A DNA stretch of 64,000 bases from Terriglobia bacterium (GTDB lineage Bacteria > Acidobacteriota > UBA6911), in the NCBI GenBank assembly GCA_020072565.1, contig JAIQGI010000019.1, forward strand, positions 179,473 to 243,472, given 5' to 3'. Both the position numbers and the translations under genes were made by a program. Of this stretch, positions 1-64,000 are shown in pieces (the first letter of the stretch is position 1; each line of letters opens with the position of its first letter). The notes under the pieces were generated by a model that saw only the letters and a list, made by a program, of their open reading frames with translations, searched no databases and had not been told where the DNA came from.

Positions 1-118
1 GGCCGGCGGCGAAGATCTTCTCCCTGGTGAGCTCTTCCGGCGCTTGCCTGCCGGCCAGAACAAACGGAATCAAAAGCGCGGCGCCTGTGGCCAAAGCAAT
101 AAACAGACTTCGTCGCAT
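1..118 (-). CDS. N-terminus of an exported protein, cut by the window edge
   Basis: On the minus strand an ATG at 118 is preceded by a good ribosome-binding site (GGGAGG, about 6 bases upstream). The translation begins MRRSLFIALATGAALLIP, a clear signal peptide with two arginines and a hydrophobic core. About 39 codons are visible before the edge, ending near a charged stretch (EELTREKIF). Nothing identifies the mature protein. It is transcribed in the same direction as the two sugar-metabolism genes that follow, but lies downstream of them across a gap of about 165 bases. Confidence 0.5.
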   Translation of the reverse strand, partial: MRRSLFIALATGAALLIPFVLAGRQAPEELTREKIFAAG

Positions 119-283
119 TCGTTACCTCCCGTTCAAGAGCTGGTGCCAGAATACCCATTTCCCTGATTCATGTCCAACATTGCGCTGGCTCCGCGCGGAT
201 CGCCGCGGAGGAGAATTTCAGATCGACCCTGAGAAGGCCGCCCTCCTGCAGTAGGACAGGAACAGACATCCTGTCGCTCACTT

Positions 284-1126
284 CTACAGTGAAGCCAGGA
301 CACCCCTCACGTAGCCGATCGACTCAGCTGCGCCGGGGAGGGGATCCTTCTCGTCCTTTTCGTACTCGAGGCTTACAGTGCCGGCATAACCGGTCTTGAT
401 CAACGCGCGCAAAAAAGCCGGGATGTCGATGACACCCCGCCCCATCTCGCAGGTCTCGCCTCTCTCATTGGCCGCGGTGACGTCCTTGATGTGGACATCG
501 ATGAGCCGGTCCGCGAAGCGCACGGCGTCCGCCGCTGGATCGATTCCCGATCGCTTCGCGTGTCCGGCGTCGATGCACAAGCCGATGCGGCGGTCGAGGC
601 CCTGGATCTTCTGATAGGCGCTCTCGGGAGTTGGGTAGATTTTATCCGTCGGACCGTGGTTGTGGATGGCGACGCGGATATCATAGTTTCCGACAAGGGT
701 GTTCACGAGCGGAAGGAGTTCGTGGTTCGGGACACCGACGATGATACCCATTCCTGCAGCTTTGGCATAATCGAAGGCCTGCCGCGCTTCCGCTTCATTC
801 TGCATGTAGATGACGCCGCCGGCATACAGATCGAGACCGGAGGCCTTTACCTTGGCGACTGCGGCCCGGATTTCGTCCGCCTCTGCCTCCAACGGCAGGT
901 GGAAACTCTTCAAGGAAATCCTCTTGAGGCTGAGCCTCCTGGTCATAGCCAGGGTTCCGTCGAGCCCGAAGGCCCGAAACGTATACGAGGCCATGCCGAG
1001 TTCGAACTTCGGTGCCGTGGTTTTACGCTGCGGTGCCTGGCGCATCGGGAGCGCCTCCGCGGCCCACCCTGCACCCAGTCCCATCCCGGTGACTTGGAAA
1101 AACGCTCTGCGAGTGGTCTTTTGCAT
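284..1126 (-). CDS. Tat-exported sugar phosphate isomerase/epimerase (TIM barrel)
   Basis: Predicted xylose-isomerase-like TIM-barrel protein of the sugar phosphate isomerase/epimerase superfamily, about 280 residues. The N-terminus TTRRAFFQVTGMGLGAG is a twin-arginine signal. Typical barrel motifs follow: VAIHNHGP, LCIDAGH, DVHIKDV and a terminal SLEYEKD, which supply the usual divalent-metal ligands (E/H/D/E). I place the start at 1126 because a GAGG lies 8 bases upstream and the signal peptide then has normal length. An ATG at 1201 overlaps the stop of the preceding gene by 4 bases and would add 25 residues, so translational coupling from there is an alternative. It probably forms an operon with the oxidoreductase upstream. 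Such pairs usually act on oxidised or keto sugars; the substrate is unknown. Confidence 0.85.
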   Translation of the reverse strand: MQKTTRRAFFQVTGMGLGAGWAAEALPMRQAPQRKTTAPKFELGMASYTFRAFGLDGTLAMTRRLSLKRISLKSFHLPLEAEADEIRAAVAKVKASGLDLYAGGVIYMQNEAEARQAFDYAKAAGMGIIVGVPNHELLPLVNTLVGNYDIRVAIHNHGPTDKIYPTPESAYQKIQGLDRRIGLCIDAGHAKRSGIDPAADAVRFADRLIDVHIKDVTAANERGETCEMGRGVIDIPAFLRALIKTGYAGTVSLEYEKDEKDPLPGAAESIGYVRGVLASL

Positions 1127-1197
1127 GGGACGCCTCGTCATGGGAGATTGTTTCCCCATCCTCCGGCCGCGCGCGACATCGTGCCGGACCGTGTCCG

Positions 1198-2547
1198 TCA
1201 TGCCGTCGGCAGAACCCAGGGCTTCCGATATTGGCGGCTCACGAGGGCCTGAGCCTCGGCGTCACCGGAAATATTCTCGGTTGCCGGGTCCCACTTGACA
1301 TAGCGCCGCAACCGGACGGCAATGTTGCCGAGATGGGGAGCGGTGATGGATTTGTGGCCGATCTCGACGTCCGCCGTGGGTATCTTCCGCGTCTTGAGAC
1401 ACTCGACGAAATTCTTCACATGTTCGAGGTGGAAGTCGCCGCCGACAAGCTGGCGTGGTGTCGGCATCATGCGGAAGACGCGCTCGGGCTGCTTGAATCG
1501 GTCAGTCTCGGCATAAACCTCCCAGCCGCCGCGGTCGACGACGAGAATGCCGTTTTCGCCATGGAACTCGCAGCCGTGCTCGCGCTGCCATGGCCCGATG
1601 CCGCAGCCAATCATGTGCTCCCACACAAGAGAGAAGCTCGGGAACTCGATGATGGACTGTTGCGTGTCGGGCGTTTCGCGAATGTCGTTGGGGAAGCCGA
1701 ACTTGCCGCCGATGGCCATCGCGCCCCGGGGTTCCTCGCCCATGGCCCACATGACAACGTCGACCATGTGGGCACCCCAGTCTGTCTGCAGTCCGCCCGA
1801 ATAGTCCCAAATCCAGCGGAAGTTGTGATGGACGCGCATCCGGTTGTAGGGACGCTGGGGCGCCGGGCCGAGCCACATGTCGTAATAGAGTTCGGGCGGC
1901 GGCGGCTCGTCGGGCGGGAAGCCGATATCGCCTTTCCAGTCGAGGTAGGCCCAGGCGCGCACCATCCGGATTTTGCCAAGCTTGCCGCCCTTCACAAACG
2001 CCACGGCGTCCTTGAAGTGGCCGGCGCTGCGCTGCTGCGTGCCGACGTCGACGACCCGCTTGTGCTTGCGGGCCGCCGTCACCATGGCCCTCCCCTCCGC
2101 GATCGTCGTGGCCAGAGGCTTCTCGACGTAGACATCCTTCCCTGCCTGGCAGGCCAGGATCGTTGCCAGCGCGTGCCAGTGGTCGGGAGTGGCTACGATG
2201 ACAGCGTCGATATCCTTGCGGTCGAGGATTTGGCGGAAATCCTTGTAGCCGTCGGGATTCTTCCCGCGGGCATCCGCGACCATCTTGACGCCCTCGGCCA
2301 TGTGCTTGTCGTCGACATCTGCGATGGCAGGGCAATCGACTGCGGGAAGCTTCAGGAAGGCACCGAGATCGGCTTTGCCCTGCCCACCGCTGCCGATCAG
2401 GGCAACGCGGATCTTGTCGCTCGGGGCCGCCTGTTTCTGCCGCCCATCGAGAACCGCTGCCGTTCCCAGGCCGGCCACGGCCGCGGTCGCCGCCGCAGTC
2501 GTCCTGGCGGTGTTCCCCAGGAACCTGCGTCTCGTCATTCTATTCAT
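1198..2547 (-). CDS. Tat-exported Gfo/Idh/MocA family oxidoreductase
   Basis: NAD(P)-dependent sugar dehydrogenase-like protein, 449 residues. A twin-arginine signal (MTRRRFLGNTA) precedes a Rossmann fold starting at IRVALIGSGGQGKADL, and the family hallmark VEKPLATT, whose lysine is catalytic, lies near residue 143. The start is supported by GGAGG 7 bases upstream. The C-terminal half is the usual beta-sheet substrate domain (YNRMRVHHNFRWIWDYSGG). The stop overlaps a possible start of the isomerase gene, so the two are probably co-transcribed. Known exported members oxidise sugars or process glycosides; this sequence does not fix the substrate. Confidence 0.9.
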   Translation of the reverse strand: MNRMTRRRFLGNTARTTAAATAAVAGLGTAAVLDGRQKQAAPSDKIRVALIGSGGQGKADLGAFLKLPAVDCPAIADVDDKHMAEGVKMVADARGKNPDGYKDFRQILDRKDIDAVIVATPDHWHALATILACQAGKDVYVEKPLATTIAEGRAMVTAARKHKRVVDVGTQQRSAGHFKDAVAFVKGGKLGKIRMVRAWAYLDWKGDIGFPPDEPPPPELYYDMWLGPAPQRPYNRMRVHHNFRWIWDYSGGLQTDWGAHMVDVVMWAMGEEPRGAMAIGGKFGFPNDIRETPDTQQSIIEFPSFSLVWEHMIGCGIGPWQREHGCEFHGENGILVVDRGGWEVYAETDRFKQPERVFRMMPTPRQLVGGDFHLEHVKNFVECLKTRKIPTADVEIGHKSITAPHLGNIAVRLRRYVKWDPATENISGDAEAQALVSRQYRKPWVLPTA

Positions 2548-2831
2548 AACGGGCCTCCTCCAAGCAGGATGGAAGGAAAGATGTCCATATATACACCAGA
2601 TGGTTGGGGACGGACCATCGATAATTCGAGCTTGCGTGCGCCAGGTCAGTCTGGAACTGGGCGAAAGTAGAAATAGCCAGTGGAAGGAATGCGATCCGTG
2701 CTGGATAAAAGAGCGTGCTCCTGCAGCAGTTTCCCGGCTTCATGAACAAGCTTCCAGTCTTGGGAAAGTCACCAATGTCCTCGATCCAGCCGGGATCTCT
2801 GCGCAGTTATGCCGGATTCCACCGAAGATCC

Positions 2832-4601
2832 TCAGCGAGTGGCAGCAGGCATTGACTCTGTTCCTCGCGCCGGTTCTTGTCCGCCGCGGCGCAAACGCGG
2901 AGAGAGAATCAGCACGCATCCATACACGGCGAGAGCGAGGAAAAGTGTTGCCGGACGTGAGCGCGAAAAATCCTGCAGCAGGATCTTCAAGCCGGTTACG
3001 GCGAGAACCGGATAGACCAGCCAGCCCCACTCCGCAAAACGTTTGCTTCTGCCTCCCCAGGCAAGCAGGAGAGCGGAAAGAGCGAGAACCACAGTCCTCA
3101 CCGTTGCCAGAATTCCCGCTTCCGCGCCGCCTTCCGGCAGACCTCCCAACATGCGGGCGGCCAGGGATACCACCATTCCGCCGAAGCCGCCCAGGAATAC
3201 AAACGTGACGATGAGGTTCTGGACCTGATACCAGCCTCGTCCGATGTTGGCCTGCATGCGCAGGGGCAGGCTCTCATTGAGTACTGCACCTGCAAGAATG
3301 ATCAGAAAGGCGATGCTGGGATTGGCGCCGACCGTGCTCGGGGCGCCCGCGAACGCGGTTCCAAAGTAAGAGAAGAATCCGCCGGCCACACTGGCTGCGA
3401 TCACACAGATCGTTGAGTGCAGAACCAGGGCGAAGCTGGAGGTGCGCCATCCCAGCCACTTGATCAGCACTGCCAGAAAGACGTACCCCAGGCTGAGTGC
3501 CGCCCCGCTCATGAGGAGGCCGCTGCCGGTCATGGTGAACAGCAAGGCCAGTGAAGTATAGAAATAGAAATTCCTGCTATGGCCGTCTCTTCTGTCCACG
3601 AAGGCGAAGGCCACCGCATAGGTAGCCACTCCGAGCAGGAGTCCGGCACTCCCCAGAATGGAGCTCCCGAAGCCCGTGTTTCGCGTAATCGAAACCGCTC
3701 CGACAAAACCGAGCAGAAAGGCCGCAATCACCTGGACGACTTCAAAGGGTATGACGTTGCGCGCCCGCACGATCGTCCGGATGGCGATATTGGCCAAGTA
3801 CAGGCCAAGCAGGAGGAGTTGGACCGTCAGTACCACGGCCAAAGATTCCCGAGGGTGCGGTTGGAGCGCGCGAAAGGTGAGAGCGAACACGGCCAGGTCG
3901 GCGCCAAGGGCGACCGGCCAGCGCAGGCCGCGCCACTCCAACTGATAGCCCAGCCAGAGAGTAACCAATCCCAGCAGGATCAAGAAGCAGGCGCCGGCAA
4001 CGAACGCTTCCATGTTGAACATCACTGCTACTGTAGTTGCCAGGGATCCGAGGGTCACGAACCAAGCCAGCGTTTCGAAGCGGCGCCTGCAGGCAATAAT
4101 CATGCCTGCGGCGGTAATGGCGCCCAGCAGCCAGGTGTGCCAGGGCGGCTGCAATATATGGAACCGCGTCACCGCCTCCCAGACAAGCGGGAAGGCCGTG
4201 AGCGAGGCGGCGATTCCGTGAAATGCGCAGCTCCACCACAGACCTCGTCCGGCCGCATGATCTGCGGCTCCCAGCCACAGCAGAGCGTAAACCAGCCCCA
4301 GAAATATCCCCAGGGAAGGGGAGAGCGTGCCGGCTTCCGTCAGAGCTCGCAGGAAGTAGGCGCCGGCCATCACCAGAAACAATCTTCCAACCAGGGAAAG
4401 AACGCCCGTATTCCCCACCCATTCGTAGTTCTGCGGCATTGGGGAAACTGCCGGGGACGCCAGCCTGTCTTTTTCAGCCGCCTCCTCCGTGGCCTCTGAA
4501 GTACTCTGCCTCTCCAGCAGAGCGAGGCGTCCTTCCAGGTCACGAAGCTTCTGCACAAGCTCCCGCATTTCGTATTCCAACTTGCCAATGCGTTCGTCCA
4601 T
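2832..4601 (-). CDS. DUF2339-type polytopic membrane protein
   Basis: Predicted integral membrane protein of 589 residues. A short N-terminal coiled coil (MDERIGKLEYEMRELVQKL, leucines and charges in heptads to about residue 35) is followed from about residue 60 by some 16 to 18 hydrophobic segments with few loops. The stretch GRLFLVMAGAYFLRALTE matches my memory of DUF2339 proteins. The frame is open much further upstream, to 5204, but that extension has no coding character. The ATG at 4601 has GAGG 6 bases upstream and gives a sensible N-terminus. Function is unknown; the neighbours do not clarify it. Confidence 0.75.
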   Translation of the reverse strand: MDERIGKLEYEMRELVQKLRDLEGRLALLERQSTSEATEEAAEKDRLASPAVSPMPQNYEWVGNTGVLSLVGRLFLVMAGAYFLRALTEAGTLSPSLGIFLGLVYALLWLGAADHAAGRGLWWSCAFHGIAASLTAFPLVWEAVTRFHILQPPWHTWLLGAITAAGMIIACRRRFETLAWFVTLGSLATTVAVMFNMEAFVAGACFLILLGLVTLWLGYQLEWRGLRWPVALGADLAVFALTFRALQPHPRESLAVVLTVQLLLLGLYLANIAIRTIVRARNVIPFEVVQVIAAFLLGFVGAVSITRNTGFGSSILGSAGLLLGVATYAVAFAFVDRRDGHSRNFYFYTSLALLFTMTGSGLLMSGAALSLGYVFLAVLIKWLGWRTSSFALVLHSTICVIAASVAGGFFSYFGTAFAGAPSTVGANPSIAFLIILAGAVLNESLPLRMQANIGRGWYQVQNLIVTFVFLGGFGGMVVSLAARMLGGLPEGGAEAGILATVRTVVLALSALLLAWGGRSKRFAEWGWLVYPVLAVTGLKILLQDFSRSRPATLFLALAVYGCVLILSPRLRRGGQEPARGTESMPAATR

Positions 4602-5381
4602 GGGTACCTCAAACCATCCTCGCCCGGAGGCCGCCGACATCAATTGCGCGCCAGCTTCCCCGGCGCGGCCACAGGTCCACTTAGGCGCGAGCGCCGGGCG
4701 GGCAGATGCAAGGCGCCGCGACGCAAGCGATGTGGTGACATTATCGAGGAGCGGCACCGCCGCAGCTGCCCGCCCGCCGTCGCGCCCCTGGGGGCTGAGG
4801 GCCGCAGCAATGCGGGTCTGCTGTTCTGTGACAGACCTCAAACACGCGCACTCCTGTGATGGCAACAAAACCACCAAGCTTGCATTCAAGCCAGATTCCC
4901 GAGCTGCGAATGAAATTGGCATCATTGTAGCCGAGGTAGCCTCTGGCGCGCAACGTTTCGCCTGGGCAGACTGTTTGTTGTTCCCTGCCATTGAGACACT
5001 GGGATCGCCGCCGCATGCACAAGCGCAAGATGGATTGCGGTTGCGACTGCCAAAGCGATGTTGATACCAGCTCCGATAGTGGCTGCAGCCATCCCCGTTC
5101 GGTATCGGATTCGGAATCGCCGTCGCAGCAGCAATTTCTTCTCCAGGCAGCCGGGATATCAAGGGACGCCAGACAAACGGCCGGTTGCAGCGTGTTTCTG
5201 CCACTCCCTGAATGGCAATTGTTTGATCAGGGATCTATTGCGGAGCTGGGCCTTTGCATGATATGTAATGCCCTCGGGTTGTGATTCTGATATCCGAATC
5301 CACAAAAAACTCAAAAGATCACGCCGAAAGCGCCGGAATCTTGTGAGTAGCTCCTCGCGTGGGGTAAAAAAAGGAGTGTGA
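4602..5381. other. Long intergenic region with no recognisable gene
   Basis: About 780 bases between the divergently transcribed membrane-protein gene and the cytochrome operon. Open frames here are short, rich in rare residues and lack ribosome-binding sites. It must contain promoters for both directions, but I could not pick a convincing -10/-35 pair. The last 20 bases hold the AAGGAG that serves the cytochrome gene. Confidence 0.5.
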
Positions 5382-6122
5382 ATGAAACAATTTGTCAACA
5401 AACCGCCCGATGCGCTGGTCCGGGTGATGGTTGTCTTTGTCGTATTTGTAGGCGGTGCGGTCTTGGTGAGGTATCTTCTTCCGGCCTCGCTCAAGGACAA
5501 AAGCCTTCATGTCAAGGCCACGGTCGACCAGGAAATGGCGAAGCCGATTCACTACGTGGGATCCGATGTCTGCGCGGCATGCCATGAGGAGTACAACCTC
5601 AAGAAATCAGGCTACCACGCCGGCCTGTCATGTGAAACCTGCCATGGCCCGGCCAAAAAGCATGCCGACAACCCGACGGAGGTAAAGCCGGAGGCGCCGC
5701 GCATGCGGGAGTTCTGCACGCTCTGCCATGCTTATGACCGCTCCAGGCCGACCGGTTTCCCCCAAATCAATTTTGCGGTGCACAACCCCATGAAACCGTG
5801 CATTTCATGCCACAATCCGCATGACCCGAAGCCGCCCAGTGTGCCGCAGGAGTGCGAGGCCTGCCACGGCGAGATTGCACGCACCAAGGCGGTCTCCCCG
5901 CACGTGCTGCTCGCATGCACCACTTGCCACACCGTTCCGGACGGGCACAAGGTCACGCCCAGGGCGATACGCGCGGCGATTCCCGGCGGCAGAGATTTCT
6001 GCGGCAAATGTCACGCGAAGGGCTCCAGCAATAAGGAGACGCCCAAGATCGACATTGACACTCATGGCGGACGATACCTTTGCTGGCAATGCCATTATCC
6101 GCACATGCCGGAGGTGAAGTAG
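5382..6122 (+). CDS. Membrane-anchored eight-heme cytochrome c
   Basis: 246-residue multiheme cytochrome. One N-terminal transmembrane helix (about residues 12 to 33) anchors a periplasmic domain with eight CXXCH heme-binding motifs: CAACH, CETCH, CTLCH, CISCH, CEACH, CTTCH, CGKCH and CWQCH. Extra histidines (HNPH, HYPH) could be distal ligands. The start has AAGGAG upstream. It is the first gene of a three-gene operon with an iron-sulfur subunit (1 base downstream) and an NrfD-type membrane subunit. By analogy with related complexes it probably exchanges electrons between the quinone pool and periplasmic acceptors. No terminal reductase motif is visible, so the final acceptor is unknown. Confidence 0.9.
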   Translation: MKQFVNKPPDALVRVMVVFVVFVGGAVLVRYLLPASLKDKSLHVKATVDQEMAKPIHYVGSDVCAACHEEYNLKKSGYHAGLSCETCHGPAKKHADNPTEVKPEAPRMREFCTLCHAYDRSRPTGFPQINFAVHNPMKPCISCHNPHDPKPPSVPQECEACHGEIARTKAVSPHVLLACTTCHTVPDGHKVTPRAIRAAIPGGRDFCGKCHAKGSSNKETPKIDIDTHGGRYLCWQCHYPHMPEVK

Positions 6123-6123
6123 G

Positions 6124-6879
6124 ATGGACAGAAACGACATGGATCGAAGAACATTCGCCGAGAAGCTCATCTCCTTCCTCTTGGTCCCATTGGGAGGGGC
6201 AGCGCTCTTCAGAGTGGCCGTGGCAGAAGACGCAAAATACAATCCGGCCGATCACTACTACGGAATGGGAATCCAGACCGACAAATGCATCGGTTGCGGC
6301 AGGTGTGTGCAGGCCTGCAAAGAAGAAAACGAAGTTCCCAAGGAGCCTTTTTTCTTCAGGACGTGGGTGGAAAGATACTTCATCAAGTCAAATAACGAGG
6401 CGATCGTTCAGAATTTAGATGAGAGGCTCGTAACGAGCAGTCAGCCGGGACCCGACGTTGATGTGGTGCGCAGCTTCTTCGTCCCGAAGCTCTGCAATCA
6501 ATGCGATAGCCCTCCTTGTGTGCAGGTATGTCCGGTGGCCGCGACCTTCAAGACGACGGAAGGTGTCATTCTGGTGGACAATGATCGCTGCCTGGGCTGC
6601 CGGTACTGCATCCAGGCATGCCCGTACGGCGCCAGGTATCTGCACCCTGTCCGGAAAACGGCCGACAAGTGCACCTTCTGTTATCACCGAATCACCAAAG
6701 ACCTGTCTCCGGCGTGCGTGGAGGTTTGTCCGACCCAGGCAAGAGTATTCGGCGATCTGAAAATCAAAGCCAGCCCGCTCACGCGCTTCAAGCGCATGAA
6801 TAAGCTTCAGCGCCTGAAGCCGTCGCTGAACACTGAGCCGAAAGTTTTCTACGCAAACCTGGATGGAGAAGTAAGATGA
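6124..6879 (+). CDS. Four-cluster [4Fe-4S] ferredoxin subunit (NrfC/PsrB type)
   Basis: 251 residues. The N-terminus MDRRTFAEKLISFLLVPLGG resembles a twin-arginine signal, so export with bound clusters is likely. Cysteine groups follow in the DMSO-reductase electron-transfer-subunit pattern: CIGCGRCVQAC near residue 55, CNQCDSPPCVQVCP near 125, CLGCRYCIQACP near 158, then CTFC and CVEVCP near 185 to 202, together enough for four [4Fe-4S] clusters. It should relay electrons between the NrfD subunit and the cytochrome. Its start lies 1 base after the cytochrome stop, and its stop overlaps the next start (ATGA). Confidence 0.92.
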   Translation: MDRNDMDRRTFAEKLISFLLVPLGGAALFRVAVAEDAKYNPADHYYGMGIQTDKCIGCGRCVQACKEENEVPKEPFFFRTWVERYFIKSNNEAIVQNLDERLVTSSQPGPDVDVVRSFFVPKLCNQCDSPPCVQVCPVAATFKTTEGVILVDNDRCLGCRYCIQACPYGARYLHPVRKTADKCTFCYHRITKDLSPACVEVCPTQARVFGDLKIKASPLTRFKRMNKLQRLKPSLNTEPKVFYANLDGEVR

Positions 6880-8093
6880 ATCAAGCGGCTATCGACACCT
6901 TGTACGAACTCTTGAAGCAGGTGACCGGATTTATCTATCCGAACGAGGTCGAAGTCCACTGGTCCATATTGATTGTGATTTACCCGTACCTGACCGGGTT
7001 GGTGGCCGGGGCGTTCATCCTCGCTTCGCTCGTCAAAGTATTCAACGTGAAAGAAGTACAGGCGGTCTACCGCCTTGCGCTCCTGACGGCACTGGCATTT
7101 CTTCTGATTGCGCCGCTCCCTTTGCTTCTGCATCTGGGGCACCCGGAGCGGGCCTACGAGATCTTCCTGAATCCCAACTTCAGCTCCGCCATGGCCATGT
7201 TCGGATTTGTTTACGCGTGGTACCTGATGGTGGTGCTGGTGCTGGAGATCTGGTTCGCCTATCGCAAGGATCTCATCGAATGGGCGCAGCATGAAACCTT
7301 TCCGATGCGCTGGATCCATAGAATCATGGCCTTGTTCTCCAGCGATCTGAGCCCGCGGGCGCTCGAGTTCGACCGCAAGCTGATGAAGGCGATCACCATC
7401 ATAGGCATCCCTTCGGCCTTCCTGCTCCACGGCTATGTCGGATTCATCTTCGGTTCGATCAAGGCGAATCCCTGGTGGAGCAGCGTGCTGATGCCGATCG
7501 TTTTTTTGTTCTCCGCCATCGTTTCGGGCATCGCGCTGGTGATCTTGCTTTACATGATCATCCTCCCCCTGAGGGGAGAAAAAATCGACATGCAGTGCCT
7601 GGACCGAATGTCCTCTTTCCTGTTTTACTCGGTGATCGTCGATTTTTCGTTGGAATGTCTCGACTTTATCCACCGGCTCTACGAGAGCGAGGAGTCCATC
7701 CGGATCCTGAGCGAGCTGGTAATGAACAAGCTCTTCGTCAGCCTGGCCATCATCCAGGTGCTTCTTGGGATGCTCCTGCCGCTCGGGATCATGGTTTGCA
7801 TCAAGCTTTTCAAGTTCGATGCCGAGCTCAGAAAACTCTTGTATTTCCTTTCCGTGATCCTGATTCAGCTGGGCATCTTCGCTACGCGGTGGAATGTAGT
7901 GATCGGCGGACAGATGTTTTCCAAGAGCTTCCGGGGCTTGACGACCTACAAGATGGAAATCGGCGGGATCGAAGGTCTTCTCATGACCCTGGCGTTGCTG
8001 GTTCTGCCGCTGCTGGTGCTCACGATCCTCGTAAAGCTGCTTCCCCCGTGGGGCGATGCTCCGAAAACCAGTCTGGAGCAGGCAAAGGGCTGA
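6876..8093 (+). CDS. NrfD/PsrC family quinone-interacting membrane subunit
   Basis: 405-residue polytopic protein with about 9 or 10 hydrophobic helices. The opening segment (WSILIVIYPYLTGLVAGAF) and later LLLHLGHPERAYEIF and FATRWNVVIGGQ are typical of the NrfD/PsrC family, which binds menaquinone in the membrane and passes electrons to a ferredoxin subunit. It overlaps the ferredoxin gene by 4 bases, indicating translational coupling. The usual molybdopterin catalytic subunit is absent from the operon and from the window, so this cytochrome/ferredoxin/NrfD set is more likely a quinol-cytochrome oxidoreductase or a module for an enzyme encoded elsewhere. Confidence 0.92.
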   Translation: MNQAAIDTLYELLKQVTGFIYPNEVEVHWSILIVIYPYLTGLVAGAFILASLVKVFNVKEVQAVYRLALLTALAFLLIAPLPLLLHLGHPERAYEIFLNPNFSSAMAMFGFVYAWYLMVVLVLEIWFAYRKDLIEWAQHETFPMRWIHRIMALFSSDLSPRALEFDRKLMKAITIIGIPSAFLLHGYVGFIFGSIKANPWWSSVLMPIVFLFSAIVSGIALVILLYMIILPLRGEKIDMQCLDRMSSFLFYSVIVDFSLECLDFIHRLYESEESIRILSELVMNKLFVSLAIIQVLLGMLLPLGIMVCIKLFKFDAELRKLLYFLSVILIQLGIFATRWNVVIGGQMFSKSFRGLTTYKMEIGGIEGLLMTLALLVLPLLVLTILVKLLPPWGDAPKTSLEQAKG

Positions 8094-8176
8094 ATCAAGG
8101 CCGGGGCGGCGCCGAAATCGCGATGGTCGGAATTGCAGTCGTCATCGGCACCTGACACTGCAAATGGCTGCGGATT

Positions 8177-9571
8177 TTATCGTGGTCCGGCGCCAATTCT
8201 AAGCACTACGATGGTACGATCATCGCGAGGCTGGCTGCGGGGGCCGTCCTTTCCGGCGTGAACCTCGATGGCTTTCACGATGTCTCCCGCGATTCGCTCC
8301 GCGGTGAAGGACGCGCACGCCTCGCCCAGCTGTGCGATCAGCCGCCTGAGGCCGAATTCCTCGTCGAGCGCGTTGGTTTGTTCGTGGATGCCGTCGGAGC
8401 AAAAGACCACAAAGTCGCCGGGTTGCAGACGCAGGCACACCGACTCGTAGGTGGAGTCGGGGAGGAGGCCGAGCGGCACTCCGGCGACATCAACCGTCTC
8501 CACGCGATTGTCGCGCACCAGAAACGGCTGAGGGAACCCTGCGTTGGCCAGGCACAGCTCGCGCCGAACCCCATCGTAGACACCGAATGCCATTGCAATA
8601 AACTGACCGTTGCTGCCGGGCATCTGGAGATGTCCGTTCAGATCGGCCAGCATCTCGGCCGGGAGAGAAGGTGAGTGGACGGCATGTTCGCGCAGGATGC
8701 CAACGCCCAAGGACGCAAGCAGGGCGGCCGCCGGCCCCTTGCCGGCAACATCGCCCACTGCGATGGCCAGGCGCCCCTCTCCGTAGGGCAGAAGATCATA
8801 AAAGTCGCCGCCCAATTCCTGTGCAGGGAGATAGAGCACGGCGATATCAATTCCATGCAGCCGGGGCATCTCCTTTGGCAGAAGCAGTTGCTGGACCTCG
8901 CGCGCCCGCTCCAGGTCTTCCGTCCTGCGCTGCTCGGCCCGGCGCAATTGATCGTACAGGCGGGCATTCTCGAGGGCGATAGCCACGGTGGAGGCCAGGG
9001 TGGCGAGCATCTGTTCGTGATCTTCGGTGAATGCGCACGGCTCGATGCTCTCGAGATCCAGGACGCCGAGCAGGCGGTCTTTCACGATCAAAGGAATGAC
9101 CAGCTCCGACTCCACCAACGGGCTCCCCTCGCACCGGATGTACCGTGGGTCGAACTCCACCCGGTCTACGCGGATCGGCTGCCGTTCGAGGGCAGCGGTG
9201 CCGCAGAGTCCCTCACCCAGGGCCAACGTAGCTCGTAATTGAATCCTTTCGTCGTAGCACAGGGAAAGAGCGTGTTCGAGCCGCCGCGTCTCGGGGTTCA
9301 AGAGCATGACGCTGAAGAGGTCGTAATCCACGAGCCGCTTCACACGCTCGCCGACGGCTCGCAGAAGTGCCTCGAAATCAAGGATTGACGTGAGCTCTTT
9401 GCCGATGTCGTGCAGCAGGGCAAGGATGCGCGCCTGCTCGATGAGAGCCGAGGAGAGATGGGCATCGCCGGCAGAATAGGCAAGCGCTTCGCTGCCGGCC
9501 TGCGCAGAGAACGAGTCGTGACCTCCAGGCGACTGAGTAAATGCCGCCGCTTTGTAATGCCGTTCCGGCAT
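8177..9571 (-). CDS. GAF-domain PP2C/SpoIIE-type serine phosphatase
   Basis: A signalling phosphatase. A GAF sensor domain lies at about residues 50 to 220 (SILDFEALLRAVGERVKRL, EGLCGTAALERQPIRV, LLGVLDLES). A short coiled linker (LRRAEQRRTEDLERAREVQ) leads into a SpoIIE-type PP2C domain with metal-binding motifs GGDFYDL, GDVAGKGPAAALL and FCSDGIHEQTN. It probably dephosphorylates an anti-sigma-factor antagonist, but no such partner is adjacent. The frame is open to a TTG at 9724 and has an ATG at 9676, but that part carries no domain. I chose the ATG at 9571 (464 residues), with moderate certainty. It converges with the NrfD operon. Confidence 0.88.
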   Translation of the reverse strand: MPERHYKAAAFTQSPGGHDSFSAQAGSEALAYSAGDAHLSSALIEQARILALLHDIGKELTSILDFEALLRAVGERVKRLVDYDLFSVMLLNPETRRLEHALSLCYDERIQLRATLALGEGLCGTAALERQPIRVDRVEFDPRYIRCEGSPLVESELVIPLIVKDRLLGVLDLESIEPCAFTEDHEQMLATLASTVAIALENARLYDQLRRAEQRRTEDLERAREVQQLLLPKEMPRLHGIDIAVLYLPAQELGGDFYDLLPYGEGRLAIAVGDVAGKGPAAALLASLGVGILREHAVHSPSLPAEMLADLNGHLQMPGSNGQFIAMAFGVYDGVRRELCLANAGFPQPFLVRDNRVETVDVAGVPLGLLPDSTYESVCLRLQPGDFVVFCSDGIHEQTNALDEEFGLRRLIAQLGEACASFTAERIAGDIVKAIEVHAGKDGPRSQPRDDRTIVVLRIGAGPR

Positions 9572-9808
9572 ACTATCCCACACCCTTGAACCGGGCTTGT
9601 CCTCCCGGCGGGGCAATCCCGAGCAAGCTGCGCGCCGCCGCTGCCAAGCCTCTATAGAAATTCTATCCCAAAGCATCGCCGGATCAAGGAAGCTGTTCAC
9701 GGCAGACGCGCCAGACGACTCCAATCCAACCGATCTCGGAAGGCATGTCTGAGCTGTTTCACCCGAGCTTGATCTCTGCGGCGATCCGCCTGCATCTGCG
9801 CTTGGAGA

Positions 9809-10792
9809 TTACCAGTGGCCGAGAATCGGGTGGGGACGGTAGGGCTCGGCGAGTGCCTTGAGCTCCTCGTCGTCCAGCCTGAGGCTCATGGCTGCAACCG
9901 CCTCGTCAAGTTGACTGATCCTGCTTGCCCCGATGATCGGTGCGGTAATGCCGGGCTGCTGCAGAATCCACGCCAAAGCAACGTGCATGTTGGGAACTCC
10001 GCGTTTCCTCGCCACCACGGTGACCCGATCGACCACGGCAAAATCGGAGTCCTGGTAGTAAAGCTTCTGCCCGTAGTCGTCGGTCTTCGCGCGTAGAGTG
10101 TCCCCGAAATCGTGCTTGCGCCGGTTTCCGGCCAGAAAACCGCGCGCCAGCGGACTCCAGGGTATGAGGCCGATGCGCTCTTCCAGGCACAACGGAATCA
10201 TCTCCCGCTCCTCCTCGCGGTAAATCAGGTTATAGTGATTCTGCATAGTCACGAAGCGCGTCAGGCCCAGGCGATCCGCGGTGTAAAGCATCTTCGCGAA
10301 TTGCCACGCGAACATCGATGATCCCCCAAGATAGCGAGCCTTGCCCGCCTTGACGATGTCGTGGAGCACATGCAGGGTCTCCTCGATCGGGGTTTCGTAG
10401 TCAAACCGGTGAATCTGATAAAGATCGACGTAGTCCGTCCCCAACCGCTTCAAGCTGTCGTCGATCGCATGCATAATGTGCTTCCGGGACAGGCCGCGCT
10501 GGTTGGGATCTTCGCCCATCGGCCAAAAAACCTTGGTGGCAATTACGACTTTGTCCCGCGCCGGGCAAAAATCACGGAGAGCCCGCCCCAGCACTTCCTC
10601 GCTGGCTCCAAGCGAGTACATGTCCGCGGTATCGAAGAAGTTGATTCCCAGCTCCAAGGCGCGTCGGATAAAGGGGCGGCTCTCTTCTTCGTTGAAGACC
10701 CATTGGCGCCATCGCCTCGATCCGTAGGTCATCGCTCCCAGACACAGCCGCGAAACCTTTAACCCTGTTGATCCGAGTCGCACGTATTCCAT
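9809..10792 (-). CDS. Aldo/keto reductase
   Basis: NADPH-dependent aldo/keto reductase of 327 residues, beginning MEYVRLGSTGLKVSRLCLG. The catalytic tetrad is visible: Asp and Tyr in FFDTADMYSLG, Lys in VVIATKVF and His in LYQIHRFD. The C-terminal PIIGASRISQLDEAV is the usual cofactor phosphate-binding motif. The ATG at 10792 has AAGGAAAG just upstream; the longer frame to 10870 starts in low-quality sequence. Length and motifs are those of the family whose best-known members act on oxidised sugars or potassium-channel beta-like substrates. The physiological substrate is unknown. It stands alone between unrelated genes. Confidence 0.9.
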   Translation of the reverse strand: MEYVRLGSTGLKVSRLCLGAMTYGSRRWRQWVFNEEESRPFIRRALELGINFFDTADMYSLGASEEVLGRALRDFCPARDKVVIATKVFWPMGEDPNQRGLSRKHIMHAIDDSLKRLGTDYVDLYQIHRFDYETPIEETLHVLHDIVKAGKARYLGGSSMFAWQFAKMLYTADRLGLTRFVTMQNHYNLIYREEEREMIPLCLEERIGLIPWSPLARGFLAGNRRKHDFGDTLRAKTDDYGQKLYYQDSDFAVVDRVTVVARKRGVPNMHVALAWILQQPGITAPIIGASRISQLDEAVAAMSLRLDDEELKALAEPYRPHPILGHW

Positions 10793-11054
10793 GTCTTTCC
10801 TTTCCCTTCCCTTCCAATCCTGCCACAGCCCCATGCCGGAGCGTTCGATGCCCCGGGTCCCGTGAGTCACTTCAGGGTCCCGGCTGAGATCACCCTGATC
10901 CCAAAAGCCAGCGCAACTTCAGATCTTACCCCCCATATCCGACAGTGCAAGGCATGTTGAGCTGGTGGATCCGCGGAACTATGGGATTTCCCAGCCCGGA
11001 TGTTCGAACGGTCGACAGCGCTGGAAAAGCGGAACGCTCCTTTTCGCCGGTCAG

Positions 11055-11954
11055 CTATTTTGCTGCCGCCAGGGTGAGCCACGCCACCACGGGAAAATGG
11101 TCGCTCGGGGTTTGCCCGTTTTCCGAATAGGTGACGATCTCGATCTTTTCCACCGCCACGGCTCCACGCACCAGGATCCAGTCAATGCGCGATCCTCCCT
11201 CGACAGGAGGCTTGAAGCCGTTGAAAGTGTTGAGCTTTTCGTTCACATGCTCACGAGCGAGCGACCACGTGTCCGCAAAACCGCCATCCTTCACGAGGAT
11301 CTCATACGGCTTGCTGCTGCCGGCCGCCGAGTTGAAGTCGCCGGTCAGCAGCACGGGCAGATCGGTCCTGAGTTGGTCGACGCGTTCGACGATCAGGGCG
11401 GCGCCCTTCTGGCGGGCCAGCTCGATGTCGTTGTCGAGATGCGTGTTCCAGAAGTAGAACTCGCGTCCCGTGGACCGCTCGCGGAAGCGCACCCATGTGA
11501 CCATGCGGCGGTTCGTGTTGCCCCAGGTCGAGGAACCGATAACTGCCGGCGTGTCCGACAGCCAGAAGTGGTCATATGTCAACGGCTCAAAGCGATCGCG
11601 CCGGTAGAACACCGCCATGAATTCGCCCCGGCTGCCGCCTTCGCGCCCGAGGCCGATCCACTCGTAGTCCGAAAGGTCGGCGGCGAGGTCCTTCAGCTGG
11701 GCATAAAGCCCTTCCTGTGTGCCGATGAGGTCCGGCGCCAGGCGCCGGATGCAATTGCGCATCACCGGCCACCGCTCGGACCATGAGTTGGGCGGTTTGG
11801 AGCCAGCATACCTCAAGTTAAATGTCATTACGCGAAGTGAAACGGCTTCCGAGGCAAGCCCGGAGGCAGCGTAGAAGGCCGCGGCAGCGCCAGTCACTAC
11901 GATGGCAAGCGTGACCGCAAGGACGGAGAGGATCTTCCACCGGCAGTTTAACAT
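11055..11954 (-). CDS. Exported endonuclease/exonuclease/phosphatase family protein
   Basis: 299 residues with an N-terminal signal or anchor helix (ILSVLAVTLAIVVTGAAAAF). The mature part has the EEP-fold motifs in order: VMTFNLRYAG (Asn ligand), IGTQEG (catalytic Glu), FYFWNTHLDND (His/Asp), LLTGDFNSAAG (Asp/Asn), RIDWILVRG (Asp) and a terminal SDHFPVVA (Asp-His). All catalytic residues of an Mg-dependent phosphodiesterase are therefore present. Acidobacterial and Bacteroidetes members are usually annotated as secreted phosphodiesterases; the substrate is not evident. The ATG at 11954 is preferred because GGGGGC lies upstream and the signal peptide starts directly. Confidence 0.88.
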   Translation of the reverse strand: MLNCRWKILSVLAVTLAIVVTGAAAAFYAASGLASEAVSLRVMTFNLRYAGSKPPNSWSERWPVMRNCIRRLAPDLIGTQEGLYAQLKDLAADLSDYEWIGLGREGGSRGEFMAVFYRRDRFEPLTYDHFWLSDTPAVIGSSTWGNTNRRMVTWVRFRERSTGREFYFWNTHLDNDIELARQKGAALIVERVDQLRTDLPVLLTGDFNSAAGSSKPYEILVKDGGFADTWSLAREHVNEKLNTFNGFKPPVEGGSRIDWILVRGAVAVEKIEIVTYSENGQTPSDHFPVVAWLTLAAAK

Positions 11955-12198
11955 GATGCCATCGTGCCCCCTTTCCGGGCCGCAGTCCATCAGCGGTTTG
12001 AACAGGTCCGGCTAAGAATATCACAACGGATTGGAGCTGGCCGCGGATTGCCTGCTCCTGTGGGCCAGGATGCCAGGCCGCCGGCAGCACATTTTGGCGC
12101 CGCCTGCCCCCCGATTTGTGTTAGAAGAGTGGAGTTCCCCAAGTCGGAACGGCACCGTGTGCAACGCTCCGCATATCCGGGAGGGGTGGAGGTCTGCC

Positions 12199-13446
12199 AT
12201 GATTGGGCTTTCGGAAAAGAGCGCAAGGCTGCTGTTGGCTATAAGCGTGTTGTTCTCGCTGCCACTCCATGGAGCGGGTTCCATAGGGGCCATTTCGGAC
12301 GGCACTTCGAACCGGACCGCAGCAGTGCCGGATTACGCCGAAGACCCCGCGATCATGATCTTTCCGCAATTCGCCGACGGTGGCGGATACAAGACGAACT
12401 TCCTGCTCACGAATGCGACCACTACAGACACCATAGCCACCTTGACCTTTCACTCCGATACGGGTGCTCCGCTGGATCTGACAATCGGCGGCGCAACCGC
12501 GAGTTCCCATCCGATCTTCCTACCGGCGCAGGGATCCGCAAAAGTGACGACATCCGGCGTCCCGGCATCGGCAGTTGTAGGGTGGGCAAGCGTTACGACC
12601 TCCTCATCTGTCAAACTGAACGGCACCGCAGTGTTCCAGTTCTTCAATGACCAGGGCCTGTTCTCGGAAGCTTCGGTCCCTGCGGTCTTGCCGGTCTCCA
12701 CCGTTGATTTCTATGCTGAAGAGGAAGGCGGCTTCAGAACCGGCTTCGCCCTGGCCAATCCCGGCGCGACTACGGCGCAGGGAATGCTCACCTTGCGGAG
12801 ATTAGACGGGACGGTGTTCGATACCCGGCCCATATCCGTGAAACCGGGCAACCACGTTGCGACGTACCTGTGGCAGATTTTCGGGGAGCGCGCTCCGTCT
12901 GGGAGAGCTGAGATTGCGCTCACATCAGGCTGTCTCGCGGCGACTGCACTCCGTTACCACACCTCCTCTGTTTTCAGCACCGTGTCGGTCGGGCAGCCCG
13001 GATTTGCCGGCGCAGGCGTCGCCGTCATGTTCTCTCCGAACGGTGGTGTCAGAAACCGGCTCATAGCCGAGATCGATAAGGCAGAATCCACGATCGACAT
13101 AGCCATCTACTCCTTCACGGCCGACCAGATTCGCGATGCCCTGACCAACGCGCGCGACAGGGGAGTGCAGATACGCATCATCGCGGATATGAGCCAGGCG
13201 AACGGCCCGGGGAGCGAAATCAGCCGCCTCGAGCAATTGGGCTTCCAAGTGAAAAGGTCCTCCGGGCTCCTCTCGGGAATCATGCACAACAAGTACATGA
13301 TCATCGACTCCGCGCTCCTGTTCACGGGCAGCTACAACTGGTCTGCGAGCGCAGAGGACAACAACTTCGAAAACGCCCTGTTCATTCAAGGTTCGACGGC
13401 GATCCGGGATTACATCGCTGATTTTCAACAGATCTGGACGCGGTAA
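12199..13446 (+). CDS. Secreted phospholipase-D-like nuclease fused to an adhesin-like N-terminal domain
   Basis: 415 residues. A signal peptide (about 1 to 27) is followed by a beta-rich region (about 45 to 270) containing IFPQFADGGGYKTNFLLTN and GGFRTGFALANPG, two related segments of a repeat often seen in secreted acidobacterial proteins. The C-terminal 140 residues form a phospholipase-D-like domain with one HKD motif (HNKYMIIDS) followed by GSYNWS, as in the Nuc-type single-HKD nucleases that act as dimers. The start has GGAGG 6 bases upstream. The combination suggests a secreted or surface-bound phosphodiesterase; nuclease and lipase activity cannot be told apart from sequence alone. 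Confidence 0.85.
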   Translation: MIGLSEKSARLLLAISVLFSLPLHGAGSIGAISDGTSNRTAAVPDYAEDPAIMIFPQFADGGGYKTNFLLTNATTTDTIATLTFHSDTGAPLDLTIGGATASSHPIFLPAQGSAKVTTSGVPASAVVGWASVTTSSSVKLNGTAVFQFFNDQGLFSEASVPAVLPVSTVDFYAEEEGGFRTGFALANPGATTAQGMLTLRRLDGTVFDTRPISVKPGNHVATYLWQIFGERAPSGRAEIALTSGCLAATALRYHTSSVFSTVSVGQPGFAGAGVAVMFSPNGGVRNRLIAEIDKAESTIDIAIYSFTADQIRDALTNARDRGVQIRIIADMSQANGPGSEISRLEQLGFQVKRSSGLLSGIMHNKYMIIDSALLFTGSYNWSASAEDNNFENALFIQGSTAIRDYIADFQQIWTR

Positions 13447-13669
13447 CCCGGGAACCTGCAACCTCGGAATAGGGGTGGGCCCGCGAGGCGGCATGCTCAC
13501 CTGGCATCGATGGAGGCGAGCGTGATCAGGATAGCCTGGCCGGGTGAGGTGCGCTTGCCGATTTCGGTTTGGGCCCGCAAAGATGTCGATGCTCATTAAA
13601 TGGACAAGGATCGGCTGTGCAGGCATTCTTATTCATTGACTTCGAATTCTACCGCCGGGGAGAAGGCCC

Positions 13670-14920
13670 ATGAACGAGACCGCATTGGAGAGATTCCTTC
13701 GCTACGCCAGGATTGACACCCAGTCCGCGGATGATGCACCAAGCTACCCGAGCACGGAAAAACAGTTGGACCTCTTGAGACTGCTCGTGGCGGAGTTAAC
13801 CGGGCTGGGATTAAAGAACGTGACAATCGACGAACATGGTTACGTCACGGCCACCATACCGGGCAATCTGCCGCCGGGCCATTCGGCGCGCGGCCGCGTG
13901 CCCGCCATCGGCTTGATCGCTCATGTCGACACTTCACCATCGGCCAGCGGGAAGGACGTGAAGCCGCAGGTCGTCGAATATAGAGGCGGCGACATCAGCC
14001 TGCCCGGCGATCCCGGCGTGGTCATCCGGATTTCGGAGAATCCGGCATTACTCGACGAGCTCGGCAGAACCATTGTCACTTCCGACGGAACCACCCTGCT
14101 GGGCGCGGACGACAAGGCGGGCATCGCCATCATCATGACCGCGGCGCAGAATCTGCTCGCCAATCCCGCTCAGCTGCACGGGGACATCCGGATCTGCTTC
14201 ACGCCGGACGAGGAGGTCGGGGCAGGCACGAAGTATTTGGACATTCAGAAATTCGGCGCCCGATTCGCATATACGTTGGACGGGGACACGCCGGGCGAGC
14301 TGAACAAGGAAACCTTCAGCGCCAACCAGGCCATCATTACCGTTCACGGGCGGAACATCCACCCCGGGACCGCCAAGGGGATCATGATCAACTCTATCAG
14401 GGCGATGGGGGACATCATAGTGCGGATCCCGAAGGACATCGCACCGGAGATGACCGAGGGCTACGAACCCTACATCCACCCGCACGTCCTGGAAGGGGCT
14501 GAAGCGAAATCCACGTTAAAAATACTCCTCAGGGACTTCCACACGCCGGGGCTGGACATTCTGAAAAAAAAGCTGGAAGAAATCGTGGCCGAAGTGCAGG
14601 GGCTGCATCCGAGGGCGAAGATCGAGCTGAAGATCATCGAACAGTACCGGAACATGAAAGACTACATGGGCAGCGACCCACGGGTCCTCGATTGCCTTTG
14701 GGAGGCAGCGCAACGCGCCGGGCTCGATCCGAAATGGAAGCCGATTCGGGGCGGCACGGACGGTTCGAGGCTCACGGAACGAGGCTTGCCGTGCCCGAAC
14801 ATCTTCACTGGCGGGGCGAATTTTCACGGGCCCACAGAATGGCTTTCGGTCTACGGCATGGAAAAATCGGTGGAGACCGTCGTAAACCTCGTTCAAATCT
14901 GGGTCGAAAAATGCTCATAA
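13670..14920 (+). CDS. pepT: Peptidase T (tripeptide aminopeptidase)
   Basis: 416-residue cytoplasmic zinc aminopeptidase of family M20B, full length for the family. Visible zinc-site motifs are GLIAHVDTSP, LLGADDKAGIAI, FTPDEEVG (catalytic and ligand Glu), YTLDGDTPGEL and the C-terminal TGGANFHGPTEWL. It removes the N-terminal residue from tripeptides. GGAGAAGG lies just upstream of the start. It fits with the POT-type peptide transporters and secreted peptidases elsewhere in the window as part of peptide use. Confidence 0.95.
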   Translation: MNETALERFLRYARIDTQSADDAPSYPSTEKQLDLLRLLVAELTGLGLKNVTIDEHGYVTATIPGNLPPGHSARGRVPAIGLIAHVDTSPSASGKDVKPQVVEYRGGDISLPGDPGVVIRISENPALLDELGRTIVTSDGTTLLGADDKAGIAIIMTAAQNLLANPAQLHGDIRICFTPDEEVGAGTKYLDIQKFGARFAYTLDGDTPGELNKETFSANQAIITVHGRNIHPGTAKGIMINSIRAMGDIIVRIPKDIAPEMTEGYEPYIHPHVLEGAEAKSTLKILLRDFHTPGLDILKKKLEEIVAEVQGLHPRAKIELKIIEQYRNMKDYMGSDPRVLDCLWEAAQRAGLDPKWKPIRGGTDGSRLTERGLPCPNIFTGGANFHGPTEWLSVYGMEKSVETVVNLVQIWVEKCS

Positions 14921-15099
14921 GAAATCAACCCACGAAATACAAAGTGCGCCTTAGCCGCATCCCAAAAAACTCAACGCTGAGATCGCAGAAACCGCAGAAC
15001 ATTTGAGATTCCCGCCCGCCGGGCAGGGATCCGATCGTACGCAGCACGAGACAGTTCGCGCATCTTGTATATTTCAGGCTTAGAATTTCCTCCGTTACC

Positions 15100-16374
15100 T
15101 TAGATCAGCGGTGTGGTCCCTGGGACGGCCGCAGGGTCCACGGGATTGGGTCCGAACTCGTATTTGGGCGGAGAGAGATCGAGCTTGGACGACTCCATGG
15201 CCCAGTCCCAGGAGATCGCGCGGCCCGTGTAGGCGCTCATCCGGCCAATCACCGCACACATGGTGCTCTCGGCAATCTGGCGGCCCTCGTTGAGAACCTG
15301 GCCGCTCCGGATCGAGGCGATCAGATCCGCGTGCTCCAGGACGTAGGGATTCGGCTCGTCGCCTGCGAACTTCCAGGGCTTCTCGCCCCTGATCTCGCCG
15401 GAGCTCAATGCCACCCCCTTCGTGCCGACAATGCGTTCCTCGACCCGCTCGGCGCAGCCCTTGGTCTGCCGGCACATGCTGGCCACCCGGACGCCGTTCG
15501 GGTACTCGAACTCGACGAAGAAGTGATCGAAGATGTTGCCGTATTCAGGAGAGACACGAACCTGGCGGCCACCCATGCCCATGATATTCCTGGGCATCGT
15601 GCCGAGGGCCCAATTGACAACGTCGATGTTGTGGACGTGCTGCTCGACGATATGGTCGCCCGAAAGCCAAGTGAAGTAGAGCCAGTTGCGGCACTGCCAC
15701 TCCATTTCAGTCATGTTCGGGTCGCGCTTCCTGACCCAGAGGTCGCCCATGTTCCAGTAGCATTGGGCCGCCACGATCTCGCCGATCTGCCCACCGTGAA
15801 CCCGGTTCATCATCTCGCGATAGAGCTTCTGGTGGCGTCGCTGAGTCCCGGCGACAATGGCCAGCCCTTTTTGTTTGGCCAGATCGGAAGAGGCAATGAC
15901 CGAGCGCACGCCGAGGGGGTCCACGGCCACGGGCTTCTCCATGAACACGTGCTTGCCGGCCTCGATGGCCGCCTTGAGGTGAATGGGCCGGAAGCCGGGG
16001 GGCGCGGCGGTGACGATGAGGTTTACATCGGGGCAGGCACAGACCTGGAGGTAGTTGTCGAAGCTGGAAAAACAGCGATTCGCCGGCACGTTGATCCGGT
16101 CCGGGAAAGTTTCTTTGAGTCTCTTGAGAGCGCTCTCGACCCGGTCGGGCACCAGATCGCCCAACGCAACGACTTCGACGCCGGCCGCAGCGTTGAGGCA
16201 GTCGATGGTCGCACCCGTCCCGCGACCGCCGCAGCCGATGACTCCCACCTTGATCGTATCCGCCCCTGCGGCGAAGAGCCCCAGGTTGCCGGGAATAGCC
16301 GTCGCGAGCGAAGCCGCAGCAGCCGTCTTGACGAAATCACGCCGGGTCACTGCCGAACTTTCGAAGCTATCCAT
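15100..16374 (-). CDS. Tat-exported Gfo/Idh/MocA family oxidoreductase
   Basis: 424 residues. A twin-arginine signal (VTRRDFVKTAAAASLATA) precedes a Rossmann domain beginning IKVGVIGCGGRGTGA. The hallmark FMEKPVAVDPLGVRS with the catalytic lysine lies near residue 143. The C-terminal substrate domain contains GDHIVEQHVHNIDVVNW, whose histidines are typical of this branch. It is only distantly similar to the homologue at 1198-2547, so it is not a recent duplicate. The TIM-barrel isomerase gene just upstream lies in the same direction with a gap of about 100 bases, mirroring the isomerase/oxidoreductase pairing at the window start. Confidence 0.9.
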   Translation of the reverse strand: MDSFESSAVTRRDFVKTAAAASLATAIPGNLGLFAAGADTIKVGVIGCGGRGTGATIDCLNAAAGVEVVALGDLVPDRVESALKRLKETFPDRINVPANRCFSSFDNYLQVCACPDVNLIVTAAPPGFRPIHLKAAIEAGKHVFMEKPVAVDPLGVRSVIASSDLAKQKGLAIVAGTQRRHQKLYREMMNRVHGGQIGEIVAAQCYWNMGDLWVRKRDPNMTEMEWQCRNWLYFTWLSGDHIVEQHVHNIDVVNWALGTMPRNIMGMGGRQVRVSPEYGNIFDHFFVEFEYPNGVRVASMCRQTKGCAERVEERIVGTKGVALSSGEIRGEKPWKFAGDEPNPYVLEHADLIASIRSGQVLNEGRQIAESTMCAVIGRMSAYTGRAISWDWAMESSKLDLSPPKYEFGPNPVDPAAVPGTTPLI

Positions 16375-16475
16375 TGTTTCCTCCTCTTTTTCCTGGAGTG
16401 AAGGGCGCGCGCAAGCTTGCGCATTCCAAGGACTACATCGCCCGTCGGCAACAGGGAGTTGGCTCCCCTGTCATT

Positions 16476-17399
16476 TCAAAATTGGTCGCAGGCGCGATAG
16501 GCGTCGATCACCGCCTGCTCGCCGTCCTTACCGGGTCTGCTCTGGCCGTGCTCCATGCACAGCACGCCCTGGTAGCCTTTCCCATAAATCCATTTGAAGA
16601 CGTTCCGGTAGTTGATCTCACCCGTCGTCGGCTCGTTCCGTCCTGGATTGTCGCCGATGTGGAATGCCGCGATCTCGTCCCACGCTGCCTCGATGTTAGG
16701 GATGAGGTTGCCCTCGGTGATCTGCTGGTGGTACAGGTCGTCGATGATCCTGCATGACGGGCTGTTGGCGGCCTTGCAGATCTCGTAGGCCTGGGGAATT
16801 TTCGTCAGGAACAGACCGGGATGGTTCTTGGGATTGAGGGGCTCGAGGACAAGAACGAGGCCGGCAGGCTGGCAGACATCCATGCATGCCCGGAGGTTCT
16901 CCACCACGTTGGCGGTCTGGTAATCCCAGGCCAGGCTCTCATCGTAGCGTCCCGGCACGACCAGGGCTTGTTTGCAGGCGGTCCGATTCATCGTCTCGAT
17001 GCCCTGCTTCATTTTTTGCAGGAGCATTTCCCGCACGTCCTTGTCGCGAGTGACAAAGCTCTTCTTGCTGAAATCAGCGTAGAGAACGAAGGGGCCCAGG
17101 ATCATGTCGCGCTTCGGCAGTTCTCGAGCGATGAGATCCTGCTGATCGACCGGGCGGTTCATGATTCCGTTGTCGAACATGGCCCTGAATCCCTGATCCG
17201 CGGCGAACTGGATCTGAGCAACGAGGTCGTCGCCGGCGAGGGCCTTGAACTGGCCGAAGCTCGGCGCGTATTTGAGCTTGAAGCGGCCGGGTTTGCCTCC
17301 GGCGGGCACGGCCGCCTGACCGGCTGTCGCAGCCGAGGTCGGGATTGCCAGCACTGTGGCCGCCGCTACACTCTGGGCAATAAAATCCCTGCGTTTCAT
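16476..17399 (-). CDS. Tat-exported hydroxypyruvate isomerase-like TIM-barrel protein
   Basis: 307 residues. It starts MKRRDFIAQSVAAATVLA, a twin-arginine signal, with AAGGGGG upstream of the ATG at 17399. The barrel carries motifs of the hydroxypyruvate isomerase branch: VLEPLNPKNHPG (Glu ligand), IIDDLYHQQ (Asp-His), AFHIGDNPGRNEP and a terminal CMEHGQSRPG. Cytoplasmic Hyi proteins lack a signal, so an exported form suggests a different sugar substrate. It is probably co-expressed with the oxidoreductase downstream. Confidence 0.88.
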   Translation of the reverse strand: MKRRDFIAQSVAAATVLAIPTSAATAGQAAVPAGGKPGRFKLKYAPSFGQFKALAGDDLVAQIQFAADQGFRAMFDNGIMNRPVDQQDLIARELPKRDMILGPFVLYADFSKKSFVTRDKDVREMLLQKMKQGIETMNRTACKQALVVPGRYDESLAWDYQTANVVENLRACMDVCQPAGLVLVLEPLNPKNHPGLFLTKIPQAYEICKAANSPSCRIIDDLYHQQITEGNLIPNIEAAWDEIAAFHIGDNPGRNEPTTGEINYRNVFKWIYGKGYQGVLCMEHGQSRPGKDGEQAVIDAYRACDQF

Positions 17400-17506
17400 G
17401 AGCGCACCCCCTTCACGCAAGATTAGGAAATGCTTATATCATTTTCTCGCGAGAAGCGAATCGAATTTATGACTAAAAATCTTAGCGCCCTCCGCCCTCA
17501 GATTTT

Positions 17507-17944
17507 TTGTTGCGGCTATGGCGAACCGTGCGTTTCGTGGCTGCCTTCTGCCCGTTCTGCAACATCCCGTATACACGTTCAAACCGTTTACGATACTCTT
17601 TAGAAGAGCGTTTCGCCCGGGCATGGAAGAGCTGGCTGGAACATCCTTTGGAAAAGGAGCCTTTCGAGGCTGCCGCCCAGGTCGCCCGCCTCCTGCAAAC
17701 GCCGAAGCAGGTGAGCCGGCCACGATGGATCCCTCTGGCGGCGGCCGCGGCAGTGATGTGCTCGATAGGAGTCTCCGTGTTCCTGGTGTTGCGGCAGGCT
17801 CCCCCTTCTCAGCCGCCGGCTGAAACCCGAGAGGTTTCTTCTTTGGGAAAGGGAGAGATCTTGATCTGGCTTGATGATCGCACGCCTCTATACATGACCT
17901 TTCAGCCTCCGGATGCCCCGGACTCTTCAGGAGGGAAACGATGA
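17507..17944 (+). CDS. Small single-pass protein, anti-sigma-like, upstream of tonB-type gene
   Basis: A frame of 145 codons overlapping the next gene by 4 bases (ATGA). The central part has an amphipathic helix region (LEERFARAWKSWLE, then AAAQVARLL) and one transmembrane helix (IPLAAAAAVMCSIGVSVFLVL, about residues 76 to 96), followed by a short outer tail (GKGEILIWLDDRTPLYMTF). This layout resembles short anti-sigma or regulatory proteins placed before TonB-family genes in acidobacteria, but no zinc-finger motif or adjacent sigma factor is present. The start is uncertain: the frame opens with TTG, and the first 40 codons are poorly protein-like. Confidence 0.5.
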   Translation: MLRLWRTVRFVAAFCPFCNIPYTRSNRLRYSLEERFARAWKSWLEHPLEKEPFEAAAQVARLLQTPKQVSRPRWIPLAAAAAVMCSIGVSVFLVLRQAPPSQPPAETREVSSLGKGEILIWLDDRTPLYMTFQPPDAPDSSGGKR

Positions 17945-18792
17945 AGCTATCCTTCAAAGGACTATCCCTTGGCTTTCTCCTGTGGTTGAGCGGCTGGGCA
18001 TGCCTGGGATCCGAGCGGCCGGAATCGGATAGGTTGGTTACCCGCTTCACGATTCTTGTGGGATTCCCATCCAGGGAGCAGCCGGTAACGGGAGTGCCTC
18101 TCCTGGTGCCGGGATCGGTCATTCCCGTGGGCTCCGGAAGTGGCGACGAGAAGGATTCCGTTCTCGAAAAAAGCTCGTCCTTCAACAAGGTTGTAGAAAG
18201 ACTGTGGGCGACCTTCCGGCTCGACTCCAGCCGGCAACCACAGAAATCGATATTAACTACGCTGACGCTGGGAAGGCCGGCCGAGTTGCCCCCAATCGAG
18301 AATGCCGGGCTCGCCATATCGGCGACTCTCGTAGGCCTTAGCGATAAGACCGCCACGTTTAGGGTGGTTTTTAAGCAGGGACCGAAGCCGCTGGCTGATT
18401 CTACTGTCAATGTTGCCGTGGACGGGCGAGCGGTTGTGGGGGGAGTGGACGGGGATTCGGCTCCTCACATTTTCGTCATTGTCGAACCGCAGACTGCGGG
18501 GAGCGGCGACAAAATGGAGGGGCTGACGGCGCCGGTAATCCTGTACAAGTGTTTCCCTGTCTATCCGGAAGATGCGAGAAGAAAGAAGATCAGCGGTGTC
18601 GCTGTCATCGAGGTCATCATCGATGAAACCGGCCAGATCGCCGAAGCCAAGGTCCTGGACTCGCCTGACCCGAGTTTCAGCCAGGCGGCCCTGGAGGCTC
18701 TCAAACAGTGGAAGTTCGAGCCGGCAAGAAGGCCAGACGGCAAATCCCTGGCCGTACGCACCGCGATCTCCTTTGATTTCAAGTGGCGCTGA
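17941..18792 (+). CDS. TonB family protein with C-terminal energy-transducer domain
   Basis: 283 residues. The N-terminus has a signal or anchor segment (LSLGFLLWLSGWACLG). The C-terminal 90 residues form a TonB domain: CFPVYPEDARRKKISGVAVIE, then DETGQIAEAKVLDSPDPSF and AALEALKQWKFEPA. Unlike classical TonB there is no long proline-rich spacer, only a region of about 150 residues with no motif I recognise. In this phylum many such proteins accompany regulators or transporters rather than ExbBD. It overlaps the small upstream gene by 4 bases and precedes the permease gene by 33 bases, so the three may form one operon. Confidence 0.8.
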   Translation: MKLSFKGLSLGFLLWLSGWACLGSERPESDRLVTRFTILVGFPSREQPVTGVPLLVPGSVIPVGSGSGDEKDSVLEKSSSFNKVVERLWATFRLDSSRQPQKSILTTLTLGRPAELPPIENAGLAISATLVGLSDKTATFRVVFKQGPKPLADSTVNVAVDGRAVVGGVDGDSAPHIFVIVEPQTAGSGDKMEGLTAPVILYKCFPVYPEDARRKKISGVAVIEVIIDETGQIAEAKVLDSPDPSFSQAALEALKQWKFEPARRPDGKSLAVRTAISFDFKWR

Positions 18793-18825
18793 CGTCTTTA
18801 GTCTCCTGTGGCTGAGGAACGGGCT

Positions 18826-21258
18826 ATGGACACCTGGTTTCAGAACATCCGCTACGCCTTTCGCGTGATCCGGCGCAGTCCGGGTGTGACTGCGGTGGTA
18901 GTGCTGGCGCTCGCCCTGGGGATCGGCGCAAACATCGGCATCTTCAGTGTGGTCAACGCGGTCCTGCTGCGTCCCCTCCCCTACAAGGACTCGGACCGGC
19001 TGGTTCAGATCTGGGGTCAGATGCTGAGCCGGAATGTCCCGTACCACTTCGTGCCCTATCCTGATTTCGCCGAGTGGAGGGAGCAGAGCCGCTCCTTTGA
19101 ATCGATGTCGGCCTATCGGTCGGTGGCTCTGAATCTGACCAATCGTGGCGAGCCTCGGAGGCTGAACTGCCTGCAGGTAAATGCAGGCTTCTTTCATATG
19201 GTCGGCGTGCCGCTGCTTCACGGGCGGGGTTTCCTCCAGGAGGAGGACAAGCCGGGAGCACAACGTGTGGCGGTAATGAACCACCCTCTCTGGCAGCAGG
19301 CATTTGGCTCGGATGCCAACATTGTCGGGCAATCGCTCACGCTGGATGGCAACAGCTACACGATCGTGGGTGTCCTGCCCGGAGGTTTCCAATTCGGCGG
19401 CACCGAACTGGACCTTTACGTTCCCTTGGCCGCATCGAGCCTGCGGAATCCGCAGGGTCTGAGCGTGTCCGTAGGCGCCTATGCGCGACTGAAGCCCGGC
19501 TTGACGCTGAAGACCGCGCAGGCCGACATCGACACCATCACCGCGCGGCTGAATCAGCAATACCCTGGGGGCATTCCGCGGGGCGCCCGGGTCTGGGGGC
19601 TGCGTGAGTTCATGGTGCGGGACGTGCGGTTGAGCCTCTGGATTTTGGCAGGCGCAGTCGGACTCGTACTTCTCATCGCCTGTGCCAATGTCGCCAACAT
19701 TCTGCTCGCCCGCGCCGATGTGCGCCGGAGGGAGATGGCGATCCGGGCGGCTCTGGGGGCGGATCGCAGGCGCATCGTCCGGCAAATCCTGAGCGAGAGC
19801 GTGGTCCTGGGGCTGGCCGGAGGCGTGCTCGGGATCCTGCTGGCGCTGTGGGGGATCAACACACTGGTCAAAACCAGCTCCGGCAGCTACCCGTTACTGA
19901 GAAGTGCAGCGCTGGATGCAACCACTCTGGCCTTTGCGCTGACACTCTCGCTGGTTACGGGAGTGATGTTTGGAATCGTTCCCGCGCTTACCATGGCGCA
20001 GGAGGGGTCGTCCTGGGGAGTGCTCAGTGGAGCCCTCAAGGAAGGATCCTCTACTGTCTCTGCGACCCGGTCGAGCAAACGCATCCGTGCGCTCCTGGTA
20101 GTTTTCGAAGTCGCACTCTCCTTGATGCTGCTTATTGCCGCCGGCCTTCTGGTGCGCAGCTTCTTCCGTCTGCAGCAGGTGAATCCGGGATTCGATGCCA
20201 GAGGCGTGCTTACCGCCAACATCACCTTGCCCCAGGAGAGATATCCGACCGGGCCCAAACGCCTTGCCATATATCAGGAGTTTCTGCAGAATCTCGCGCG
20301 CGCGCCCGAGGTTGAGGCTGCCGGTCTGGTCGATTTGCTGCCTCTCTCGGGCAGCAACTCCGGGACCGGGCTCATTCCTGAAGGACGCGCCGTGCCGCGG
20401 CCCGGAGAAATCCCGATCGTATGGCTGCGGTTCATGAGTGAGGACTACTTCCGGGCAATGTCCATACCCCTGCTTTCGGGTAGGCAGTTCAGCGAAAGGG
20501 ACAATCCGCCCGCCCCGCCCGTGGCCATCATCAATCGTACCCTGGCACGCCGCTTCTGGCCGGGAGAGGATCCGCTTGGAAAACGCTTCACGCTGGGGGC
20601 ACCCGGTCCGAATGTGCCGGCTTTTACGGTGGTAGGTCTTGCCGGCGACGTGCGTCATACCAACCTGATTCAGGAACCGGATGCGGAACTTTTCTTGTAC
20701 TACCGGCAGCTGAGCCCGATGCGCGTGACCGTGGCGGTCCGCACCAGGTCGGACCCTTCACGCTTAGGCAACACGGTGCGGCAGGCGCTCAGTTCAGTCG
20801 ACAAGGACCTGGCGGTAGCGCGGATTCAGACGATGGAGAAGATCCTGACTGATTCAATTTCCTCGCGGCGGCTGACTATGTTGCTTCTCAGCATTTTTGC
20901 GGCCGTCGCGCTCATACTCGCAGCGGTAGGAATTTATGGGGTCATCTCCTACTCCGTCGCACAGCGGAGGCACGAGATAGGAATTCGCATGGCTTTGGGC
21001 GCCCCCGGGGAACGCGTGCTCTGGATGGTGACAGGCCAGGCAATGCTGCTGGCCGGGGCCGGGGAAGTCGTGGGTCTGGCGGCAGCGTTCGCACTCCGGC
21101 GCCTCATCGAAAGCCAGCTTTACGGTTCCACCGTCATCGATCCGGCCATCTTCACGGCCGTCCCGCTGATCCTCGGGGCCGTGGCGCTTGTTGCCGCCAT
21201 CATTCCTGCGCGGCGGGCCATGCAGGTAGATCCGCTGATCGCCCTGAGACGCGAGTAG
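18826..21258 (+). CDS. MacB/FtsX-type ABC transporter permease (acidobacterial duplicated form)
   Basis: 810 residues with the duplicated layout typical of acidobacterial permeases: an N-terminal helix (SPGVTAVVVLALALGIGANIG), a MacB-like periplasmic domain (about 55 to 245), three helices of an FtsX domain (about 275 to 400), a second periplasmic domain (about 450 to 650), and a final FtsX domain (about 690 to 805, with HEIGIRMALGAP). The ATG at 18826 has GAGG upstream. No ATPase gene is adjacent. These orphan permeases are numerous in acidobacterial genomes; the substrate is unknown, with peptide or antibiotic export and lipoprotein handling as possibilities. Confidence 0.92.
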   Translation: MDTWFQNIRYAFRVIRRSPGVTAVVVLALALGIGANIGIFSVVNAVLLRPLPYKDSDRLVQIWGQMLSRNVPYHFVPYPDFAEWREQSRSFESMSAYRSVALNLTNRGEPRRLNCLQVNAGFFHMVGVPLLHGRGFLQEEDKPGAQRVAVMNHPLWQQAFGSDANIVGQSLTLDGNSYTIVGVLPGGFQFGGTELDLYVPLAASSLRNPQGLSVSVGAYARLKPGLTLKTAQADIDTITARLNQQYPGGIPRGARVWGLREFMVRDVRLSLWILAGAVGLVLLIACANVANILLARADVRRREMAIRAALGADRRRIVRQILSESVVLGLAGGVLGILLALWGINTLVKTSSGSYPLLRSAALDATTLAFALTLSLVTGVMFGIVPALTMAQEGSSWGVLSGALKEGSSTVSATRSSKRIRALLVVFEVALSLMLLIAAGLLVRSFFRLQQVNPGFDARGVLTANITLPQERYPTGPKRLAIYQEFLQNLARAPEVEAAGLVDLLPLSGSNSGTGLIPEGRAVPRPGEIPIVWLRFMSEDYFRAMSIPLLSGRQFSERDNPPAPPVAIINRTLARRFWPGEDPLGKRFTLGAPGPNVPAFTVVGLAGDVRHTNLIQEPDAELFLYYRQLSPMRVTVAVRTRSDPSRLGNTVRQALSSVDKDLAVARIQTMEKILTDSISSRRLTMLLLSIFAAVALILAAVGIYGVISYSVAQRRHEIGIRMALGAPGERVLWMVTGQAMLLAGAGEVVGLAAAFALRRLIESQLYGSTVIDPAIFTAVPLILGAVALVAAIIPARRAMQVDPLIALRRE

Positions 21259-21556
21259 GGACTGCAGGAAATGACCGAAGTGTATCCGGAATCGGATTCA
21301 GGATTTTTTGCAAACGCGACCATTCTCAGCCTACACGGGGACCGTTTCGTGCGTTTCGTGGTGACCTCACGCCGCGGTTTGGGGCATCAAAAGCCGGGTG
21401 ATCCTTCCTTGATGCCGTATAATGTCCTGCACAGAAATCCGGCAGCAGTGTAACTCAGGCTGAATGATATAGCGGCTCGGTCGGAATCATCTTCACGGGT
21501 TCGCGCTCGAAGTCTGATGCGCGGTGGCATTATCGGCGTGAAAATGGAGGAACAAA

Positions 21557-22522
21557 ATGAATATGCCCGCAAAGAAATCGGCAGTCAGTGCTGTGCTCCT
21601 CGTCCTGGCGGTGACGGCCGGGATGGTTCGAGCCCAGGATCAGGCTCCTCAGACGCGGATCGACCGGCTGAGAATGCAGATCGAGCGCTTGACCCGAAGG
21701 GCGGATGGCCAGGTCGGGGTCGCGATCAAACACCTCGAGAGCGGTCAGACGCTGAACGTGAACGGGGACATGCTGTTTCCGATGGCCAGCGCGTTCAAGG
21801 TCCCCGTCCTCGTCGAACTCCTTTATCAGGTCAAGGAGGGCCGTTTCAAGCTCGAGGATGAGATTTCGGTCCAGAAATCCGAGCAGCATATCGGCAGCGG
21901 GATGATCTCGAGCCTGGTCATGCCCGGAATAAAACTCAGCGTACTCAACATGGCCCACTTCATGATGATGATCAGCGACAATTCGGCCGCCGACATCCTG
22001 CTCGAGAAAGTCGGTGCGGAGAACGTCAACGCCCGGCTGAAGAACCTCGGCATTACGGGCATGTCCGTGAACCGCTCGTGCCAGAAACTGATCACGGATT
22101 TCCAGGCGCTGCGGTCAGGCGCGAGGACGCCCGAACAGAGGAAGGCCGCGATCGTCAAATTCGGAGAAAATCCCGAGGATGAGGCAACCCCTGTGGCCAT
22201 GAACACGCTGCTGGAGAAGATCTACAAAAAAGAGATCCCGGACCCGGATCTCTCCAGCCTGGCGCTGCAGATCATGCTGAAATGCGAGACCGGCGAGAAA
22301 CGGATCAAGGGGGAACTTCCACCGGGGACAGTCGTGGCTCATAAAACCGGAACCCTCGCCGGAACGGTCGACGATTGCGGAATCATCTACCTTCCCGACG
22401 GACAGGGGCACGTCGCCTTGACCGTCCTGACCAAGGATTTCACGGCGGACACGAGCGATGTCGAAGAGATCATCGCCAAGATCGCGCGCTTCGTATACGA
22501 CTATTTTTACTTCGCAAATTGA
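21557..22522 (+). CDS. Class A beta-lactamase-type serine hydrolase
   Basis: 321 residues with a signal peptide ending near VRAQDQA. All motifs of a class A enzyme are present: the nucleophile in SAFK (S-x-x-K), SDN in MISDNSAADILL, a Glu-containing omega-loop (NPEDEATPVAMNTLLEKI) and KTG in VAHKTGT. GGAGG lies 8 bases upstream of the ATG. The protein is slightly longer than common class A enzymes (about 290). It could be a true beta-lactamase; environmental members are often of unproven activity. Nothing nearby suggests mobility or a regulatory blaR/blaI pair. Confidence 0.9.
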   Translation: MNMPAKKSAVSAVLLVLAVTAGMVRAQDQAPQTRIDRLRMQIERLTRRADGQVGVAIKHLESGQTLNVNGDMLFPMASAFKVPVLVELLYQVKEGRFKLEDEISVQKSEQHIGSGMISSLVMPGIKLSVLNMAHFMMMISDNSAADILLEKVGAENVNARLKNLGITGMSVNRSCQKLITDFQALRSGARTPEQRKAAIVKFGENPEDEATPVAMNTLLEKIYKKEIPDPDLSSLALQIMLKCETGEKRIKGELPPGTVVAHKTGTLAGTVDDCGIIYLPDGQGHVALTVLTKDFTADTSDVEEIIAKIARFVYDYFYFAN

Positions 22523-22616
22523 TGCGGGAGCCTTCGTCCCCCGATTTCGAGTGGTGCGTGCCGGCTTCGTGGTGAGACGCCGGCACGCACCTGCGGGCTG
22601 GTGGCACGCCTGAGCG

Positions 22617-25600
22617 TTACCGGGCTGCGCCCGTGCCGGCTGCTCCGGCACGGCCGGCGTTCAGGTGGTTCCAGTTCAGGATGGCGTTGAAGGCCAGGAA
22701 GAAGCTGCCCTGGGTCTCATAACGCCAGAAGGGGCGGACACCGAACAGCACGATGTGGCCCTTGCCGAGCGACGCATCCACGAGCGCGGGCCGCCCCGCC
22801 AGACCCTCGCCGCCGACGAGTTCGCCCGACAGAAGCAGATCATTTGCATCGGTGGGATACGACAGCAGTACTCGCGGAGCATTGATGGCCGCTGCTCCGC
22901 CGCCGCGCCCGCCGAACTGTCCACCGCCGAATCCGCCGCCACCGCCGGCGGCGCCACGGCCGCCGCGGCCGGCACCGGTCGTGGTAGCGGCCGGCGGACC
23001 CGCATCGAGAGTCGTCAACCGCGGAGGTGTAGCCATGGGCTGCAGGTTGCCGCCGCCGACTCCTGCCGGCGAGCCGCCGCGCCCGCCGCCGCCTCCACGC
23101 CCGCCACCGGCGCTCAACGCGAGATTCGGCCCGTTCTTATACATGGCACCCAGCGCGTTCTGATCGTAGCCGTAAAGGATGGGGCTGGTCTTGTCGCCGA
23201 GCAGCACCTTGATCACTGAGCCTGGCGCATAGAGGCCTTCGGGCTGGTCAATCGACACGCCGGGGGCAAGCCGGTAATCCACCAGTTGAGCGGCAGGCGT
23301 GCCTTCCGCGATCAGCAGACCGCCTTCCTGCACGAAGGCCTCGAGGGCCTTCAAGCCGTCGCGGCCAAGACTGCCGCGCGTATCCTCTGACGAATCCGGC
23401 GTGCCCACATTCGGCGTGAGGTCGGTTTTCTTGTATGGCCGTGGCGCGCCCGTGGCGGGGATCTCACCGCCATCCACGGTAACGGGGCCATTCGGATAGA
23501 TGATCACGTCGAACTTCGCCCGCAGGTTACCCTGGCGCACGAGGTTGTCGCCGAAGTACGTGTATGGAATCTTGAACTTGTCGAACACGAGCCGCACCCA
23601 GCCTTCATCCTGTGTGCTCGACCAGGAGTGGAGATAGCCGATGCGCGGCACGTCGAGGTCATGCATCGGCACGCCGGGGGGCGTGTCGGTCGCCCAGGCC
23701 GAAAGTCCAAAATCGCGGATCTGCGGCTCGAGCGCCGCGCGGTCGGCGTTCGGAATGATGAATGCCCCGGGGGCAAAGTGGTGGCCACCCAGGTCAAACG
23801 CCTGCTCGGCCGCCGACATCTTCACTTTGGCATTGGCGAAACGGAACGTGGCGAGGGTGTTGTCGGTGGTGTGATCGATGACGATCGTGCTGCCACTGCC
23901 GGTAATCGTTCCGGGCACCTTGAAATCGGCTGCAGCCAGCGCCATCGGCTTGTCGAATATGCTCTTGTCTTCGATACGGTAAGTCTGCACGTTGCGCAGC
24001 AGCGGCAACGACCAGCCTGTGTCGTCGTACGGACGCGGATTCTGTTCCGGGTACCACTGCACGCCGAGGAGCGTATTGACCAGGCCGCCATACGGCTGAT
24101 CGAGCCGGATGATGTAGTCTCCGGCTGCCACCTGGACGTTGCCAATCGCAAACGGCGCGGTGGCGGTGTGCACCTCGACCGCTTCGCGGCGGAAGTGATT
24201 CATCAGGTCGGCGGCCTCGACGCGGCGGCGTTGCTGTGTGGGAACCACATAGGCGTACGGAGCCCGCGTCTTGCCCTGTTCGATCATCATCTTGTTCTTG
24301 ATGTAGTAGTTCTCGAGGAACAATTCCCGGTTTTTCGCGACCGCGTTGATCGCAAAGAGGATCGCCGACTCCTGCATGTTGATGTTCTCACGGCCGCTCC
24401 ACTGCACACCTCCGGGCGGCACCGGGAAAGGGCGGTACCATTCGCGGCTCTGCCCCGCACCGGTGCCTCGTCCACGGCCGCCGGCTTGCGCGGCCTCGCC
24501 CGGCGGCTGGCCGGCAGCGGCTGCGGCCGCCGGGGGAGCTCCCGCGCGCCCGGCGGCCGGGGCCTCACCGCCACGGCCGCCACCGCCACCGCCGCCTCCG
24601 TAGCTCTGAGTCTCGTAGAATTTGCCGATCGAGTTGTGCGTGACCGCAATCCAGAACATGTAGTTCGGGACCCAGCCGTCATAGTAGTTGTACGTCCACA
24701 CCCCGGGCACGCCGCGTTTGGTCATTTCCATGATCTCCGTCTGCGCGAGCCACCACCACTCGGTCACCAGGACGGGCGCGATCTCCGGATAGTATGGGCC
24801 GGTGCCCGTGGACGTGTAGAGCAGCGTTACCGACTCGTGCAGGTCGTGCATGACCTGAGGATGCAGGTCGAGGAACGCCTTCAGCATGTTTTGAGTCAGG
24901 ACGAGGCCTTTGCCGATCCCGTCGCGATTGTTGTCGTGCGCGACGTAGTGGCCCCAATACACGAAGGATGACGGCTGGCCGGCCTCCGACGCGCGCCGGC
25001 TGTCTACATATCGTTCATGACCGTCGACCTCGCTCACCGGCGTGATGACGACGATGGCGTTGTTGCGGATCTGCTGGATGAACGCAGTCTCTTCGACCGC
25101 CAGGCGGAAGGCCAGCTCGATCAGCATCTCCGGGCTGCCGGCCTCGCTCGAATGGAGGCTGCCGGTTATGTAGTAGATCGGCTTGCCGGTCTGGATGAGC
25201 TGCCGGGCCTGAGCGTCGGTCAGTTTGCGCGGGTCTGTGAGTTGCGCCGTGATCTGCTTGTATTTTTCGAGCGACTTGATCGTCGCTTCATCGGCGACTG
25301 CAAGCGCGACCATGGGACGCCCTTCGTCGGTCTTGCCGATCTCCCACATCGTGACTCGGTCCGACGCCTTGTCGAGCGCCTCGTAGTACGCCACGATGTC
25401 CTTGTGATACGTAAGCCTGTTGTTCTCACCGGGCACGTACTTGAAAAATGCCAGCGGGGACGGGACTGTTGCCGAGAGCGGCATGTGATCGACCAGTTCG
25501 GTCAAAATCCGCTTGTCCGGTGTGGCGTCCAGGATCCGCTTCGTGTAGTCATCATCATTTTTCTGCACCTGCGCCTGCACCGCAGCCGGGCGGGTCTGCT

Positions 25601-25697
25601 TGCGTGCCTGAAATGCGCCGGCGCCGACAGCAAGGGCAAACGCGACGCCGAATATGAGCGTCATCCTCAGCGTTCGCCGAAATTTCTGCTTACCCAT
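22617..25697 (-). CDS. Exported M14-family zinc carboxypeptidase with glycine-rich insertions
   Basis: 1026 residues. A signal peptide (MTLIFGVAFALAVGAGAFQA region) is followed by an M14 domain: GSLHSSEAGSPE supplies the zinc His/Glu pair, then DGHERYVDSRR and VAHDNNRDGIG. The C-terminal 600 residues include a beta-sandwich and a class-I amidotransferase-like fold (VQEGGLLIAEGTPAAQ). Two long low-complexity tracts interrupt it: a Gly/Ala/Pro-rich stretch near residue 370 to 425 and Gly/Arg tracts near 860 to 945. These may be extended linkers. The ATG at 25697 has GGAGGGAG upstream. Probably periplasmic or secreted, releasing amino acids from peptides. Confidence 0.88.
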   Translation of the reverse strand: MGKQKFRRTLRMTLIFGVAFALAVGAGAFQARKQTRPAAVQAQVQKNDDDYTKRILDATPDKRILTELVDHMPLSATVPSPLAFFKYVPGENNRLTYHKDIVAYYEALDKASDRVTMWEIGKTDEGRPMVALAVADEATIKSLEKYKQITAQLTDPRKLTDAQARQLIQTGKPIYYITGSLHSSEAGSPEMLIELAFRLAVEETAFIQQIRNNAIVVITPVSEVDGHERYVDSRRASEAGQPSSFVYWGHYVAHDNNRDGIGKGLVLTQNMLKAFLDLHPQVMHDLHESVTLLYTSTGTGPYYPEIAPVLVTEWWWLAQTEIMEMTKRGVPGVWTYNYYDGWVPNYMFWIAVTHNSIGKFYETQSYGGGGGGGGRGGEAPAAGRAGAPPAAAAAAGQPPGEAAQAGGRGRGTGAGQSREWYRPFPVPPGGVQWSGRENINMQESAILFAINAVAKNRELFLENYYIKNKMMIEQGKTRAPYAYVVPTQQRRRVEAADLMNHFRREAVEVHTATAPFAIGNVQVAAGDYIIRLDQPYGGLVNTLLGVQWYPEQNPRPYDDTGWSLPLLRNVQTYRIEDKSIFDKPMALAAADFKVPGTITGSGSTIVIDHTTDNTLATFRFANAKVKMSAAEQAFDLGGHHFAPGAFIIPNADRAALEPQIRDFGLSAWATDTPPGVPMHDLDVPRIGYLHSWSSTQDEGWVRLVFDKFKIPYTYFGDNLVRQGNLRAKFDVIIYPNGPVTVDGGEIPATGAPRPYKKTDLTPNVGTPDSSEDTRGSLGRDGLKALEAFVQEGGLLIAEGTPAAQLVDYRLAPGVSIDQPEGLYAPGSVIKVLLGDKTSPILYGYDQNALGAMYKNGPNLALSAGGGRGGGGGRGGSPAGVGGGNLQPMATPPRLTTLDAGPPAATTTGAGRGGRGAAGGGGGFGGGQFGGRGGGAAAINAPRVLLSYPTDANDLLLSGELVGGEGLAGRPALVDASLGKGHIVLFGVRPFWRYETQGSFFLAFNAILNWNHLNAGRAGAAGTGAAR

Positions 25698-25878
25698 AAC
25701 TCCCTCCAATGCGCGGAATGTCTGAGGTATTTGAATCTAGCGATGGTAACTCGCTCTTCCTTGGTCGCAGCAGAATAGCACCGATCGGACAGGAAATCAG
25801 CGGAATTCTGCCACGCTCCAGGTGGAACGGAGGACATTTCTTGAGCAGAAGAGCTATACTCGGCCGGAGGAGGAAACC

Positions 25879-26847
25879 ATGAAGCTGATCCTGTGGGTGC
25901 TCGGCGTTATCGCAATGGGTTCAACGATCTCCCCGGCTCAATCGCCCGGATCCGTGAAGGTAGCCTTGGTCAAGAATGCCTATTCCGGGTCGCGCGAGGA
26001 GGCGGAGCTTTCGCCGGGTCCGGATGCCCTCGAGCGCGCAGGATTGGCGGAGATGCTGGCCGGATTGGGCTGCGACGTGGCGCCGCCGCGCAACGCCCGG
26101 TTGACGGCGGAGCAGGAAAAAGAGTACGGCGCATGGCAGCGTATGGGACTCGCGAACGGGCACCTCGGCAGAATCGTCGCCGACAGCCTCAAGGAAGGCC
26201 GATTCCCGGTCGGCCTGCTCGCGAACTGCAACGGGTTGATGGGTATGCTTGCAGGCCTGCAGCACTCAGGGCCGACCACCCGGCCGTTGAAGGTCGGTCT
26301 GGTGTGGATTGACGCCCACGCCGATTTCAATATCCCGGAGACTACGCTGAGCGGCATGCTCGGCGGCATGCCGGTTGCCGTCGCTGCAGGTCTCTGCCTG
26401 ACGCGCCTCCGGTTGCAGTCCGGTCTCGATCCCGCCTTACCCTTCAGCTACATCGTGATGGCCGGCGTGAGAGACGTGGATCCACTCGAGCAGGAACTGC
26501 TCGATCGGCACAGAATCGAGATGATACCCGTCGCCGACCTGCGCCGGTCGTCGCAGAAAATCCACGAACAGATGAAACGGCTGAGCGACTTGACCGACCT
26601 GATCTATATCCACATCGATATGGACGTGCTGGATCCGAAGGAGGTTTCAGGCCATTCGCTGACCGTCGCCGGGGGGCCTGCGAGCCGCGAGCTTGCCGGT
26701 GCGCTCACGACGATGTTCCAGTACAAAAAGGCCGCGGCGCTCGGGATCGCGTCCTATCCGGCCGACAGGGATCAGGATAAGATTTCTCTAAGAGCCGCAT
26801 ATGCGCTTGTCGAGGGAGCAATCCGCGGGATACAGGCCAGGCAGTAA
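25879..26847 (+). CDS. Exported arginase/agmatinase-fold protein with an altered metal site
   Basis: 322 residues beginning with a signal peptide (MKLILWVLGVIAMGSTISPA) behind GGAGGAGG. The ureohydrolase fold is clear from WIDAHADFN (two Asp and one His of the binuclear manganese site) and HIDMDVLDP, then AGGPASREL. Where normal enzymes have GGDHS, this one reads LLANCNG, so the first metal-binding histidine is replaced by asparagine. Export plus loss of one ligand suggests changed chemistry or a non-catalytic role; related ureohydrolases act on arginine, agmatine, guanidinobutyrate or formiminoglutamate. It stands alone. Confidence 0.85.
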   Translation: MKLILWVLGVIAMGSTISPAQSPGSVKVALVKNAYSGSREEAELSPGPDALERAGLAEMLAGLGCDVAPPRNARLTAEQEKEYGAWQRMGLANGHLGRIVADSLKEGRFPVGLLANCNGLMGMLAGLQHSGPTTRPLKVGLVWIDAHADFNIPETTLSGMLGGMPVAVAAGLCLTRLRLQSGLDPALPFSYIVMAGVRDVDPLEQELLDRHRIEMIPVADLRRSSQKIHEQMKRLSDLTDLIYIHIDMDVLDPKEVSGHSLTVAGGPASRELAGALTTMFQYKKAAALGIASYPADRDQDKISLRAAYALVEGAIRGIQARQ

Positions 26848-26976
26848 TATAATTGATGAAAATCCTGCGGCTCGATGGCCATTCTCTCAACAATCGCCGG
26901 GAAGAATTCAATCCGCCCAGTGCACGAAAGACGCGAAAGTATTGATGATCATGAAATATAGTGACGGAAATAAAAC

Positions 26977-27066
26977 TCCCGGCCCCAAAGGGGCGTCAGT
27001 GAGTAGACCCGGGCGTGAGCCGGGGTTGAGAGCCGGAGAAAAAATGAGCCCTGAAAGGACGGCACT
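26977..27066. repeat. Clustered palindromic intergenic repeat
   Basis: About 90 bases holding several short palindromes in series: GGCCCCAAAGGGGC, CCGGGCGTGAGCCGG and GAGCCCTGAAAGGAC. This kind of array is a known style of dispersed extragenic repeat in acidobacteria and planctomycetes. It lies in the convergent gap between the arginase-like and transporter genes, where it might also stop transcription. No second full copy is in the window. Confidence 0.45.
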
Positions 27067-27131
27067 CTTTCCATGGAATCCAGTCACTCTATTATCTGAG
27101 ATTCAAGAGTTTCGTATATTCGGTGGTGAAG

Positions 27132-28637
27132 TCACGCAGCTGCCTGCACGGCCCGCGTTGCGCCGTGCCGGTTGATCCACAGCCCGCCGACGCCGAGAGT
27201 CAGGAAGATGACGGCCTGTACGACGGTGCGGTACTGTATCGGCTGCGCGGTTACTCCCAAAACCAGGAATGCCAGCCCAAGCAGCCCGATGAGGCCGTAG
27301 GCAACGTTCATGGCGCGCGCAGCCCGCCGCCGGGTATCCGCCGTGTCGGATCCGAACTTCCGGAAAAACAGAATCAGTCCCAGCGCCGCGCACACGTCCA
27401 GTACGGCAAACAGGAGCCAGAAGAGAGTGGATCGCCCCCCGATCGCATTCGTGCGCAGCACAGGCTCGATCATGCGCGCGTAGAGGAGGGCGCCGACGTT
27501 CGCGCCCAGCAGCGAGCCGAACACGCCGTACAGGAAGGCGTATCCCATATACACTGCCTTGCGATCCTGCGGCGCCACCAGGCCGATGAAGCTGTAGTAC
27601 TTCGGATGCGCCGTCATCTCGCCGATTGAAAACACCGCAATGCCCGCGACGAACACCCAGGGATTGCGCGAGAGCGCCAGGAGCAGGAAGCCGGCCGCTC
27701 CGATCGACATGCCCGTCACCATGGTAGGCAGCGCCTTGCGGGCGGAGACGATCCGGCTCACCAGCACCTGCAGCAGGATGATGGTGCCCGCATTGATTGC
27801 GGTTACGTGTTCGATGTCGAACTGAAAGCTCCAGGGAAGACCGATTCCATGCAGCAGGCCTGTGATTGCGGTACTGACCGGCTCCTTGTCGATGACGTCG
27901 CGCAGATACCACAGGACCGTGCCAAAGTTCTGGAAATACAGGATCCAGAACCCGGAATAAACCACCACCATCAGCATGAAGCGGGCGTCGCCGAGCACCT
28001 CGGCCGCCCCGGCCAGGACCTCGCCCAGCTTCTTGGTGCTCACCGGCCGCGGCGGCTCCCGGTAAAGAAATAAGGCGGGAAGCAGCATTGCCGCACAGTA
28101 GGCCGCCGAGGCGGTAAAGACGTATTGCCATGAGAACCCCTTGAGGACACTCACGACCAGGGGAGCGAGAAAAGCGCCGAGGTTGATCATCCAGTAGTAA
28201 ATGCCGAAGCCGAGTCCGGAGGTGCGCTCATCGGTCGTCCGGGCGATGGTGCCCGAAATGATCGGCTTGAAAAGGCCGGAGCCGGTGGCCATGACGAGCA
28301 GAAAGAGGAAGACGAGCGCATAGCTGGACATGTTGCCGGCCGCGAAGTATCCGGTCGCCAGCAAGGAGAAGGCAACCAGCAGCACCCGCCGGTAACCGTA
28401 GCGGTCGGCAAGTGCCCCTCCCAGGATCGGCAGGACATAGGTGAACGCATAGACGATCCCCTGCAGGAAACCCACCGCCTGGGTGTTGAAGCCGAGTCCT
28501 CCCTCGGCCACTGCCAATGTGAGATAGCCCCCGAGAATGGAATTCAGCCCATAGTAAGCGGCCCGCTCGAACAGCTCCATGACGTTGGCGATCCAGAAGG
28601 TGCGGGGGTAGTCGCGGAAGATATTGATCCTGGTCAT
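27132..28637 (-). CDS. POT/PTR-type proton-dependent oligopeptide transporter
   Basis: 501 residues with about 12 to 14 transmembrane helices of the major facilitator superfamily. The first helix contains ELFERAAYYGLNSI, matching the E-x-x-E-R proton-coupling motif of POT peptide transporters. GGALADRYGYRRVLL is the loop 2-3 signature. It is shorter at the C-terminus than the second POT-type gene at 31955-33985. The likely role is uptake of di- or tripeptides with protons, which fits peptidase T and the secreted peptidases. Substrate identity is inferred from family only. Confidence 0.85.
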   Translation of the reverse strand: MTRINIFRDYPRTFWIANVMELFERAAYYGLNSILGGYLTLAVAEGGLGFNTQAVGFLQGIVYAFTYVLPILGGALADRYGYRRVLLVAFSLLATGYFAAGNMSSYALVFLFLLVMATGSGLFKPIISGTIARTTDERTSGLGFGIYYWMINLGAFLAPLVVSVLKGFSWQYVFTASAAYCAAMLLPALFLYREPPRPVSTKKLGEVLAGAAEVLGDARFMLMVVVYSGFWILYFQNFGTVLWYLRDVIDKEPVSTAITGLLHGIGLPWSFQFDIEHVTAINAGTIILLQVLVSRIVSARKALPTMVTGMSIGAAGFLLLALSRNPWVFVAGIAVFSIGEMTAHPKYYSFIGLVAPQDRKAVYMGYAFLYGVFGSLLGANVGALLYARMIEPVLRTNAIGGRSTLFWLLFAVLDVCAALGLILFFRKFGSDTADTRRRAARAMNVAYGLIGLLGLAFLVLGVTAQPIQYRTVVQAVIFLTLGVGGLWINRHGATRAVQAAA

Positions 28638-28703
28638 GATTTCCTCTCAGCTCCGGTGAACCGCAGGTGAACGCAGTGCCACGTAGAGGAACATATATAA
28701 CAT

Positions 28704-29654
28704 CTATCGGGATCCGGGTGCATCTGCCGTTTTCCGCCTGGCTCGCTCGTCCATCATTTTCAGACCCGCATAGATCGTCCGGTGCACAGGCGTCGGCACG
28801 CCTTGCACCGCACCCAGGCGGACTATCGCGCCGCTCATGGCATCGATTTCCAGACGCTTGCCCTGTTCCAGATCCAGATGCATGGAGGCTTTCTGTCCCG
28901 GGCCCAGTCTCAGGCAGAACTGATATTGCCTCTCGACGATGTCGGCGTCCATCCTGACTCCAAGCGCTTCGCCGGTTGCGTGGACCTCCTCCATGGCAGC
29001 GTGCAGCGTGGCGCGCGCTTCGGCGAGCTGAAGCAGCTCGTACGGCTCGGTTCGGGCGAGCGAGCTCAATCCCGCGATGGAGGCAATGAAAACGAACTTA
29101 TGCCAGAGGGGTGTGAGAACGTCTGCAGTTGCAGAGGCTTCCATGCCGGCGTCTCTGAATTCGGCGACGAGCCGCCGGACGCGCGGCGTCACGCCCCCAC
29201 ACGCTTCGCCGATCGTCATGAGACGAAACTGGCTCCGCTGCTCGATGACTCCGGGTGCGACCGCATTCGAAACGATCTGGACCGGCGCGACCAGCACGTG
29301 CTCCATGCCGATGATGGCGCCGATCTGCTCGTGCGCCTCGACGCCATTCTGAAAGGTCACGACCGCCGTGTCGTCGGCCAAAATCGGCTGAATCGCCCGG
29401 GCAGCCGCTTCGGTGTCATAGGTCTTCACGGTGAACAGGACCCAATCCACGGGGCCTATCGTCCTGGGATCGTCCGTGACCTGCACCGGCCTGATGGATA
29501 GATCGCCATGGACACTCCTGACCGCCAGCCCGTTTTCGCGCATCGCGATCAGATGAGCGCCGCGCGCGATAAAGACCACATCGTGGCCGTTCTTCGCGAG
29601 CAGGGCGCCGTAGTAGCCCCCCAGGCCGCCCGTTGCCATCACCGCGATTCTCAT
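28704..29654 (-). CDS. Ketopantoate reductase family protein
   Basis: 316 residues, the usual length for 2-dehydropantoate 2-reductase. The N-terminus MRIAVMATGGLGGYYGALLA is the NADPH-binding Rossmann loop; TVKTYDTEAAARAI and VVTFQNGVEAHEQI follow. The C-terminal helical domain has the conserved lysine/asparagine region (LTPLWHKFVFIASIAGLSSL). GGAGTGGAGC precedes the start. It could make pantoate for coenzyme A synthesis, though this family has many paralogues with other keto-acid substrates and no pantothenate gene is adjacent. Confidence 0.88.
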   Translation of the reverse strand: MRIAVMATGGLGGYYGALLAKNGHDVVFIARGAHLIAMRENGLAVRSVHGDLSIRPVQVTDDPRTIGPVDWVLFTVKTYDTEAAARAIQPILADDTAVVTFQNGVEAHEQIGAIIGMEHVLVAPVQIVSNAVAPGVIEQRSQFRLMTIGEACGGVTPRVRRLVAEFRDAGMEASATADVLTPLWHKFVFIASIAGLSSLARTEPYELLQLAEARATLHAAMEEVHATGEALGVRMDADIVERQYQFCLRLGPGQKASMHLDLEQGKRLEIDAMSGAIVRLGAVQGVPTPVHRTIYAGLKMMDERARRKTADAPGSR

Positions 29655-29685
29655 GCTCCACTCCTCATGCTCTTGAAAATAGAAA

Positions 29686-29715
29686 GGGCCTCTACCGATC
29701 GCTCGGTACAGGCCC
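29686..29715 (-). terminator. Rho-independent terminator
   Basis: A strong hairpin: GGGCCT pairs with AGGCCC and, after one mismatch, TACCGA pairs with TCGGTA around a 4-base loop. On the minus strand it is followed by a T-rich run (TTTCTATTTTC). It sits just after the small membrane-protein gene and before the ketopantoate reductase gene, so it should end the transcript coming from the LOG-family gene. Confidence 0.75.
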
Positions 29716-29741
29716 TCTTGATGGCATGTTCGTAAGGCTAG

Positions 29742-29858
29742 TTACTGGATCTTGAACGTCTGAATATGAGTTGGCTTCTTAGCATTGCGTTTCGAGCGTA
29801 TCGTAGCCAATATTACAGCGCCACCAACCAATCCACCAAGCACAGCAAGTGCAGCCAT
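29742..29858 (-). CDS. Very small single-pass membrane protein
   Basis: 38 codons from an ATG at 29858 with GAGGAG about 9 bases upstream. The peptide is one hydrophobic helix (ALAVLGGLVGGAVILATI) followed by a basic tail rich in Lys and Arg. The frame continues upstream to 30032 without coding character. It lies between the LOG-family gene and a strong terminator, so it would be the last gene of that transcript. Function unknown. Confidence 0.4.
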   Translation of the reverse strand: MAALAVLGGLVGGAVILATIRSKRNAKKPTHIQTFKIQ

Positions 29859-29952
29859 TGTTTTTTTCTCCTCGATATTTTCTAGGGCTGGTGACAGTCG
29901 GTACCCACCGCCAACCCCGTGCGCATTAAAATACGCCCGCTTGGGTTCCAGT

Positions 29953-30537
29953 TCAATTTCTTTTTTCGCTTTCGATGGGATCGGATCTGCCGAAATCAAG
30001 GGAACTGAGGCGGGCAACAGCCTCGTCCGCACTGTCGACGTAATGAAAGATCTCCAGTTCCTCCGGGGAGATCACGAGATGTCCCGCCACGGATTGGAGC
30101 AAGGACTTCCAGAACCTCCCGACCAGGATGACCGGCTTGTCGGGCATGGTCTTGGTTTGAAGCATATTCCAGATGAGGCTGATCTCGGTCAAGGTCCCCA
30201 TGCCCCCGCGCATCGCGATGAAGCCGCTCGAGTTGGAGGCAAGAATTTCAAGGCGCTCGAAGAAATTGCGCGATCGAATCTCGTGGGTCAGGAAAGGATT
30301 CGGCGCGAGATTTCCGAATATCTCCATGGTAACGCCGATCGCCGTGCCGCCGGCTTCGATCGCGCCGCGGGAGACGGCCTCCATGACGCCGGAGTATCCG
30401 CCGCTCATGACGGCATAGTTGGCGGCAGCGAGCAGCGATCCGAGCCTGAATGCCTCCGCGTATTCGGCGTCTCCTGCCACCGGGTGGCGCCCGCCAAAAA
30501 CCGTAATCTTCTTCACACCGTCGGGCAGACTGAACAC
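29953..30537 (-). CDS. LOG-family (TIGR00730) nucleotide phosphoribohydrolase-like protein
   Basis: About 194 residues from a GTG at 30537 with AAGGAG 7 bases upstream; the frame extends to 30720 but without a sensible N-terminus. Family motifs are present with some divergence: VMSGGYSGVMEAVSRGA for the usual GGGxxGxM loop, and AMRGGMGTLTEI for the PGGxGTxxE catalytic motif, where Arg replaces Pro. Related proteins cleave nucleoside monophosphates to a base and ribose phosphate, as in cytokinin activation; others are misnamed lysine decarboxylases. The same-strand aminotransferase gene ends 82 bases upstream. Confidence 0.82.
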   Translation of the reverse strand: MFSLPDGVKKITVFGGRHPVAGDAEYAEAFRLGSLLAAANYAVMSGGYSGVMEAVSRGAIEAGGTAIGVTMEIFGNLAPNPFLTHEIRSRNFFERLEILASNSSGFIAMRGGMGTLTEISLIWNMLQTKTMPDKPVILVGRFWKSLLQSVAGHLVISPEELEIFHYVDSADEAVARLSSLDFGRSDPIESEKRN

Positions 30538-30584
30538 TCCCTTGCTCCTTTGCCAATGGAATGGCCGCGCGAGCCGCGCGCAAT

Positions 30585-30597
30585 GGGGACAGTCCCC
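30585..30597. repeat. Short perfect palindrome, REP-like
   Basis: GGGGACAGTCCCC is a perfect palindrome around a central A, between the aminotransferase gene and the LOG gene. GGGGACA is also the outer arm of the inverted repeat inside the selD-ahpD junction (50666-50736), so both may belong to one REP-like family. Confidence 0.4.
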
Positions 30598-30619
30598 TTT
30601 GCGCTTCGAAATGCAACGG

Positions 30620-31909
30620 CTACATGCCGGCCATGTACCTGCGGATGGCCGCGAGCGTGCGGTCGACCTCCTCGTGCAGCACGTAGAAATGCGGTGAAAG
30701 CCGGATGCCGCCGCGCACACCCGAGCCGCGCGCGTTCGTTACGATATGCTCCTTCTCGTAGAGCGCGGCGGCAAGTTTCGCCGGATCGGTGCCGCCCGGC
30801 AAGAAGGTGAGGATGGCGGCCGAACGCTCGGGCGCCGGATGAGTCCAGACCTTCGCGCCATTGATCTTCTTGAGCCCTTCGATAAATCTCTGCACCAGCT
30901 CGCGCGATCGAGCCTCAATGACTTTCCGCCCGATCTTGTTCTGAAGTTTGAGCGCTTCGCCGAACGCGATGAAGCCGGCTTCGTCTCGTTGGCCGAGGGC
31001 TTCGAACCGTTTCGATGCACCCACCTCGCCTGCGTAAAGACTGATGATGCTCGGCCAGATGCGGGACTCGGCTTTCCTGTTGATGTAGAGCACGCCGAAC
31101 TCCTTCGGCCCGCACGGCCACTTGTGCGCGCTGCCGGTGAAGAAATCCGGCTGCATGTCGGCCAGGTCGATGTCCAGAACGCCGAAGGATTGCGCGCCAT
31201 CCACGAGCGTCAGCACGCCGCGCTCCCGCGCAGCACGGCAGATCTCCTTCGCCGGGAAAAGATCGCCGACTGAGCCGGTCACGTGCGTGAAGGCCAGAAG
31301 CCTGGTGTTCGGACCGATGCCTTTCCGGAAAGCATCGACGTAATACTCGGGCCCGGGGTGCATGTCGACGAGATCGACAACCCTGGTCGTGAAACCGAAG
31401 CGCTTGGCCTTCTCCTGAAACGCTGTGTTGACGCTTGGATGGTTGTCGGCGAACAGGAGGACCTCGTCTCCCGGTTTCAGATCGATCCCGCTCGACACGA
31501 TGTTGTTGCCTTCGGAGGTGTTGCGCGTGATGACGATCTCCTCCGGTGCGGCATTGAGAAACGCGGCGAGCGTGCGGCGCGTTGCTTCCCGGCCCTCGCC
31601 CCACTTCCGGCGATTCTCGGCGCCGGGATCACGGTCGATGTCGCGGGTTGTGTTGATGAGCGCATCGATGACGGGCGCGGGTGTCGGGCAGAGATTCGCC
31701 GCGCACAGAACGGTCACATCACGGGGCATGAGGAACTGTTGCCGGACGGACGTCCAGAACGACTCGTCCGGGACGGCCGGCACCGGTGGGAGGGGCAACG
31801 GCTTCAGGCTCGCGATGGCAGTTGCCGGAAGTATCGAGGCGGCACTCCCTGCCGCCATGAGCCGGGCAAAATCCCTTCTGCTGAAGCTGACATCATGCTT
31901 ATGTACCAT
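30620..31909 (-). CDS. Tat-exported class V aminotransferase-fold protein
   Basis: 429 residues from an ATG at 31909 with AAGGAGG upstream. A twin-arginine signal (FSRRDFARLMAAGSAASIL) is followed by a fold-type I PLP enzyme of the cysteine desulfurase/isopenicillin-epimerase branch: ITRNTSEGNNIVSSGIDL, LTLVDGAQSFGVLDIDL (PLP Asp) and TGSAHKWPCGPKE with the PLP-binding lysine. No persulfide-forming active-site cysteine stands in the usual C-terminal loop, which argues against a desulfurase. Export of PLP enzymes with bound cofactor by the Tat route is known in related genomes. Directly downstream of a POT transporter, so peptide or amino-acid processing is a reasonable guess. Confidence 0.85.
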   Translation of the reverse strand: MVHKHDVSFSRRDFARLMAAGSAASILPATAIASLKPLPLPPVPAVPDESFWTSVRQQFLMPRDVTVLCAANLCPTPAPVIDALINTTRDIDRDPGAENRRKWGEGREATRRTLAAFLNAAPEEIVITRNTSEGNNIVSSGIDLKPGDEVLLFADNHPSVNTAFQEKAKRFGFTTRVVDLVDMHPGPEYYVDAFRKGIGPNTRLLAFTHVTGSVGDLFPAKEICRAARERGVLTLVDGAQSFGVLDIDLADMQPDFFTGSAHKWPCGPKEFGVLYINRKAESRIWPSIISLYAGEVGASKRFEALGQRDEAGFIAFGEALKLQNKIGRKVIEARSRELVQRFIEGLKKINGAKVWTHPAPERSAAILTFLPGGTDPAKLAAALYEKEHIVTNARGSGVRGGIRLSPHFYVLHEEVDRTLAAIRRYMAGM

Positions 31910-31954
31910 ATTTGCCTCCTTCCTCCGGGCGATGACGAGCCGGTTCCGCACGGG

Positions 31955-33985
31955 CTAGTCTTCGCCGAAGAACTCGATCGCCGAAGCTCGTGTCAGGAGT
32001 GCCAGGCCAAGCAACCAGGAGATTGCGCTGGCCGTCAGGGCCGCGGGAGTGAACCATGCCGCCGATAGCGCCCACAACGTCGGGAATGCTACGATGAAGA
32101 CGCCGCGTGCCCAACTTCTCCTTCTCAACATCTGGAGCCCGACACTTGCCTGCAGGGCAGTCCAGCCGAGCAGACCGCAAGCGATGAAGCATCCCGATAT
32201 CACTTCGCGACGAGAGATGGCGTCGAAGCGATCCAAAGTGTTCCATGCGAGAAGCGCGGCAGCACCGAGCGACCACGCGGCCAATACGAAACTGATGCCC
32301 CCAACCATGGATATGGCAACGGGGGGCCTCGCCTGAGTGGCTGCTGGGGGCTGGGAGGGCTGGCGCAGCTCATCCCTCCTCTGCGCGCGCCGTTGAGGCC
32401 GCTCTAGCCACCGGTTGAATTGCCACAGCGCCGCGGCCGAAACCAGGCCGATGGCCATCAGGATCAGCCACCCGAGCATGTTCTGGGTCTGCTCGAGCTC
32501 GAGCAAACCATTCGGCAGCTTGGTGGCATTCTTCGCCATGATCCGGTTGAAAATGTAGGCGCCGACCGGGCCGCCGACCATGGAACCGAGCGCCAGCGGC
32601 AGGTTGGCATAACCGAGGAACAGCCCCTCCTGCCCTTTGGGTGCGAGCGCGCCGATATACTCGTACATGCGCGCCGAGGTGAACAACTCGCCGAGCGCGA
32701 TCAGGGCGACCGTAAGGATGATGAACACCGACGCGATCGGCAGCCAGTTGGCGACGATCGCGCGAATGCCGCCCGCGGTGTAAAGCGGGCTCAGATTGAT
32801 GATCATGGCCACACTGATGATCAGGGTGCCGACGATCATCGAGCGAATGGGCTTCATCTTGCCGAAGGTGCGCGAGATCAGCAGCTGCAGGCAGACAATC
32901 ACAAAGGGATTGGCTGCGGTGTAGAGATCCATGGCGGGATTCGACTCGACGACCCGTTTGGCATAGAGCGGGATCACGTTGTAGACCTGATTATAGATGA
33001 AGAAGAATCCGGCCATCACCACCAGGAACAGCGAGAACCGGAGACTGCCCAGAACCAGCACCATGTCTGCCAGGATGCGGCCGACCGAGCGCTTGGGCTT
33101 GACCGGTGTTCCGGCAGCAGCTGCCGGCTCGCGGTAGGCAATCAGCACGACAAAGAAGGCGACGGCGGCGGCAACGGCGGCAACGGCAAAGATGTAGGAC
33201 AGCTGGGCCGGATCGATGCCGGCGCGCTCCGCCGCACGCGCGCCGAAAATCCCGTTAATAGCCATGGCTGCTGCGACGACGATCAGCAGGAAGCCAAACG
33301 TCGGTATCCAGACGTTGATCTTCGCCTTGTTCGCCCTGGTCGTCCAGTAGACCAGCGATACCAGGCCGGCCGCCGCCAGGGTGCATATCGCCACCACCAT
33401 CAGCACCGTCTGGGTGCTCGAGCCCGAGCGCACGACGAACGCCGTGCCGCGCCCGAACAGGGAGCCGATATTGATGACCATGTAGAAGATCGCGAAGCCG
33501 AGGGTGGCCCTGGTTCCGGAGGTCTTCTGCACCGTCCCCGAGATGCACGGCTTGACCACCGATCCGCCGATGCCGATCAACAGGATCGCGGCCACGACGG
33601 CTACCACGTCGCGTGTGCTCGCTGTGACCTCTTTGGCGATCGTCGGTGCGAGCTTGCTGCCGCCAAACCAGACCGGATATCCCATCAGGAGATAGCCGAG
33701 CGAAAGCAGCACGAATGCGATCAGGAGAGCGCGGCGGAACCCGATCTGGTCCGCGATCGTGCCCGAGAGGATCGGCAGGAAATAGACCAGCCCCCAAAGC
33801 ACCGTGGAATTGAGGAAAGACGGCCAGGATTCTCCAAATCCCAGCTGCCCCAGGTAGATGACGACGAAGCTCGCCATCGAATAATATGCGGCGCGCTCGA
33901 ACAATTCGGTGACGTTGGCGGTCCAGAACGAGCTTGGGAACGGCTGGACCTGTGCGACGGTCTCGGGTTTGACAGCTTGTGGCAT
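31955..33985 (-). CDS. POT/PTR-type transporter with extended C-terminus
   Basis: 676 residues, major facilitator superfamily. The first helix has ELFERAAYYSMASFVVIYLG, the POT-type E-x-x-E-R motif; SGTIADQIGFRRALL is the loop 2-3 signature. After about 12 to 14 helices and a charged loop (WLERPQRRAQRRDEL, near residue 530), there are four extra hydrophobic segments not present in the paralogue at 27132-28637. The aminotransferase gene begins 45 bases downstream. Likely proton-driven uptake of short peptides; the function of the added C-terminal membrane domain is unknown. Confidence 0.85.
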   Translation of the reverse strand: MPQAVKPETVAQVQPFPSSFWTANVTELFERAAYYSMASFVVIYLGQLGFGESWPSFLNSTVLWGLVYFLPILSGTIADQIGFRRALLIAFVLLSLGYLLMGYPVWFGGSKLAPTIAKEVTASTRDVVAVVAAILLIGIGGSVVKPCISGTVQKTSGTRATLGFAIFYMVINIGSLFGRGTAFVVRSGSSTQTVLMVVAICTLAAAGLVSLVYWTTRANKAKINVWIPTFGFLLIVVAAAMAINGIFGARAAERAGIDPAQLSYIFAVAAVAAAVAFFVVLIAYREPAAAAGTPVKPKRSVGRILADMVLVLGSLRFSLFLVVMAGFFFIYNQVYNVIPLYAKRVVESNPAMDLYTAANPFVIVCLQLLISRTFGKMKPIRSMIVGTLIISVAMIINLSPLYTAGGIRAIVANWLPIASVFIILTVALIALGELFTSARMYEYIGALAPKGQEGLFLGYANLPLALGSMVGGPVGAYIFNRIMAKNATKLPNGLLELEQTQNMLGWLILMAIGLVSAAALWQFNRWLERPQRRAQRRDELRQPSQPPAATQARPPVAISMVGGISFVLAAWSLGAAALLAWNTLDRFDAISRREVISGCFIACGLLGWTALQASVGLQMLRRRSWARGVFIVAFPTLWALSAAWFTPAALTASAISWLLGLALLTRASAIEFFGED

Positions 33986-34163
33986 GAGTTCTCCCCTCGT
34001 AGAGGTGCCGGCCCCTATGCCGGCGGCATCAGATCATGATCCAGCGGATACTGTTTCCGCGAGCGTCGAGCACTCAGAGTAGGTCCAGCGTGGCCTGCGC
34101 CCCCATAACCATATTGACATTCAATTGAAATCGGATCCGTTCGCCGTCTGTCATGCTCGAAAT

Positions 34164-34187
34164 ATGGCCGCCCAGCCCGGCGGCCAT
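34164..34187. other. Strong GC-rich hairpin in a divergent promoter region
   Basis: ATGGCCGCC pairs perfectly with GGCGGCCAT across a 6-base loop. It lies in the roughly 290-base gap between the divergent POT transporter and P-loop protein genes, about 90 bases before the latter. No T-run follows, so it looks more like an operator or leader structure than a terminator. Confidence 0.35.
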
Positions 34188-34276
34188 GCTATAGAAAGCA
34201 CAGTTTGATGTCAACTCGACGGTGGTGTGATATAGATGTCATAAGAGTAATCGTGATCCGGAACCGAAAGGAGACT

Positions 34277-34990
34277 ATGCATAACCATTTCCCGATTCTG
34301 ATTATCACCGGCCGGCCGGCGGCGGGCAAATCCGAGATCATTGATTTCCTCAAAAGCTGCGACCCGATCGTGCGCCTCGAGAAATACCACATTGCCAACT
34401 TTGAGGAGCTCGATGATTTTCGCTATGTCTGGGAAACATTTGAACTCGATGATCTGATGACTCAAATGGGCAGGGAACGTGTCTGGAGCGATGAGAAATA
34501 CTGGTTCAAGGATCCGTACATCTGGGACTTGTACATCAAACGTCTTGCGCTGGACTACAGGAAAAAAACCGTGAAGGATCCCGCCTATCACGACAGGCTG
34601 ACGACGCTCGTGGAGTTTGCACGCGGAGGCGATGATGCCATCCGCCATGCGCTATCATTCCTTTCCGATGAAATGCTCGGCAAGGCGGCGCTATTGTACA
34701 TCCGCGTGACCTACGAGGAGTCGGTGCGCAAGAACCGCCGCCGTGCACGCAAAGGCGAGGAGGATTCGATCCTCTACCACTCGCTGCCCGATGAAAAAAT
34801 GGAGTTTTACTATAAGACCAACGATTGGGACCAGCTCGAGGCCGGCGACCCCAACTTCATCGAGGTGAGAGGATGCAGGATCCCGTATGCCGTCTTTGAG
34901 AACGTGCCGGAAAAGACTCTCGATCCGAAATTAATAGACGTGGAACTCGGGCGCGCAACGGCGAAGCTGTGGAGGATCATAAAGCATTAA
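34277..34990 (+). CDS. P-loop NTPase of unknown function
   Basis: 237 residues from an ATG with AAAGGAG upstream. The N-terminus ILIITGRPAAGKSEIIDFL is a Walker A motif of kinase type. A later region rich in Arg and Lys (ESVRKNRRRARKGEEDSI) resembles a lid, and DEKMEFYYKTNDWDQL follows. The overall size fits a nucleotide or small-molecule kinase. I do not recognise a more specific family. It is divergently transcribed from the POT transporter and convergent with the OPA-type transporter. Confidence 0.75.
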   Translation: MHNHFPILIITGRPAAGKSEIIDFLKSCDPIVRLEKYHIANFEELDDFRYVWETFELDDLMTQMGRERVWSDEKYWFKDPYIWDLYIKRLALDYRKKTVKDPAYHDRLTTLVEFARGGDDAIRHALSFLSDEMLGKAALLYIRVTYEESVRKNRRRARKGEEDSILYHSLPDEKMEFYYKTNDWDQLEAGDPNFIEVRGCRIPYAVFENVPEKTLDPKLIDVELGRATAKLWRIIKH

Positions 34991-35023
34991 AAGCAGGGAC
35001 ATCCCGGTTTTTTATCAGGGCAA

Positions 35024-36436
35024 TCACTGCACGCGCCTGCCCCTGGGCATTACATTCCACAGGCGCGACATCACCAATGCGCCGGCCAGAGCGAATGGAA
35101 TTGGCGCCCAGTGCCATGATTCCCAGCCCCAGTTTACAGTGATGTACCCGACCCCGATGCCAACAAATGCGCCGGCCAGGTATTGCATGCCATCGAACAG
35201 TCCTGCGGCAGTCGCCACTGCTTTCTTGCCACCGAAATCCATCGAAGCAGCGCCGCCGATCATGCCGTGCGCGCCATTTACACAGAATGAGAGAAGAACC
35301 AGAAAGCAGGCAGCAGCAACTGGACCGAACCTGAGGAGATCCGAGAGACCGAAAAGGGCGAGGAAGATCGCCATACCGATAAATCCAAACGTAATTACCG
35401 GAGCTCGCCGCCCTCCGAATCTCCGGTCAGAAGCAATCCCAAACGCGAATCCGCCCAGAATACCGGCCAACGCGATACCCCACGTTGCCACGATGTAAGG
35501 AAGATAGGTCACGAACAGCGTATCATCGGCACCGTGGAAGTCTACAAAGTACTTGGGCCACCACGCATCCACCACGCTCCGGCGCACGAAGCCGATCATC
35601 ATCGATCCCAGCGCGATCATCCACATCACACGTGAAGCGAAGACCTTCCGCAGCACGAACTTGAGGGATGATGGCTTGCTGTCATCATCCTCAATGTCAT
35701 CGCCGGTCTCGAAATCACCCAATCCCGCATCTTTGGGGGAATTTTCCATGAAGTAATAGTTGATGACGATGAGCACGACGACACATGCTCCGGGGATCCA
35801 GAACGTGTACTGCCACTGGAATGCGAGCAGGATGAGAGGCACACCCTGAAATGCCAGCAGCAAACCCATACGGATCAACACGCCGAATATTCCGGCGAAA
35901 GTGCCGCGTTCACGCACGTGGAACCATTGCGCGTTTACCTTGACAATAGAAAGCGCGCCAAAGGACTGGAAATAACCGTTCAGGCCCCAGACGATGGCCA
36001 TGAGGGTGAGAATCATGCCGCCGGACAAACCGAACTTGAACATCGCGGGGGTGGCAACGTGGCGCGCGAGGCCCGTCCCTGCCCAGATTGCCGGGGACAC
36101 CACGGCGAGGCTCGCCATGCCGAAGAGCAGATTCATGAAAGCCACGCCAATGGCGCCGAAGAGAAACCCTCGCTTGCCTCCGATCCGGTCAGCCAGAGGT
36201 CCGTTCAAAACCACAGAAAGTCCATATACCAGCGGCATGATCGTTTCGAAAACACCCAGCTCCGTGTTTTTCCAGCCGAAGAAATCCGCCAGGACCGGCA
36301 CTACCGCAGTGTAGTTGTACCGTGTCATGTAAAAGCATGCGTAGAGAAATCCAAGCGACATCCAGTTGATCACACGTCGCCTGCGGAACTCAGAATCAAG
36401 AACCGGCCTGCCGTCGAGTGCGTATTCCATAGCCAT
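35024..36436 (-). CDS. OPA-family major facilitator (glycerol-3-phosphate transporter-like)
   Basis: 470 residues with about 12 helices. YACFYMTRYNYTAVVPVLADFFGW near residue 31 and GLSVVLNGPLADRIGGKRG near 73 match the organophosphate:phosphate antiporter family (GlpT/UhpT type). INWMSLGFLYACFYMTRYN carries an Arg at about the position that binds the phosphate group in GlpT. Family knowledge predicts exchange of a sugar phosphate or glycerol phosphate for inorganic phosphate. No glycerol or hexose phosphate gene is adjacent, so the substrate remains open. Confidence 0.82.
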   Translation of the reverse strand: MAMEYALDGRPVLDSEFRRRRVINWMSLGFLYACFYMTRYNYTAVVPVLADFFGWKNTELGVFETIMPLVYGLSVVLNGPLADRIGGKRGFLFGAIGVAFMNLLFGMASLAVVSPAIWAGTGLARHVATPAMFKFGLSGGMILTLMAIVWGLNGYFQSFGALSIVKVNAQWFHVRERGTFAGIFGVLIRMGLLLAFQGVPLILLAFQWQYTFWIPGACVVVLIVINYYFMENSPKDAGLGDFETGDDIEDDDSKPSSLKFVLRKVFASRVMWMIALGSMMIGFVRRSVVDAWWPKYFVDFHGADDTLFVTYLPYIVATWGIALAGILGGFAFGIASDRRFGGRRAPVITFGFIGMAIFLALFGLSDLLRFGPVAAACFLVLLSFCVNGAHGMIGGAASMDFGGKKAVATAAGLFDGMQYLAGAFVGIGVGYITVNWGWESWHWAPIPFALAGALVMSRLWNVMPRGRRVQ

Positions 36437-36469
36437 ATGATTGATCCGAAGCCCTGATTGAAGACCCCA

Positions 36470-38023
36470 TCATTGACGTCGCAGATTCGGCGCCAGCAGG
36501 TTTACTTTCTCGAAGGGCAGCTCTTCGAAGCGGGCTTTTGGAAATTCCTTCTTGATCGCCTCCCGGAATTCCTTGACGTTGCCGACCAGAACCATGACCA
36601 GATTGGACGCATCAAAATAGCGCCCCGCCATTTCTTTGATCTGCGCCGGACTTACCGCGAGCACCTTCTGTTGGTAGGTGTCGTTGTAATCCGCAGGCAG
36701 ATTGTACTGGGCTACGGCCAGGATTCGCGAAGCCACCTGCTCGCCGGTTTCGGATTGGATGGGAAACACGCCGGCGATGTAGTCGCGCGCGAAGTCAAGC
36801 TCATTCGGACCGAGCGCACCGGTCGACATTGTGGCGATGAGGTCCACCATCAACTTGGCTGCCTCGACCGTGGCCTCCGTACGCGTGAAGGTGGAAGCGG
36901 AAAAATCACCCGCCTGCAGGTAGCTGTTGAAACTGGAATAGGCGCCGTACGTCAGACCCTTTTTCTGGCGGACTTCTGTCGAAAGACGGGAATTGAATCC
37001 GCCGCCGAATATCCGGTTGGCGACATAGAGCGGCAGGTAATCGGGATTGTTGCGCCGGATGCCGAGGCGGCCGATGCGGATCTGGCTCTGGTTGGCGTCG
37101 GTCTTGTCCACGAACACGATGCGCATGCCCTGAGTCGGCTCGGGAGCCGGAGGGGCGCCCGGTTTGGCGCCGCGCGCGGGCCAAGCGCCTTTGCCGAGGT
37201 ACTTGTCCGCGGCTGCAAATGCTGCTTCGGGTGTGATGTCACCGGCGAAGGCGAGAAGAGCGCCTTCCGGCCCGAAATGTGCCTCCCAGAAACGCACCAG
37301 ATCATCGCGCGCGATCTTCTGGAGCGAGTCCGGCGTGCCGCTGCCGGGCAGGCCATAAGGATGCTGTCCATAAACAATCCGCTCCAGCAGGACCTCCGCA
37401 ATATAGCCCGGGTCGGAGTATTGAACCTGGAGATTGGACAACGCCTGCTGGCGCCGGCGCTCCAACTCATCTTTCTTGAACGCGGGGCGGAGCAGAATGT
37501 CCGAGAGCAGGTCCATGGCCAACCCGAAATCCTTCTTCACGACACTGATGGTCAAATAGGCGCCGTCGTTGTCTGCACTGGCGCTGAGCGCACCACCCAC
37601 GAAATCGATCGCTTCCGCAATCTGCTGAGCCGAGCGTGAGGCAGTACCCTGTGTCAGCAGGTCGGCCGTCGTAGCGGCAACACCGGGCTTGCCGGTGGGG
37701 TCGTTGACCGATCCGGCACCCGTGAGCACGAGCCGCACCGTCACCATCGGCTGTTCGTTGTCGGAAACGACGAACGTCTGCACGCCGTTCTCGAGTGTGC
37801 GCGTGGCTGCTTTGGGAAATGTATAGGGCTTTGCCGGCGCCGCCGCGGGCATTTGCGCAGCCAGCTTCATTCCCGGAGGAACAATGCCCGTGCCTTTCGT
37901 CTGCATGCCGCTCTTGGATGCCGATTCACTCTGGGGCTGCTGTGGTCGAGAACACGCCGCAATCCATAAGGCGCCCAGCAGCAAAATTCCGATCGTTCTT
38001 CGAGAAAAGGAATTATTGTTCAT
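36470..38023 (-). CDS. M16-family peptidase homologue, non-catalytic lipoprotein subunit
   Basis: 517 residues beginning with a lipoprotein signal (LLLGALWIAAC, lipobox cysteine near residue 24). It has the two-lobed insulinase fold: VTVRLVLTGAGSVNDPTGKPG replaces the region where catalytic partners have HxxEH, so zinc ligands are missing. GRYFDASNLVMVLVGNVKEF is typical of the C-terminal lobe. It begins 20 bases after the catalytic M16 gene, with GGGAGGAC upstream, so the two should form the usual heterodimer on the periplasmic face or outer membrane. Confidence 0.88.
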   Translation of the reverse strand: MNNNSFSRRTIGILLLGALWIAACSRPQQPQSESASKSGMQTKGTGIVPPGMKLAAQMPAAAPAKPYTFPKAATRTLENGVQTFVVSDNEQPMVTVRLVLTGAGSVNDPTGKPGVAATTADLLTQGTASRSAQQIAEAIDFVGGALSASADNDGAYLTISVVKKDFGLAMDLLSDILLRPAFKKDELERRRQQALSNLQVQYSDPGYIAEVLLERIVYGQHPYGLPGSGTPDSLQKIARDDLVRFWEAHFGPEGALLAFAGDITPEAAFAAADKYLGKGAWPARGAKPGAPPAPEPTQGMRIVFVDKTDANQSQIRIGRLGIRRNNPDYLPLYVANRIFGGGFNSRLSTEVRQKKGLTYGAYSSFNSYLQAGDFSASTFTRTEATVEAAKLMVDLIATMSTGALGPNELDFARDYIAGVFPIQSETGEQVASRILAVAQYNLPADYNDTYQQKVLAVSPAQIKEMAGRYFDASNLVMVLVGNVKEFREAIKKEFPKARFEELPFEKVNLLAPNLRRQ

Positions 38024-38043
38024 AATAAATAGTCCTCCCGCTC

Positions 38044-39471
38044 TTACCTGGCCGCCGGCTTGGGCGGCTCGATCAATAAAACGGTGCGCTGGGATTTGTC
38101 AAAATACTGGTGCGCGACGCGCTGGATGTCGGCGGCAGTGACGCGCAGAAAGCTCTCGAGGGAAACGTTGGCCAGGTTTGGATCCCGGCCGATCACAGCG
38201 GCGCGGCCGATGGCATCGGCTTTCTGCTGCAAGGAGCGGCGGCCGAGGATGTCGCCTGAAATCTGCTGATTTTTGGCCTTCTCCAGTTCCATGGGATCGA
38301 CCGGCTGGGTCTTCATCTGCTCAAGGACTGCCTCCAGAGCTTTCTCACCGGCTGAGATGCTCTTGCCCGGGTTGAGAAGTGCGACGGCGTAGAAGAGGTT
38401 CGGGTGTTCGGTGAAGTTACCCATGCCGGCAGTTTGCACGGCAATCTGATCTTCGTAGACCAGTTTTCTGAAGAGCCGGCTGCTCTCCCCGCCTGAGAGG
38501 ATATTGGAAGCAAGAATGAGCGGATATGAATCCGGGGTGAACTGAGCAGGCATGTGATAGCCGGCGACGATTGCCTGAAGCGGCGAAAGCGATCCATACC
38601 ATTTGTTGAGGCGGCGCTCGGCCTTCTGGGCCGGTTCCTGGACGGTGACGCGCGGGATGGGTGCGCTGGGTTTGGGAATGCCGGAGAAATACTTTTCAAC
38701 CCATGCAATCGCCTGCGCGGGAGCAAAGTCGCCCGCGATGATCATGGTGGCGTTGTCGGGGCGATAGTAAATGCCGTGAAATTCGCGTACATCCTCGAGG
38801 GAGGCTTTGTTCAGATCTTCCATGCTGCCGATGGTGGTGTGCTTGTAGGGATGCACGGTGAAGGCGGCGTCGGCGAGATCCTCTTCGACGCGGCCATAGG
38901 GGGAGTTCTCGACGCCGACCCGGCGCTCTTCCTTCACCACCTCGCGTTCGGACTTGAAGTTGGCCTCGTCCACATTGAGGCTGCCCATGCGATCGGCTTC
39001 CAGCCAGATGACGCGCTCGAGGTAGTTTGAAGGGAATGTTTCCCAATAGACGGTGACGTCGTCGTTGGTGTAGGCGTTGTCGAAGCCGCCTGCGGCCTCC
39101 ACGATGCGCGAGTGCTCGTCCGGCCCCACGTGCGCCGAGCCTTTGAACATCAGGTGCTCGAAAATATGGGCAAAACCGGTGCGCCCCGTCTTTTCGTCTT
39201 TGGAACCGACGTGATACCACACCTGGAGATTGATTACCGGCACCGAGTGATCCTCGAACATCAAGACCTGCAAGCCGTTCGCAAACGAATGCGGCTGGAT
39301 TTTCAGCTCGGGCGGTCGGACAGCCGATTCGCTCCTGGCGGGCGTTGCGGCCTGCGTCGAGGATGGCTTCTGAGCTGTCCCCTGGTCAGCCCCGGCCGCT
39401 GCGATTCCAAAAGTCCAAGCCAACAGCATGGCGTAGCCGGATATCCGGCACGTAATTTTTCGCGGAATCAT
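38044..39471 (-). CDS. M16-family zinc peptidase, catalytic subunit
   Basis: 475 residues with a signal peptide (ISGYAMLLAWTFGIAAAGA). The inverted zinc motif HxxEH is seen in GFAHIFEHLMFKG, and the distal Glu ligand in SEREVVKEERRVGVE about 75 residues later, as in pitrilysin-type enzymes. AAGGAGA lies upstream of the ATG. It is the first gene of a pair with the zinc-less M16 homologue. Likely degrades short peptides in the periplasm. Confidence 0.92.
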   Translation of the reverse strand: MIPRKITCRISGYAMLLAWTFGIAAAGADQGTAQKPSSTQAATPARSESAVRPPELKIQPHSFANGLQVLMFEDHSVPVINLQVWYHVGSKDEKTGRTGFAHIFEHLMFKGSAHVGPDEHSRIVEAAGGFDNAYTNDDVTVYWETFPSNYLERVIWLEADRMGSLNVDEANFKSEREVVKEERRVGVENSPYGRVEEDLADAAFTVHPYKHTTIGSMEDLNKASLEDVREFHGIYYRPDNATMIIAGDFAPAQAIAWVEKYFSGIPKPSAPIPRVTVQEPAQKAERRLNKWYGSLSPLQAIVAGYHMPAQFTPDSYPLILASNILSGGESSRLFRKLVYEDQIAVQTAGMGNFTEHPNLFYAVALLNPGKSISAGEKALEAVLEQMKTQPVDPMELEKAKNQQISGDILGRRSLQQKADAIGRAAVIGRDPNLANVSLESFLRVTAADIQRVAHQYFDKSQRTVLLIEPPKPAAR

Positions 39472-39832
39472 GCCATTCTCCTTCAGTATAGTCCCTGCTC
39501 CGAAAACAGACTTTGCCGGGCGCAGCTGCCAGACGCGACCCGCCCCATGTCTCCCAACACCGCCCCGATTTTCATGCGTCGCAGGGTGTGCCCCGGGCGC
39601 ATGGCGGGCTGTTCATGCAACACTCCTGCTCACCGGCGATCTCTTTGAAAACCATCGCGGCCGGCGCGAAAGAAACTTTCATGCTAGCAGCAGCCTACCA
39701 CGGCGTCAATCGATGCCGATGCCGCTCACAATTTAAATGAGTTTTGTGCCCCCGTTCTGGCATATTGTCGTTCTCAATCTCAGTGGGGCCTCTATGACCA
39801 GGCAAACAAGATTCTCGTCCGGAAGGCCGGCG
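39472..39832. other. Intergenic region, divergent
   Basis: About 360 bases between the M16 operon and the glycosidase-like gene. Short frames here lack ribosome-binding sites and protein-like composition. The final part (from 39737) is open in the frame of the downstream gene but is not needed for it. Apart from implied divergent promoters I see nothing in it. Confidence 0.4.
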
Positions 39833-41362
39833 ATGCGCCGGCGTGATTTTGTGCGGGGTTTCGCTCTTGCGTTTGGCGCGGCCGAGGCGGGCTTCGGCCG
39901 GTCTGGATCGGCACAGGTCCAGCAAAGGCCCGGCACCGCCAGTAGTCCAGGGGCGTCGACCAACCAAGCGCCGCGGGCCCTTTTTAACGGTATTCAGATG
40001 GGCCCGCACACCATGCTCGACGAAGGCATCGAGTCCTGTCTCGACCTGATCAAGGAAACTGCGGACATCAACGCCGTCTTTACTTACAGCCATGCTTTTC
40101 ACGCCGACCTGCGCAAGCCGGCCAGCGCGCTGGCGAACGATCACGGCAAGCCTCCGCGGGTGAATCGCAGCCCGTTGCCTTCCGTGTGGGTCAAGCACCA
40201 TGATCAGTATTTCCGCAATACCCGCCTGCGCGTCCGGCCGACGGATCCGAAGCTCGAGTACGCCAACCGCGACCTGTTCACCGAGATGGCAGAGCCGGCG
40301 CGCCGGCGCGGCATGAAGGTTTACGCGCGCATCCTGGAGAGTTCCGGCGCCTCGATCGAGAACTTTGCCGGCGTCGTGACGACCGATGTCTACGGCAAGC
40401 GCACCGGCGTGGGCTGCTGGTCGAATCCCGACTACAAGAACTTCTGGGCCGCCGTCGTCGAGGACATGTTCCGAAACTACGATCTGGACGGGTTCCAGTG
40501 GGGCGCAGAGCGCATGGGTCCGCTGATGAACGTCATCCTGCCCTGGAACGATGCACCGCCGTCCTGCTTCTGCGAACATTGCATCGCCCGCGGCAAGGCC
40601 AGGGGCATCGATCCCGAGCGTGCGCGCGAAGGCTACAGGACACTGTACGAGTACGTGCGCAAACGGATTGCGGGGGATCCCAAACCCGCCGAAGGAGTCT
40701 TCACGGTCTTCCTCCGGCACTTGATCCGCTATCCGGAAATCCTTTCCTGGGAGTACCAGTACCGCCTCTCACGCGAGGACGTTATGAAGGGCATGTATGA
40801 CACGATCAAAGCCATCAAGCCCTCGGCGCAGGTCGGCTGGCACGTCGACCATCAGCCCTCGAGCTGGGATATCGTCTACCGGGCCGAGATGAGCTACGAG
40901 GAAATGGCCCCCTATTCTGATTTCATCAAGCTCATCCTCTACCACGGCGTGCTTGGCGGGCGCATCCGCTCATGGTATCTCGACCGCTTTCGGCGGACCA
41001 TCCTGAGCGAACTATCGCTCGAGCAATCGCTCGGGATCTATTACGCGCTCTTCGGCTATGACGGAAACATCGAGCCGAAGGTCGACGAGCTAGCGCAAAA
41101 AGGTTTTTCTCCTGATTACGTCTACCGCGAGACCAAGCGCAGCGTGGCTGCGGCAAACGGAAAAACGAAAATCTATTCGGGCATCGGCTTTGATGTCCCC
41201 GGCAGCCCGCCCGACGATCCCGAAAAAATCTATGAGGCCACCCTCAAGGCCTTCGAGGCCGGCGCCGGCGGCATTGTCGTCTCCCGTGAATACGAGGAAA
41301 TGCACGTCCCGAACCTCAAGGCCGTCGGTCGTGCCGTCCGCGAACTGGCAAAGAGGGGGTAG
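39833..41362 (+). CDS. Tat-exported TIM-barrel protein, glycosidase-like
   Basis: 509 residues from the ATG at 39833 (GGAAGG 6 bases upstream), starting with a twin-arginine signal MRRRDFVRGFALAFGAA. The mature protein looks like an alpha/beta barrel: MKVYARILESSG, then YDLDGFQWGAERMG with candidate acidic residues, a CFCEHCIARGKARG cysteine pair, and VGWHVDHQPSSWD. FEAGAGGIVVSREYEEM closes the barrel. The pattern of a conserved DGFQW strand end plus a Cys pair is common in hypothetical glycoside-hydrolase-like proteins of soil bacteria. I cannot assign a numbered family. Confidence 0.75.
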   Translation: MRRRDFVRGFALAFGAAEAGFGRSGSAQVQQRPGTASSPGASTNQAPRALFNGIQMGPHTMLDEGIESCLDLIKETADINAVFTYSHAFHADLRKPASALANDHGKPPRVNRSPLPSVWVKHHDQYFRNTRLRVRPTDPKLEYANRDLFTEMAEPARRRGMKVYARILESSGASIENFAGVVTTDVYGKRTGVGCWSNPDYKNFWAAVVEDMFRNYDLDGFQWGAERMGPLMNVILPWNDAPPSCFCEHCIARGKARGIDPERAREGYRTLYEYVRKRIAGDPKPAEGVFTVFLRHLIRYPEILSWEYQYRLSREDVMKGMYDTIKAIKPSAQVGWHVDHQPSSWDIVYRAEMSYEEMAPYSDFIKLILYHGVLGGRIRSWYLDRFRRTILSELSLEQSLGIYYALFGYDGNIEPKVDELAQKGFSPDYVYRETKRSVAAANGKTKIYSGIGFDVPGSPPDDPEKIYEATLKAFEAGAGGIVVSREYEEMHVPNLKAVGRAVRELAKRG

Positions 41363-41604
41363 ATACATTGAGCCGCAACGGCTCGACGCGGCGGACGTCG
41401 AGGGTGGCAGAGAGCGCAGAACATTCCTCATCTCACTCCCGCGCTCCCCCCTCTCTGCGCCCTCAGCGTTGATCTCTTGCTTTTCAGTCACAAAAAACAC
41501 TGGCAAAAATGGGTCATAAAGACCGATATTGAGCAACAGACTGAGGCTATCCGTCGAGATCACAACGGCAATCGTCCCTGAATCTCTTCCCGGGAGGTAG
41601 GTCG

Positions 41605-42972
41605 ATGTCCCCATATATTCGGAAAATCGGGCTGGCGGTACTGGTACTGATGGGCGTGGTCGCGGCTTCTCTCCGGCCTGAGTTTGCTGCCAGAGCCCAG
41701 GCCGGCGTCGCTGCCGATGCCGTGGCCGCGGGAGACCGCCCCGCGATCCTGACGCTGCGGGCGCAGGCGGCGGTTTATGACGCCTGGCTCAAGACCAGGC
41801 TGGAACGGATCCTGCCGGAACTGATGCGGCAGGAAGGCTTCGACATGTGGCTCGTCATCTGCCGCGAAAACAACGAGGATCCCGTCTTCTTCGCGCTGGT
41901 GCCGTTCACGTCGCTCTATGCGAGCCGCACATCGATGCTGGTGTTCTTCGACAAGGGCTCCGAAGGAATCGAGCGCCTCACCGTCAGCCGGTCAGGTATC
42001 GGGCTGCTCTACCGGAGCGCCTGGAATCCGGACAAAATCGACCAGTGGGTGAGGCTGGCGGAGATCATCAAAGAGCGCAATCCGAAGAAGATAGGCATCA
42101 ACGAGTCCGACACCTTCAACTACGGCGACGGGTTGACGGCTACGCTCAAAAAGAAGCTTGTCTCGGCGCTTCCCGCCGAGTACGTTGCGCGCCTGCAGCC
42201 GGCCGAGCGCCTCGCGATCCGCTGGCTCGAGCGCCGCTTGAGCGAGGAACTGGAGGTCTACCCGCAGATCGTTGCCATCGCCCACGGCCTCATCGCCCAG
42301 GCGTTCTCGCGCGATGTGATCACGCCCGGCATAACCACGACTGACGACGTGGTGTGGTGGATGCGGGAACGGACGCGCCAACTGGGAATGACAAACTGGT
42401 TCCAGCCGTCGATTTCCATCCAGCGGCCGAAAGACAGCCCGTACAAGGACAGCCAGGTCATCCACCGCGGGGACATGCTCCACTGCGACTTCGGAATCAC
42501 GTACCTCAAGCTCTGCACCGACACGCAGCAGCTGGCCTACGTCCTCAAGGATGGTGAGAGCGATGCGCCGAGGGGATTGAAAGACGGGCTGGCTCAGGGG
42601 AACCGGCTCCAGGACATCCATCTTGCCGAAATGAAGACTGGACGCACCGGAAACGAAATCCTGCTCGCGGCACTGACGCGTGCCAAAGCTGAAGGCCTCA
42701 ATCCGAGCATCTACACCCATCCTCTTGGCGTTCACGGCCACGCAGCCGGGCCGATCGTCGGGCTCTGGGACCGTCAGGAAGGGGTCCCCGGCCTGGGTGA
42801 TTTCCAGCTGCATGAGGACACCGTTCATTCGATCGAGCTGAATGTCAAAGCCAACGTGCCCGAGTGGGGCAACCAGGAGGTCACGTTTGCACTCGAGCAG
42901 GATGCCGCCTTCACGAAGAACGGCGCGGCCTTCCTCGAAAAGCGGCAGACGGCGCTGATCCTGATCAGGTAG
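41605..42972 (+). CDS. Exported M24-family metallopeptidase (Xaa-Pro peptidase-like)
   Basis: 455 residues with a signal or anchor helix (IGLAVLVLMGVVAASL) after a good GGGAGG site. The creatinase-like N-terminal domain (about 45 to 200) precedes a pita-bread fold with metal ligands spread as expected: HCDFGITYLKLCTDTQ (two Asp), HPLGVHGHAAGP (His), EDTVHSIELNVK (Glu) and VTFALEQDA (Glu). It probably cleaves N-terminal residues next to proline, or is a related pseudo-enzyme. It stands alone. Confidence 0.85.
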   Translation: MSPYIRKIGLAVLVLMGVVAASLRPEFAARAQAGVAADAVAAGDRPAILTLRAQAAVYDAWLKTRLERILPELMRQEGFDMWLVICRENNEDPVFFALVPFTSLYASRTSMLVFFDKGSEGIERLTVSRSGIGLLYRSAWNPDKIDQWVRLAEIIKERNPKKIGINESDTFNYGDGLTATLKKKLVSALPAEYVARLQPAERLAIRWLERRLSEELEVYPQIVAIAHGLIAQAFSRDVITPGITTTDDVVWWMRERTRQLGMTNWFQPSISIQRPKDSPYKDSQVIHRGDMLHCDFGITYLKLCTDTQQLAYVLKDGESDAPRGLKDGLAQGNRLQDIHLAEMKTGRTGNEILLAALTRAKAEGLNPSIYTHPLGVHGHAAGPIVGLWDRQEGVPGLGDFQLHEDTVHSIELNVKANVPEWGNQEVTFALEQDAAFTKNGAAFLEKRQTALILIR

Positions 42973-43212
42973 CGCGGGGACGCGCGGCCCGGAGTGAGGG
43001 AAACCGTCGTGGTTTCCCCGGACGGCAAGACGCTTACCACTACCTGCATTAGCACTGACGCACGGGGCTAGCGGGTCAGATCCGTGGCGGTGTTCAACAA
43101 GCAGTGACCTGGGATTCACAATCCATAACTTGGACCCGTTCGACTTTTCTTTTCAGCGCGACAGAGTCAGGGGATACCCGGAAAAGGGAATACTTTCAAG
43201 GGGCAGGAAATC

Positions 43213-44670
43213 ATGTGCTTGCAGACCAGTCATGTGCGTCCTTACCAGAAATGGAATTGGGCGGGGGACGAAATCGTCCACGATACTGTGATTCCGGCCT
43301 CCCGAACCCTCCCCGGCGGCAAGCGCAAGCACTATCCGATTGATCTCCGTGAATTTCTCTCCATCGAGGATAATGCGGTCGTTCGAAAACACCTGGAAAT
43401 GCTGATTGATGAGTTGCCGGGCCCCGCACGCGCAGGCTTTTTCTCGAGGGAATCAGGGACCTTCGATTTGCGCCTGGCCAAAGTCGCCGCATACATGTCC
43501 CGTTTTCACTACCGGTGGTCTCCGCGCCGTTTCGATCAGTGGCTGTTTCCCGAGGAGACACTGGCGCTGGGGGGAGGGGACTGCGAGGATCTCGCGTTTC
43601 TCCTGGCTGCCCTGCTCGAGGCCAGTGGCATCAGCCCCTATTGCCTCCGTGTCGCCTTGGGAACGGTGGTGAATCACACCGGTCCGCAGAAGACCGAGCG
43701 CTGGGATCACGCGTGGGTCATCTATCAAAACGAAGGAGGTGCATGGGAACTCCTGGAACCGGTGGCCCTGGTTCATGAGGGTCGCAGGGCGCACCCTTCC
43801 CGTCCGGCGCGGCCAATCCGTCTGCGGCAGAAGCATCCCGACGTCGAATATGTTCCTCATTTTGTTTTCAACAGGAATCACGTGTGGAGACTGCATGCCG
43901 CCGAATCCGCCGCGGCGAGGACTCTTACCGATTACGTCGGAACCCGCAAAGATCGTGAATTCTGGCAAAGCTACAAGCCTCGATTCGCGGCGAAGGTGCA
44001 CTGGAGCATATTCGATGAAGCTCTCGCCGGCATGCCTGACGATGACCTCGAGCGCGTCAAGCGGGCCAGTCTCTGGGTGGACACCGATGTTCTCCGCTAT
44101 GATCCTCGCGATCATTTTGACTTTGCCTACATCGACGCCGCCTGGGATCGCGTCAGACGCCGGCTGGCCACGGGCGATCTGACAGATTTCGCGCTTGCGG
44201 CTCATGCCATCGGCGATTTCTATGCGCATTCTTTCTATGCCGACTTCGCGCCGGCACAGGGTGATGGATCCATTGAGCCGTTCGACCCGATGCATCCGCC
44301 GCCTCCAGACCAGCTCGTCTATGATTTTCAGTCCTTCATTCCGCTGCCGGGCTGTCAATCGACACCGGGCCAGGCTGCCGCTCATTGGAAGGGCAGCCTC
44401 ATCAGCGGCCAGTGGTGGCGCTGGTTCACCACGTTTCCCGACGACCTGGAGACCTCACCGGATTTTTCGTGGCATCGATGTCTTCCCGACCACGACATGG
44501 TGGCAGTGGACGGCCCCAACCCCAAACCGGAGCAACGCCACTATGCTGGAAATGAATATCTGAGGCAGTTCAATCTTCGCCGGAACGCTGCCATCGAGCA
44601 TATCCGCAGTGTCTATGCCTCATGGCCGGCCCGTGCCGATGGTGGAAGCCAATCACAAAACCGCCGATAA
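43213..44670 (+). CDS. Transglutaminase-like protein fused to a zinc phospholipase-C-like domain
   Basis: 485 residues. The N-terminal half is a transglutaminase/cysteine-peptidase fold with Cys124 in LGGGDCEDLAFLLAALLE, His166 in RWDHAWVIY and an acidic residue in WELLEP, the classical triad spacing. The C-terminal half carries DFALAAHAIGDFYAHSFYADFAP, a histidine-rich helix like that in zinc-dependent phospholipase C/Het-C-type proteins. No signal peptide is visible. GGAAA lies just before the ATG. The fusion suggests processing or defence at membranes, but no partner gene is present. Both domain calls rest on motif recognition. Confidence 0.7.
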   Translation: MCLQTSHVRPYQKWNWAGDEIVHDTVIPASRTLPGGKRKHYPIDLREFLSIEDNAVVRKHLEMLIDELPGPARAGFFSRESGTFDLRLAKVAAYMSRFHYRWSPRRFDQWLFPEETLALGGGDCEDLAFLLAALLEASGISPYCLRVALGTVVNHTGPQKTERWDHAWVIYQNEGGAWELLEPVALVHEGRRAHPSRPARPIRLRQKHPDVEYVPHFVFNRNHVWRLHAAESAAARTLTDYVGTRKDREFWQSYKPRFAAKVHWSIFDEALAGMPDDDLERVKRASLWVDTDVLRYDPRDHFDFAYIDAAWDRVRRRLATGDLTDFALAAHAIGDFYAHSFYADFAPAQGDGSIEPFDPMHPPPPDQLVYDFQSFIPLPGCQSTPGQAAAHWKGSLISGQWWRWFTTFPDDLETSPDFSWHRCLPDHDMVAVDGPNPKPEQRHYAGNEYLRQFNLRRNAAIEHIRSVYASWPARADGGSQSQNRR

Positions 44671-44725
44671 ACACCGATGAACGCAGACAGTCGTCCGTGT
44701 TCAATCCGGATTCATCAGCGGTTTC
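44658..44725. repeat. Inverted repeat between convergent genes
   Basis: AAACCGCCGAT and ATCAGCGGTTT form an imperfect inverted repeat (one mismatch), with GATAAACACCGATGAACGC-type sequence between. This style of short repeat around gene ends is dispersed in many soil-bacterial genomes. It lies between the stop of the transglutaminase-like gene and the stop of the oppositely oriented membrane-protein gene, where it may act as a two-way terminator. Confidence 0.4.
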
Positions 44726-44732
44726 ATTTCCC

Positions 44733-46835
44733 TTACCCGGCATCGCCCGGCGATCCTGAAACTTCTTCGATCATGGGCGGCTCCGGGCGCGGCACCGGCT
44801 CCACCTTGAAGGCTGCCGTCAGCCGCTCACGATATAGTGGGCTTAGAAAAACCGTAAGAATAAACGGGAAAACAAGAGCAAAAAGCAGGGATGTCGCAAA
44901 CACCTCGAGAACGACAAACGCCAAAACCACCCGCCACCATTGATGCCCGGCAGGAGGTGCCATCAGAATCGCGCCTGCCACAAGAAGCACGCTCAGCACT
45001 GACACCAATATGAAATCCCACCGCAGAAACGATCCAGTGAAACGCCCCAGGTTCCAGCGTTTTCTGCAATGCCGTCCCGCCAGGAACAGAGTGAGCGGCA
45101 GTACCACTGAAACCAGGCTGTAACCTGTAAGCAGGATCGCACTTTCAGTCTGTCCGACTCCCTGTACGAATAACAAGATCAACACACCCGGCAAGACAGC
45201 CAGCGCCGGAACCACCAGATATCTCGCTATGGAGGACCCGGAAGGGATGGCGTAGGTCAACAGGACGAGGATGCCCAGGCTGCTTGCCAGCATGACGATG
45301 TACGGATACATATAGGCGAAGCCGTCGGCCAGCCCCGTTGATGGCAGCCACTGGCCCGCAATCATGATCGCCACGATCACCCCGAACGGAACCAGCACTG
45401 ACCAGGCCCTGGCTTGGCGATTGGGTTTCAAAAGCAGGAAGGGCAACAGGATGAGCAAGGGTAGACAAGGCGCCAGCACTCTAATCAGGGGCCAATGAAC
45501 AACGACTGGCGTCGATTGCCTGGGGCTCAAAGCGCCCAGGTCGTACGAAGTGAGAATCTTGAGATCGCCGGAAGTAGAGTAGGGTACTCGCCATGAGTAC
45601 GCGCAGGTTCCGCCTCAGCCAAACTCGAAATTGCCGCTCGCCAGCTGGCGATCACCTTTATAGATGGCCCATCGGGGTGGCTTACTGCGGTCCGGATTGA
45701 CATTCGCGTACTGTTCCCCGCCGGCCCCCCTCAAAACATAATTCATTTTCAAGACATTGCCGCTGACCGCTGCGGTAACACTACTTTCCAATGGCCCGCC
45801 TGCCTTCAAGCGATACGGAGTGCCCGGGACGAGGGAAAACTGCGGTATTTGATCTAAACTGGTCGCATTAAAGGAATTCGTGAATGGAGACTCCAGATAA
45901 ATCGCCTGAACACGATATTTCCCGATCGGAAGAACGGTAGACTGGGCTGAAACATCCACAAGAGCAAGCACGTCTTCCCCTTGAAGAACCAACCGCTGAA
46001 TGAATTGACCGTCAAGGATCAGTTCTCCCGTGGGCGAATTGATTTCCGTGAAATGGGCGGTGAGGGGCGCGAAGGCCTCGGATCCGGCGCTAAAACTGAA
46101 ATCCACCTGGTAGTTGTGGCCGCACAGAAAAAGGTCCTTTGAGACCGGCATCGCATCGTAGGCCAGGCCCCGCTGTCTATCTTCGGCACTGCCGGCAATG
46201 AGACTGATTGAGAACCGGTCCTGGTGATTGATTTCCCCGTCGAGATTGTCCTGCACCATGAGCCGCCATTTCCTGCCATCGAGCTCGATATCACCATTGT
46301 AGGAGGATGTTACATAGAGATAGGCGATGTTTCCGTTGATTAGAAGTAAGTCCAATGAATAGAAGCGATCCACTCCGTTTTTGTGGAGACTGACCTGGAC
46401 ATCCTTGAATTGGAGAGAGCTGCTGCCTCCCGTTCCCTTATAGATGCCTTGCGGATCGTCGGACAAATCCAGATTTTGATTGAGGTCCAGGTATAGGGTT
46501 CGTTCCGTGAAGTTGACGGCGAATCCCATGAAGTCGTTCTTGTCAGGCCCGGTCACGAGCGCGCGCCGCAAGATTTTGTCTCTGCCGAAATCCGGCTCCT
46601 TGCGGAATTTCACTTCCTGCTTCCCCGGGCTGATGGGAAAAACGGTGCTTTTTTTGACGTAGTTCAGGGGAAAGGAGACAACCGCCCCCGTGGACCGCGT
46701 TTGAGCCTGTGCGGGCAGGTGAAGAAGGCATATGCCCGGAGCGATAAACAATGCCGGCAGGCAGCCGAAAAAGAGAATAAAAGAAGGTTTCCTGAACAGG
46801 CGAGTGAAAGCTACTCTCTTGGTTTTGGAAATCAT
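44733..46835 (-). CDS. Candidate selenoprotein: exported domain, UxxxC motif and membrane domain, joined across an in-frame UGA
   Basis: Two frames (45615-46835 and 44733-45530) lie in the same reading frame with one UGA (45615-45617) between them and no other stop. The 28 codons after the UGA are protein-like: G-G-T-C, then AYSWRVPYSTSGDLKILTSY. The second frame has no ATG near its start, only a TTG without a ribosome-binding site, so independent translation is unlikely. Read through, it is a 700-residue protein: signal peptide (1 to 45), a beta-rich outer domain (46 to 405), Sec407 in FGUGGTC, and a domain of about 6 membrane helices from about 440. I expect a Cys at 407 in homologues. A hairpin follows the UGA, and the Sec genes lie just upstream. 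The alternative is a nonsense mutation of TGC or TGG. Confidence 0.6.
45584..45600 (-). promoter_or_regulatory. SECIS-like hairpin after the UGA of the 700-residue membrane protein
   Basis: In the mRNA sense GTACTC and GAGTAC form a perfect 6-base-pair stem around the loop AUGGC. The stem starts 14 bases after the UGA, so the loop starts at base 21, inside the range known for bacterial SECIS elements. The loop does not begin with G, so it departs from the strict consensus. Confidence 0.4.
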
Positions 46836-47097
46836 GGTCTCACACAATATCCGATGGCTTCAGGTGAATAGCAGTGCCCGGTAATCTCATTACATATTAA
46901 GCCAGTCCGCCGCGCCGAATCCACCTATTTTGCTGTTGCATTGACATTGATGGAGACCAAAAGATCAACGCATAGCGCGCGGACCACAGTTGAAGTTGCG
47001 GAGAGTTGGAGATGGAGGCTCAAAAGGCGCTGCGCCTCTCCCGGTTTAACGTGAATTATTAAAGCAGAACCGCACGCCCGTGAAAAGCAACAGAATT

Positions 47098-47135
47098 GGA
47101 CGCGGATAAACGCAGGCTGGAGCTTTTCCGCGTCC
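47098..47135 (-). terminator. Probable terminator of the sel operon, within a 350-base gap
   Basis: GGACGCGGA pairs perfectly with TCCGCGTCC (9 base pairs, loop of 20). On the minus strand it lies about 50 bases past the stop of the NapH-like gene and is followed by AATTCTGTTGCTTTTC, a moderately T-rich stretch. The rest of 46836-47186 holds no gene I can support; it should contain the promoter of the 700-residue protein. A second small GC hairpin (AGGCGCTGCGCCT) lies near 47020. Confidence 0.45.
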
Positions 47136-47186
47136 AAAACTGCATTTTGGTCGCACATTCATGAATAATCCGGGTTAAGAATACTG

Positions 47187-47960
47187 TTATCTTTTATTTT
47201 CGTGTATGCAGGCGGTCTGGCATTCGTGGCAGACGATGCACTCGGCGTCGCGGTTGGCAGGGATCCCCTGGTTGATGCGGACCGAGGGCTGGATATCCAT
47301 CGAGCAGGCGGCATCGCACTTTTTGCAGTTCAGGCAGGTTTCCTGGGGCGCTTTGATTGCCCACACACTCAAGTAGTTCAATGGAGCCAGAAGGGCGCCC
47401 AGCGGGCAGAGCGCTTTACAAAAGGAACGCGCACTCACAATCGCGAACACCAGAATGGCCAGCAGCACCAACCAGCGCACCAGGGTCGCGCTTTGAAATG
47501 TTGAAAAGCCCGCCGCAATCACGCTCGGCACGCTGGACTGGAGAGTGCCTGCGGGACAGAGCCGGCAAAAGGAGTACAGCGTGCTCTCACCCCAAAGGTA
47601 AGGAGTCAGGATGACCACCAGAAACAGGAGGGCATACTTGATATAGTTGGTCCAATTCGGCAGGATGACCTTGACGGAAGGGATCTTGTGAAGCAGATCC
47701 TGCAGCAGACCAAACGGACATACCCAGCCGCAAAGCAGCCGCCCCAGGAATACACCCGCCAGCAGGACCATCCCCAGCGGCAGGAAAGGGAAAACGTGGT
47801 ATCCGGAGAAATGGACGAAAACCCCGATGGGGCAGGCGAACCAGGACAGCGCGCACGAATGACAGCTGAGAACCGGATTACAGAGCCACTTCAATTCCGG
47901 GCCCCACGAGCTATGCAGCAGCAGAAGAGAAATATATTGTATCGTACGCCGTTTTTGCAT
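47187..47960 (-). CDS. NapH-like membrane [4Fe-4S] ferredoxin, last gene of the sel operon
   Basis: 257 residues. Four or five helices carry two paired C-x3-CP motifs (LLCGWVCPFGLLQD and SFCKALCPLGALL), the signature of NapH/NosR-type membrane iron-sulfur proteins. Two ferredoxin motifs close the protein: CLNCKKCDAACSMD and CIVCHECQTACIHE, for two [4Fe-4S] clusters. Further cysteines early on (NPVLSCHSCALSWFACP) lie near the first helix. Family members pass electrons from quinol across the membrane. Its start is 44 bases after the small protein gene. Position suggests it supplies electrons to the redox proteins of this island; that is inference. Confidence 0.85.
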   Translation of the reverse strand: MQKRRTIQYISLLLLHSSWGPELKWLCNPVLSCHSCALSWFACPIGVFVHFSGYHVFPFLPLGMVLLAGVFLGRLLCGWVCPFGLLQDLLHKIPSVKVILPNWTNYIKYALLFLVVILTPYLWGESTLYSFCRLCPAGTLQSSVPSVIAAGFSTFQSATLVRWLVLLAILVFAIVSARSFCKALCPLGALLAPLNYLSVWAIKAPQETCLNCKKCDAACSMDIQPSVRINQGIPANRDAECIVCHECQTACIHENKR

Positions 47961-47972
47961 TGGCTATAGAGT

Positions 47973-47991
47973 GGCAGCCGCCATGACTGCC
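47973..47991 (-). promoter_or_regulatory. SECIS-like hairpin after the UGA of the small membrane protein
   Basis: In the mRNA sense GGCAGTC and GGCTGCC pair over 7 positions (one G-U) around the loop AUGGC. The loop begins at base 21 after the UGA at 48005-48007. Loop sequence and distance equal those of the hairpin at 45584-45600. It could instead be an ordinary intergenic hairpin without a T-run. Confidence 0.3.
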
Positions 47992-48004
47992 CGGTATATC
48001 ATTG

Positions 48005-48268
48005 TCAAGTAGGACAAGCCATCTTACCCTTCGGCACAGCACGATCGTAAGTGCTGTACAGCTCGCCCCATTTGCGAATCGTGCCGCTGAAGGTGGCATC
48101 CTCGACCAGTTTGTATTCGCTTATTCCGGTGTAACTCCGCAGCCCGAACTCCTCCTTGGATTTGTCGTAGACCTTGTGCTCTCGGTAGCTGCCGGCGATC
48201 AAGAAGATGACTGCTGCGAGCCCCAGAACAATTTGGAGGATTCTTTCGCGCGTAATCTTCATGGACAT
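48005..48268 (-). CDS. Small single-pass protein, possible C-terminal selenocysteine
   Basis: 87 residues as read to the first UGA. A start at 48268 (or 48262) lies directly after the selB stop. One helix (LQIVLGLAAVIFLIAG, about 10 to 27) is followed by an outer region (EEFGLRSYTGISEYKLVEDA, then GELYSTYDRAVPKGKMACPT). The UGA comes directly after Cys-Pro-Thr and is followed by one Gln codon and a second UGA. If the first UGA were read as Sec the tail would be C-P-T-U-Q, a CxxU redox motif. Equally, CPT may simply be the C-terminus. It is co-transcribed with selA, selD-ahpD and selB upstream and the NapH-like gene downstream. Confidence 0.7.
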   Translation of the reverse strand: MSMKITRERILQIVLGLAAVIFLIAGSYREHKVYDKSKEEFGLRSYTGISEYKLVEDATFSGTIRKWGELYSTYDRAVPKGKMACPT

Positions 48269-48269
48269 T

Positions 48270-50258
48270 TCACAAAAGGTGTATCTGATAATCGGGTGCC
48301 AGTTTCCTGTCGTTGCCGATTCGCAGCGTGACACGCCGGGCATCGAGCCAGTCCAGGATGGCTAATGCATATTTTCGGCTGGAATCGATTTCATATTTAA
48401 AGTCTGCCGAGTTAAGCACTCCTTTTTCCTGGATGATTGCGACGACCCGGGCTTGCGCCCGATGGAATGATTGTGCACTCAAAACCACGTTTTTTGAAAC
48501 AGAAACCAGCTTTCCCTGGTCAAACAGGTGCTCGAGCACCCGATGGATCTTTTCCTCGGACTCGCTCAGCATGCCGGGCAGCTCATCAGGCCGCGGTGAT
48601 TTGAAGCCCGTTTGCGCGTATATATCGAGCAGACGCCTGATCAAGGGGCCTTCAGCCTGATCCATCATCTCCGCTGCCGCCGGGAGCACTACTTTGTGCC
48701 CTTGAGGACGGATGAGCTCCGCCTGTTCCAGTTCCAGCAACAGCCTGTCCCACAAAGGCGCGGGATAGTTCAATTCCTGGCGCAGCTCCTCACGCCGAAG
48801 ACTCATCGTTTGCTTGGAGTTGCTTGCCTGCAGGATCCGTTCTCGCGCGGCGTCATAGAAAGACCGGTAATTGTGAGCATGTATGAAATATTCTGCCTCC
48901 AAGGCAATCACCAGGCTGTCGCGATTCAGGCGAGGCATGATCCGGCGGATGGTGTCGATGGGCAGCAACGTTCCCGCCGAAATTTCCTGCGGAGAGGCTC
49001 CCATGGGCCTGTCATGGAGCAGGAAATACTCCACTCGCCCGGCATCCCATTGCTCACTCGAGGGAACGTTTTTTTCAAGAAAGGCCTGCTGGGCCATGAG
49101 ATCGTGCGCCTGTTCCTTGCGCGGCAGTCGCCGTGTTTCTTCACTTACCTCCATGATGGTTCCGCCCGCAACCGTCGTTGCAGGCGAGAGGCGCCGGAGA
49201 ATGAATCGGTCGTAAGCCGCTGCGGCGATCGGGCTGTCAAGCAGGATGGTGGCAAAACTCTGCCGGCTGCCGGGGAGGACTTTTTCCTCCAGCAAGTAAA
49301 GCTTGCCTCCTGTTTCGCTGGTGCCGGTGTGAAATTTGATCAATTCAGCATTTTGCAGCGGCCTTTCCAGCCGGCTGACAGCCGTGAGCCTTACCTGGAC
49401 CTGACGAACGGGATGCAGGTAACCCGGCAGGCAGACCACCTGGCCTCGCGCCAATTGCAGTTTGGGCAACTCGGGAATATTCAGAGCCAGGCATTGGCCG
49501 CAACCTCCCTCGCCGGCATCGCGCAGGAATCGTTGGATGCCGCGAATGCGGCCAGTCCCACCGCCGGGGGTTAACTCAACCTGCGCCCCTATCGAAATGG
49601 AGCCATCCACCGGAATCCCGGTGACGACCGTGCCAAAACCGGGGCGGGAGAAGTATTGTGCAACGGGCATCCGGAAAATGCCGCGCCCCCGCGTGGAAAC
49701 ACTGGCCTTCACGCGTTCGACCAGGTGCTCATAGAAAGGCTCAAAACCTTCGAACGTTTCCGAGGAGATCGGGCAGACCGGCGCACCTTCGAAGAGGGTG
49801 CCTTTGAGGAAGGAACGAATCTCCGCGCTGCGCTGCTCAACCAGGACCTTGTCTACCAGGTCGATTTTTGTGAGCGCCACCATGCCGTGGCGCACACCCA
49901 TCATGGACATGATTTCCACGTGTTCTATGGTTTGAGGCATGATGCCGTCGTCGGCGGCTATGACCAGGAGCGCCAGGTCGATGCCGGAGACGCCGGCCAC
50001 CATGGTGCGCACGAACTTTTCGTGACCCGGCACATCGACCACCCCCACGCACAAATTGCCGCCGATCCAGCAGGGAGCAAAACCCAACTCAATGGTGAGG
50101 CCGCGCTCCTGCTCCTCTTTGAGCCGGTCGGTATTGCACCCCGTCAACAGGCGCACGAGCTTGGTCTTGCCGTGATCGACATGGCCGGCCGTCGCCATCA
50201 TCATGATGACGTCGGGATTAAGCTCTGGGCGAAGCAAACCGGGCGGCCGCGGACTCAT
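48270..50258 (-). CDS. selB: Selenocysteine-specific elongation factor SelB
   Basis: About 645 to 662 residues. The GTPase domain shows GHVDHGKTKLV (P-loop), DVPGHEKFVRTM, and LTKIDLVDK (guanine specificity). Beta-barrel domains follow, then the C-terminal winged-helix repeats that bind the SECIS hairpin (RREELRQELNYPAPLWDRLL, and FKYEIDSSRKYALAILDWLD near the end). It delivers Sec-tRNA to UGA codons marked by a SECIS. The first ATG at 50258 is 4 bases after the selD-ahpD stop; an ATG at 50204 would place the P-loop nearer the N-terminus, as in most homologues. It is the third gene of the sel operon. Confidence 0.95.
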   Translation of the reverse strand: MSPRPPGLLRPELNPDVIMMMATAGHVDHGKTKLVRLLTGCNTDRLKEEQERGLTIELGFAPCWIGGNLCVGVVDVPGHEKFVRTMVAGVSGIDLALLVIAADDGIMPQTIEHVEIMSMMGVRHGMVALTKIDLVDKVLVEQRSAEIRSFLKGTLFEGAPVCPISSETFEGFEPFYEHLVERVKASVSTRGRGIFRMPVAQYFSRPGFGTVVTGIPVDGSISIGAQVELTPGGGTGRIRGIQRFLRDAGEGGCGQCLALNIPELPKLQLARGQVVCLPGYLHPVRQVQVRLTAVSRLERPLQNAELIKFHTGTSETGGKLYLLEEKVLPGSRQSFATILLDSPIAAAAYDRFILRRLSPATTVAGGTIMEVSEETRRLPRKEQAHDLMAQQAFLEKNVPSSEQWDAGRVEYFLLHDRPMGASPQEISAGTLLPIDTIRRIMPRLNRDSLVIALEAEYFIHAHNYRSFYDAARERILQASNSKQTMSLRREELRQELNYPAPLWDRLLLELEQAELIRPQGHKVVLPAAAEMMDQAEGPLIRRLLDIYAQTGFKSPRPDELPGMLSESEEKIHRVLEHLFDQGKLVSVSKNVVLSAQSFHRAQARVVAIIQEKGVLNSADFKYEIDSSRKYALAILDWLDARRVTLRIGNDRKLAPDYQIHLL

Positions 50259-50262
50259 AGGA

Positions 50263-51966
50263 TCAGATCTTCAGTTCTTTGCGAATCTCACTATAGAACA
50301 TCATGACGGTGCAGCCGCCGAAAGAGACTGCCAGTTGGACAGCTTCATCGATCTCAGCCGGCGTGATGCCCATGGCGAGTGCTGATTTGACGTGGCTTTT
50401 CATGCAGGGCTCACATCGCTGAACGGCCGAGAGCGCAATGGCCATCAGTTTCTTGGCCCGGCGATCGATCAGACCCGGCTGGTTGGCCGCTTTCATGAAG
50501 TCCTTGAAAAGGGCCAGGCGGTCCTCCTCGGATATCTCAGCTCCCGGCCCCGGCGGGGATGCGCAACAGGCAGATTCAGAGGGGGCGGAGTGACCAGCCG
50601 CGGGATTGGCGGGGTTTCCCTCCTGTCTCGGTTTGGTTGGGACCATGATTTCCTCCGGTGATAGAGGGGACATTCCGCTCTTCCTGCTACTATCGTCCGC
50701 AAGATCAGAATGATACCGGGAATGCGGCATGTCCCCTTTTTCATTTGCGACAAAACGGCCGAGATGTGCATCGACCACGACAACTTCACTTTCAGGACCT
50801 GTCTTTTCCTGGATCCGGCCGATGATCGACGTGGCCTTGTGACCCAGGTTGTGCATCGCTTCAACATATGCCGCGGCCCTCTCCTCAGGCAACGCTACCA
50901 GCAGACCGCCCGAGGTTTGAGGATCATAAAGTAGCGGCAGATCCTGCCCGGCCTCCGGATCGGCTGCCCGAATCCAGGCCATGGCATACTCCTGGTTCCG
51001 TTCAATGGCGCCGGGGAGGATCTCGTTATCAAGACAGGCCCGCACGGCTGCGAAAACGGGAATTCGCGACAAGTCAATCTCGGCAGAAACCCCGCTGGTA
51101 CGGACCATTTCGACGAGGTGGCCTGCCAGGCCGAATCCGGTGATGTCGGTGCAGGCGTGAGCCTGATATTCCTGCATGAGTTCCGCGGCATCCCGGTTGA
51201 GGGTCGCCATGGAAATGCCGGCTTCCTCCAAGGCGCGGGGGACAAGGCGTCCGATCTGCACTCCAAAGGCGATCATTCCGGTTCCAAGCGGTTTGGTCAG
51301 AACCAGCAGGTCCCCGGGCCGGGCCTTTCCCCGCTGAATGACGCTGTCGGTCTGGATAAGCCCCGTGACGGCAAACCCCATCTTGGGTTCCCTGTCGTTC
51401 ATGCTGTGACCGCCGATGAGAGCACATCCGGCTTCGTTGAGTTTGTCGATGCCGCCCCGAAGCATGGTTTCCATCAGGCTGCCGTCAAGATCATCGATCG
51501 GGAAACCAACGACTGAAAGAGCGGTGAGCGGGCGCCCGCCCATGGCATAGACGTCGCTGAGCGAGTTGGCCGCGGCAATCTGTCCAAAGAGATAGGGATC
51601 GTCGACGCAAGGAGTAAAGACGTCGACCGTCTGGACCAGGGCCAGCCCGTCGTCCAGCTGGTAGACACCGCAGTCATCTCCTGCCGCGGCACCCAGGAGC
51701 ACCCTGGGATCGGCCACCGGCGGCAGGTTGCGAAGAATACGGATCAAGTCGCCTTGAGCAATCTTGGAGGCACAACCGGTGTTGCTGACTGTCCGGGTGA
51801 GCGGCACCGTGCTGCCGTGGACCGGCATTTTCTCGCCGGCGCAGGGGCAGACGTTGTGATTGATGAAGATATCGCAGGGACAGCATTTCCTGGGGTCACA
51901 GACGCAGTGCTGTAAAGCCTGCGAGCGTGCCATTACTTTCCGGCGGCGCTGGATATCAACGTTCAT
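50263..51966 (-). CDS. selD: Selenophosphate synthetase SelD fused in frame to an AhpD/carboxymuconolactone decarboxylase-like domain
   Basis: 567 residues. Residues 21 to 42 form a cysteine-rich leader (CVC, CCPC and CPC). SelD proper runs from about 55 to 405: TGCASKIAQGDL holds the active-site Cys65 (Cys, not Sec) and Lys68, with GDDCGVY and the Gly-rich TSGGLLVAL later. After a linker, residues 441 to 567 form an AhpD-like domain with a CEPCMKSH motif (CxxC plus His). Its first Met (50646) has its own strong GGAGGA site, so it may also be made separately. The start overlaps the selA stop by 4 bases. SelD makes the selenium donor for SelA; AhpD-like proteins are thiol redox enzymes. Confidence 0.92.
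   Translation of the reverse strand: MNVDIQRRRKVMARSQALQHCVCDPRKCCPCDIFINHNVCPCAGEKMPVHGSTVPLTRTVSNTGCASKIAQGDLIRILRNLPPVADPRVLLGAAAGDDCGVYQLDDGLALVQTVDVFTPCVDDPYLFGQIAAANSLSDVYAMGGRPLTALSVVGFPIDDLDGSLMETMLRGGIDKLNEAGCALIGGHSMNDREPKMGFAVTGLIQTDSVIQRGKARPGDLLVLTKPLGTGMIAFGVQIGRLVPRALEEAGISMATLNRDAAELMQEYQAHACTDITGFGLAGHLVEMVRTSGVSAEIDLSRIPVFAAVRACLDNEILPGAIERNQEYAMAWIRAADPEAGQDLPLLYDPQTSGGLLVALPEERAAAYVEAMHNLGHKATSIIGRIQEKTGPESEVVVVDAHLGRFVANEKGDMPHSRYHSDLADDSSRKSGMSPLSPEEIMVPTKPRQEGNPANPAAGHSAPSESACCASPPGPGAEISEEDRLALFKDFMKAANQPGLIDRRAKKLMAIALSAVQRCEPCMKSHVKSALAMGITPAEIDEAVQLAVSFGGCTVMMFYSEIRKELKI
50651..50656 (-). promoter_or_regulatory. Internal ribosome-binding site for the AhpD-like domain
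   Basis: GGAGGA lies 4 bases before an in-frame ATG at 50646 inside the fused selD-ahpD frame. Such a site would be pointless unless the AhpD part is, or once was, a separate gene. Confidence 0.55.
50666..50736. repeat. Inverted repeat inside the selD-ahpD linker
   Basis: GGGGACATTCCGC (50666-50678) and GCGGCATGTCCCC (50724-50736) are inverted copies with one mismatch, spaced by 45 bases. The element lies exactly in the linker that joins the SelD and AhpD parts and is read through in frame. It looks like a REP-type insertion that may have removed the original selD stop codon. Confidence 0.55.
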
Positions 51967-53393
51967 GATTGATGAGCAGCCGGGCGCGCGATGTTTCCCA
52001 AAGCGGTCGGGATCTGCTTTTCTTCGTCTTCGAAAACCGTGCGCAGATCGAACAGCACTTCGTCCTGTTCGATGCGTGCGATAATGGGTGGTTCATTCCG
52101 CCGCAGCTGAACATTGAGTGCGTCGGCGGACATCTTTGCCGAACACACTGCCAGCAAAAAAGTCTTCAGCGGGGTGACGGGAAGTGAACCGCCCCCGGTG
52201 GCGCTCTCTCCTTCGATCAGGCGGACTCTGAGTGAGGGGGAGCCGCTCTCGATTTCCTTTTTCAGGCGCAAGGCACGCTGCCGGATGCTTTCGGCACTCA
52301 TGGTGATCATGCGCAGCGTGGGATTGCTCTGGAGCAGAGTTTCGGGTTCCAGAAACAGGCGCAGGGTATGCTCCAGGGTCATGTCGGTCATCTTGCCGAC
52401 GCGCAGCATGCGAGTCAGCGGATGTTTCCTGATCTTTCTTATCAGGTCGCCGCGTCCGGCTATGATACCGGCTTGCGGGCCGCCAATCAGTTTGTCGCCG
52501 CTGAAGCAGACCACATCCGCTCCGGCAGCGATGCTTTCCGGAACCGTGGGTTCGTGGGGAAGCCCGAACGGACGCAGGTCCAGGAGAGCCCCACACCCCA
52601 GGTCGTCAACAACCAGCAAATCCCGCTTCTTTTTGAGCGCCGCCAGCTCTTCCACCGGCACCTCTTTGCTGAAGCCCATCACCCGGTAGTTGCTGGGGTG
52701 GATATGCATGACGGCGCCGGTTTTCTCGCTCAGGGCGTTTTCGTAGTCCCGTAAGTGCGTCTTGTTGGTGGTGCCCACTTCCACGAGGATGGCCCCGCTC
52801 TCCTGAATGCATTCGTGCAGGCGGAAGGAACCGCCAATCTCGATGAGCTGGCCGCGTGAAACGATCACTTCCCGGCCCCGGCAAAGTGCGCTTAATATGA
52901 GCAGGGTGGCAGCGGCATTGTTGTTTACGATCATGGCGGCTTCCGCCGCAGTCAGTTGACAAATCAGCTGCTCGCTCACGAAATTGCGTTTTCCGCGCAG
53001 GCCCGTTGCCATATCAATTTGCAGGTTGCAGCAACGATTGAGTCCGGCCAGAGCATCCACGGCACGCTGGGCAAGCACCGCCCGCCCCAGGCCGGTATGA
53101 AGAATGATGCCGGTCGCATTGACCACGGGCCGAAGCCGCTCGCCTTCAATCTGGAGAAGTGACTCGTTGACTTTTTGAACAATAAGATCGGAAGAGGGGG
53201 GCGCGTCGTCCGGCTTGAGTTGACGACGGTACCCATCGAGCGCTTCCCGGATGGCGTTGAGCACCAGGGGGCGGCCGGACCATCGCAGCATCTCCTGGAC
53301 TTGGGGGTGATCCAGCAAAACCGAAACTGAAGCCAGATGACGCCGCGGGTCATCTGCTGCAGGAGAATGATCAGGATCCTGGCTGTTTTTCAT
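51963..53393 (-). CDS. selA: L-seryl-tRNA(Sec) selenium transferase SelA
   Basis: 476 residues from the ATG at 53393; a frame extension to 53474 adds 27 doubtful residues. The protein matches the usual length of about 460. The N-terminal domain (SVSVLLDHPQVQEMLRW) is typical, INATG-like VVNATGIILHTGLGRA follows, and the PLP lysine sits in CFSGDKLIGGPQAGII. It converts Ser-tRNA(Sec) to Sec-tRNA(Sec) using selenophosphate from SelD. It is the first gene of the operon selA, selD-ahpD, selB, small membrane protein, NapH-like protein. No strong promoter was identified in the 240 bases upstream. Confidence 0.95.
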   Translation of the reverse strand: MKNSQDPDHSPAADDPRRHLASVSVLLDHPQVQEMLRWSGRPLVLNAIREALDGYRRQLKPDDAPPSSDLIVQKVNESLLQIEGERLRPVVNATGIILHTGLGRAVLAQRAVDALAGLNRCCNLQIDMATGLRGKRNFVSEQLICQLTAAEAAMIVNNNAAATLLILSALCRGREVIVSRGQLIEIGGSFRLHECIQESGAILVEVGTTNKTHLRDYENALSEKTGAVMHIHPSNYRVMGFSKEVPVEELAALKKKRDLLVVDDLGCGALLDLRPFGLPHEPTVPESIAAGADVVCFSGDKLIGGPQAGIIAGRGDLIRKIRKHPLTRMLRVGKMTDMTLEHTLRLFLEPETLLQSNPTLRMITMSAESIRQRALRLKKEIESGSPSLRVRLIEGESATGGGSLPVTPLKTFLLAVCSAKMSADALNVQLRRNEPPIIARIEQDEVLFDLRTVFEDEEKQIPTALGNIARPAAHQS

Positions 53394-53529
53394 TTTCTTC
53401 GGATAGGGCCGGAGGGGAATCGGAGGCGCATCGGTTATGAAAACCGTGAGGACGACCGGGACCTCCCACCTCATATCTTGCTACCAGCGATGGTATCTTA
53501 CACTCCGTCGGCGGAGCAAACTAAAAATC

Positions 53530-53643
53530 GGCGCGGCCGGCCGGTATCGTACCGTGCTCGGCAAGATGGTCGGCGACACCGTTACCCCCATCGGGCCGGT
53601 GCAGACCTTCCTGGTCATGCCGCTGCCGGAGAGGTCCTGGTAA
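53530..53643 (+). pseudogene. C-terminal fragment of a large protein, remnant copy 1
   Basis: The last 35 codons of a plus-strand frame read GRYRTVLGKMVGDTVTPIG, then QTFLVMPLPERSW and stop. This matches the C-terminus of the fragment at 58523-58915 (GRYTATLGKLTGDTLTPIG, then HSFMVVPLPAKNW) at protein and DNA level. Upstream codons are not protein-like and there is no start or ribosome-binding site. Such tails close BNR/VPS10-type exo-sialidase-like proteins common in acidobacteria, so this is probably the stump of a deleted gene. Confidence 0.6.
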
Positions 53644-53668
53644 CAGCTGCCCCGTCTGAAGTGGAAAG

Positions 53669-53714
53669 CCGGAAGCAGGAGGCGGGCCCGTGCGGTTCGC
53701 GCTTCCGGTTTTTT
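53669..53714. terminator. Rho-independent terminator between the gene remnant and the MerB-like operon
   Basis: CCGGAAGC (53669-53676) pairs with GCTTCCGG (53701-53708), followed on the plus strand by TTTTTT. It fits the end of the lost plus-strand gene whose stump lies just upstream. On the minus strand the same hairpin lies right after the stop of the small regulator gene and may end the MerB-like operon before selA. Confidence 0.65.
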
Positions 53715-54013
53715 CATTTCAGGCGGGAGCGTCGTTTTAGCCGCGGAGCGGACTCCCTCAGCCGATGACTGGAGGCAGCCGTCAAATCGAGCCCGTACAC
53801 AAGGTTGAGTTGTTCGATTCTCTGCATCGTTTCGGCGCTGAATGGAGCTTTGCCCTCAAAGGCATGCAGGACGATGCCTTCCAGCAGGTCGCCCAGGCTG
53901 CAATCATGATATTCCGCCAGCGCCTTCAGAACTTTGAGGATCCGCTTCTCCATGCGCACACCGGTCTGAACGCGCTCGACCTCCAGTCGCGGTTGCGATT
54001 TCGCCCTGCCCAT
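53714..54013 (-). CDS. Small helical protein co-transcribed with the MerB-like selenoprotein
   Basis: 99 residues from an ATG at 54013 with GAGGTG upstream, 15 bases after the MerB-like stop, so almost surely in one operon. The central part (RMEKRILKVLKALAEYHDCSL, then GDLLEGIVLHAFEGK) is strongly helical and resembles ribbon-helix-helix-like regulators; YGLDLTAASSHRL follows, and the tail is basic (RLKRRSRLK). A DNA-binding role is inferred from this layout only. It could act on the palindrome at the operon promoter. No metal-binding Cys cluster like that of MerR is present; there is one Cys. Confidence 0.75.
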   Translation of the reverse strand: MGRAKSQPRLEVERVQTGVRMEKRILKVLKALAEYHDCSLGDLLEGIVLHAFEGKAPFSAETMQRIEQLNLVYGLDLTAASSHRLRESAPRLKRRSRLK

Positions 54014-54028
54014 GAAAACACACCTCGG

Positions 54029-54772
54029 TTAAAAGTCGAACAGCGCCGACTGCGCGATCCGACTCGAAACTGCACTCTGGTCCAACGACAGGTAGCGCCC
54101 ATCCGCCTGCCTCCGCCTGCTCCGGAATTCTCGCGCGTGTTCTTCTGACCAGAAGAATAGGGAGTTGATTCAATAGTCGTCAATGATGCTGGTTTTGGTG
54201 AACCGGCTCCAGTCGACGTCCGGCTCGAAGATGAGCGGTCCGGCCTGACGATCGGCCACGCCCCAATGCAATTCACTGTTGACCCACAGTTCGATACTCC
54301 GGCCGCAATGTCCGCACTCGGTGAGAAGTTCGGCCTTGAGGAACTCGTTTCGCAGGCGCCCTTGCACGAAGGGCGTGATGAAGGCGTCCTCCGCTCAGGC
54401 ACCCCAGGTCGTTTCACCGGTGCTCAGCCGCAACTGATGCGGGGTGCGGACGCTGGTGACGGGGAAGGCCCACGAGACCCTGCCGCCGCTATCCATGGCC
54501 AGGTAAAAGAGCCCCCTTTCGAGGTCCTGCAGAATCCCGCGCGTCTGCGCCAGGGGCAGCGCCAGGGCCGACGCAATCCGCTCCGGCTCGAGCGGCCGGC
54601 CGGAGTTGCGCGCGAGCTCGCGGACGGCGTATTCCCGGACCCGGCGGCCCGGCCCGGCCAGACGCAGCTGCTCCCTCCGCAACGGCGCCTTGGCGCGCAG
54701 CGCAGCCAGCCATTCGACCGCCGGTTTTTCGATGATGTCGGGCCCCTGTCCCCAGAGCACGGTTTCGGACAT
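54029..54772 (-). CDS. Organomercurial-lyase (MerB)-like protein with two in-frame UGA codons (putative double selenoprotein)
   Basis: Start at 54772 (GGAG 8 bases upstream). The frame is open to a TAA at 54029-54031 except for UGA at 54395-54397 and 54170-54172; read as Sec these give 247 residues with U126 and U201. Residues 1 to 95 form the N-terminal helical domain. TTWGAUAEDAF aligns with the MerB active site W-C-A-L-D, putting U126 at catalytic Cys96 and D129 at catalytic Asp99. DDYUINSLFFWSEEHA aligns with F-C-C-H-V-H-F-F, putting U201 at catalytic Cys159. Sequence after each UGA is clearly coding, down to the last residues (GRYLSLDQSAVSSRIA). Known MerB breaks carbon-mercury bonds with these thiols. 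A second pair, CGHC (153 to 156), is unusual. The sel operon lies immediately downstream. Confidence 0.85.
54140..54157 (-). promoter_or_regulatory. SECIS-like hairpin for the second UGA of the MerB-like gene
   Basis: mRNA sequence UUCUUCU-GGUC-AGAAGAA: a perfect 7-base-pair stem with loop GGUC. It starts 12 bases after the UGA at 54170-54172, with the loop at bases 20 to 23. Both the distance and the G/U-containing loop match the bacterial SECIS pattern; GGUC occurs in the loop of the E. coli fdhF element. Confidence 0.7.
54357..54375 (-). promoter_or_regulatory. SECIS-like hairpin for the first UGA of the MerB-like gene
   Basis: mRNA sequence CGCCCUU-CGUGC-AAGGGCG: a perfect 7-base-pair stem with a 5-base loop carrying G at its second position. 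It starts 19 bases after the UGA at 54395-54397 and the loop begins at base 27. GCGG right after the UGA could pair with CUGC beyond the hairpin as a lower stem. Confidence 0.65.
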
Positions 54773-54792
54773 GTTGCATCTCCATCGCTACA

Positions 54793-54936
54793 TTGGTGAA
54801 ATTATACCATGGTAACAACAAAGTTGTTAGCAAGGATGGCCGCCACATTGCCCAAATTGTCGCTCGGGACGGCAAGGCACTCGTCGTCGAGTATCTGGCG
54901 CACAAAGATAACGTTTTGTATCGCGTGAAGCAGTAG
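54793..54936 (+). pseudogene. Possible C-terminal gene remnant
   Basis: A short plus-strand frame ends in NKVVSKDGRHIAQIVARDGK and then LVVEYLAHKDNVLYRVKQ before a TAG. The VSKDG...VLYRVKQ tail resembles the ends of small secreted acidobacterial proteins. It has no ribosome-binding site, and its 5' part overlaps the MerB-like promoter, so it is probably a decayed fragment. Confidence 0.3.
54801..54829 (-). promoter_or_regulatory. Promoter and operator-like palindrome of the MerB-like operon
   Basis: On the minus strand a perfect TATAAT (54806 to 54801) lies 29 bases before the ATG. Just upstream is the perfect palindrome TAACAAC-AAA-GTTGTTA (54813-54829), positioned in the spacer and -35 zone. 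A -35 such as TTGCTA lies about 21 bases from the -10, a long spacer. A dyad inside a long spacer is the pattern of MerR-type regulated promoters, but no MerR gene is in the window. Confidence 0.55.
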
Positions 54937-54978
54937 CAATACGGGTGGAACACAATTTTGAAATAGTGTAAAGAGCTT

Positions 54979-55008
54979 TTGTCTTTTGCTGAAAAAAAGC
55001 TATACAAT
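54979..55008 (+). promoter_or_regulatory. Sigma-70-like promoter for the M61 peptidase gene
   Basis: TTGTCT (54979-54984) and TATACA (55001-55006, or TACAAT at 55003-55008) are spaced by 16 or 18 bases, in an AT-rich stretch about 80 bases before the peptidase start. The local composition differs from the GC-rich surroundings. Confidence 0.4.
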
Positions 55009-55090
55009 CCGGACACGATATCGGATTCGTCGCCGAAACTCATGCGGTCAGGACAGGCGCCACCGTTTTTCTTCGTCGAAAGGGGACGAT

Positions 55091-56905
55091 ATGAGGAACC
55101 GAGCCCGACTTGCCATCCTGTGTGCCTTGCTCCTTCTCGCCACAACGTTCGCCTCAAGCCAGAGGCCGGTGGGAACGATGGCATTCACCGTCTCCATGGA
55201 GCAGCCGAGCACCCATACATATCATGTGGTGTTCCGCTGCGAGGGGCTCCGGGGTGCGACGCAGGATTTCAGGATGCCCGTCTGGTCGCCCGGGTATTAC
55301 GGGATCAGGGATTTCGCCAGAAACGTGCAGAACTTCCGCGCCGAAGACGGCCGGGGAACGGAACTCAAGTGGGAGAAGGCGGCCAACGCCTGGAAGGTGC
55401 AGACCGACAATACTCCGGTGGTCAACGTGACCTATGATGTGCTGGCCACGTCCACGTTTGTGACCGACCCGTACCTGGGGGAAGACCGGGGTTACATCGT
55501 GGGAACCGGCGTCTTCATGTACGTCGCCGGCCAGGTCGCGCACCCGGTGACCGTCGAGATCAAGCTGAATCCGGCATGGTCATCGATCGCAACCGGCCTC
55601 GATCCCGTCTCGCCGGGAACCCCGAACACGGTGACGGCCCCGGACTTCGATGTCCTGTACGACAGCCCGATCCTGATGGGGAATCTGGATTCCCTGCCGC
55701 CGTTTGAGATCAAGGGCGTTCCTCATTATTTCATCGGCTTCAAGCTGGGGAACAACTTCAACCGCGAGCAATTCATGCAGAACTTGAAAGCGGTCGTCGC
55801 GCAGGGCATCGCGGTCATCGGCGAAATCCCGTACAAGCATTACACGTTCCTGGGCATCGGTTCCGGTGCGGGCGGCATCGAACATCTGAACTCCACGACC
55901 GTCCCATTCACGGGCAATCCTGGGCTGGATACGAAGGCGGGCGCGAACCGCACGCTGAACTTCCTGGCGCACGAGTATTTCCATAATTACAACGTGAAAC
56001 GCATCCGTCCGATCGCGCTCGGGCCATTCGATTATGACAGGGCCAACCTGACCAACATGCTCTGGGTATCGGAGGGCTTCACCTCCTATTACGAGTACCT
56101 GATGGTGGCGCGTGCCGGATTCATGAATCAGGAGGAACTCCTCGACAATTTCCGCAAGGACATTGGCGCTTACGAAAACAATACCGGGCATCTCTTTCAG
56201 TCCGCGACCCAGTCGAGCTGGGACAGCTGGACCCAGGGGCCGTTCGGCGGCCGGGGCAGGACCGGCATCGTCAAATCGATCTCCTATTACAGCAAGGGTT
56301 CCGCGTTGGGACTGCTGCTCGACTTCAAGATCCGCCATGAGACGAGAGACCAGCAGTCACTCGACACCGTCATGCAGACGCTCTACCAGAAATACTACAA
56401 GCAGCTCCAACGCGGCTGGACCGACGAGGAGTTCCGGGCGGCCTGCGAAGCCGTCGCCGGCGTTTCGCTGAAAGAGGTCTTCGACTACGCCTCGACGACA
56501 ATGGACATCGACTATAACAAGTATCTCGGCTACGCAGGCCTGGAACTGGAGAAACCGGTCGAACTGCCTGACTCCTATCTCGGAGCGGTTGTCGAGGACG
56601 TGAACGGCAAGCCCATCATTTCGGCGATCGAGGGGGACTCTCCCGCCCGGCAGGCCAACCTGGCCACGAACGATGAGATCAGGGCGCTGGACGGCACCAG
56701 GGTCGACGCCACGGCCTTGAACGCGGCCATCGCTGCCACAAAGCCGGGGGACAAAATCAAGCTCGCCGTGACCCGCGCCGGCAAGGATATCGAGGTCGAG
56801 GTCACTCTCGGGCACAAAATGCAGCGGAGTTTCAAGATCCTGCCGATTGCCAACCCGGATGCGCTGCAATCCTCGATTCTCAAGGATTGGATGAGGGCGA
56901 GGTAA
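55091..56905 (+). CDS. Exported M61-family (glycyl aminopeptidase) with PDZ domain
   Basis: 604 residues from an ATG with AAAGGGGA upstream; signal peptide LAILCALLLLATTFAS. After an N-terminal beta domain (about 30 to 200) comes the catalytic core with HExxH (FLAHEYFHNYNVKRIRP) and a downstream Glu ligand (WVSEGFTSYYEYL), as in thermolysin-type M61 enzymes. The C-terminal 90 residues form a PDZ domain (VNGKPIISAIEGDSPARQA, IRALDGTRVD). Length is normal for the family. It probably trims N-terminal glycine or alanine from peptides outside the cytoplasm. The glycosidase gene starts 28 bases after its stop. Confidence 0.92.
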   Translation: MRNRARLAILCALLLLATTFASSQRPVGTMAFTVSMEQPSTHTYHVVFRCEGLRGATQDFRMPVWSPGYYGIRDFARNVQNFRAEDGRGTELKWEKAANAWKVQTDNTPVVNVTYDVLATSTFVTDPYLGEDRGYIVGTGVFMYVAGQVAHPVTVEIKLNPAWSSIATGLDPVSPGTPNTVTAPDFDVLYDSPILMGNLDSLPPFEIKGVPHYFIGFKLGNNFNREQFMQNLKAVVAQGIAVIGEIPYKHYTFLGIGSGAGGIEHLNSTTVPFTGNPGLDTKAGANRTLNFLAHEYFHNYNVKRIRPIALGPFDYDRANLTNMLWVSEGFTSYYEYLMVARAGFMNQEELLDNFRKDIGAYENNTGHLFQSATQSSWDSWTQGPFGGRGRTGIVKSISYYSKGSALGLLLDFKIRHETRDQQSLDTVMQTLYQKYYKQLQRGWTDEEFRAACEAVAGVSLKEVFDYASTTMDIDYNKYLGYAGLELEKPVELPDSYLGAVVEDVNGKPIISAIEGDSPARQANLATNDEIRALDGTRVDATALNAAIAATKPGDKIKLAVTRAGKDIEVEVTLGHKMQRSFKILPIANPDALQSSILKDWMRAR

Positions 56906-56933
56906 CCGTCAATTCATGCCGCGAGGTGATCTC

Positions 56934-58517
56934 ATGAGGATTTCAAACCGTTTTATCGGCCTGTCCCTCTTTTTGATCAGCGCTGCTGTCTCGACAGCGA
57001 TCCCGAGAGAGCCGGCAAAGCATGCCTCCGGCGTCGCCACTGCGGATGCCATGCAGACGGCTGCGGGCGTGTATGACGTCCGTGCCTATGGCGCCGCGGG
57101 AGACGGCAAGACGCTTGACACCCCGGCCGTCGACAAGGCAATCGATGCGGCGGTCGCGGCAGGAGGCGGCACGGTCCGCTTCCCGGCCGGAAAGTACCTG
57201 TGCTACACGATTCACCTGAAAAGCAACGTCGCGTTGTACCTCGATCAGGGCGCCACGATCCTGGCCGACGATCCGCCGCCGGAAGGCGGCAGCGGCGGGT
57301 ACGACCCGGCCGAGCCGAACCAGTGGGACAAGTTTCAGGACTTCGGCCACAGCCACTGGCACAACAGCCTGATTTGGGGCGAAGGAATCGAGAACGTGTC
57401 CATTCTCGGACCGGGGCTGATTGATGGCAAAGGCCTGATTCGTGGAGACAGTCCGCGCGCGGGCGTGGGCGACAAGGCGATCGCTCTCAAGCTGTGCCGC
57501 AACGTCATCCTGCGCGACTTCTCGATTTTTCGCGGCGGCCACTTCGGCATCCTGGCGACCGGCGTGGACAACCTCACGATCGACAACCTCAAGATCGACA
57601 CCAACCGCGACGGGTTCAACGTCGACTGCTGCCGCAACGTCCGGATCTCCAACTGCAGCATCAATTCGCCGACCGACGACGGCATCTGCCTGAAGAGTTC
57701 GTATGGACTCGGTTTCGCGCGCGCGACGGAAAACGTGACCATCACCAATTGCCAGGTCAGCGGCTACGAGGCAGGCAGCTTCCTGGACGGCAGTTACCGC
57801 CGCAGCGAAAAAGGGTCCCGCACCGGGCGCATCAAGTTCGGCACCGAGTCCAACGGCGGCTTCAAGAACATCACGATCAGCAACTGCGTTTTCGATTATT
57901 GCTGCGGGCTCGCGCTGGAAACGGTCGACGGCGGATTGCTCGAAGATGTCTCGATCACGAACATAACCATGCGCGATGTCGTGAATGCTCCGATTTTCCT
58001 GCGGCTGGGGAGCCGCATGCGCGGCCCCGAGGGCACGCCGATCGGCGCGTTGCGCCGGGTGCTCCTCAGCAACATCGTCGTTTACAATGCCGATCCACGT
58101 TACGGCTCGATCATCAGCGGGATCCCCGGCCATGACATCGAGGATGTGAAGCTGCGCAACATCCGGATCTTCTGCCGGGGCGGCGGCACGAGGGAGCAGG
58201 CGGCGCTGGAGCCACCCGAAAACGAAAAATCCTATCCCGAGCCGTCGATGTTCGGCCAGATCCCGGCCTATGGATTCTTCATCCGGCATGTGAAGGATAT
58301 CGAGTTCAATGACGTTGAAGTTCGCTACCTGAACGAGGATCTGCGGCCCGCGTTTATTCTCAACGACGTGCGGGGTGCTGATTTCCTGCACGCCCTGGCG
58401 ATGCACGCGCAGGATGTGCCGACATTCGTGCTCAGGAACGTCGAGAATTTCAGCACCCATCAGTGCGGACTCCTGCCCGACACCCGGCTCGACCGCGTCG
58501 ACCAGAAGAAGTTCTGA
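56934..58517 (+). CDS. Exported glycoside hydrolase family 28-like (polygalacturonase fold)
   Basis: 527 residues from the ATG at 56934 (GAGGTGATC upstream), with a signal peptide (FIGLSLFLISAAVSTA). The pectate-lyase-type beta helix starts at YDVRAYGAAGDGKTLDTPAV and AAGGGTVRFPAGKY. Catalytic Asp residues are visible in DTNRDGFNVD and NSPTDDGICLKSS, as in the NTD and DD motifs of GH28. The GHG motif is not conserved (SGYEAGSFLDG), and RIKF replaces RIK(T/S), so the substrate may differ from pectin. It probably shares a transcript with the M61 gene. Confidence 0.88.
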   Translation: MRISNRFIGLSLFLISAAVSTAIPREPAKHASGVATADAMQTAAGVYDVRAYGAAGDGKTLDTPAVDKAIDAAVAAGGGTVRFPAGKYLCYTIHLKSNVALYLDQGATILADDPPPEGGSGGYDPAEPNQWDKFQDFGHSHWHNSLIWGEGIENVSILGPGLIDGKGLIRGDSPRAGVGDKAIALKLCRNVILRDFSIFRGGHFGILATGVDNLTIDNLKIDTNRDGFNVDCCRNVRISNCSINSPTDDGICLKSSYGLGFARATENVTITNCQVSGYEAGSFLDGSYRRSEKGSRTGRIKFGTESNGGFKNITISNCVFDYCCGLALETVDGGLLEDVSITNITMRDVVNAPIFLRLGSRMRGPEGTPIGALRRVLLSNIVVYNADPRYGSIISGIPGHDIEDVKLRNIRIFCRGGGTREQAALEPPENEKSYPEPSMFGQIPAYGFFIRHVKDIEFNDVEVRYLNEDLRPAFILNDVRGADFLHALAMHAQDVPTFVLRNVENFSTHQCGLLPDTRLDRVDQKKF

Positions 58518-58522
58518 TCTGA

Positions 58523-58915
58523 AAGGCAATAGATTATGGGTATGAACAGGCGGCGTGGGGCAACGAAGTGACGCCAAATCCGCCGGCGGGAGCGGTGTTC
58601 ACCTACTCCGTAGGACAGACCCTGCCGGCCGACACCAAGCTGGTGGTGACCATAACCGACGACACCGGTAAGCAGGTGCGCCGGCTCGATCAAATCCCGA
58701 GCGAGAACCGCCAGGCGGCGCCGCAAGAACTTCCGAAGGCTGCCGGCGCAGGTGCTGCCGCTGGCGCGCAGATCGGTCGTGGCCGCGGTGGCGCGCCTGC
58801 TGTCGAGCCGGGCCGCTACACCGCGACACTCGGCAAACTGACGGGCGACACCCTTACGCCGATCGGCAAGCCGCATTCGTTCATGGTCGTGCCGCTGCCG
58901 GCAAAGAACTGGTAG
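58523..58915 (+). pseudogene. C-terminal fragment of a large protein, remnant copy 2
   Basis: The frame after a TGA at 58520 reads YGYEQAAWGNEVTPNPPAGA, then VFTYSVGQTLPADTKLVVTI, a Gly/Ala/Arg-rich patch, and ends GRYTATLGKLTGDTLTPIG...VPLPAKNW. NPPAGAVFTYSV followed by a beta-strand domain is how BNR/VPS10-type acidobacterial proteins end. The roughly 800 upstream residues such proteins need are absent: the glycosidase gene ends 5 bases before. It is a 5'-truncated gene. A GTG at 58568 could start a 115-residue product, but no ribosome-binding site supports it. Confidence 0.6.
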
Positions 58916-58934
58916 CAGCAGCCCGCGAAGGATT

Positions 58935-58994
58935 AACGCAGAGGACGCCTGGAGTTCGGAATTGAGCCTGTCAAAGCTCGGCGCCCTCTGCGTT
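58935..58994. repeat. Inverted intergenic repeat of the CGCAGAGG family
   Basis: AACGCAGAGGACGCC and GGCGCCCTCTGCGTT are inverted copies with one mismatch, 30 bases apart. The arm resembles sequence at 60431-60458 (AACGCAGAGGGCGCGGAG) and near 41447-41475 and 14955-14998, so it belongs to a dispersed family in this genome. Confidence 0.5.
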
Positions 58995-59050
58995 GAGCTC
59001 TTCAGCTTCAACCTGTTGATAGTCATGAAACAAAGTGACAGAAAGGCCCT

Positions 59051-60394
59051 ATGGCTGCTCTTCAATTCGACCCAGAGAAGTTGGGGCAGATCCCCGGACC
59101 GCGCTCTCTGGCCCTGATGGAGCGGCGGCAGAAAGTGATGCCGCGCGGGATCTACAGCTACCACTCGATCTTTGTTCAACGCGGACAGGGAGCGCTATGG
59201 CAGGACGTGGACGGCAATGTGTTCATCGATTTTGCCGGCGGCCTGGGCTGCCTGAACGCGGGCAACAGCCCCGAAGACGTAGTGGCCGCGGTCCATGAGC
59301 AGGCGGATCGATTCCTGTTTTCGTGCGCGCACGTCGCCATGCACGAGCCCTATCTGGCCCTGATCGAGAAGCTCGTCGGATACCTTCCCGGAGCAGGTCC
59401 GAAAAAGGGGATGCTGGTGAACAGCGGCGCGGAGGCGGTGGAAAATGCCGTCAAGCTGGCCCGCGCCTTCACCAGGCGGCAAGCGGTCATAACCTTCCAG
59501 AACTCATTCCACGGCCGGACTCTGATGGCGCTCGCGCTTACGAGCAAAACCAGGACGTACAAGGCCGGTTTCGGGCCGTTTCCTCCGGAAGTGTATCGGC
59601 TCCCGTATGCCTATTGCTATCGCTGCCCTATTTCGCGCGCATATCCTGCCTGCGACGTCGCCTGTGCGGATCTGTTGGCAGAGGCCTTCGAGAACCAGGT
59701 CGCATCCGGCGACGTCGCGGCACTGATCGTGGAGCCCGTGCAGGGCGAGGGTGGATTCATTGTCCCACCTGCAGAATACCTGCCCAGGATCGAGCGCATC
59801 TGCCGGCGCCACAGGATTCTCTTTGTCGTGGACGAGGTGCAGACAGGCTTCGCGCGAACCGGCGCCATGTTTGCCTTTCAGCAGCTTGGCCTGGAACCTG
59901 ATCTGGTCGTCATGTCGAAATCGCTCGCCGGCGGCCTGCCGCTCAGCGCGGTGCTGGGGCGCGAGGAAATCCTCGACACCCCGCAAGTGGGAGGACTCGG
60001 AGGAACATTCGGCGGAAATCCGGTATGCTGCGCTGCGGCTCTCAAGGTGATCGAGAAAATCGAGCGCGAGAACCTGTGCGGGCGGGCTTCACGAATCGGC
60101 GAGCAGATCCGGGCCCGCGCCGGGCAATGGCAGGAAAGGAATGGCCGCATCGGTGAGGTCCGCGGCCTCGGCGCGATGGCCGGCATTGAGTTCGTGGAGA
60201 ATCGCACATCCAGGGAGCCGGCTGCCGACTACGTCGCGCGCTTGAAGGCCGAGTGCCTGCGCCGGGGCCTTGTGCTGATTTCCGCGGGAACCAACTCCAA
60301 TGTCATCCGCTTTCTCGTCCCATTGGTAATCGATGACCGGACGCTGCAGCAAGGCCTGGACATCCTGGAAAGCGCCATGAGCGCGCTTGACTGA
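59051..60394 (+). CDS. Class III PLP aminotransferase (4-aminobutyrate aminotransferase-like)
   Basis: 447 residues. VNSGAEAVENAVKLARAFTR and FQNSFHGRTLMALALT bind the PLP phosphate. LIVEPVQGEGGFIVPP and FVVDEVQTGFARTG carry the PLP-contacting Asp, and SKSLAGGLPLSAVLG holds the Schiff-base lysine. An insertion with CYRCPISRAYPACDVAC is typical of the archaeal and acidobacterial GabT-like branch, where the cysteines may bind a metal. Likely substrates are 4-aminobutyrate or other omega-amino acids. The next gene is convergent. Confidence 0.92.
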   Translation: MAALQFDPEKLGQIPGPRSLALMERRQKVMPRGIYSYHSIFVQRGQGALWQDVDGNVFIDFAGGLGCLNAGNSPEDVVAAVHEQADRFLFSCAHVAMHEPYLALIEKLVGYLPGAGPKKGMLVNSGAEAVENAVKLARAFTRRQAVITFQNSFHGRTLMALALTSKTRTYKAGFGPFPPEVYRLPYAYCYRCPISRAYPACDVACADLLAEAFENQVASGDVAALIVEPVQGEGGFIVPPAEYLPRIERICRRHRILFVVDEVQTGFARTGAMFAFQQLGLEPDLVVMSKSLAGGLPLSAVLGREEILDTPQVGGLGGTFGGNPVCCAAALKVIEKIERENLCGRASRIGEQIRARAGQWQERNGRIGEVRGLGAMAGIEFVENRTSREPAADYVARLKAECLRRGLVLISAGTNSNVIRFLVPLVIDDRTLQQGLDILESAMSALD

Positions 60395-60430
60395 GGCAGT
60401 TCCGATTATATTGGTGAAAGGCAAAAGAAA

Positions 60431-60458
60431 AACGCAGAGGGCGCGGAGAGCGCAGAGA
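60431..60458. repeat. Copy of the CGCAGAGG intergenic repeat
   Basis: AACGCAGAGGGCGCGGAGAG followed by CGCAGAG lies between the aminotransferase and kinase genes, and is partly self-complementary with TCTGCG a few bases later. It shares its core with the repeat at 58935-58994. Confidence 0.4.
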
Positions 60459-60489
60459 ATTCATCTGCGTCGGGCTTTTGAGGCTTGGC

Positions 60490-63444
60490 TTATCGCAGCT
60501 TCGCGTATTCCTCCCTGGCTCGCTGGAGGATGGGGAGGTCGGAGTCGGCGTCTTTCCAGAGGGCCAGGAAGTCCTGGTACGCGGTGCGGGCATTGGCATT
60601 GTCCCCCTGCCGCGCATAGGCTCGGGCGAGACCAAGACGAGCAAGCGCCCGAACCGGTGCCGCCATTTTGAAGTGGGAGGCGGAAGAGAGGAGCTTCCGG
60701 AACTCGACTAATGCCTGCGCTGCAGAGTTCTCCATCAGGTACGCTTCCGCGTTGCGGTAGATCACTTCGGGGGCGCCGCGTTCATAAGGCTGCGCCGCCT
60801 CCAGGTCGACAATGATACGCGCAGGATCGGTATCGATATAACTCCGGATGATCGGCAGCTCTACCGCATTGATCATCGTACCCTTGGGGTACTGCTCATG
60901 TAGCTGTTTCGCGAGTTTCTCCGCTTGTGCCCGATCGCCGGCCGCTGCCAGGACCGCGGCGGCAGGACCGGTATTCAGTCCGCCGCTGTCGAGTTGGAGG
61001 GCGGCCGAGACTTGCCGGCGCGCCTGGTCGGCATTGCCGAAGAGCGCTTCCGCACCAGCCAGGTCGAGCAGGTGAATGGCTGCTCTCTGCCTATGGCCGT
61101 TCAGCTTCGCCATTTCGCCGGCTCTGGCATAGAGCGCGCGTGCCTGCCTCAGTTTGCCTGCGTAAGCCGAGGTTGCAGCCTCGGAAGCAACGAACACGTC
61201 TTCAGACGGCTTCCCGCGTGCCCAGTCCAACTGCGCCTGCATACCCCGGCCGTCGTTGCGCGCGAATGCAATGAAGTACTTAAAGAAATGAAAACTCTGG
61301 TCTTCCAGCTTGCGCGTCGCGGCCTGCGCAATAATCGCCTCGGCCTCGTCGTAGCGTCCGAGGGAAATGAAATCAGCGCCGAGGTTCACATAGGAGAGCA
61401 AGTGATCCGGTTCGAGCCGCATCGCCTCCTGCGCCTTCTCCAGAGCCTTCTCAAACTGCCCCTGATCGCCGTAGATCACTCCCGTATTCAGCACGGGCGT
61501 GAAGTCGCGCGGGTAAGTCTTCGCCCAGAGATCGTAGGCCTCGAGAGCCTTGTCCAACTCGAAGGTCACGAACTCATAGTAGTGAGAGCTGAGGTAGAAT
61601 TTCTCGAGCTCGCTCACGCGGTTCTTGAGCTCGAAAGCCTTCCTGGTATATTCCTGGCTCAATCCGGCATCGCCGATATTGAAGTAAATCGTGCCCAGTC
61701 GCGCATAGGCAAGCGCAAAGTTCGGATCCAACTCGACCGCCCGCTTGTAAAAGGGTATGGATTCCTCGTCGCCGACTTTCTGCCGTTGCTCTTCACCCAG
61801 AGTGTAATTCCTGAGCGCTTCGAGCGATGACGTGGTGGCCTCGTCGAGAGGCTTGTCGAGCTTGGCGACCGATGCCAGCGATTCACCCAGTTTCTCGCGC
61901 AGGTGTGTGGCCGCCTGGCCGAGCGACGCCAGAACTTTCTCCTTTTTGTCGCTCTGCTGCTGGTCCTGCGCGATCGTTTCACCCGTAGCGGAGTTTGCAG
62001 CCGCCAGGGTCACAACATAGGCGCTGCCGAGTTGGGCAATGCTGCCGATGATGACAGCCTTGGCGTGGACGCGCTGCGCCAGGTCGCGAGCCACATCGGT
62101 GGTGAGCCGCTCGTCGGCTGCACGGCCCATCATCTTGAGCGTGGACCGGATACGGGGATCCGAAACAATGCTGACATAGGGTGACTGCCGCAGAGACACC
62201 GCGAGCGCCTGCTCGAGCGTGCCGTCAAAGACCGGATCTCCAGTCGCGTTGATGAAATCGGCCAGCACCACCGAGTCGCGCCCGTTGAAGGCGTGCACGT
62301 GGTGCGAGTAGACAGAGAAGCCGACGGCTGCCACCGCGATGATGGCTGCGGCGATCCCGCCCAACCACCATTTCCGGCTTCGGGAACCGGCGGCGTGCCC
62401 GGCGGCGGCAGACAAACCAGGCGCCGGAGGTGGCGCGGGAAGATTTCGGGGAATCACCCGGCGTACGGCAACCGGCGCGGCAGCCGAATCGACGGCGGCG
62501 ATGGTCGCCGGAGCGGCATCCGGAGTGGAACTTGTTGCAGCGGTCGTCGGACGCACCCCCGACCGGTTTGCGTCACTGTCGCGCTTCATTCGTTTCAGGT
62601 CGGCGCGGATGTCGGCGGCGTGCTGGTAGCGCAGCTCGCGATCCTTTTCCAGCGCTTTATTGATGATCTCTTCCAGCCTCAACGGCGTTTCCGGATTCAG
62701 CCTCACAGGAGCCACTGGAGCCCGGTTAAGGATGGCCTCGAAGATCACGCCGGACGTATCCCCGCGAAACGGCATGATCCCGGTTGCCATTTCATAAAGC
62801 ACGGCGCCAAAGCTGAACAGATCCGTTCGGGTGTCCAGTTCCTTGCCCTTCACCTGTTCCGGCGACATGTACGCCACCGTCCCCACCGTGGCGCCGGGAC
62901 TCGTCAGGTGAATCTCGGCCGTGGTGGTCGTGGCATCCACCTAGTTTTCCGCCCCGCTTCCCTGCCTGCGCTGCGGTACGGGCTTCGCCAATCCGAAATC
63001 GAGGATCTTGATGTGGCCCCGTTTGGTTAGGAACAGGTTGGCCGGTTTGATGTCGCGATGGATAATTCCTCCGGCATGGGCCGCATCCAGAGCATCTGCG
63101 ATCTCGATGCCGAGGTCGAGCAGCTGATCAACCTCAAGCGGTTTGCCCGTGATCATTTGCTTCAGGGTCGAACCTTCGAGCAACTCCATCGCAATGAAGG
63201 GCTGGGGGGCTTCGCAGTTGATCTCGAAGATGGTGCAGATGTTCGGATGGTTCAGCGCCGACGCCGCGCGCGCCTCCTGCTGGAGTCGTTCCAGCGCGAT
63301 GGGGTCCCTTGCCAGGTCCTGGGGCAGGAACTTCAAAGCGACATGCCGGCCGAGCGTCAGGTCCTCGGCCTCGTACAGCACTCCCATGCCGCCGCCGTCC
63401 AGCTTGGACACGATTCGGTAATGTGAGATCGTCGTCCCCACCAT
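60490..63444 (-). pseudogene. Serine/threonine kinase-TPR receptor gene split by an in-frame amber codon
   Basis: Two frames (62941-63444, 167 residues; 60490-62940, 816 residues) are contiguous in one frame and separated by a single TAG (62941-62943). Together they make a typical acidobacterial PknB-like kinase of 984 residues. The first part has [20 protein letters not shown] (ATP lysine), HRDIKPANL and LDFGLAKP; the second continues with [17 protein letters not shown] and [15 protein letters not shown], one transmembrane helix ([19 protein letters not shown]) and about ten TPR-like repeats. The stop falls between the DFG and SPE motifs, so neither product would be an active kinase. The second frame has only a GTG start without a ribosome-binding site. 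Recent nonsense mutation or a sequencing error are both possible. Confidence 0.8.
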
Positions 63445-63581
63445 GTGCCACCCTGTTAAGAATAGTAGGACGGGGTTTGATCCTAGTCAACGAACCGCGC
63501 ACCCCGTTTTCATGGAGCAGAATGGGGTTATCGTCAAGTACTGGCAGGGAAGTCCAGGCGCATGATGACCGGGGCCTGATC

Positions 63582-63829
63582 ACGGGCTGAAGCCCATAAG
63601 CGCTAAGATAGGAATGCTTTTGCCAATAAACGTGGACTTGGACCTAAACCTGGACGTAAACGTGGACCTTTTGAGCGGAGACAAACTCTTGCACGCCCAG
63701 CCTTTATCAGGCTACGGGTCGCTTCTTATCGCTTGCGGCGCAGCAGAGCGTCAAGGTCCACGTCCAAGTCCAAGTCCAAGTCCAGGTCGGGAAAGTGGGT
63801 TAACCTAGCGCTTAAGGGCTGAAGCCCGT
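63582..63829. repeat. Composite palindromic element with inverted hexamer repeats
   Basis: Outer arms: ACGGGCTGAAGCCCATAAG then CGCTA on the left (63582-63605), and TAGCGCTTAAGGGCTGAAG then CCCGT on the right (63806-63829), inverted and nearly identical. Inner arms: about 38 bases of GTGGAC/TTGGAC-type hexamers (63631-63670) and the inverse GTCCAC/GTCCAA run (63753-63788), separated by about 85 bases. The whole could fold into one long hairpin. Translation gives Asp-Leu-Asp runs, which I treat as accidental. The rest of 63445-64000 upstream of the kinase shows no supported gene except the edge fragment. Confidence 0.6.
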
Positions 63830-63914
63830 GCCCTGGAGTTTCTGCATTCAAGACAGAGCCGAGGCCCGAAGACATCTGAGGTAGTCTGTCAAGTATTTTT
63901 GATTTCATGATTCT

Positions 63915-64000
63915 CTATGCGGCCTTGTCAATATAGTCCAAAACCTCGGACCCTTTATTTCGAAGCGATTGGATATGAATCTCTTCGTTGTACATGACAC
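63915..64000 (-). CDS. Possible C-terminus of a gene entering from the window edge
   Basis: On the minus strand the last 27 codons before a TAG at 63915 read MYNEEIHIQSLRNKGSEVLD then YIDKAA, which is protein-like and free of stops to the edge. It could also be a short chance frame. Nothing identifies it. Confidence 0.25.
   Translation of the reverse strand, partial: VMYNEEIHIQSLRNKGSEVLDYIDKAA

Follow-up and report, generated by a model that had tools for sequence, protein, structure and literature searches.

What does a MerB-like gene encode when its reading frame is interrupted by UGA at the places where organomercurial lyase has its catalytic cysteines? The question is raised by a gene on the minus strand of the 64,000-nucleotide stretch of DNA analyzed here, referred to as the window (Table 1). 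The original prediction located this gene and its double UGA interruption correctly: when TGA is translated through, the product comprises 247 residues, and the only stops inside the frame are two TGA codons, at residues 126 and 201. Translation of the plus strand over the same interval gives no comparable product, and the genome search reported a single MerB match, with two TGA codons inside it, in the 7.46-Mb assembly to which the window belongs.

Table 1. Positions in the window of the MerB-like gene, its key codons and hairpins, and neighboring genes
Feature	Position	Strand	Remarks
Predicted MerB-like selenoprotein gene	54029..54772	minus	247 codons plus TAA, two in-frame TGA; start ATG at 54772, stop TAA at 54031-54029; translation, PF03243, structure model and fold match
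UGA codon 126	54395..54397	minus	place of MerB Cys96; followed by A-E-D; TGA in ten loci, TGC in two
Asp129	54386..54388	minus	aligned with proton-shuttling Asp99 of MerB (HMMER); invariant across family alignments
SECIS-type hairpin 1	54357..54375	minus	7 bp, loop CGUGC, loop start 26 nt after UGA 126
Cys153	54314..54316	minus	aligned with Cys117 of MerB (HMMER); invariant across family alignments
UGA codon 201	54170..54172	minus	place of MerB Cys159; followed by I-N-S-L-F-F; TGA in 14/14 loci
SECIS-type hairpin 2	54140..54157	minus	7 bp, loop GGUC, loop start 19 nt after UGA 201
Small gene, weakly ribbon-helix-helix-like, possible regulator	53714..54013	minus	99 aa; RHH_4 18.8 bits, below cut-off 25
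selA, Sec synthase	51963..53474	minus	TIGR00474 539.5 bits, cut-off 267.9
selD with AhpD-like C-terminal domain	50263..51966	minus	TIGR00476 351 bits, cut-off 125; TIGR00778 39.8 bits, cut-off 27.8
selB, Sec-specific elongation factor	48270..50258	minus	TIGR00475 284.5 bits, cut-off 242.25

The read-through product matches the Pfam MerB model PF03243 over residues 108-233 with 41.4 bits (cut-off 27), and the same model recognizes all eight family members of one alignment. In MerB, according to the accessible text of PMC4525700, Cys96 and Cys159 hold the mercury and Asp99 assists proton transfer. The HMMER alignment to MerB sets residue 126 on Cys96, 129 on Asp99, 153 on Cys117 and 201 on Cys159, in agreement with the earlier placement of both UGA codons at catalytic cysteines. 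The window protein thus shares Asp99 and Cys117 with canonical MerB, whereas the two remaining hallmark cysteines, at 96 and 159, are both replaced by UGA. The product is predicted to adopt the MerB fold, as its modeled structure, based on an alignment of eight loci and 48 of the 104 database proteins described below, matches MerB (PDB 3f0o, 3f2f) and MerB2 (5c17); MerB2, in contrast to the window protein, has Ser rather than Asp at the place of Asp99. Compared with MerB, the window protein also extends about 20 residues further at its N-terminus, beyond the match (the model range begins at 20-25), is 14-20% identical, and lies in no visible mer operon. It scores below the NCBIfam MerB cut-offs (30.6 against 200 bits for NF033555, 30.1 against 193 for NF009710).

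Genome searches and one contig scan together identified 13 carrier genomes with 14 loci, the window included (genomes and loci are designated below by G and L numbers). By reading of the matches, a phylum sample has 8 carriers among its 396 genomes and the window's class 3 among 38. The classes to which G259, G121 and G327 belong gave 2 of 162, 3 of 399 and 2 of 41, respectively; these sample sets overlap. Distant MerB-like or unrelated matches were excluded (5 of 13 matched genomes in the phylum sample, 1 of 4 in the window's class, and 2 of 4, 6 of 9 and 1 of 3 in the other three classes). TGA occupies both codons at ten loci in nine genomes (the window, G259, G121, G379, G327 twice, G104, G417, G526 and G533), the identical pair recurring in other assemblies. 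The contig scan, whose pattern called for Cys or Trp at column 126 and is blind to UGA forms, yielded L024 (Bryobacterales) and L025 (Bryobacteraceae), each with TGC at 126 and TGA at 201. Because these two named relatives belong to Bryobacterales and Bryobacteraceae, an acidobacterial form is plausible. Partial copies in G164 and G263 span only column 201, and both have TGA there; the G164 copy lacks its 5′ part though the contig runs on, and may be decayed, while the G263 and G104 copies are cut by contig ends. Overall, column 201 is TGA in 14 of 14 loci and column 126 switches between predicted Sec and Cys, the combination of conserved in-frame UGA (ten double-UGA loci) and Cys forms (two loci) by which selenoproteins are recognized. 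Two double-UGA paralogues reside in G327 (L029:5070-5810 and L030:8623-9375). Among 72,556 plasmid records, tblastn found no match.

Coding continues past each UGA, as had been proposed. In the closely related G526 and G533, the segments before, between and after the UGAs have dN/dS values of 0.16, 0.16 and 0.06, respectively; among the 12 segments of four other pairs, 11 have values no higher than 0.53 and one is saturated.

Protein databases present the family in a different guise. Two protein searches, one of which limited scoring to the 7,998 candidates with the most shared words, gave a union of 104 entries (P0001-P0104), none of which has Cys at 201, a residue found there only in canonical MerB (HMMER alignment). 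Cys126 is present in 37 entries, all ending exactly at residue 200, and 27 entries end exactly at 125; Trp stands at both positions in 38, and the remaining two are one with Trp126 that ends at 188 and one that ends at 200. Judged from the protein entries, the Trp forms are probably code-4 gene calls of UGA. At 126 the homologues have Cys or UGA; at 201 they have UGA, or a Trp that is probably its code-4 reading. Automatic annotation, by cutting the entries exactly at UGA or probably translating them with code 4, hides the family. On a quick tree of 79 rows (11 of the 14 loci and 68 of the 104 proteins, leaving out the short P0035, P0070-P0077 and P0078-P0104 and the partial loci of G104, G164 and G263), seven changes between Cys and Sec are needed at column 126, indicating that the two have been exchanged there repeatedly. 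One family alignment carries the L024 row with one extra upstream codon. In the tree, the second G327 paralogue groups with two single-Sec entries, one of them labeled Deltaproteobacteria.

The genome has the means to decode UGA as Sec. Absence of tRNA-Sec would have spoken against the original prediction; the Rfam model and ARAGORN gave no match in the window itself and found a tRNA-Sec with anticodon tca (73.5 bits) on another contig. The same two methods detect a tRNA-Sec with this anticodon in all ten carrier genomes tested, a set that leaves aside G417, G526 and G533. SelA is found in seven of the eight carriers of the phylum sample, G104 giving no match, and in 249 of its 396 genomes over cut-off overall. 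As had been noted, selA, selD and selB follow the MerB-like gene on the same strand, each above an NCBIfam cut-off. The AhpD-like domain (TIGR00778) is fused to the C-terminus of SelD at residues 499-544, and a second selA resides elsewhere in the genome (G000:C23:82892-84256), the genome search giving the two copies 539.6 and 541.3 bits. UGA is also an ordinary stop codon here: TGA ends 7 of 10 window genes, release factor 2 is encoded in the genome (prfB, 513.7 bits), and the family members in G379, G327, G104 and L025 themselves terminate with TGA. Tryptophan elsewhere in the MerB-like gene is encoded by TGG.

Each UGA is followed by a potential SECIS element. The bacterial SECIS rule, as set out in the accessible part of PMC13188914, sets the loop at 3-9 nt, G lying in its first two positions, the stem at 4-16 bp, the spacing from the UGA at 16-37 nt and the energy at -7.5 kcal/mol or lower. 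Both hairpins conform to this rule in loop, stem and spacing. Hairpin 1, downstream of codon 126 (CGCCCUU-CGUGC-AAGGGCG), is paired in 67 of 70 cells across the ten double-UGA loci, with two-sided changes in three cells at two pairs; hairpin 2, downstream of codon 201 (UUCUUCU-GGUC-AGAAGAA), is paired in 97 of 98 cells across 14 loci, L025 providing the single two-sided change. Two-sided changes are thus few at both sites. In the two genes with Cys126, hairpin 1 has lost two and three of its seven pairs, the loop-adjacent pair being gone in both, and hairpin 2 is intact.

Nine double-UGA genes were scanned at 246 codons for hairpins that obey the loop and spacing rule. Those of at least 6 bp common to at least eight of the nine genes lie only at codons 123-129 and 195-202, which are the two UGA sites and the neighbors that the spacing range permits; relaxing the requirement to seven genes added codons 74-76 and 80. 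Hairpins of this kind arise at 47% of codon positions at 5 bp, 27% at 6 bp and 13% at 7 bp. The choice among synonymous codons is all but frozen: Ser209 is encoded by UCA in 13 of 14 loci, a codon that makes up 11% of the 263 Ser codons in ten window genes. At -5.6 kcal/mol (27 nt) or -6.2 (40 nt), hairpin 2 of the window is weaker than the rule's -7.5, while a 43-nt stretch containing hairpin 1 reaches -16.3 kcal/mol; fold energies relative to shuffles are inconsistent among UGA sites (z from +1.09 to -3.12). Energies alone fail to single out the hairpins, and 5-bp hairpins are common; the case rests on conservation. On the sequence evidence, a chance origin of the double UGA is ruled out by its recurrence, the dN/dS values and the shared hairpins, and both UGA codons of the window gene almost certainly specify Sec.

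In ORF maps of the loci, read by eye, no mer genes are seen near the lyase, and the only shared neighbor is the small ribbon-helix-helix-like gene. MerA (TIGR02053) passes its cut-off in none of the 13 carrier genomes, all of which give weaker matches (best 408.3 bits against 454.45), and membership in a mer operon was rejected on these two grounds. The small helical regulator of the original prediction fares poorly, with a score short of the RHH_4 threshold (Table 1) and a place beside the lyase in only 3 of 14 loci, namely the window, where it lies 15 nt downstream, L025, where it overlaps the lyase stop, and G121, where it is divergent. The gene occurs in 4 of 13 carrier genomes; that of L024 has it elsewhere (L077), with no lyase in the 3.2 kb around it. 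Nor does the idea that the lyase is partnered by its own sel operon hold up: tblastn found no selA, selD or selB in the flanks of the 13 other lyase loci (L024-L032, L035 and L079-L081, each represented by 4.2 to 17.5 kb). The sel operon was accordingly rejected as a conserved partner, and the arrangement in the window is probably incidental.

Selenols are deprotonated at neutral pH and hold mercury more tightly than thiols do. With the aspartate kept and Sec in place of both cysteines, the reaction is read most simply as protonolysis of the C-Hg bond by two selenolates. Each UGA would be decoded through its own predicted hairpin just downstream; by analogy with MerB chemistry, R-Hg+ would then be held by Sec201 and Sec126, Asp129 would supply the proton with which R-H is set free, and thiols or selenols of the cell would take over the Hg(II). 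Judged by this analogy, organomercurial lyase function of the double-Sec protein is probable. The complete proposal, a MerB homologue with each UGA read as Sec through its own hairpin and a predicted lyase activity based on two selenolates and an aspartate, is likewise favored with moderate confidence. With MerA over cut-off in none of the 13 genomes, the lyase reading leaves the fate of Hg(II) unexplained; how MerB keeps functioning without MerA is posed as a question in the accessible part of PMC8261052.

The lack of MerA and of mer neighbors also accords with a double-Sec lyase that performs the same chemistry on another natural substrate, an organometal or metalloid such as organotin, organolead or methylated arsenic, as does the naming of SaoL, the other MerB-like selenoprotein family: in the accessible part of its source it is called a lyase of "organometallics", with no substrate proven. 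Such a substrate appears unlikely nonetheless, as the MerB signature positions 96, 99, 117 and 159 are all kept, as Sec/Cys or identical residues, unlike in MerB2. Conceivably, the two selenolates could instead bind a metal or organometal without cleavage, as a trap or sensor serving perhaps regulation or storage, but a mere trap needs no catalytic aspartate, and the invariance of this residue in the alignments makes such a role quite improbable. That UGA ordinarily terminates genes here (7 of 10 in the window; prfB) would suit a selenium-dependent gene with two products, in which UGA mainly terminates, truncated forms have a role and the full protein is made at ample selenium; this seems very improbable in light of the strong constraint past codon 201 (dN/dS 0.06) and the loss of most of the MerB domain (PF03243, 108-233) from a form ending at 125. 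Finally, an artefact or ordinary recoding (gene decay, erroneous base calls, or tryptophan inserted at UGA) could point to the 38 of 104 entries with Trp at both places, which a code-4 call would give. It is scarcely credible against the recurrence of both codons at ten loci in nine genomes, the constraint on each of the three segments, TGA as the stop of window genes and family members alike, RF2, TGG at the other Trp codons, and tRNA-Sec in 10 of 10 genomes tested.

A second, more distant MerB-like group, with the motif FTU..LLFRSE, occurs at L019, L055, L061, L062, L063, L065, L066 and L069, and scores 20.7-32.6 bits against profiles of the double-UGA family in genome searches. Like the window gene, it has UGA at the place of Cys159 together with the GGUC-loop hairpin, the sequence TTCCGGTCGGA following the UGA in 8 of 8 loci; it retains Cys at the place of Cys96, where the window gene has UGA. 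Both groups are present in G121 and G533. In G185 (L020/L069), which has a UGA-containing member of the second group and SelA matches, the best tRNA-Sec match reaches 47.4 bits and ARAGORN calls a tRNA-Ser, reflecting either an assembly gap or a real oddity.

The original prediction mentioned computational reports of MerB-like selenoproteins in anaerobes, which is partly borne out by a protein listed, apparently, with a single Sec. The accessible portions of PMC13188914 and PMC9312934 contain one such entry each, and the former names it SaoL, with motif CU and value 1, taken here as one Sec. SaoL (NF040728, of the Sec-assisted organometallic SAO system) resembles the window protein as a MerB-like selenoprotein predicted from UGA (PMC13188914), but it apparently has one Sec rather than two, and the window protein scores only 23.1 of the 140 bits that NF040728 demands. 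Other double selenoproteins, among them MbdU (NF045648), also carry two Sec per protein, some being metal-related by name (PMC13188914, accessible part); unlike MbdU, the window protein has no NF045648 match in NCBIfam 20.0 at E up to 1. No double-Sec MerB was found by full-text searches pairing MerB or lyase names with selenoprotein or selenocysteine, the scope of which stopped short of Haft and Gwadz (2023) and Haft and Tolstoy (2025), or by term look-ups in the accessible text of PMC13188914, PMC9312934, PMC12013277, PMC2398784 and PMC5029168. What appears new relative to the apparently single-Sec SaoL, as far as these partial sources go, is the presence of UGA at both MerB catalytic cysteine places in one gene.

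With slightly better than even chances, then, these genes represent an obligate selenoenzyme family, organomercurial lyases whose two bond-breaking cysteines have both become Sec, the first diselenolate demethylase, spread over several bacterial lineages without a mer operon. Surveys of merB would overlook such a family, since gene calling ends at UGA and the filters applied require cysteine. As selenium binds mercury more strongly than sulfur, a two-selenolate enzyme would be a natural test of whether selenium brings faster C-Hg cleavage or slower mercury release, and the existence of natural Sec/Sec and Cys/Sec forms makes the effect of selenium directly testable. One survey screened MerB homologues for Cys96, Asp99, Cys159 and Cys117, and its Acidobacteria row reads 7, -, -, - (first column MerA, third taken as MerB; PMC8261052, accessible part). 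Between such a cysteine-based filter and database entries that are cut or probably misread, the reach of methylmercury breakdown may be underestimated: if the prediction is true, a two-Sec enzyme for organic mercury would be missed by surveys that seek cysteine.
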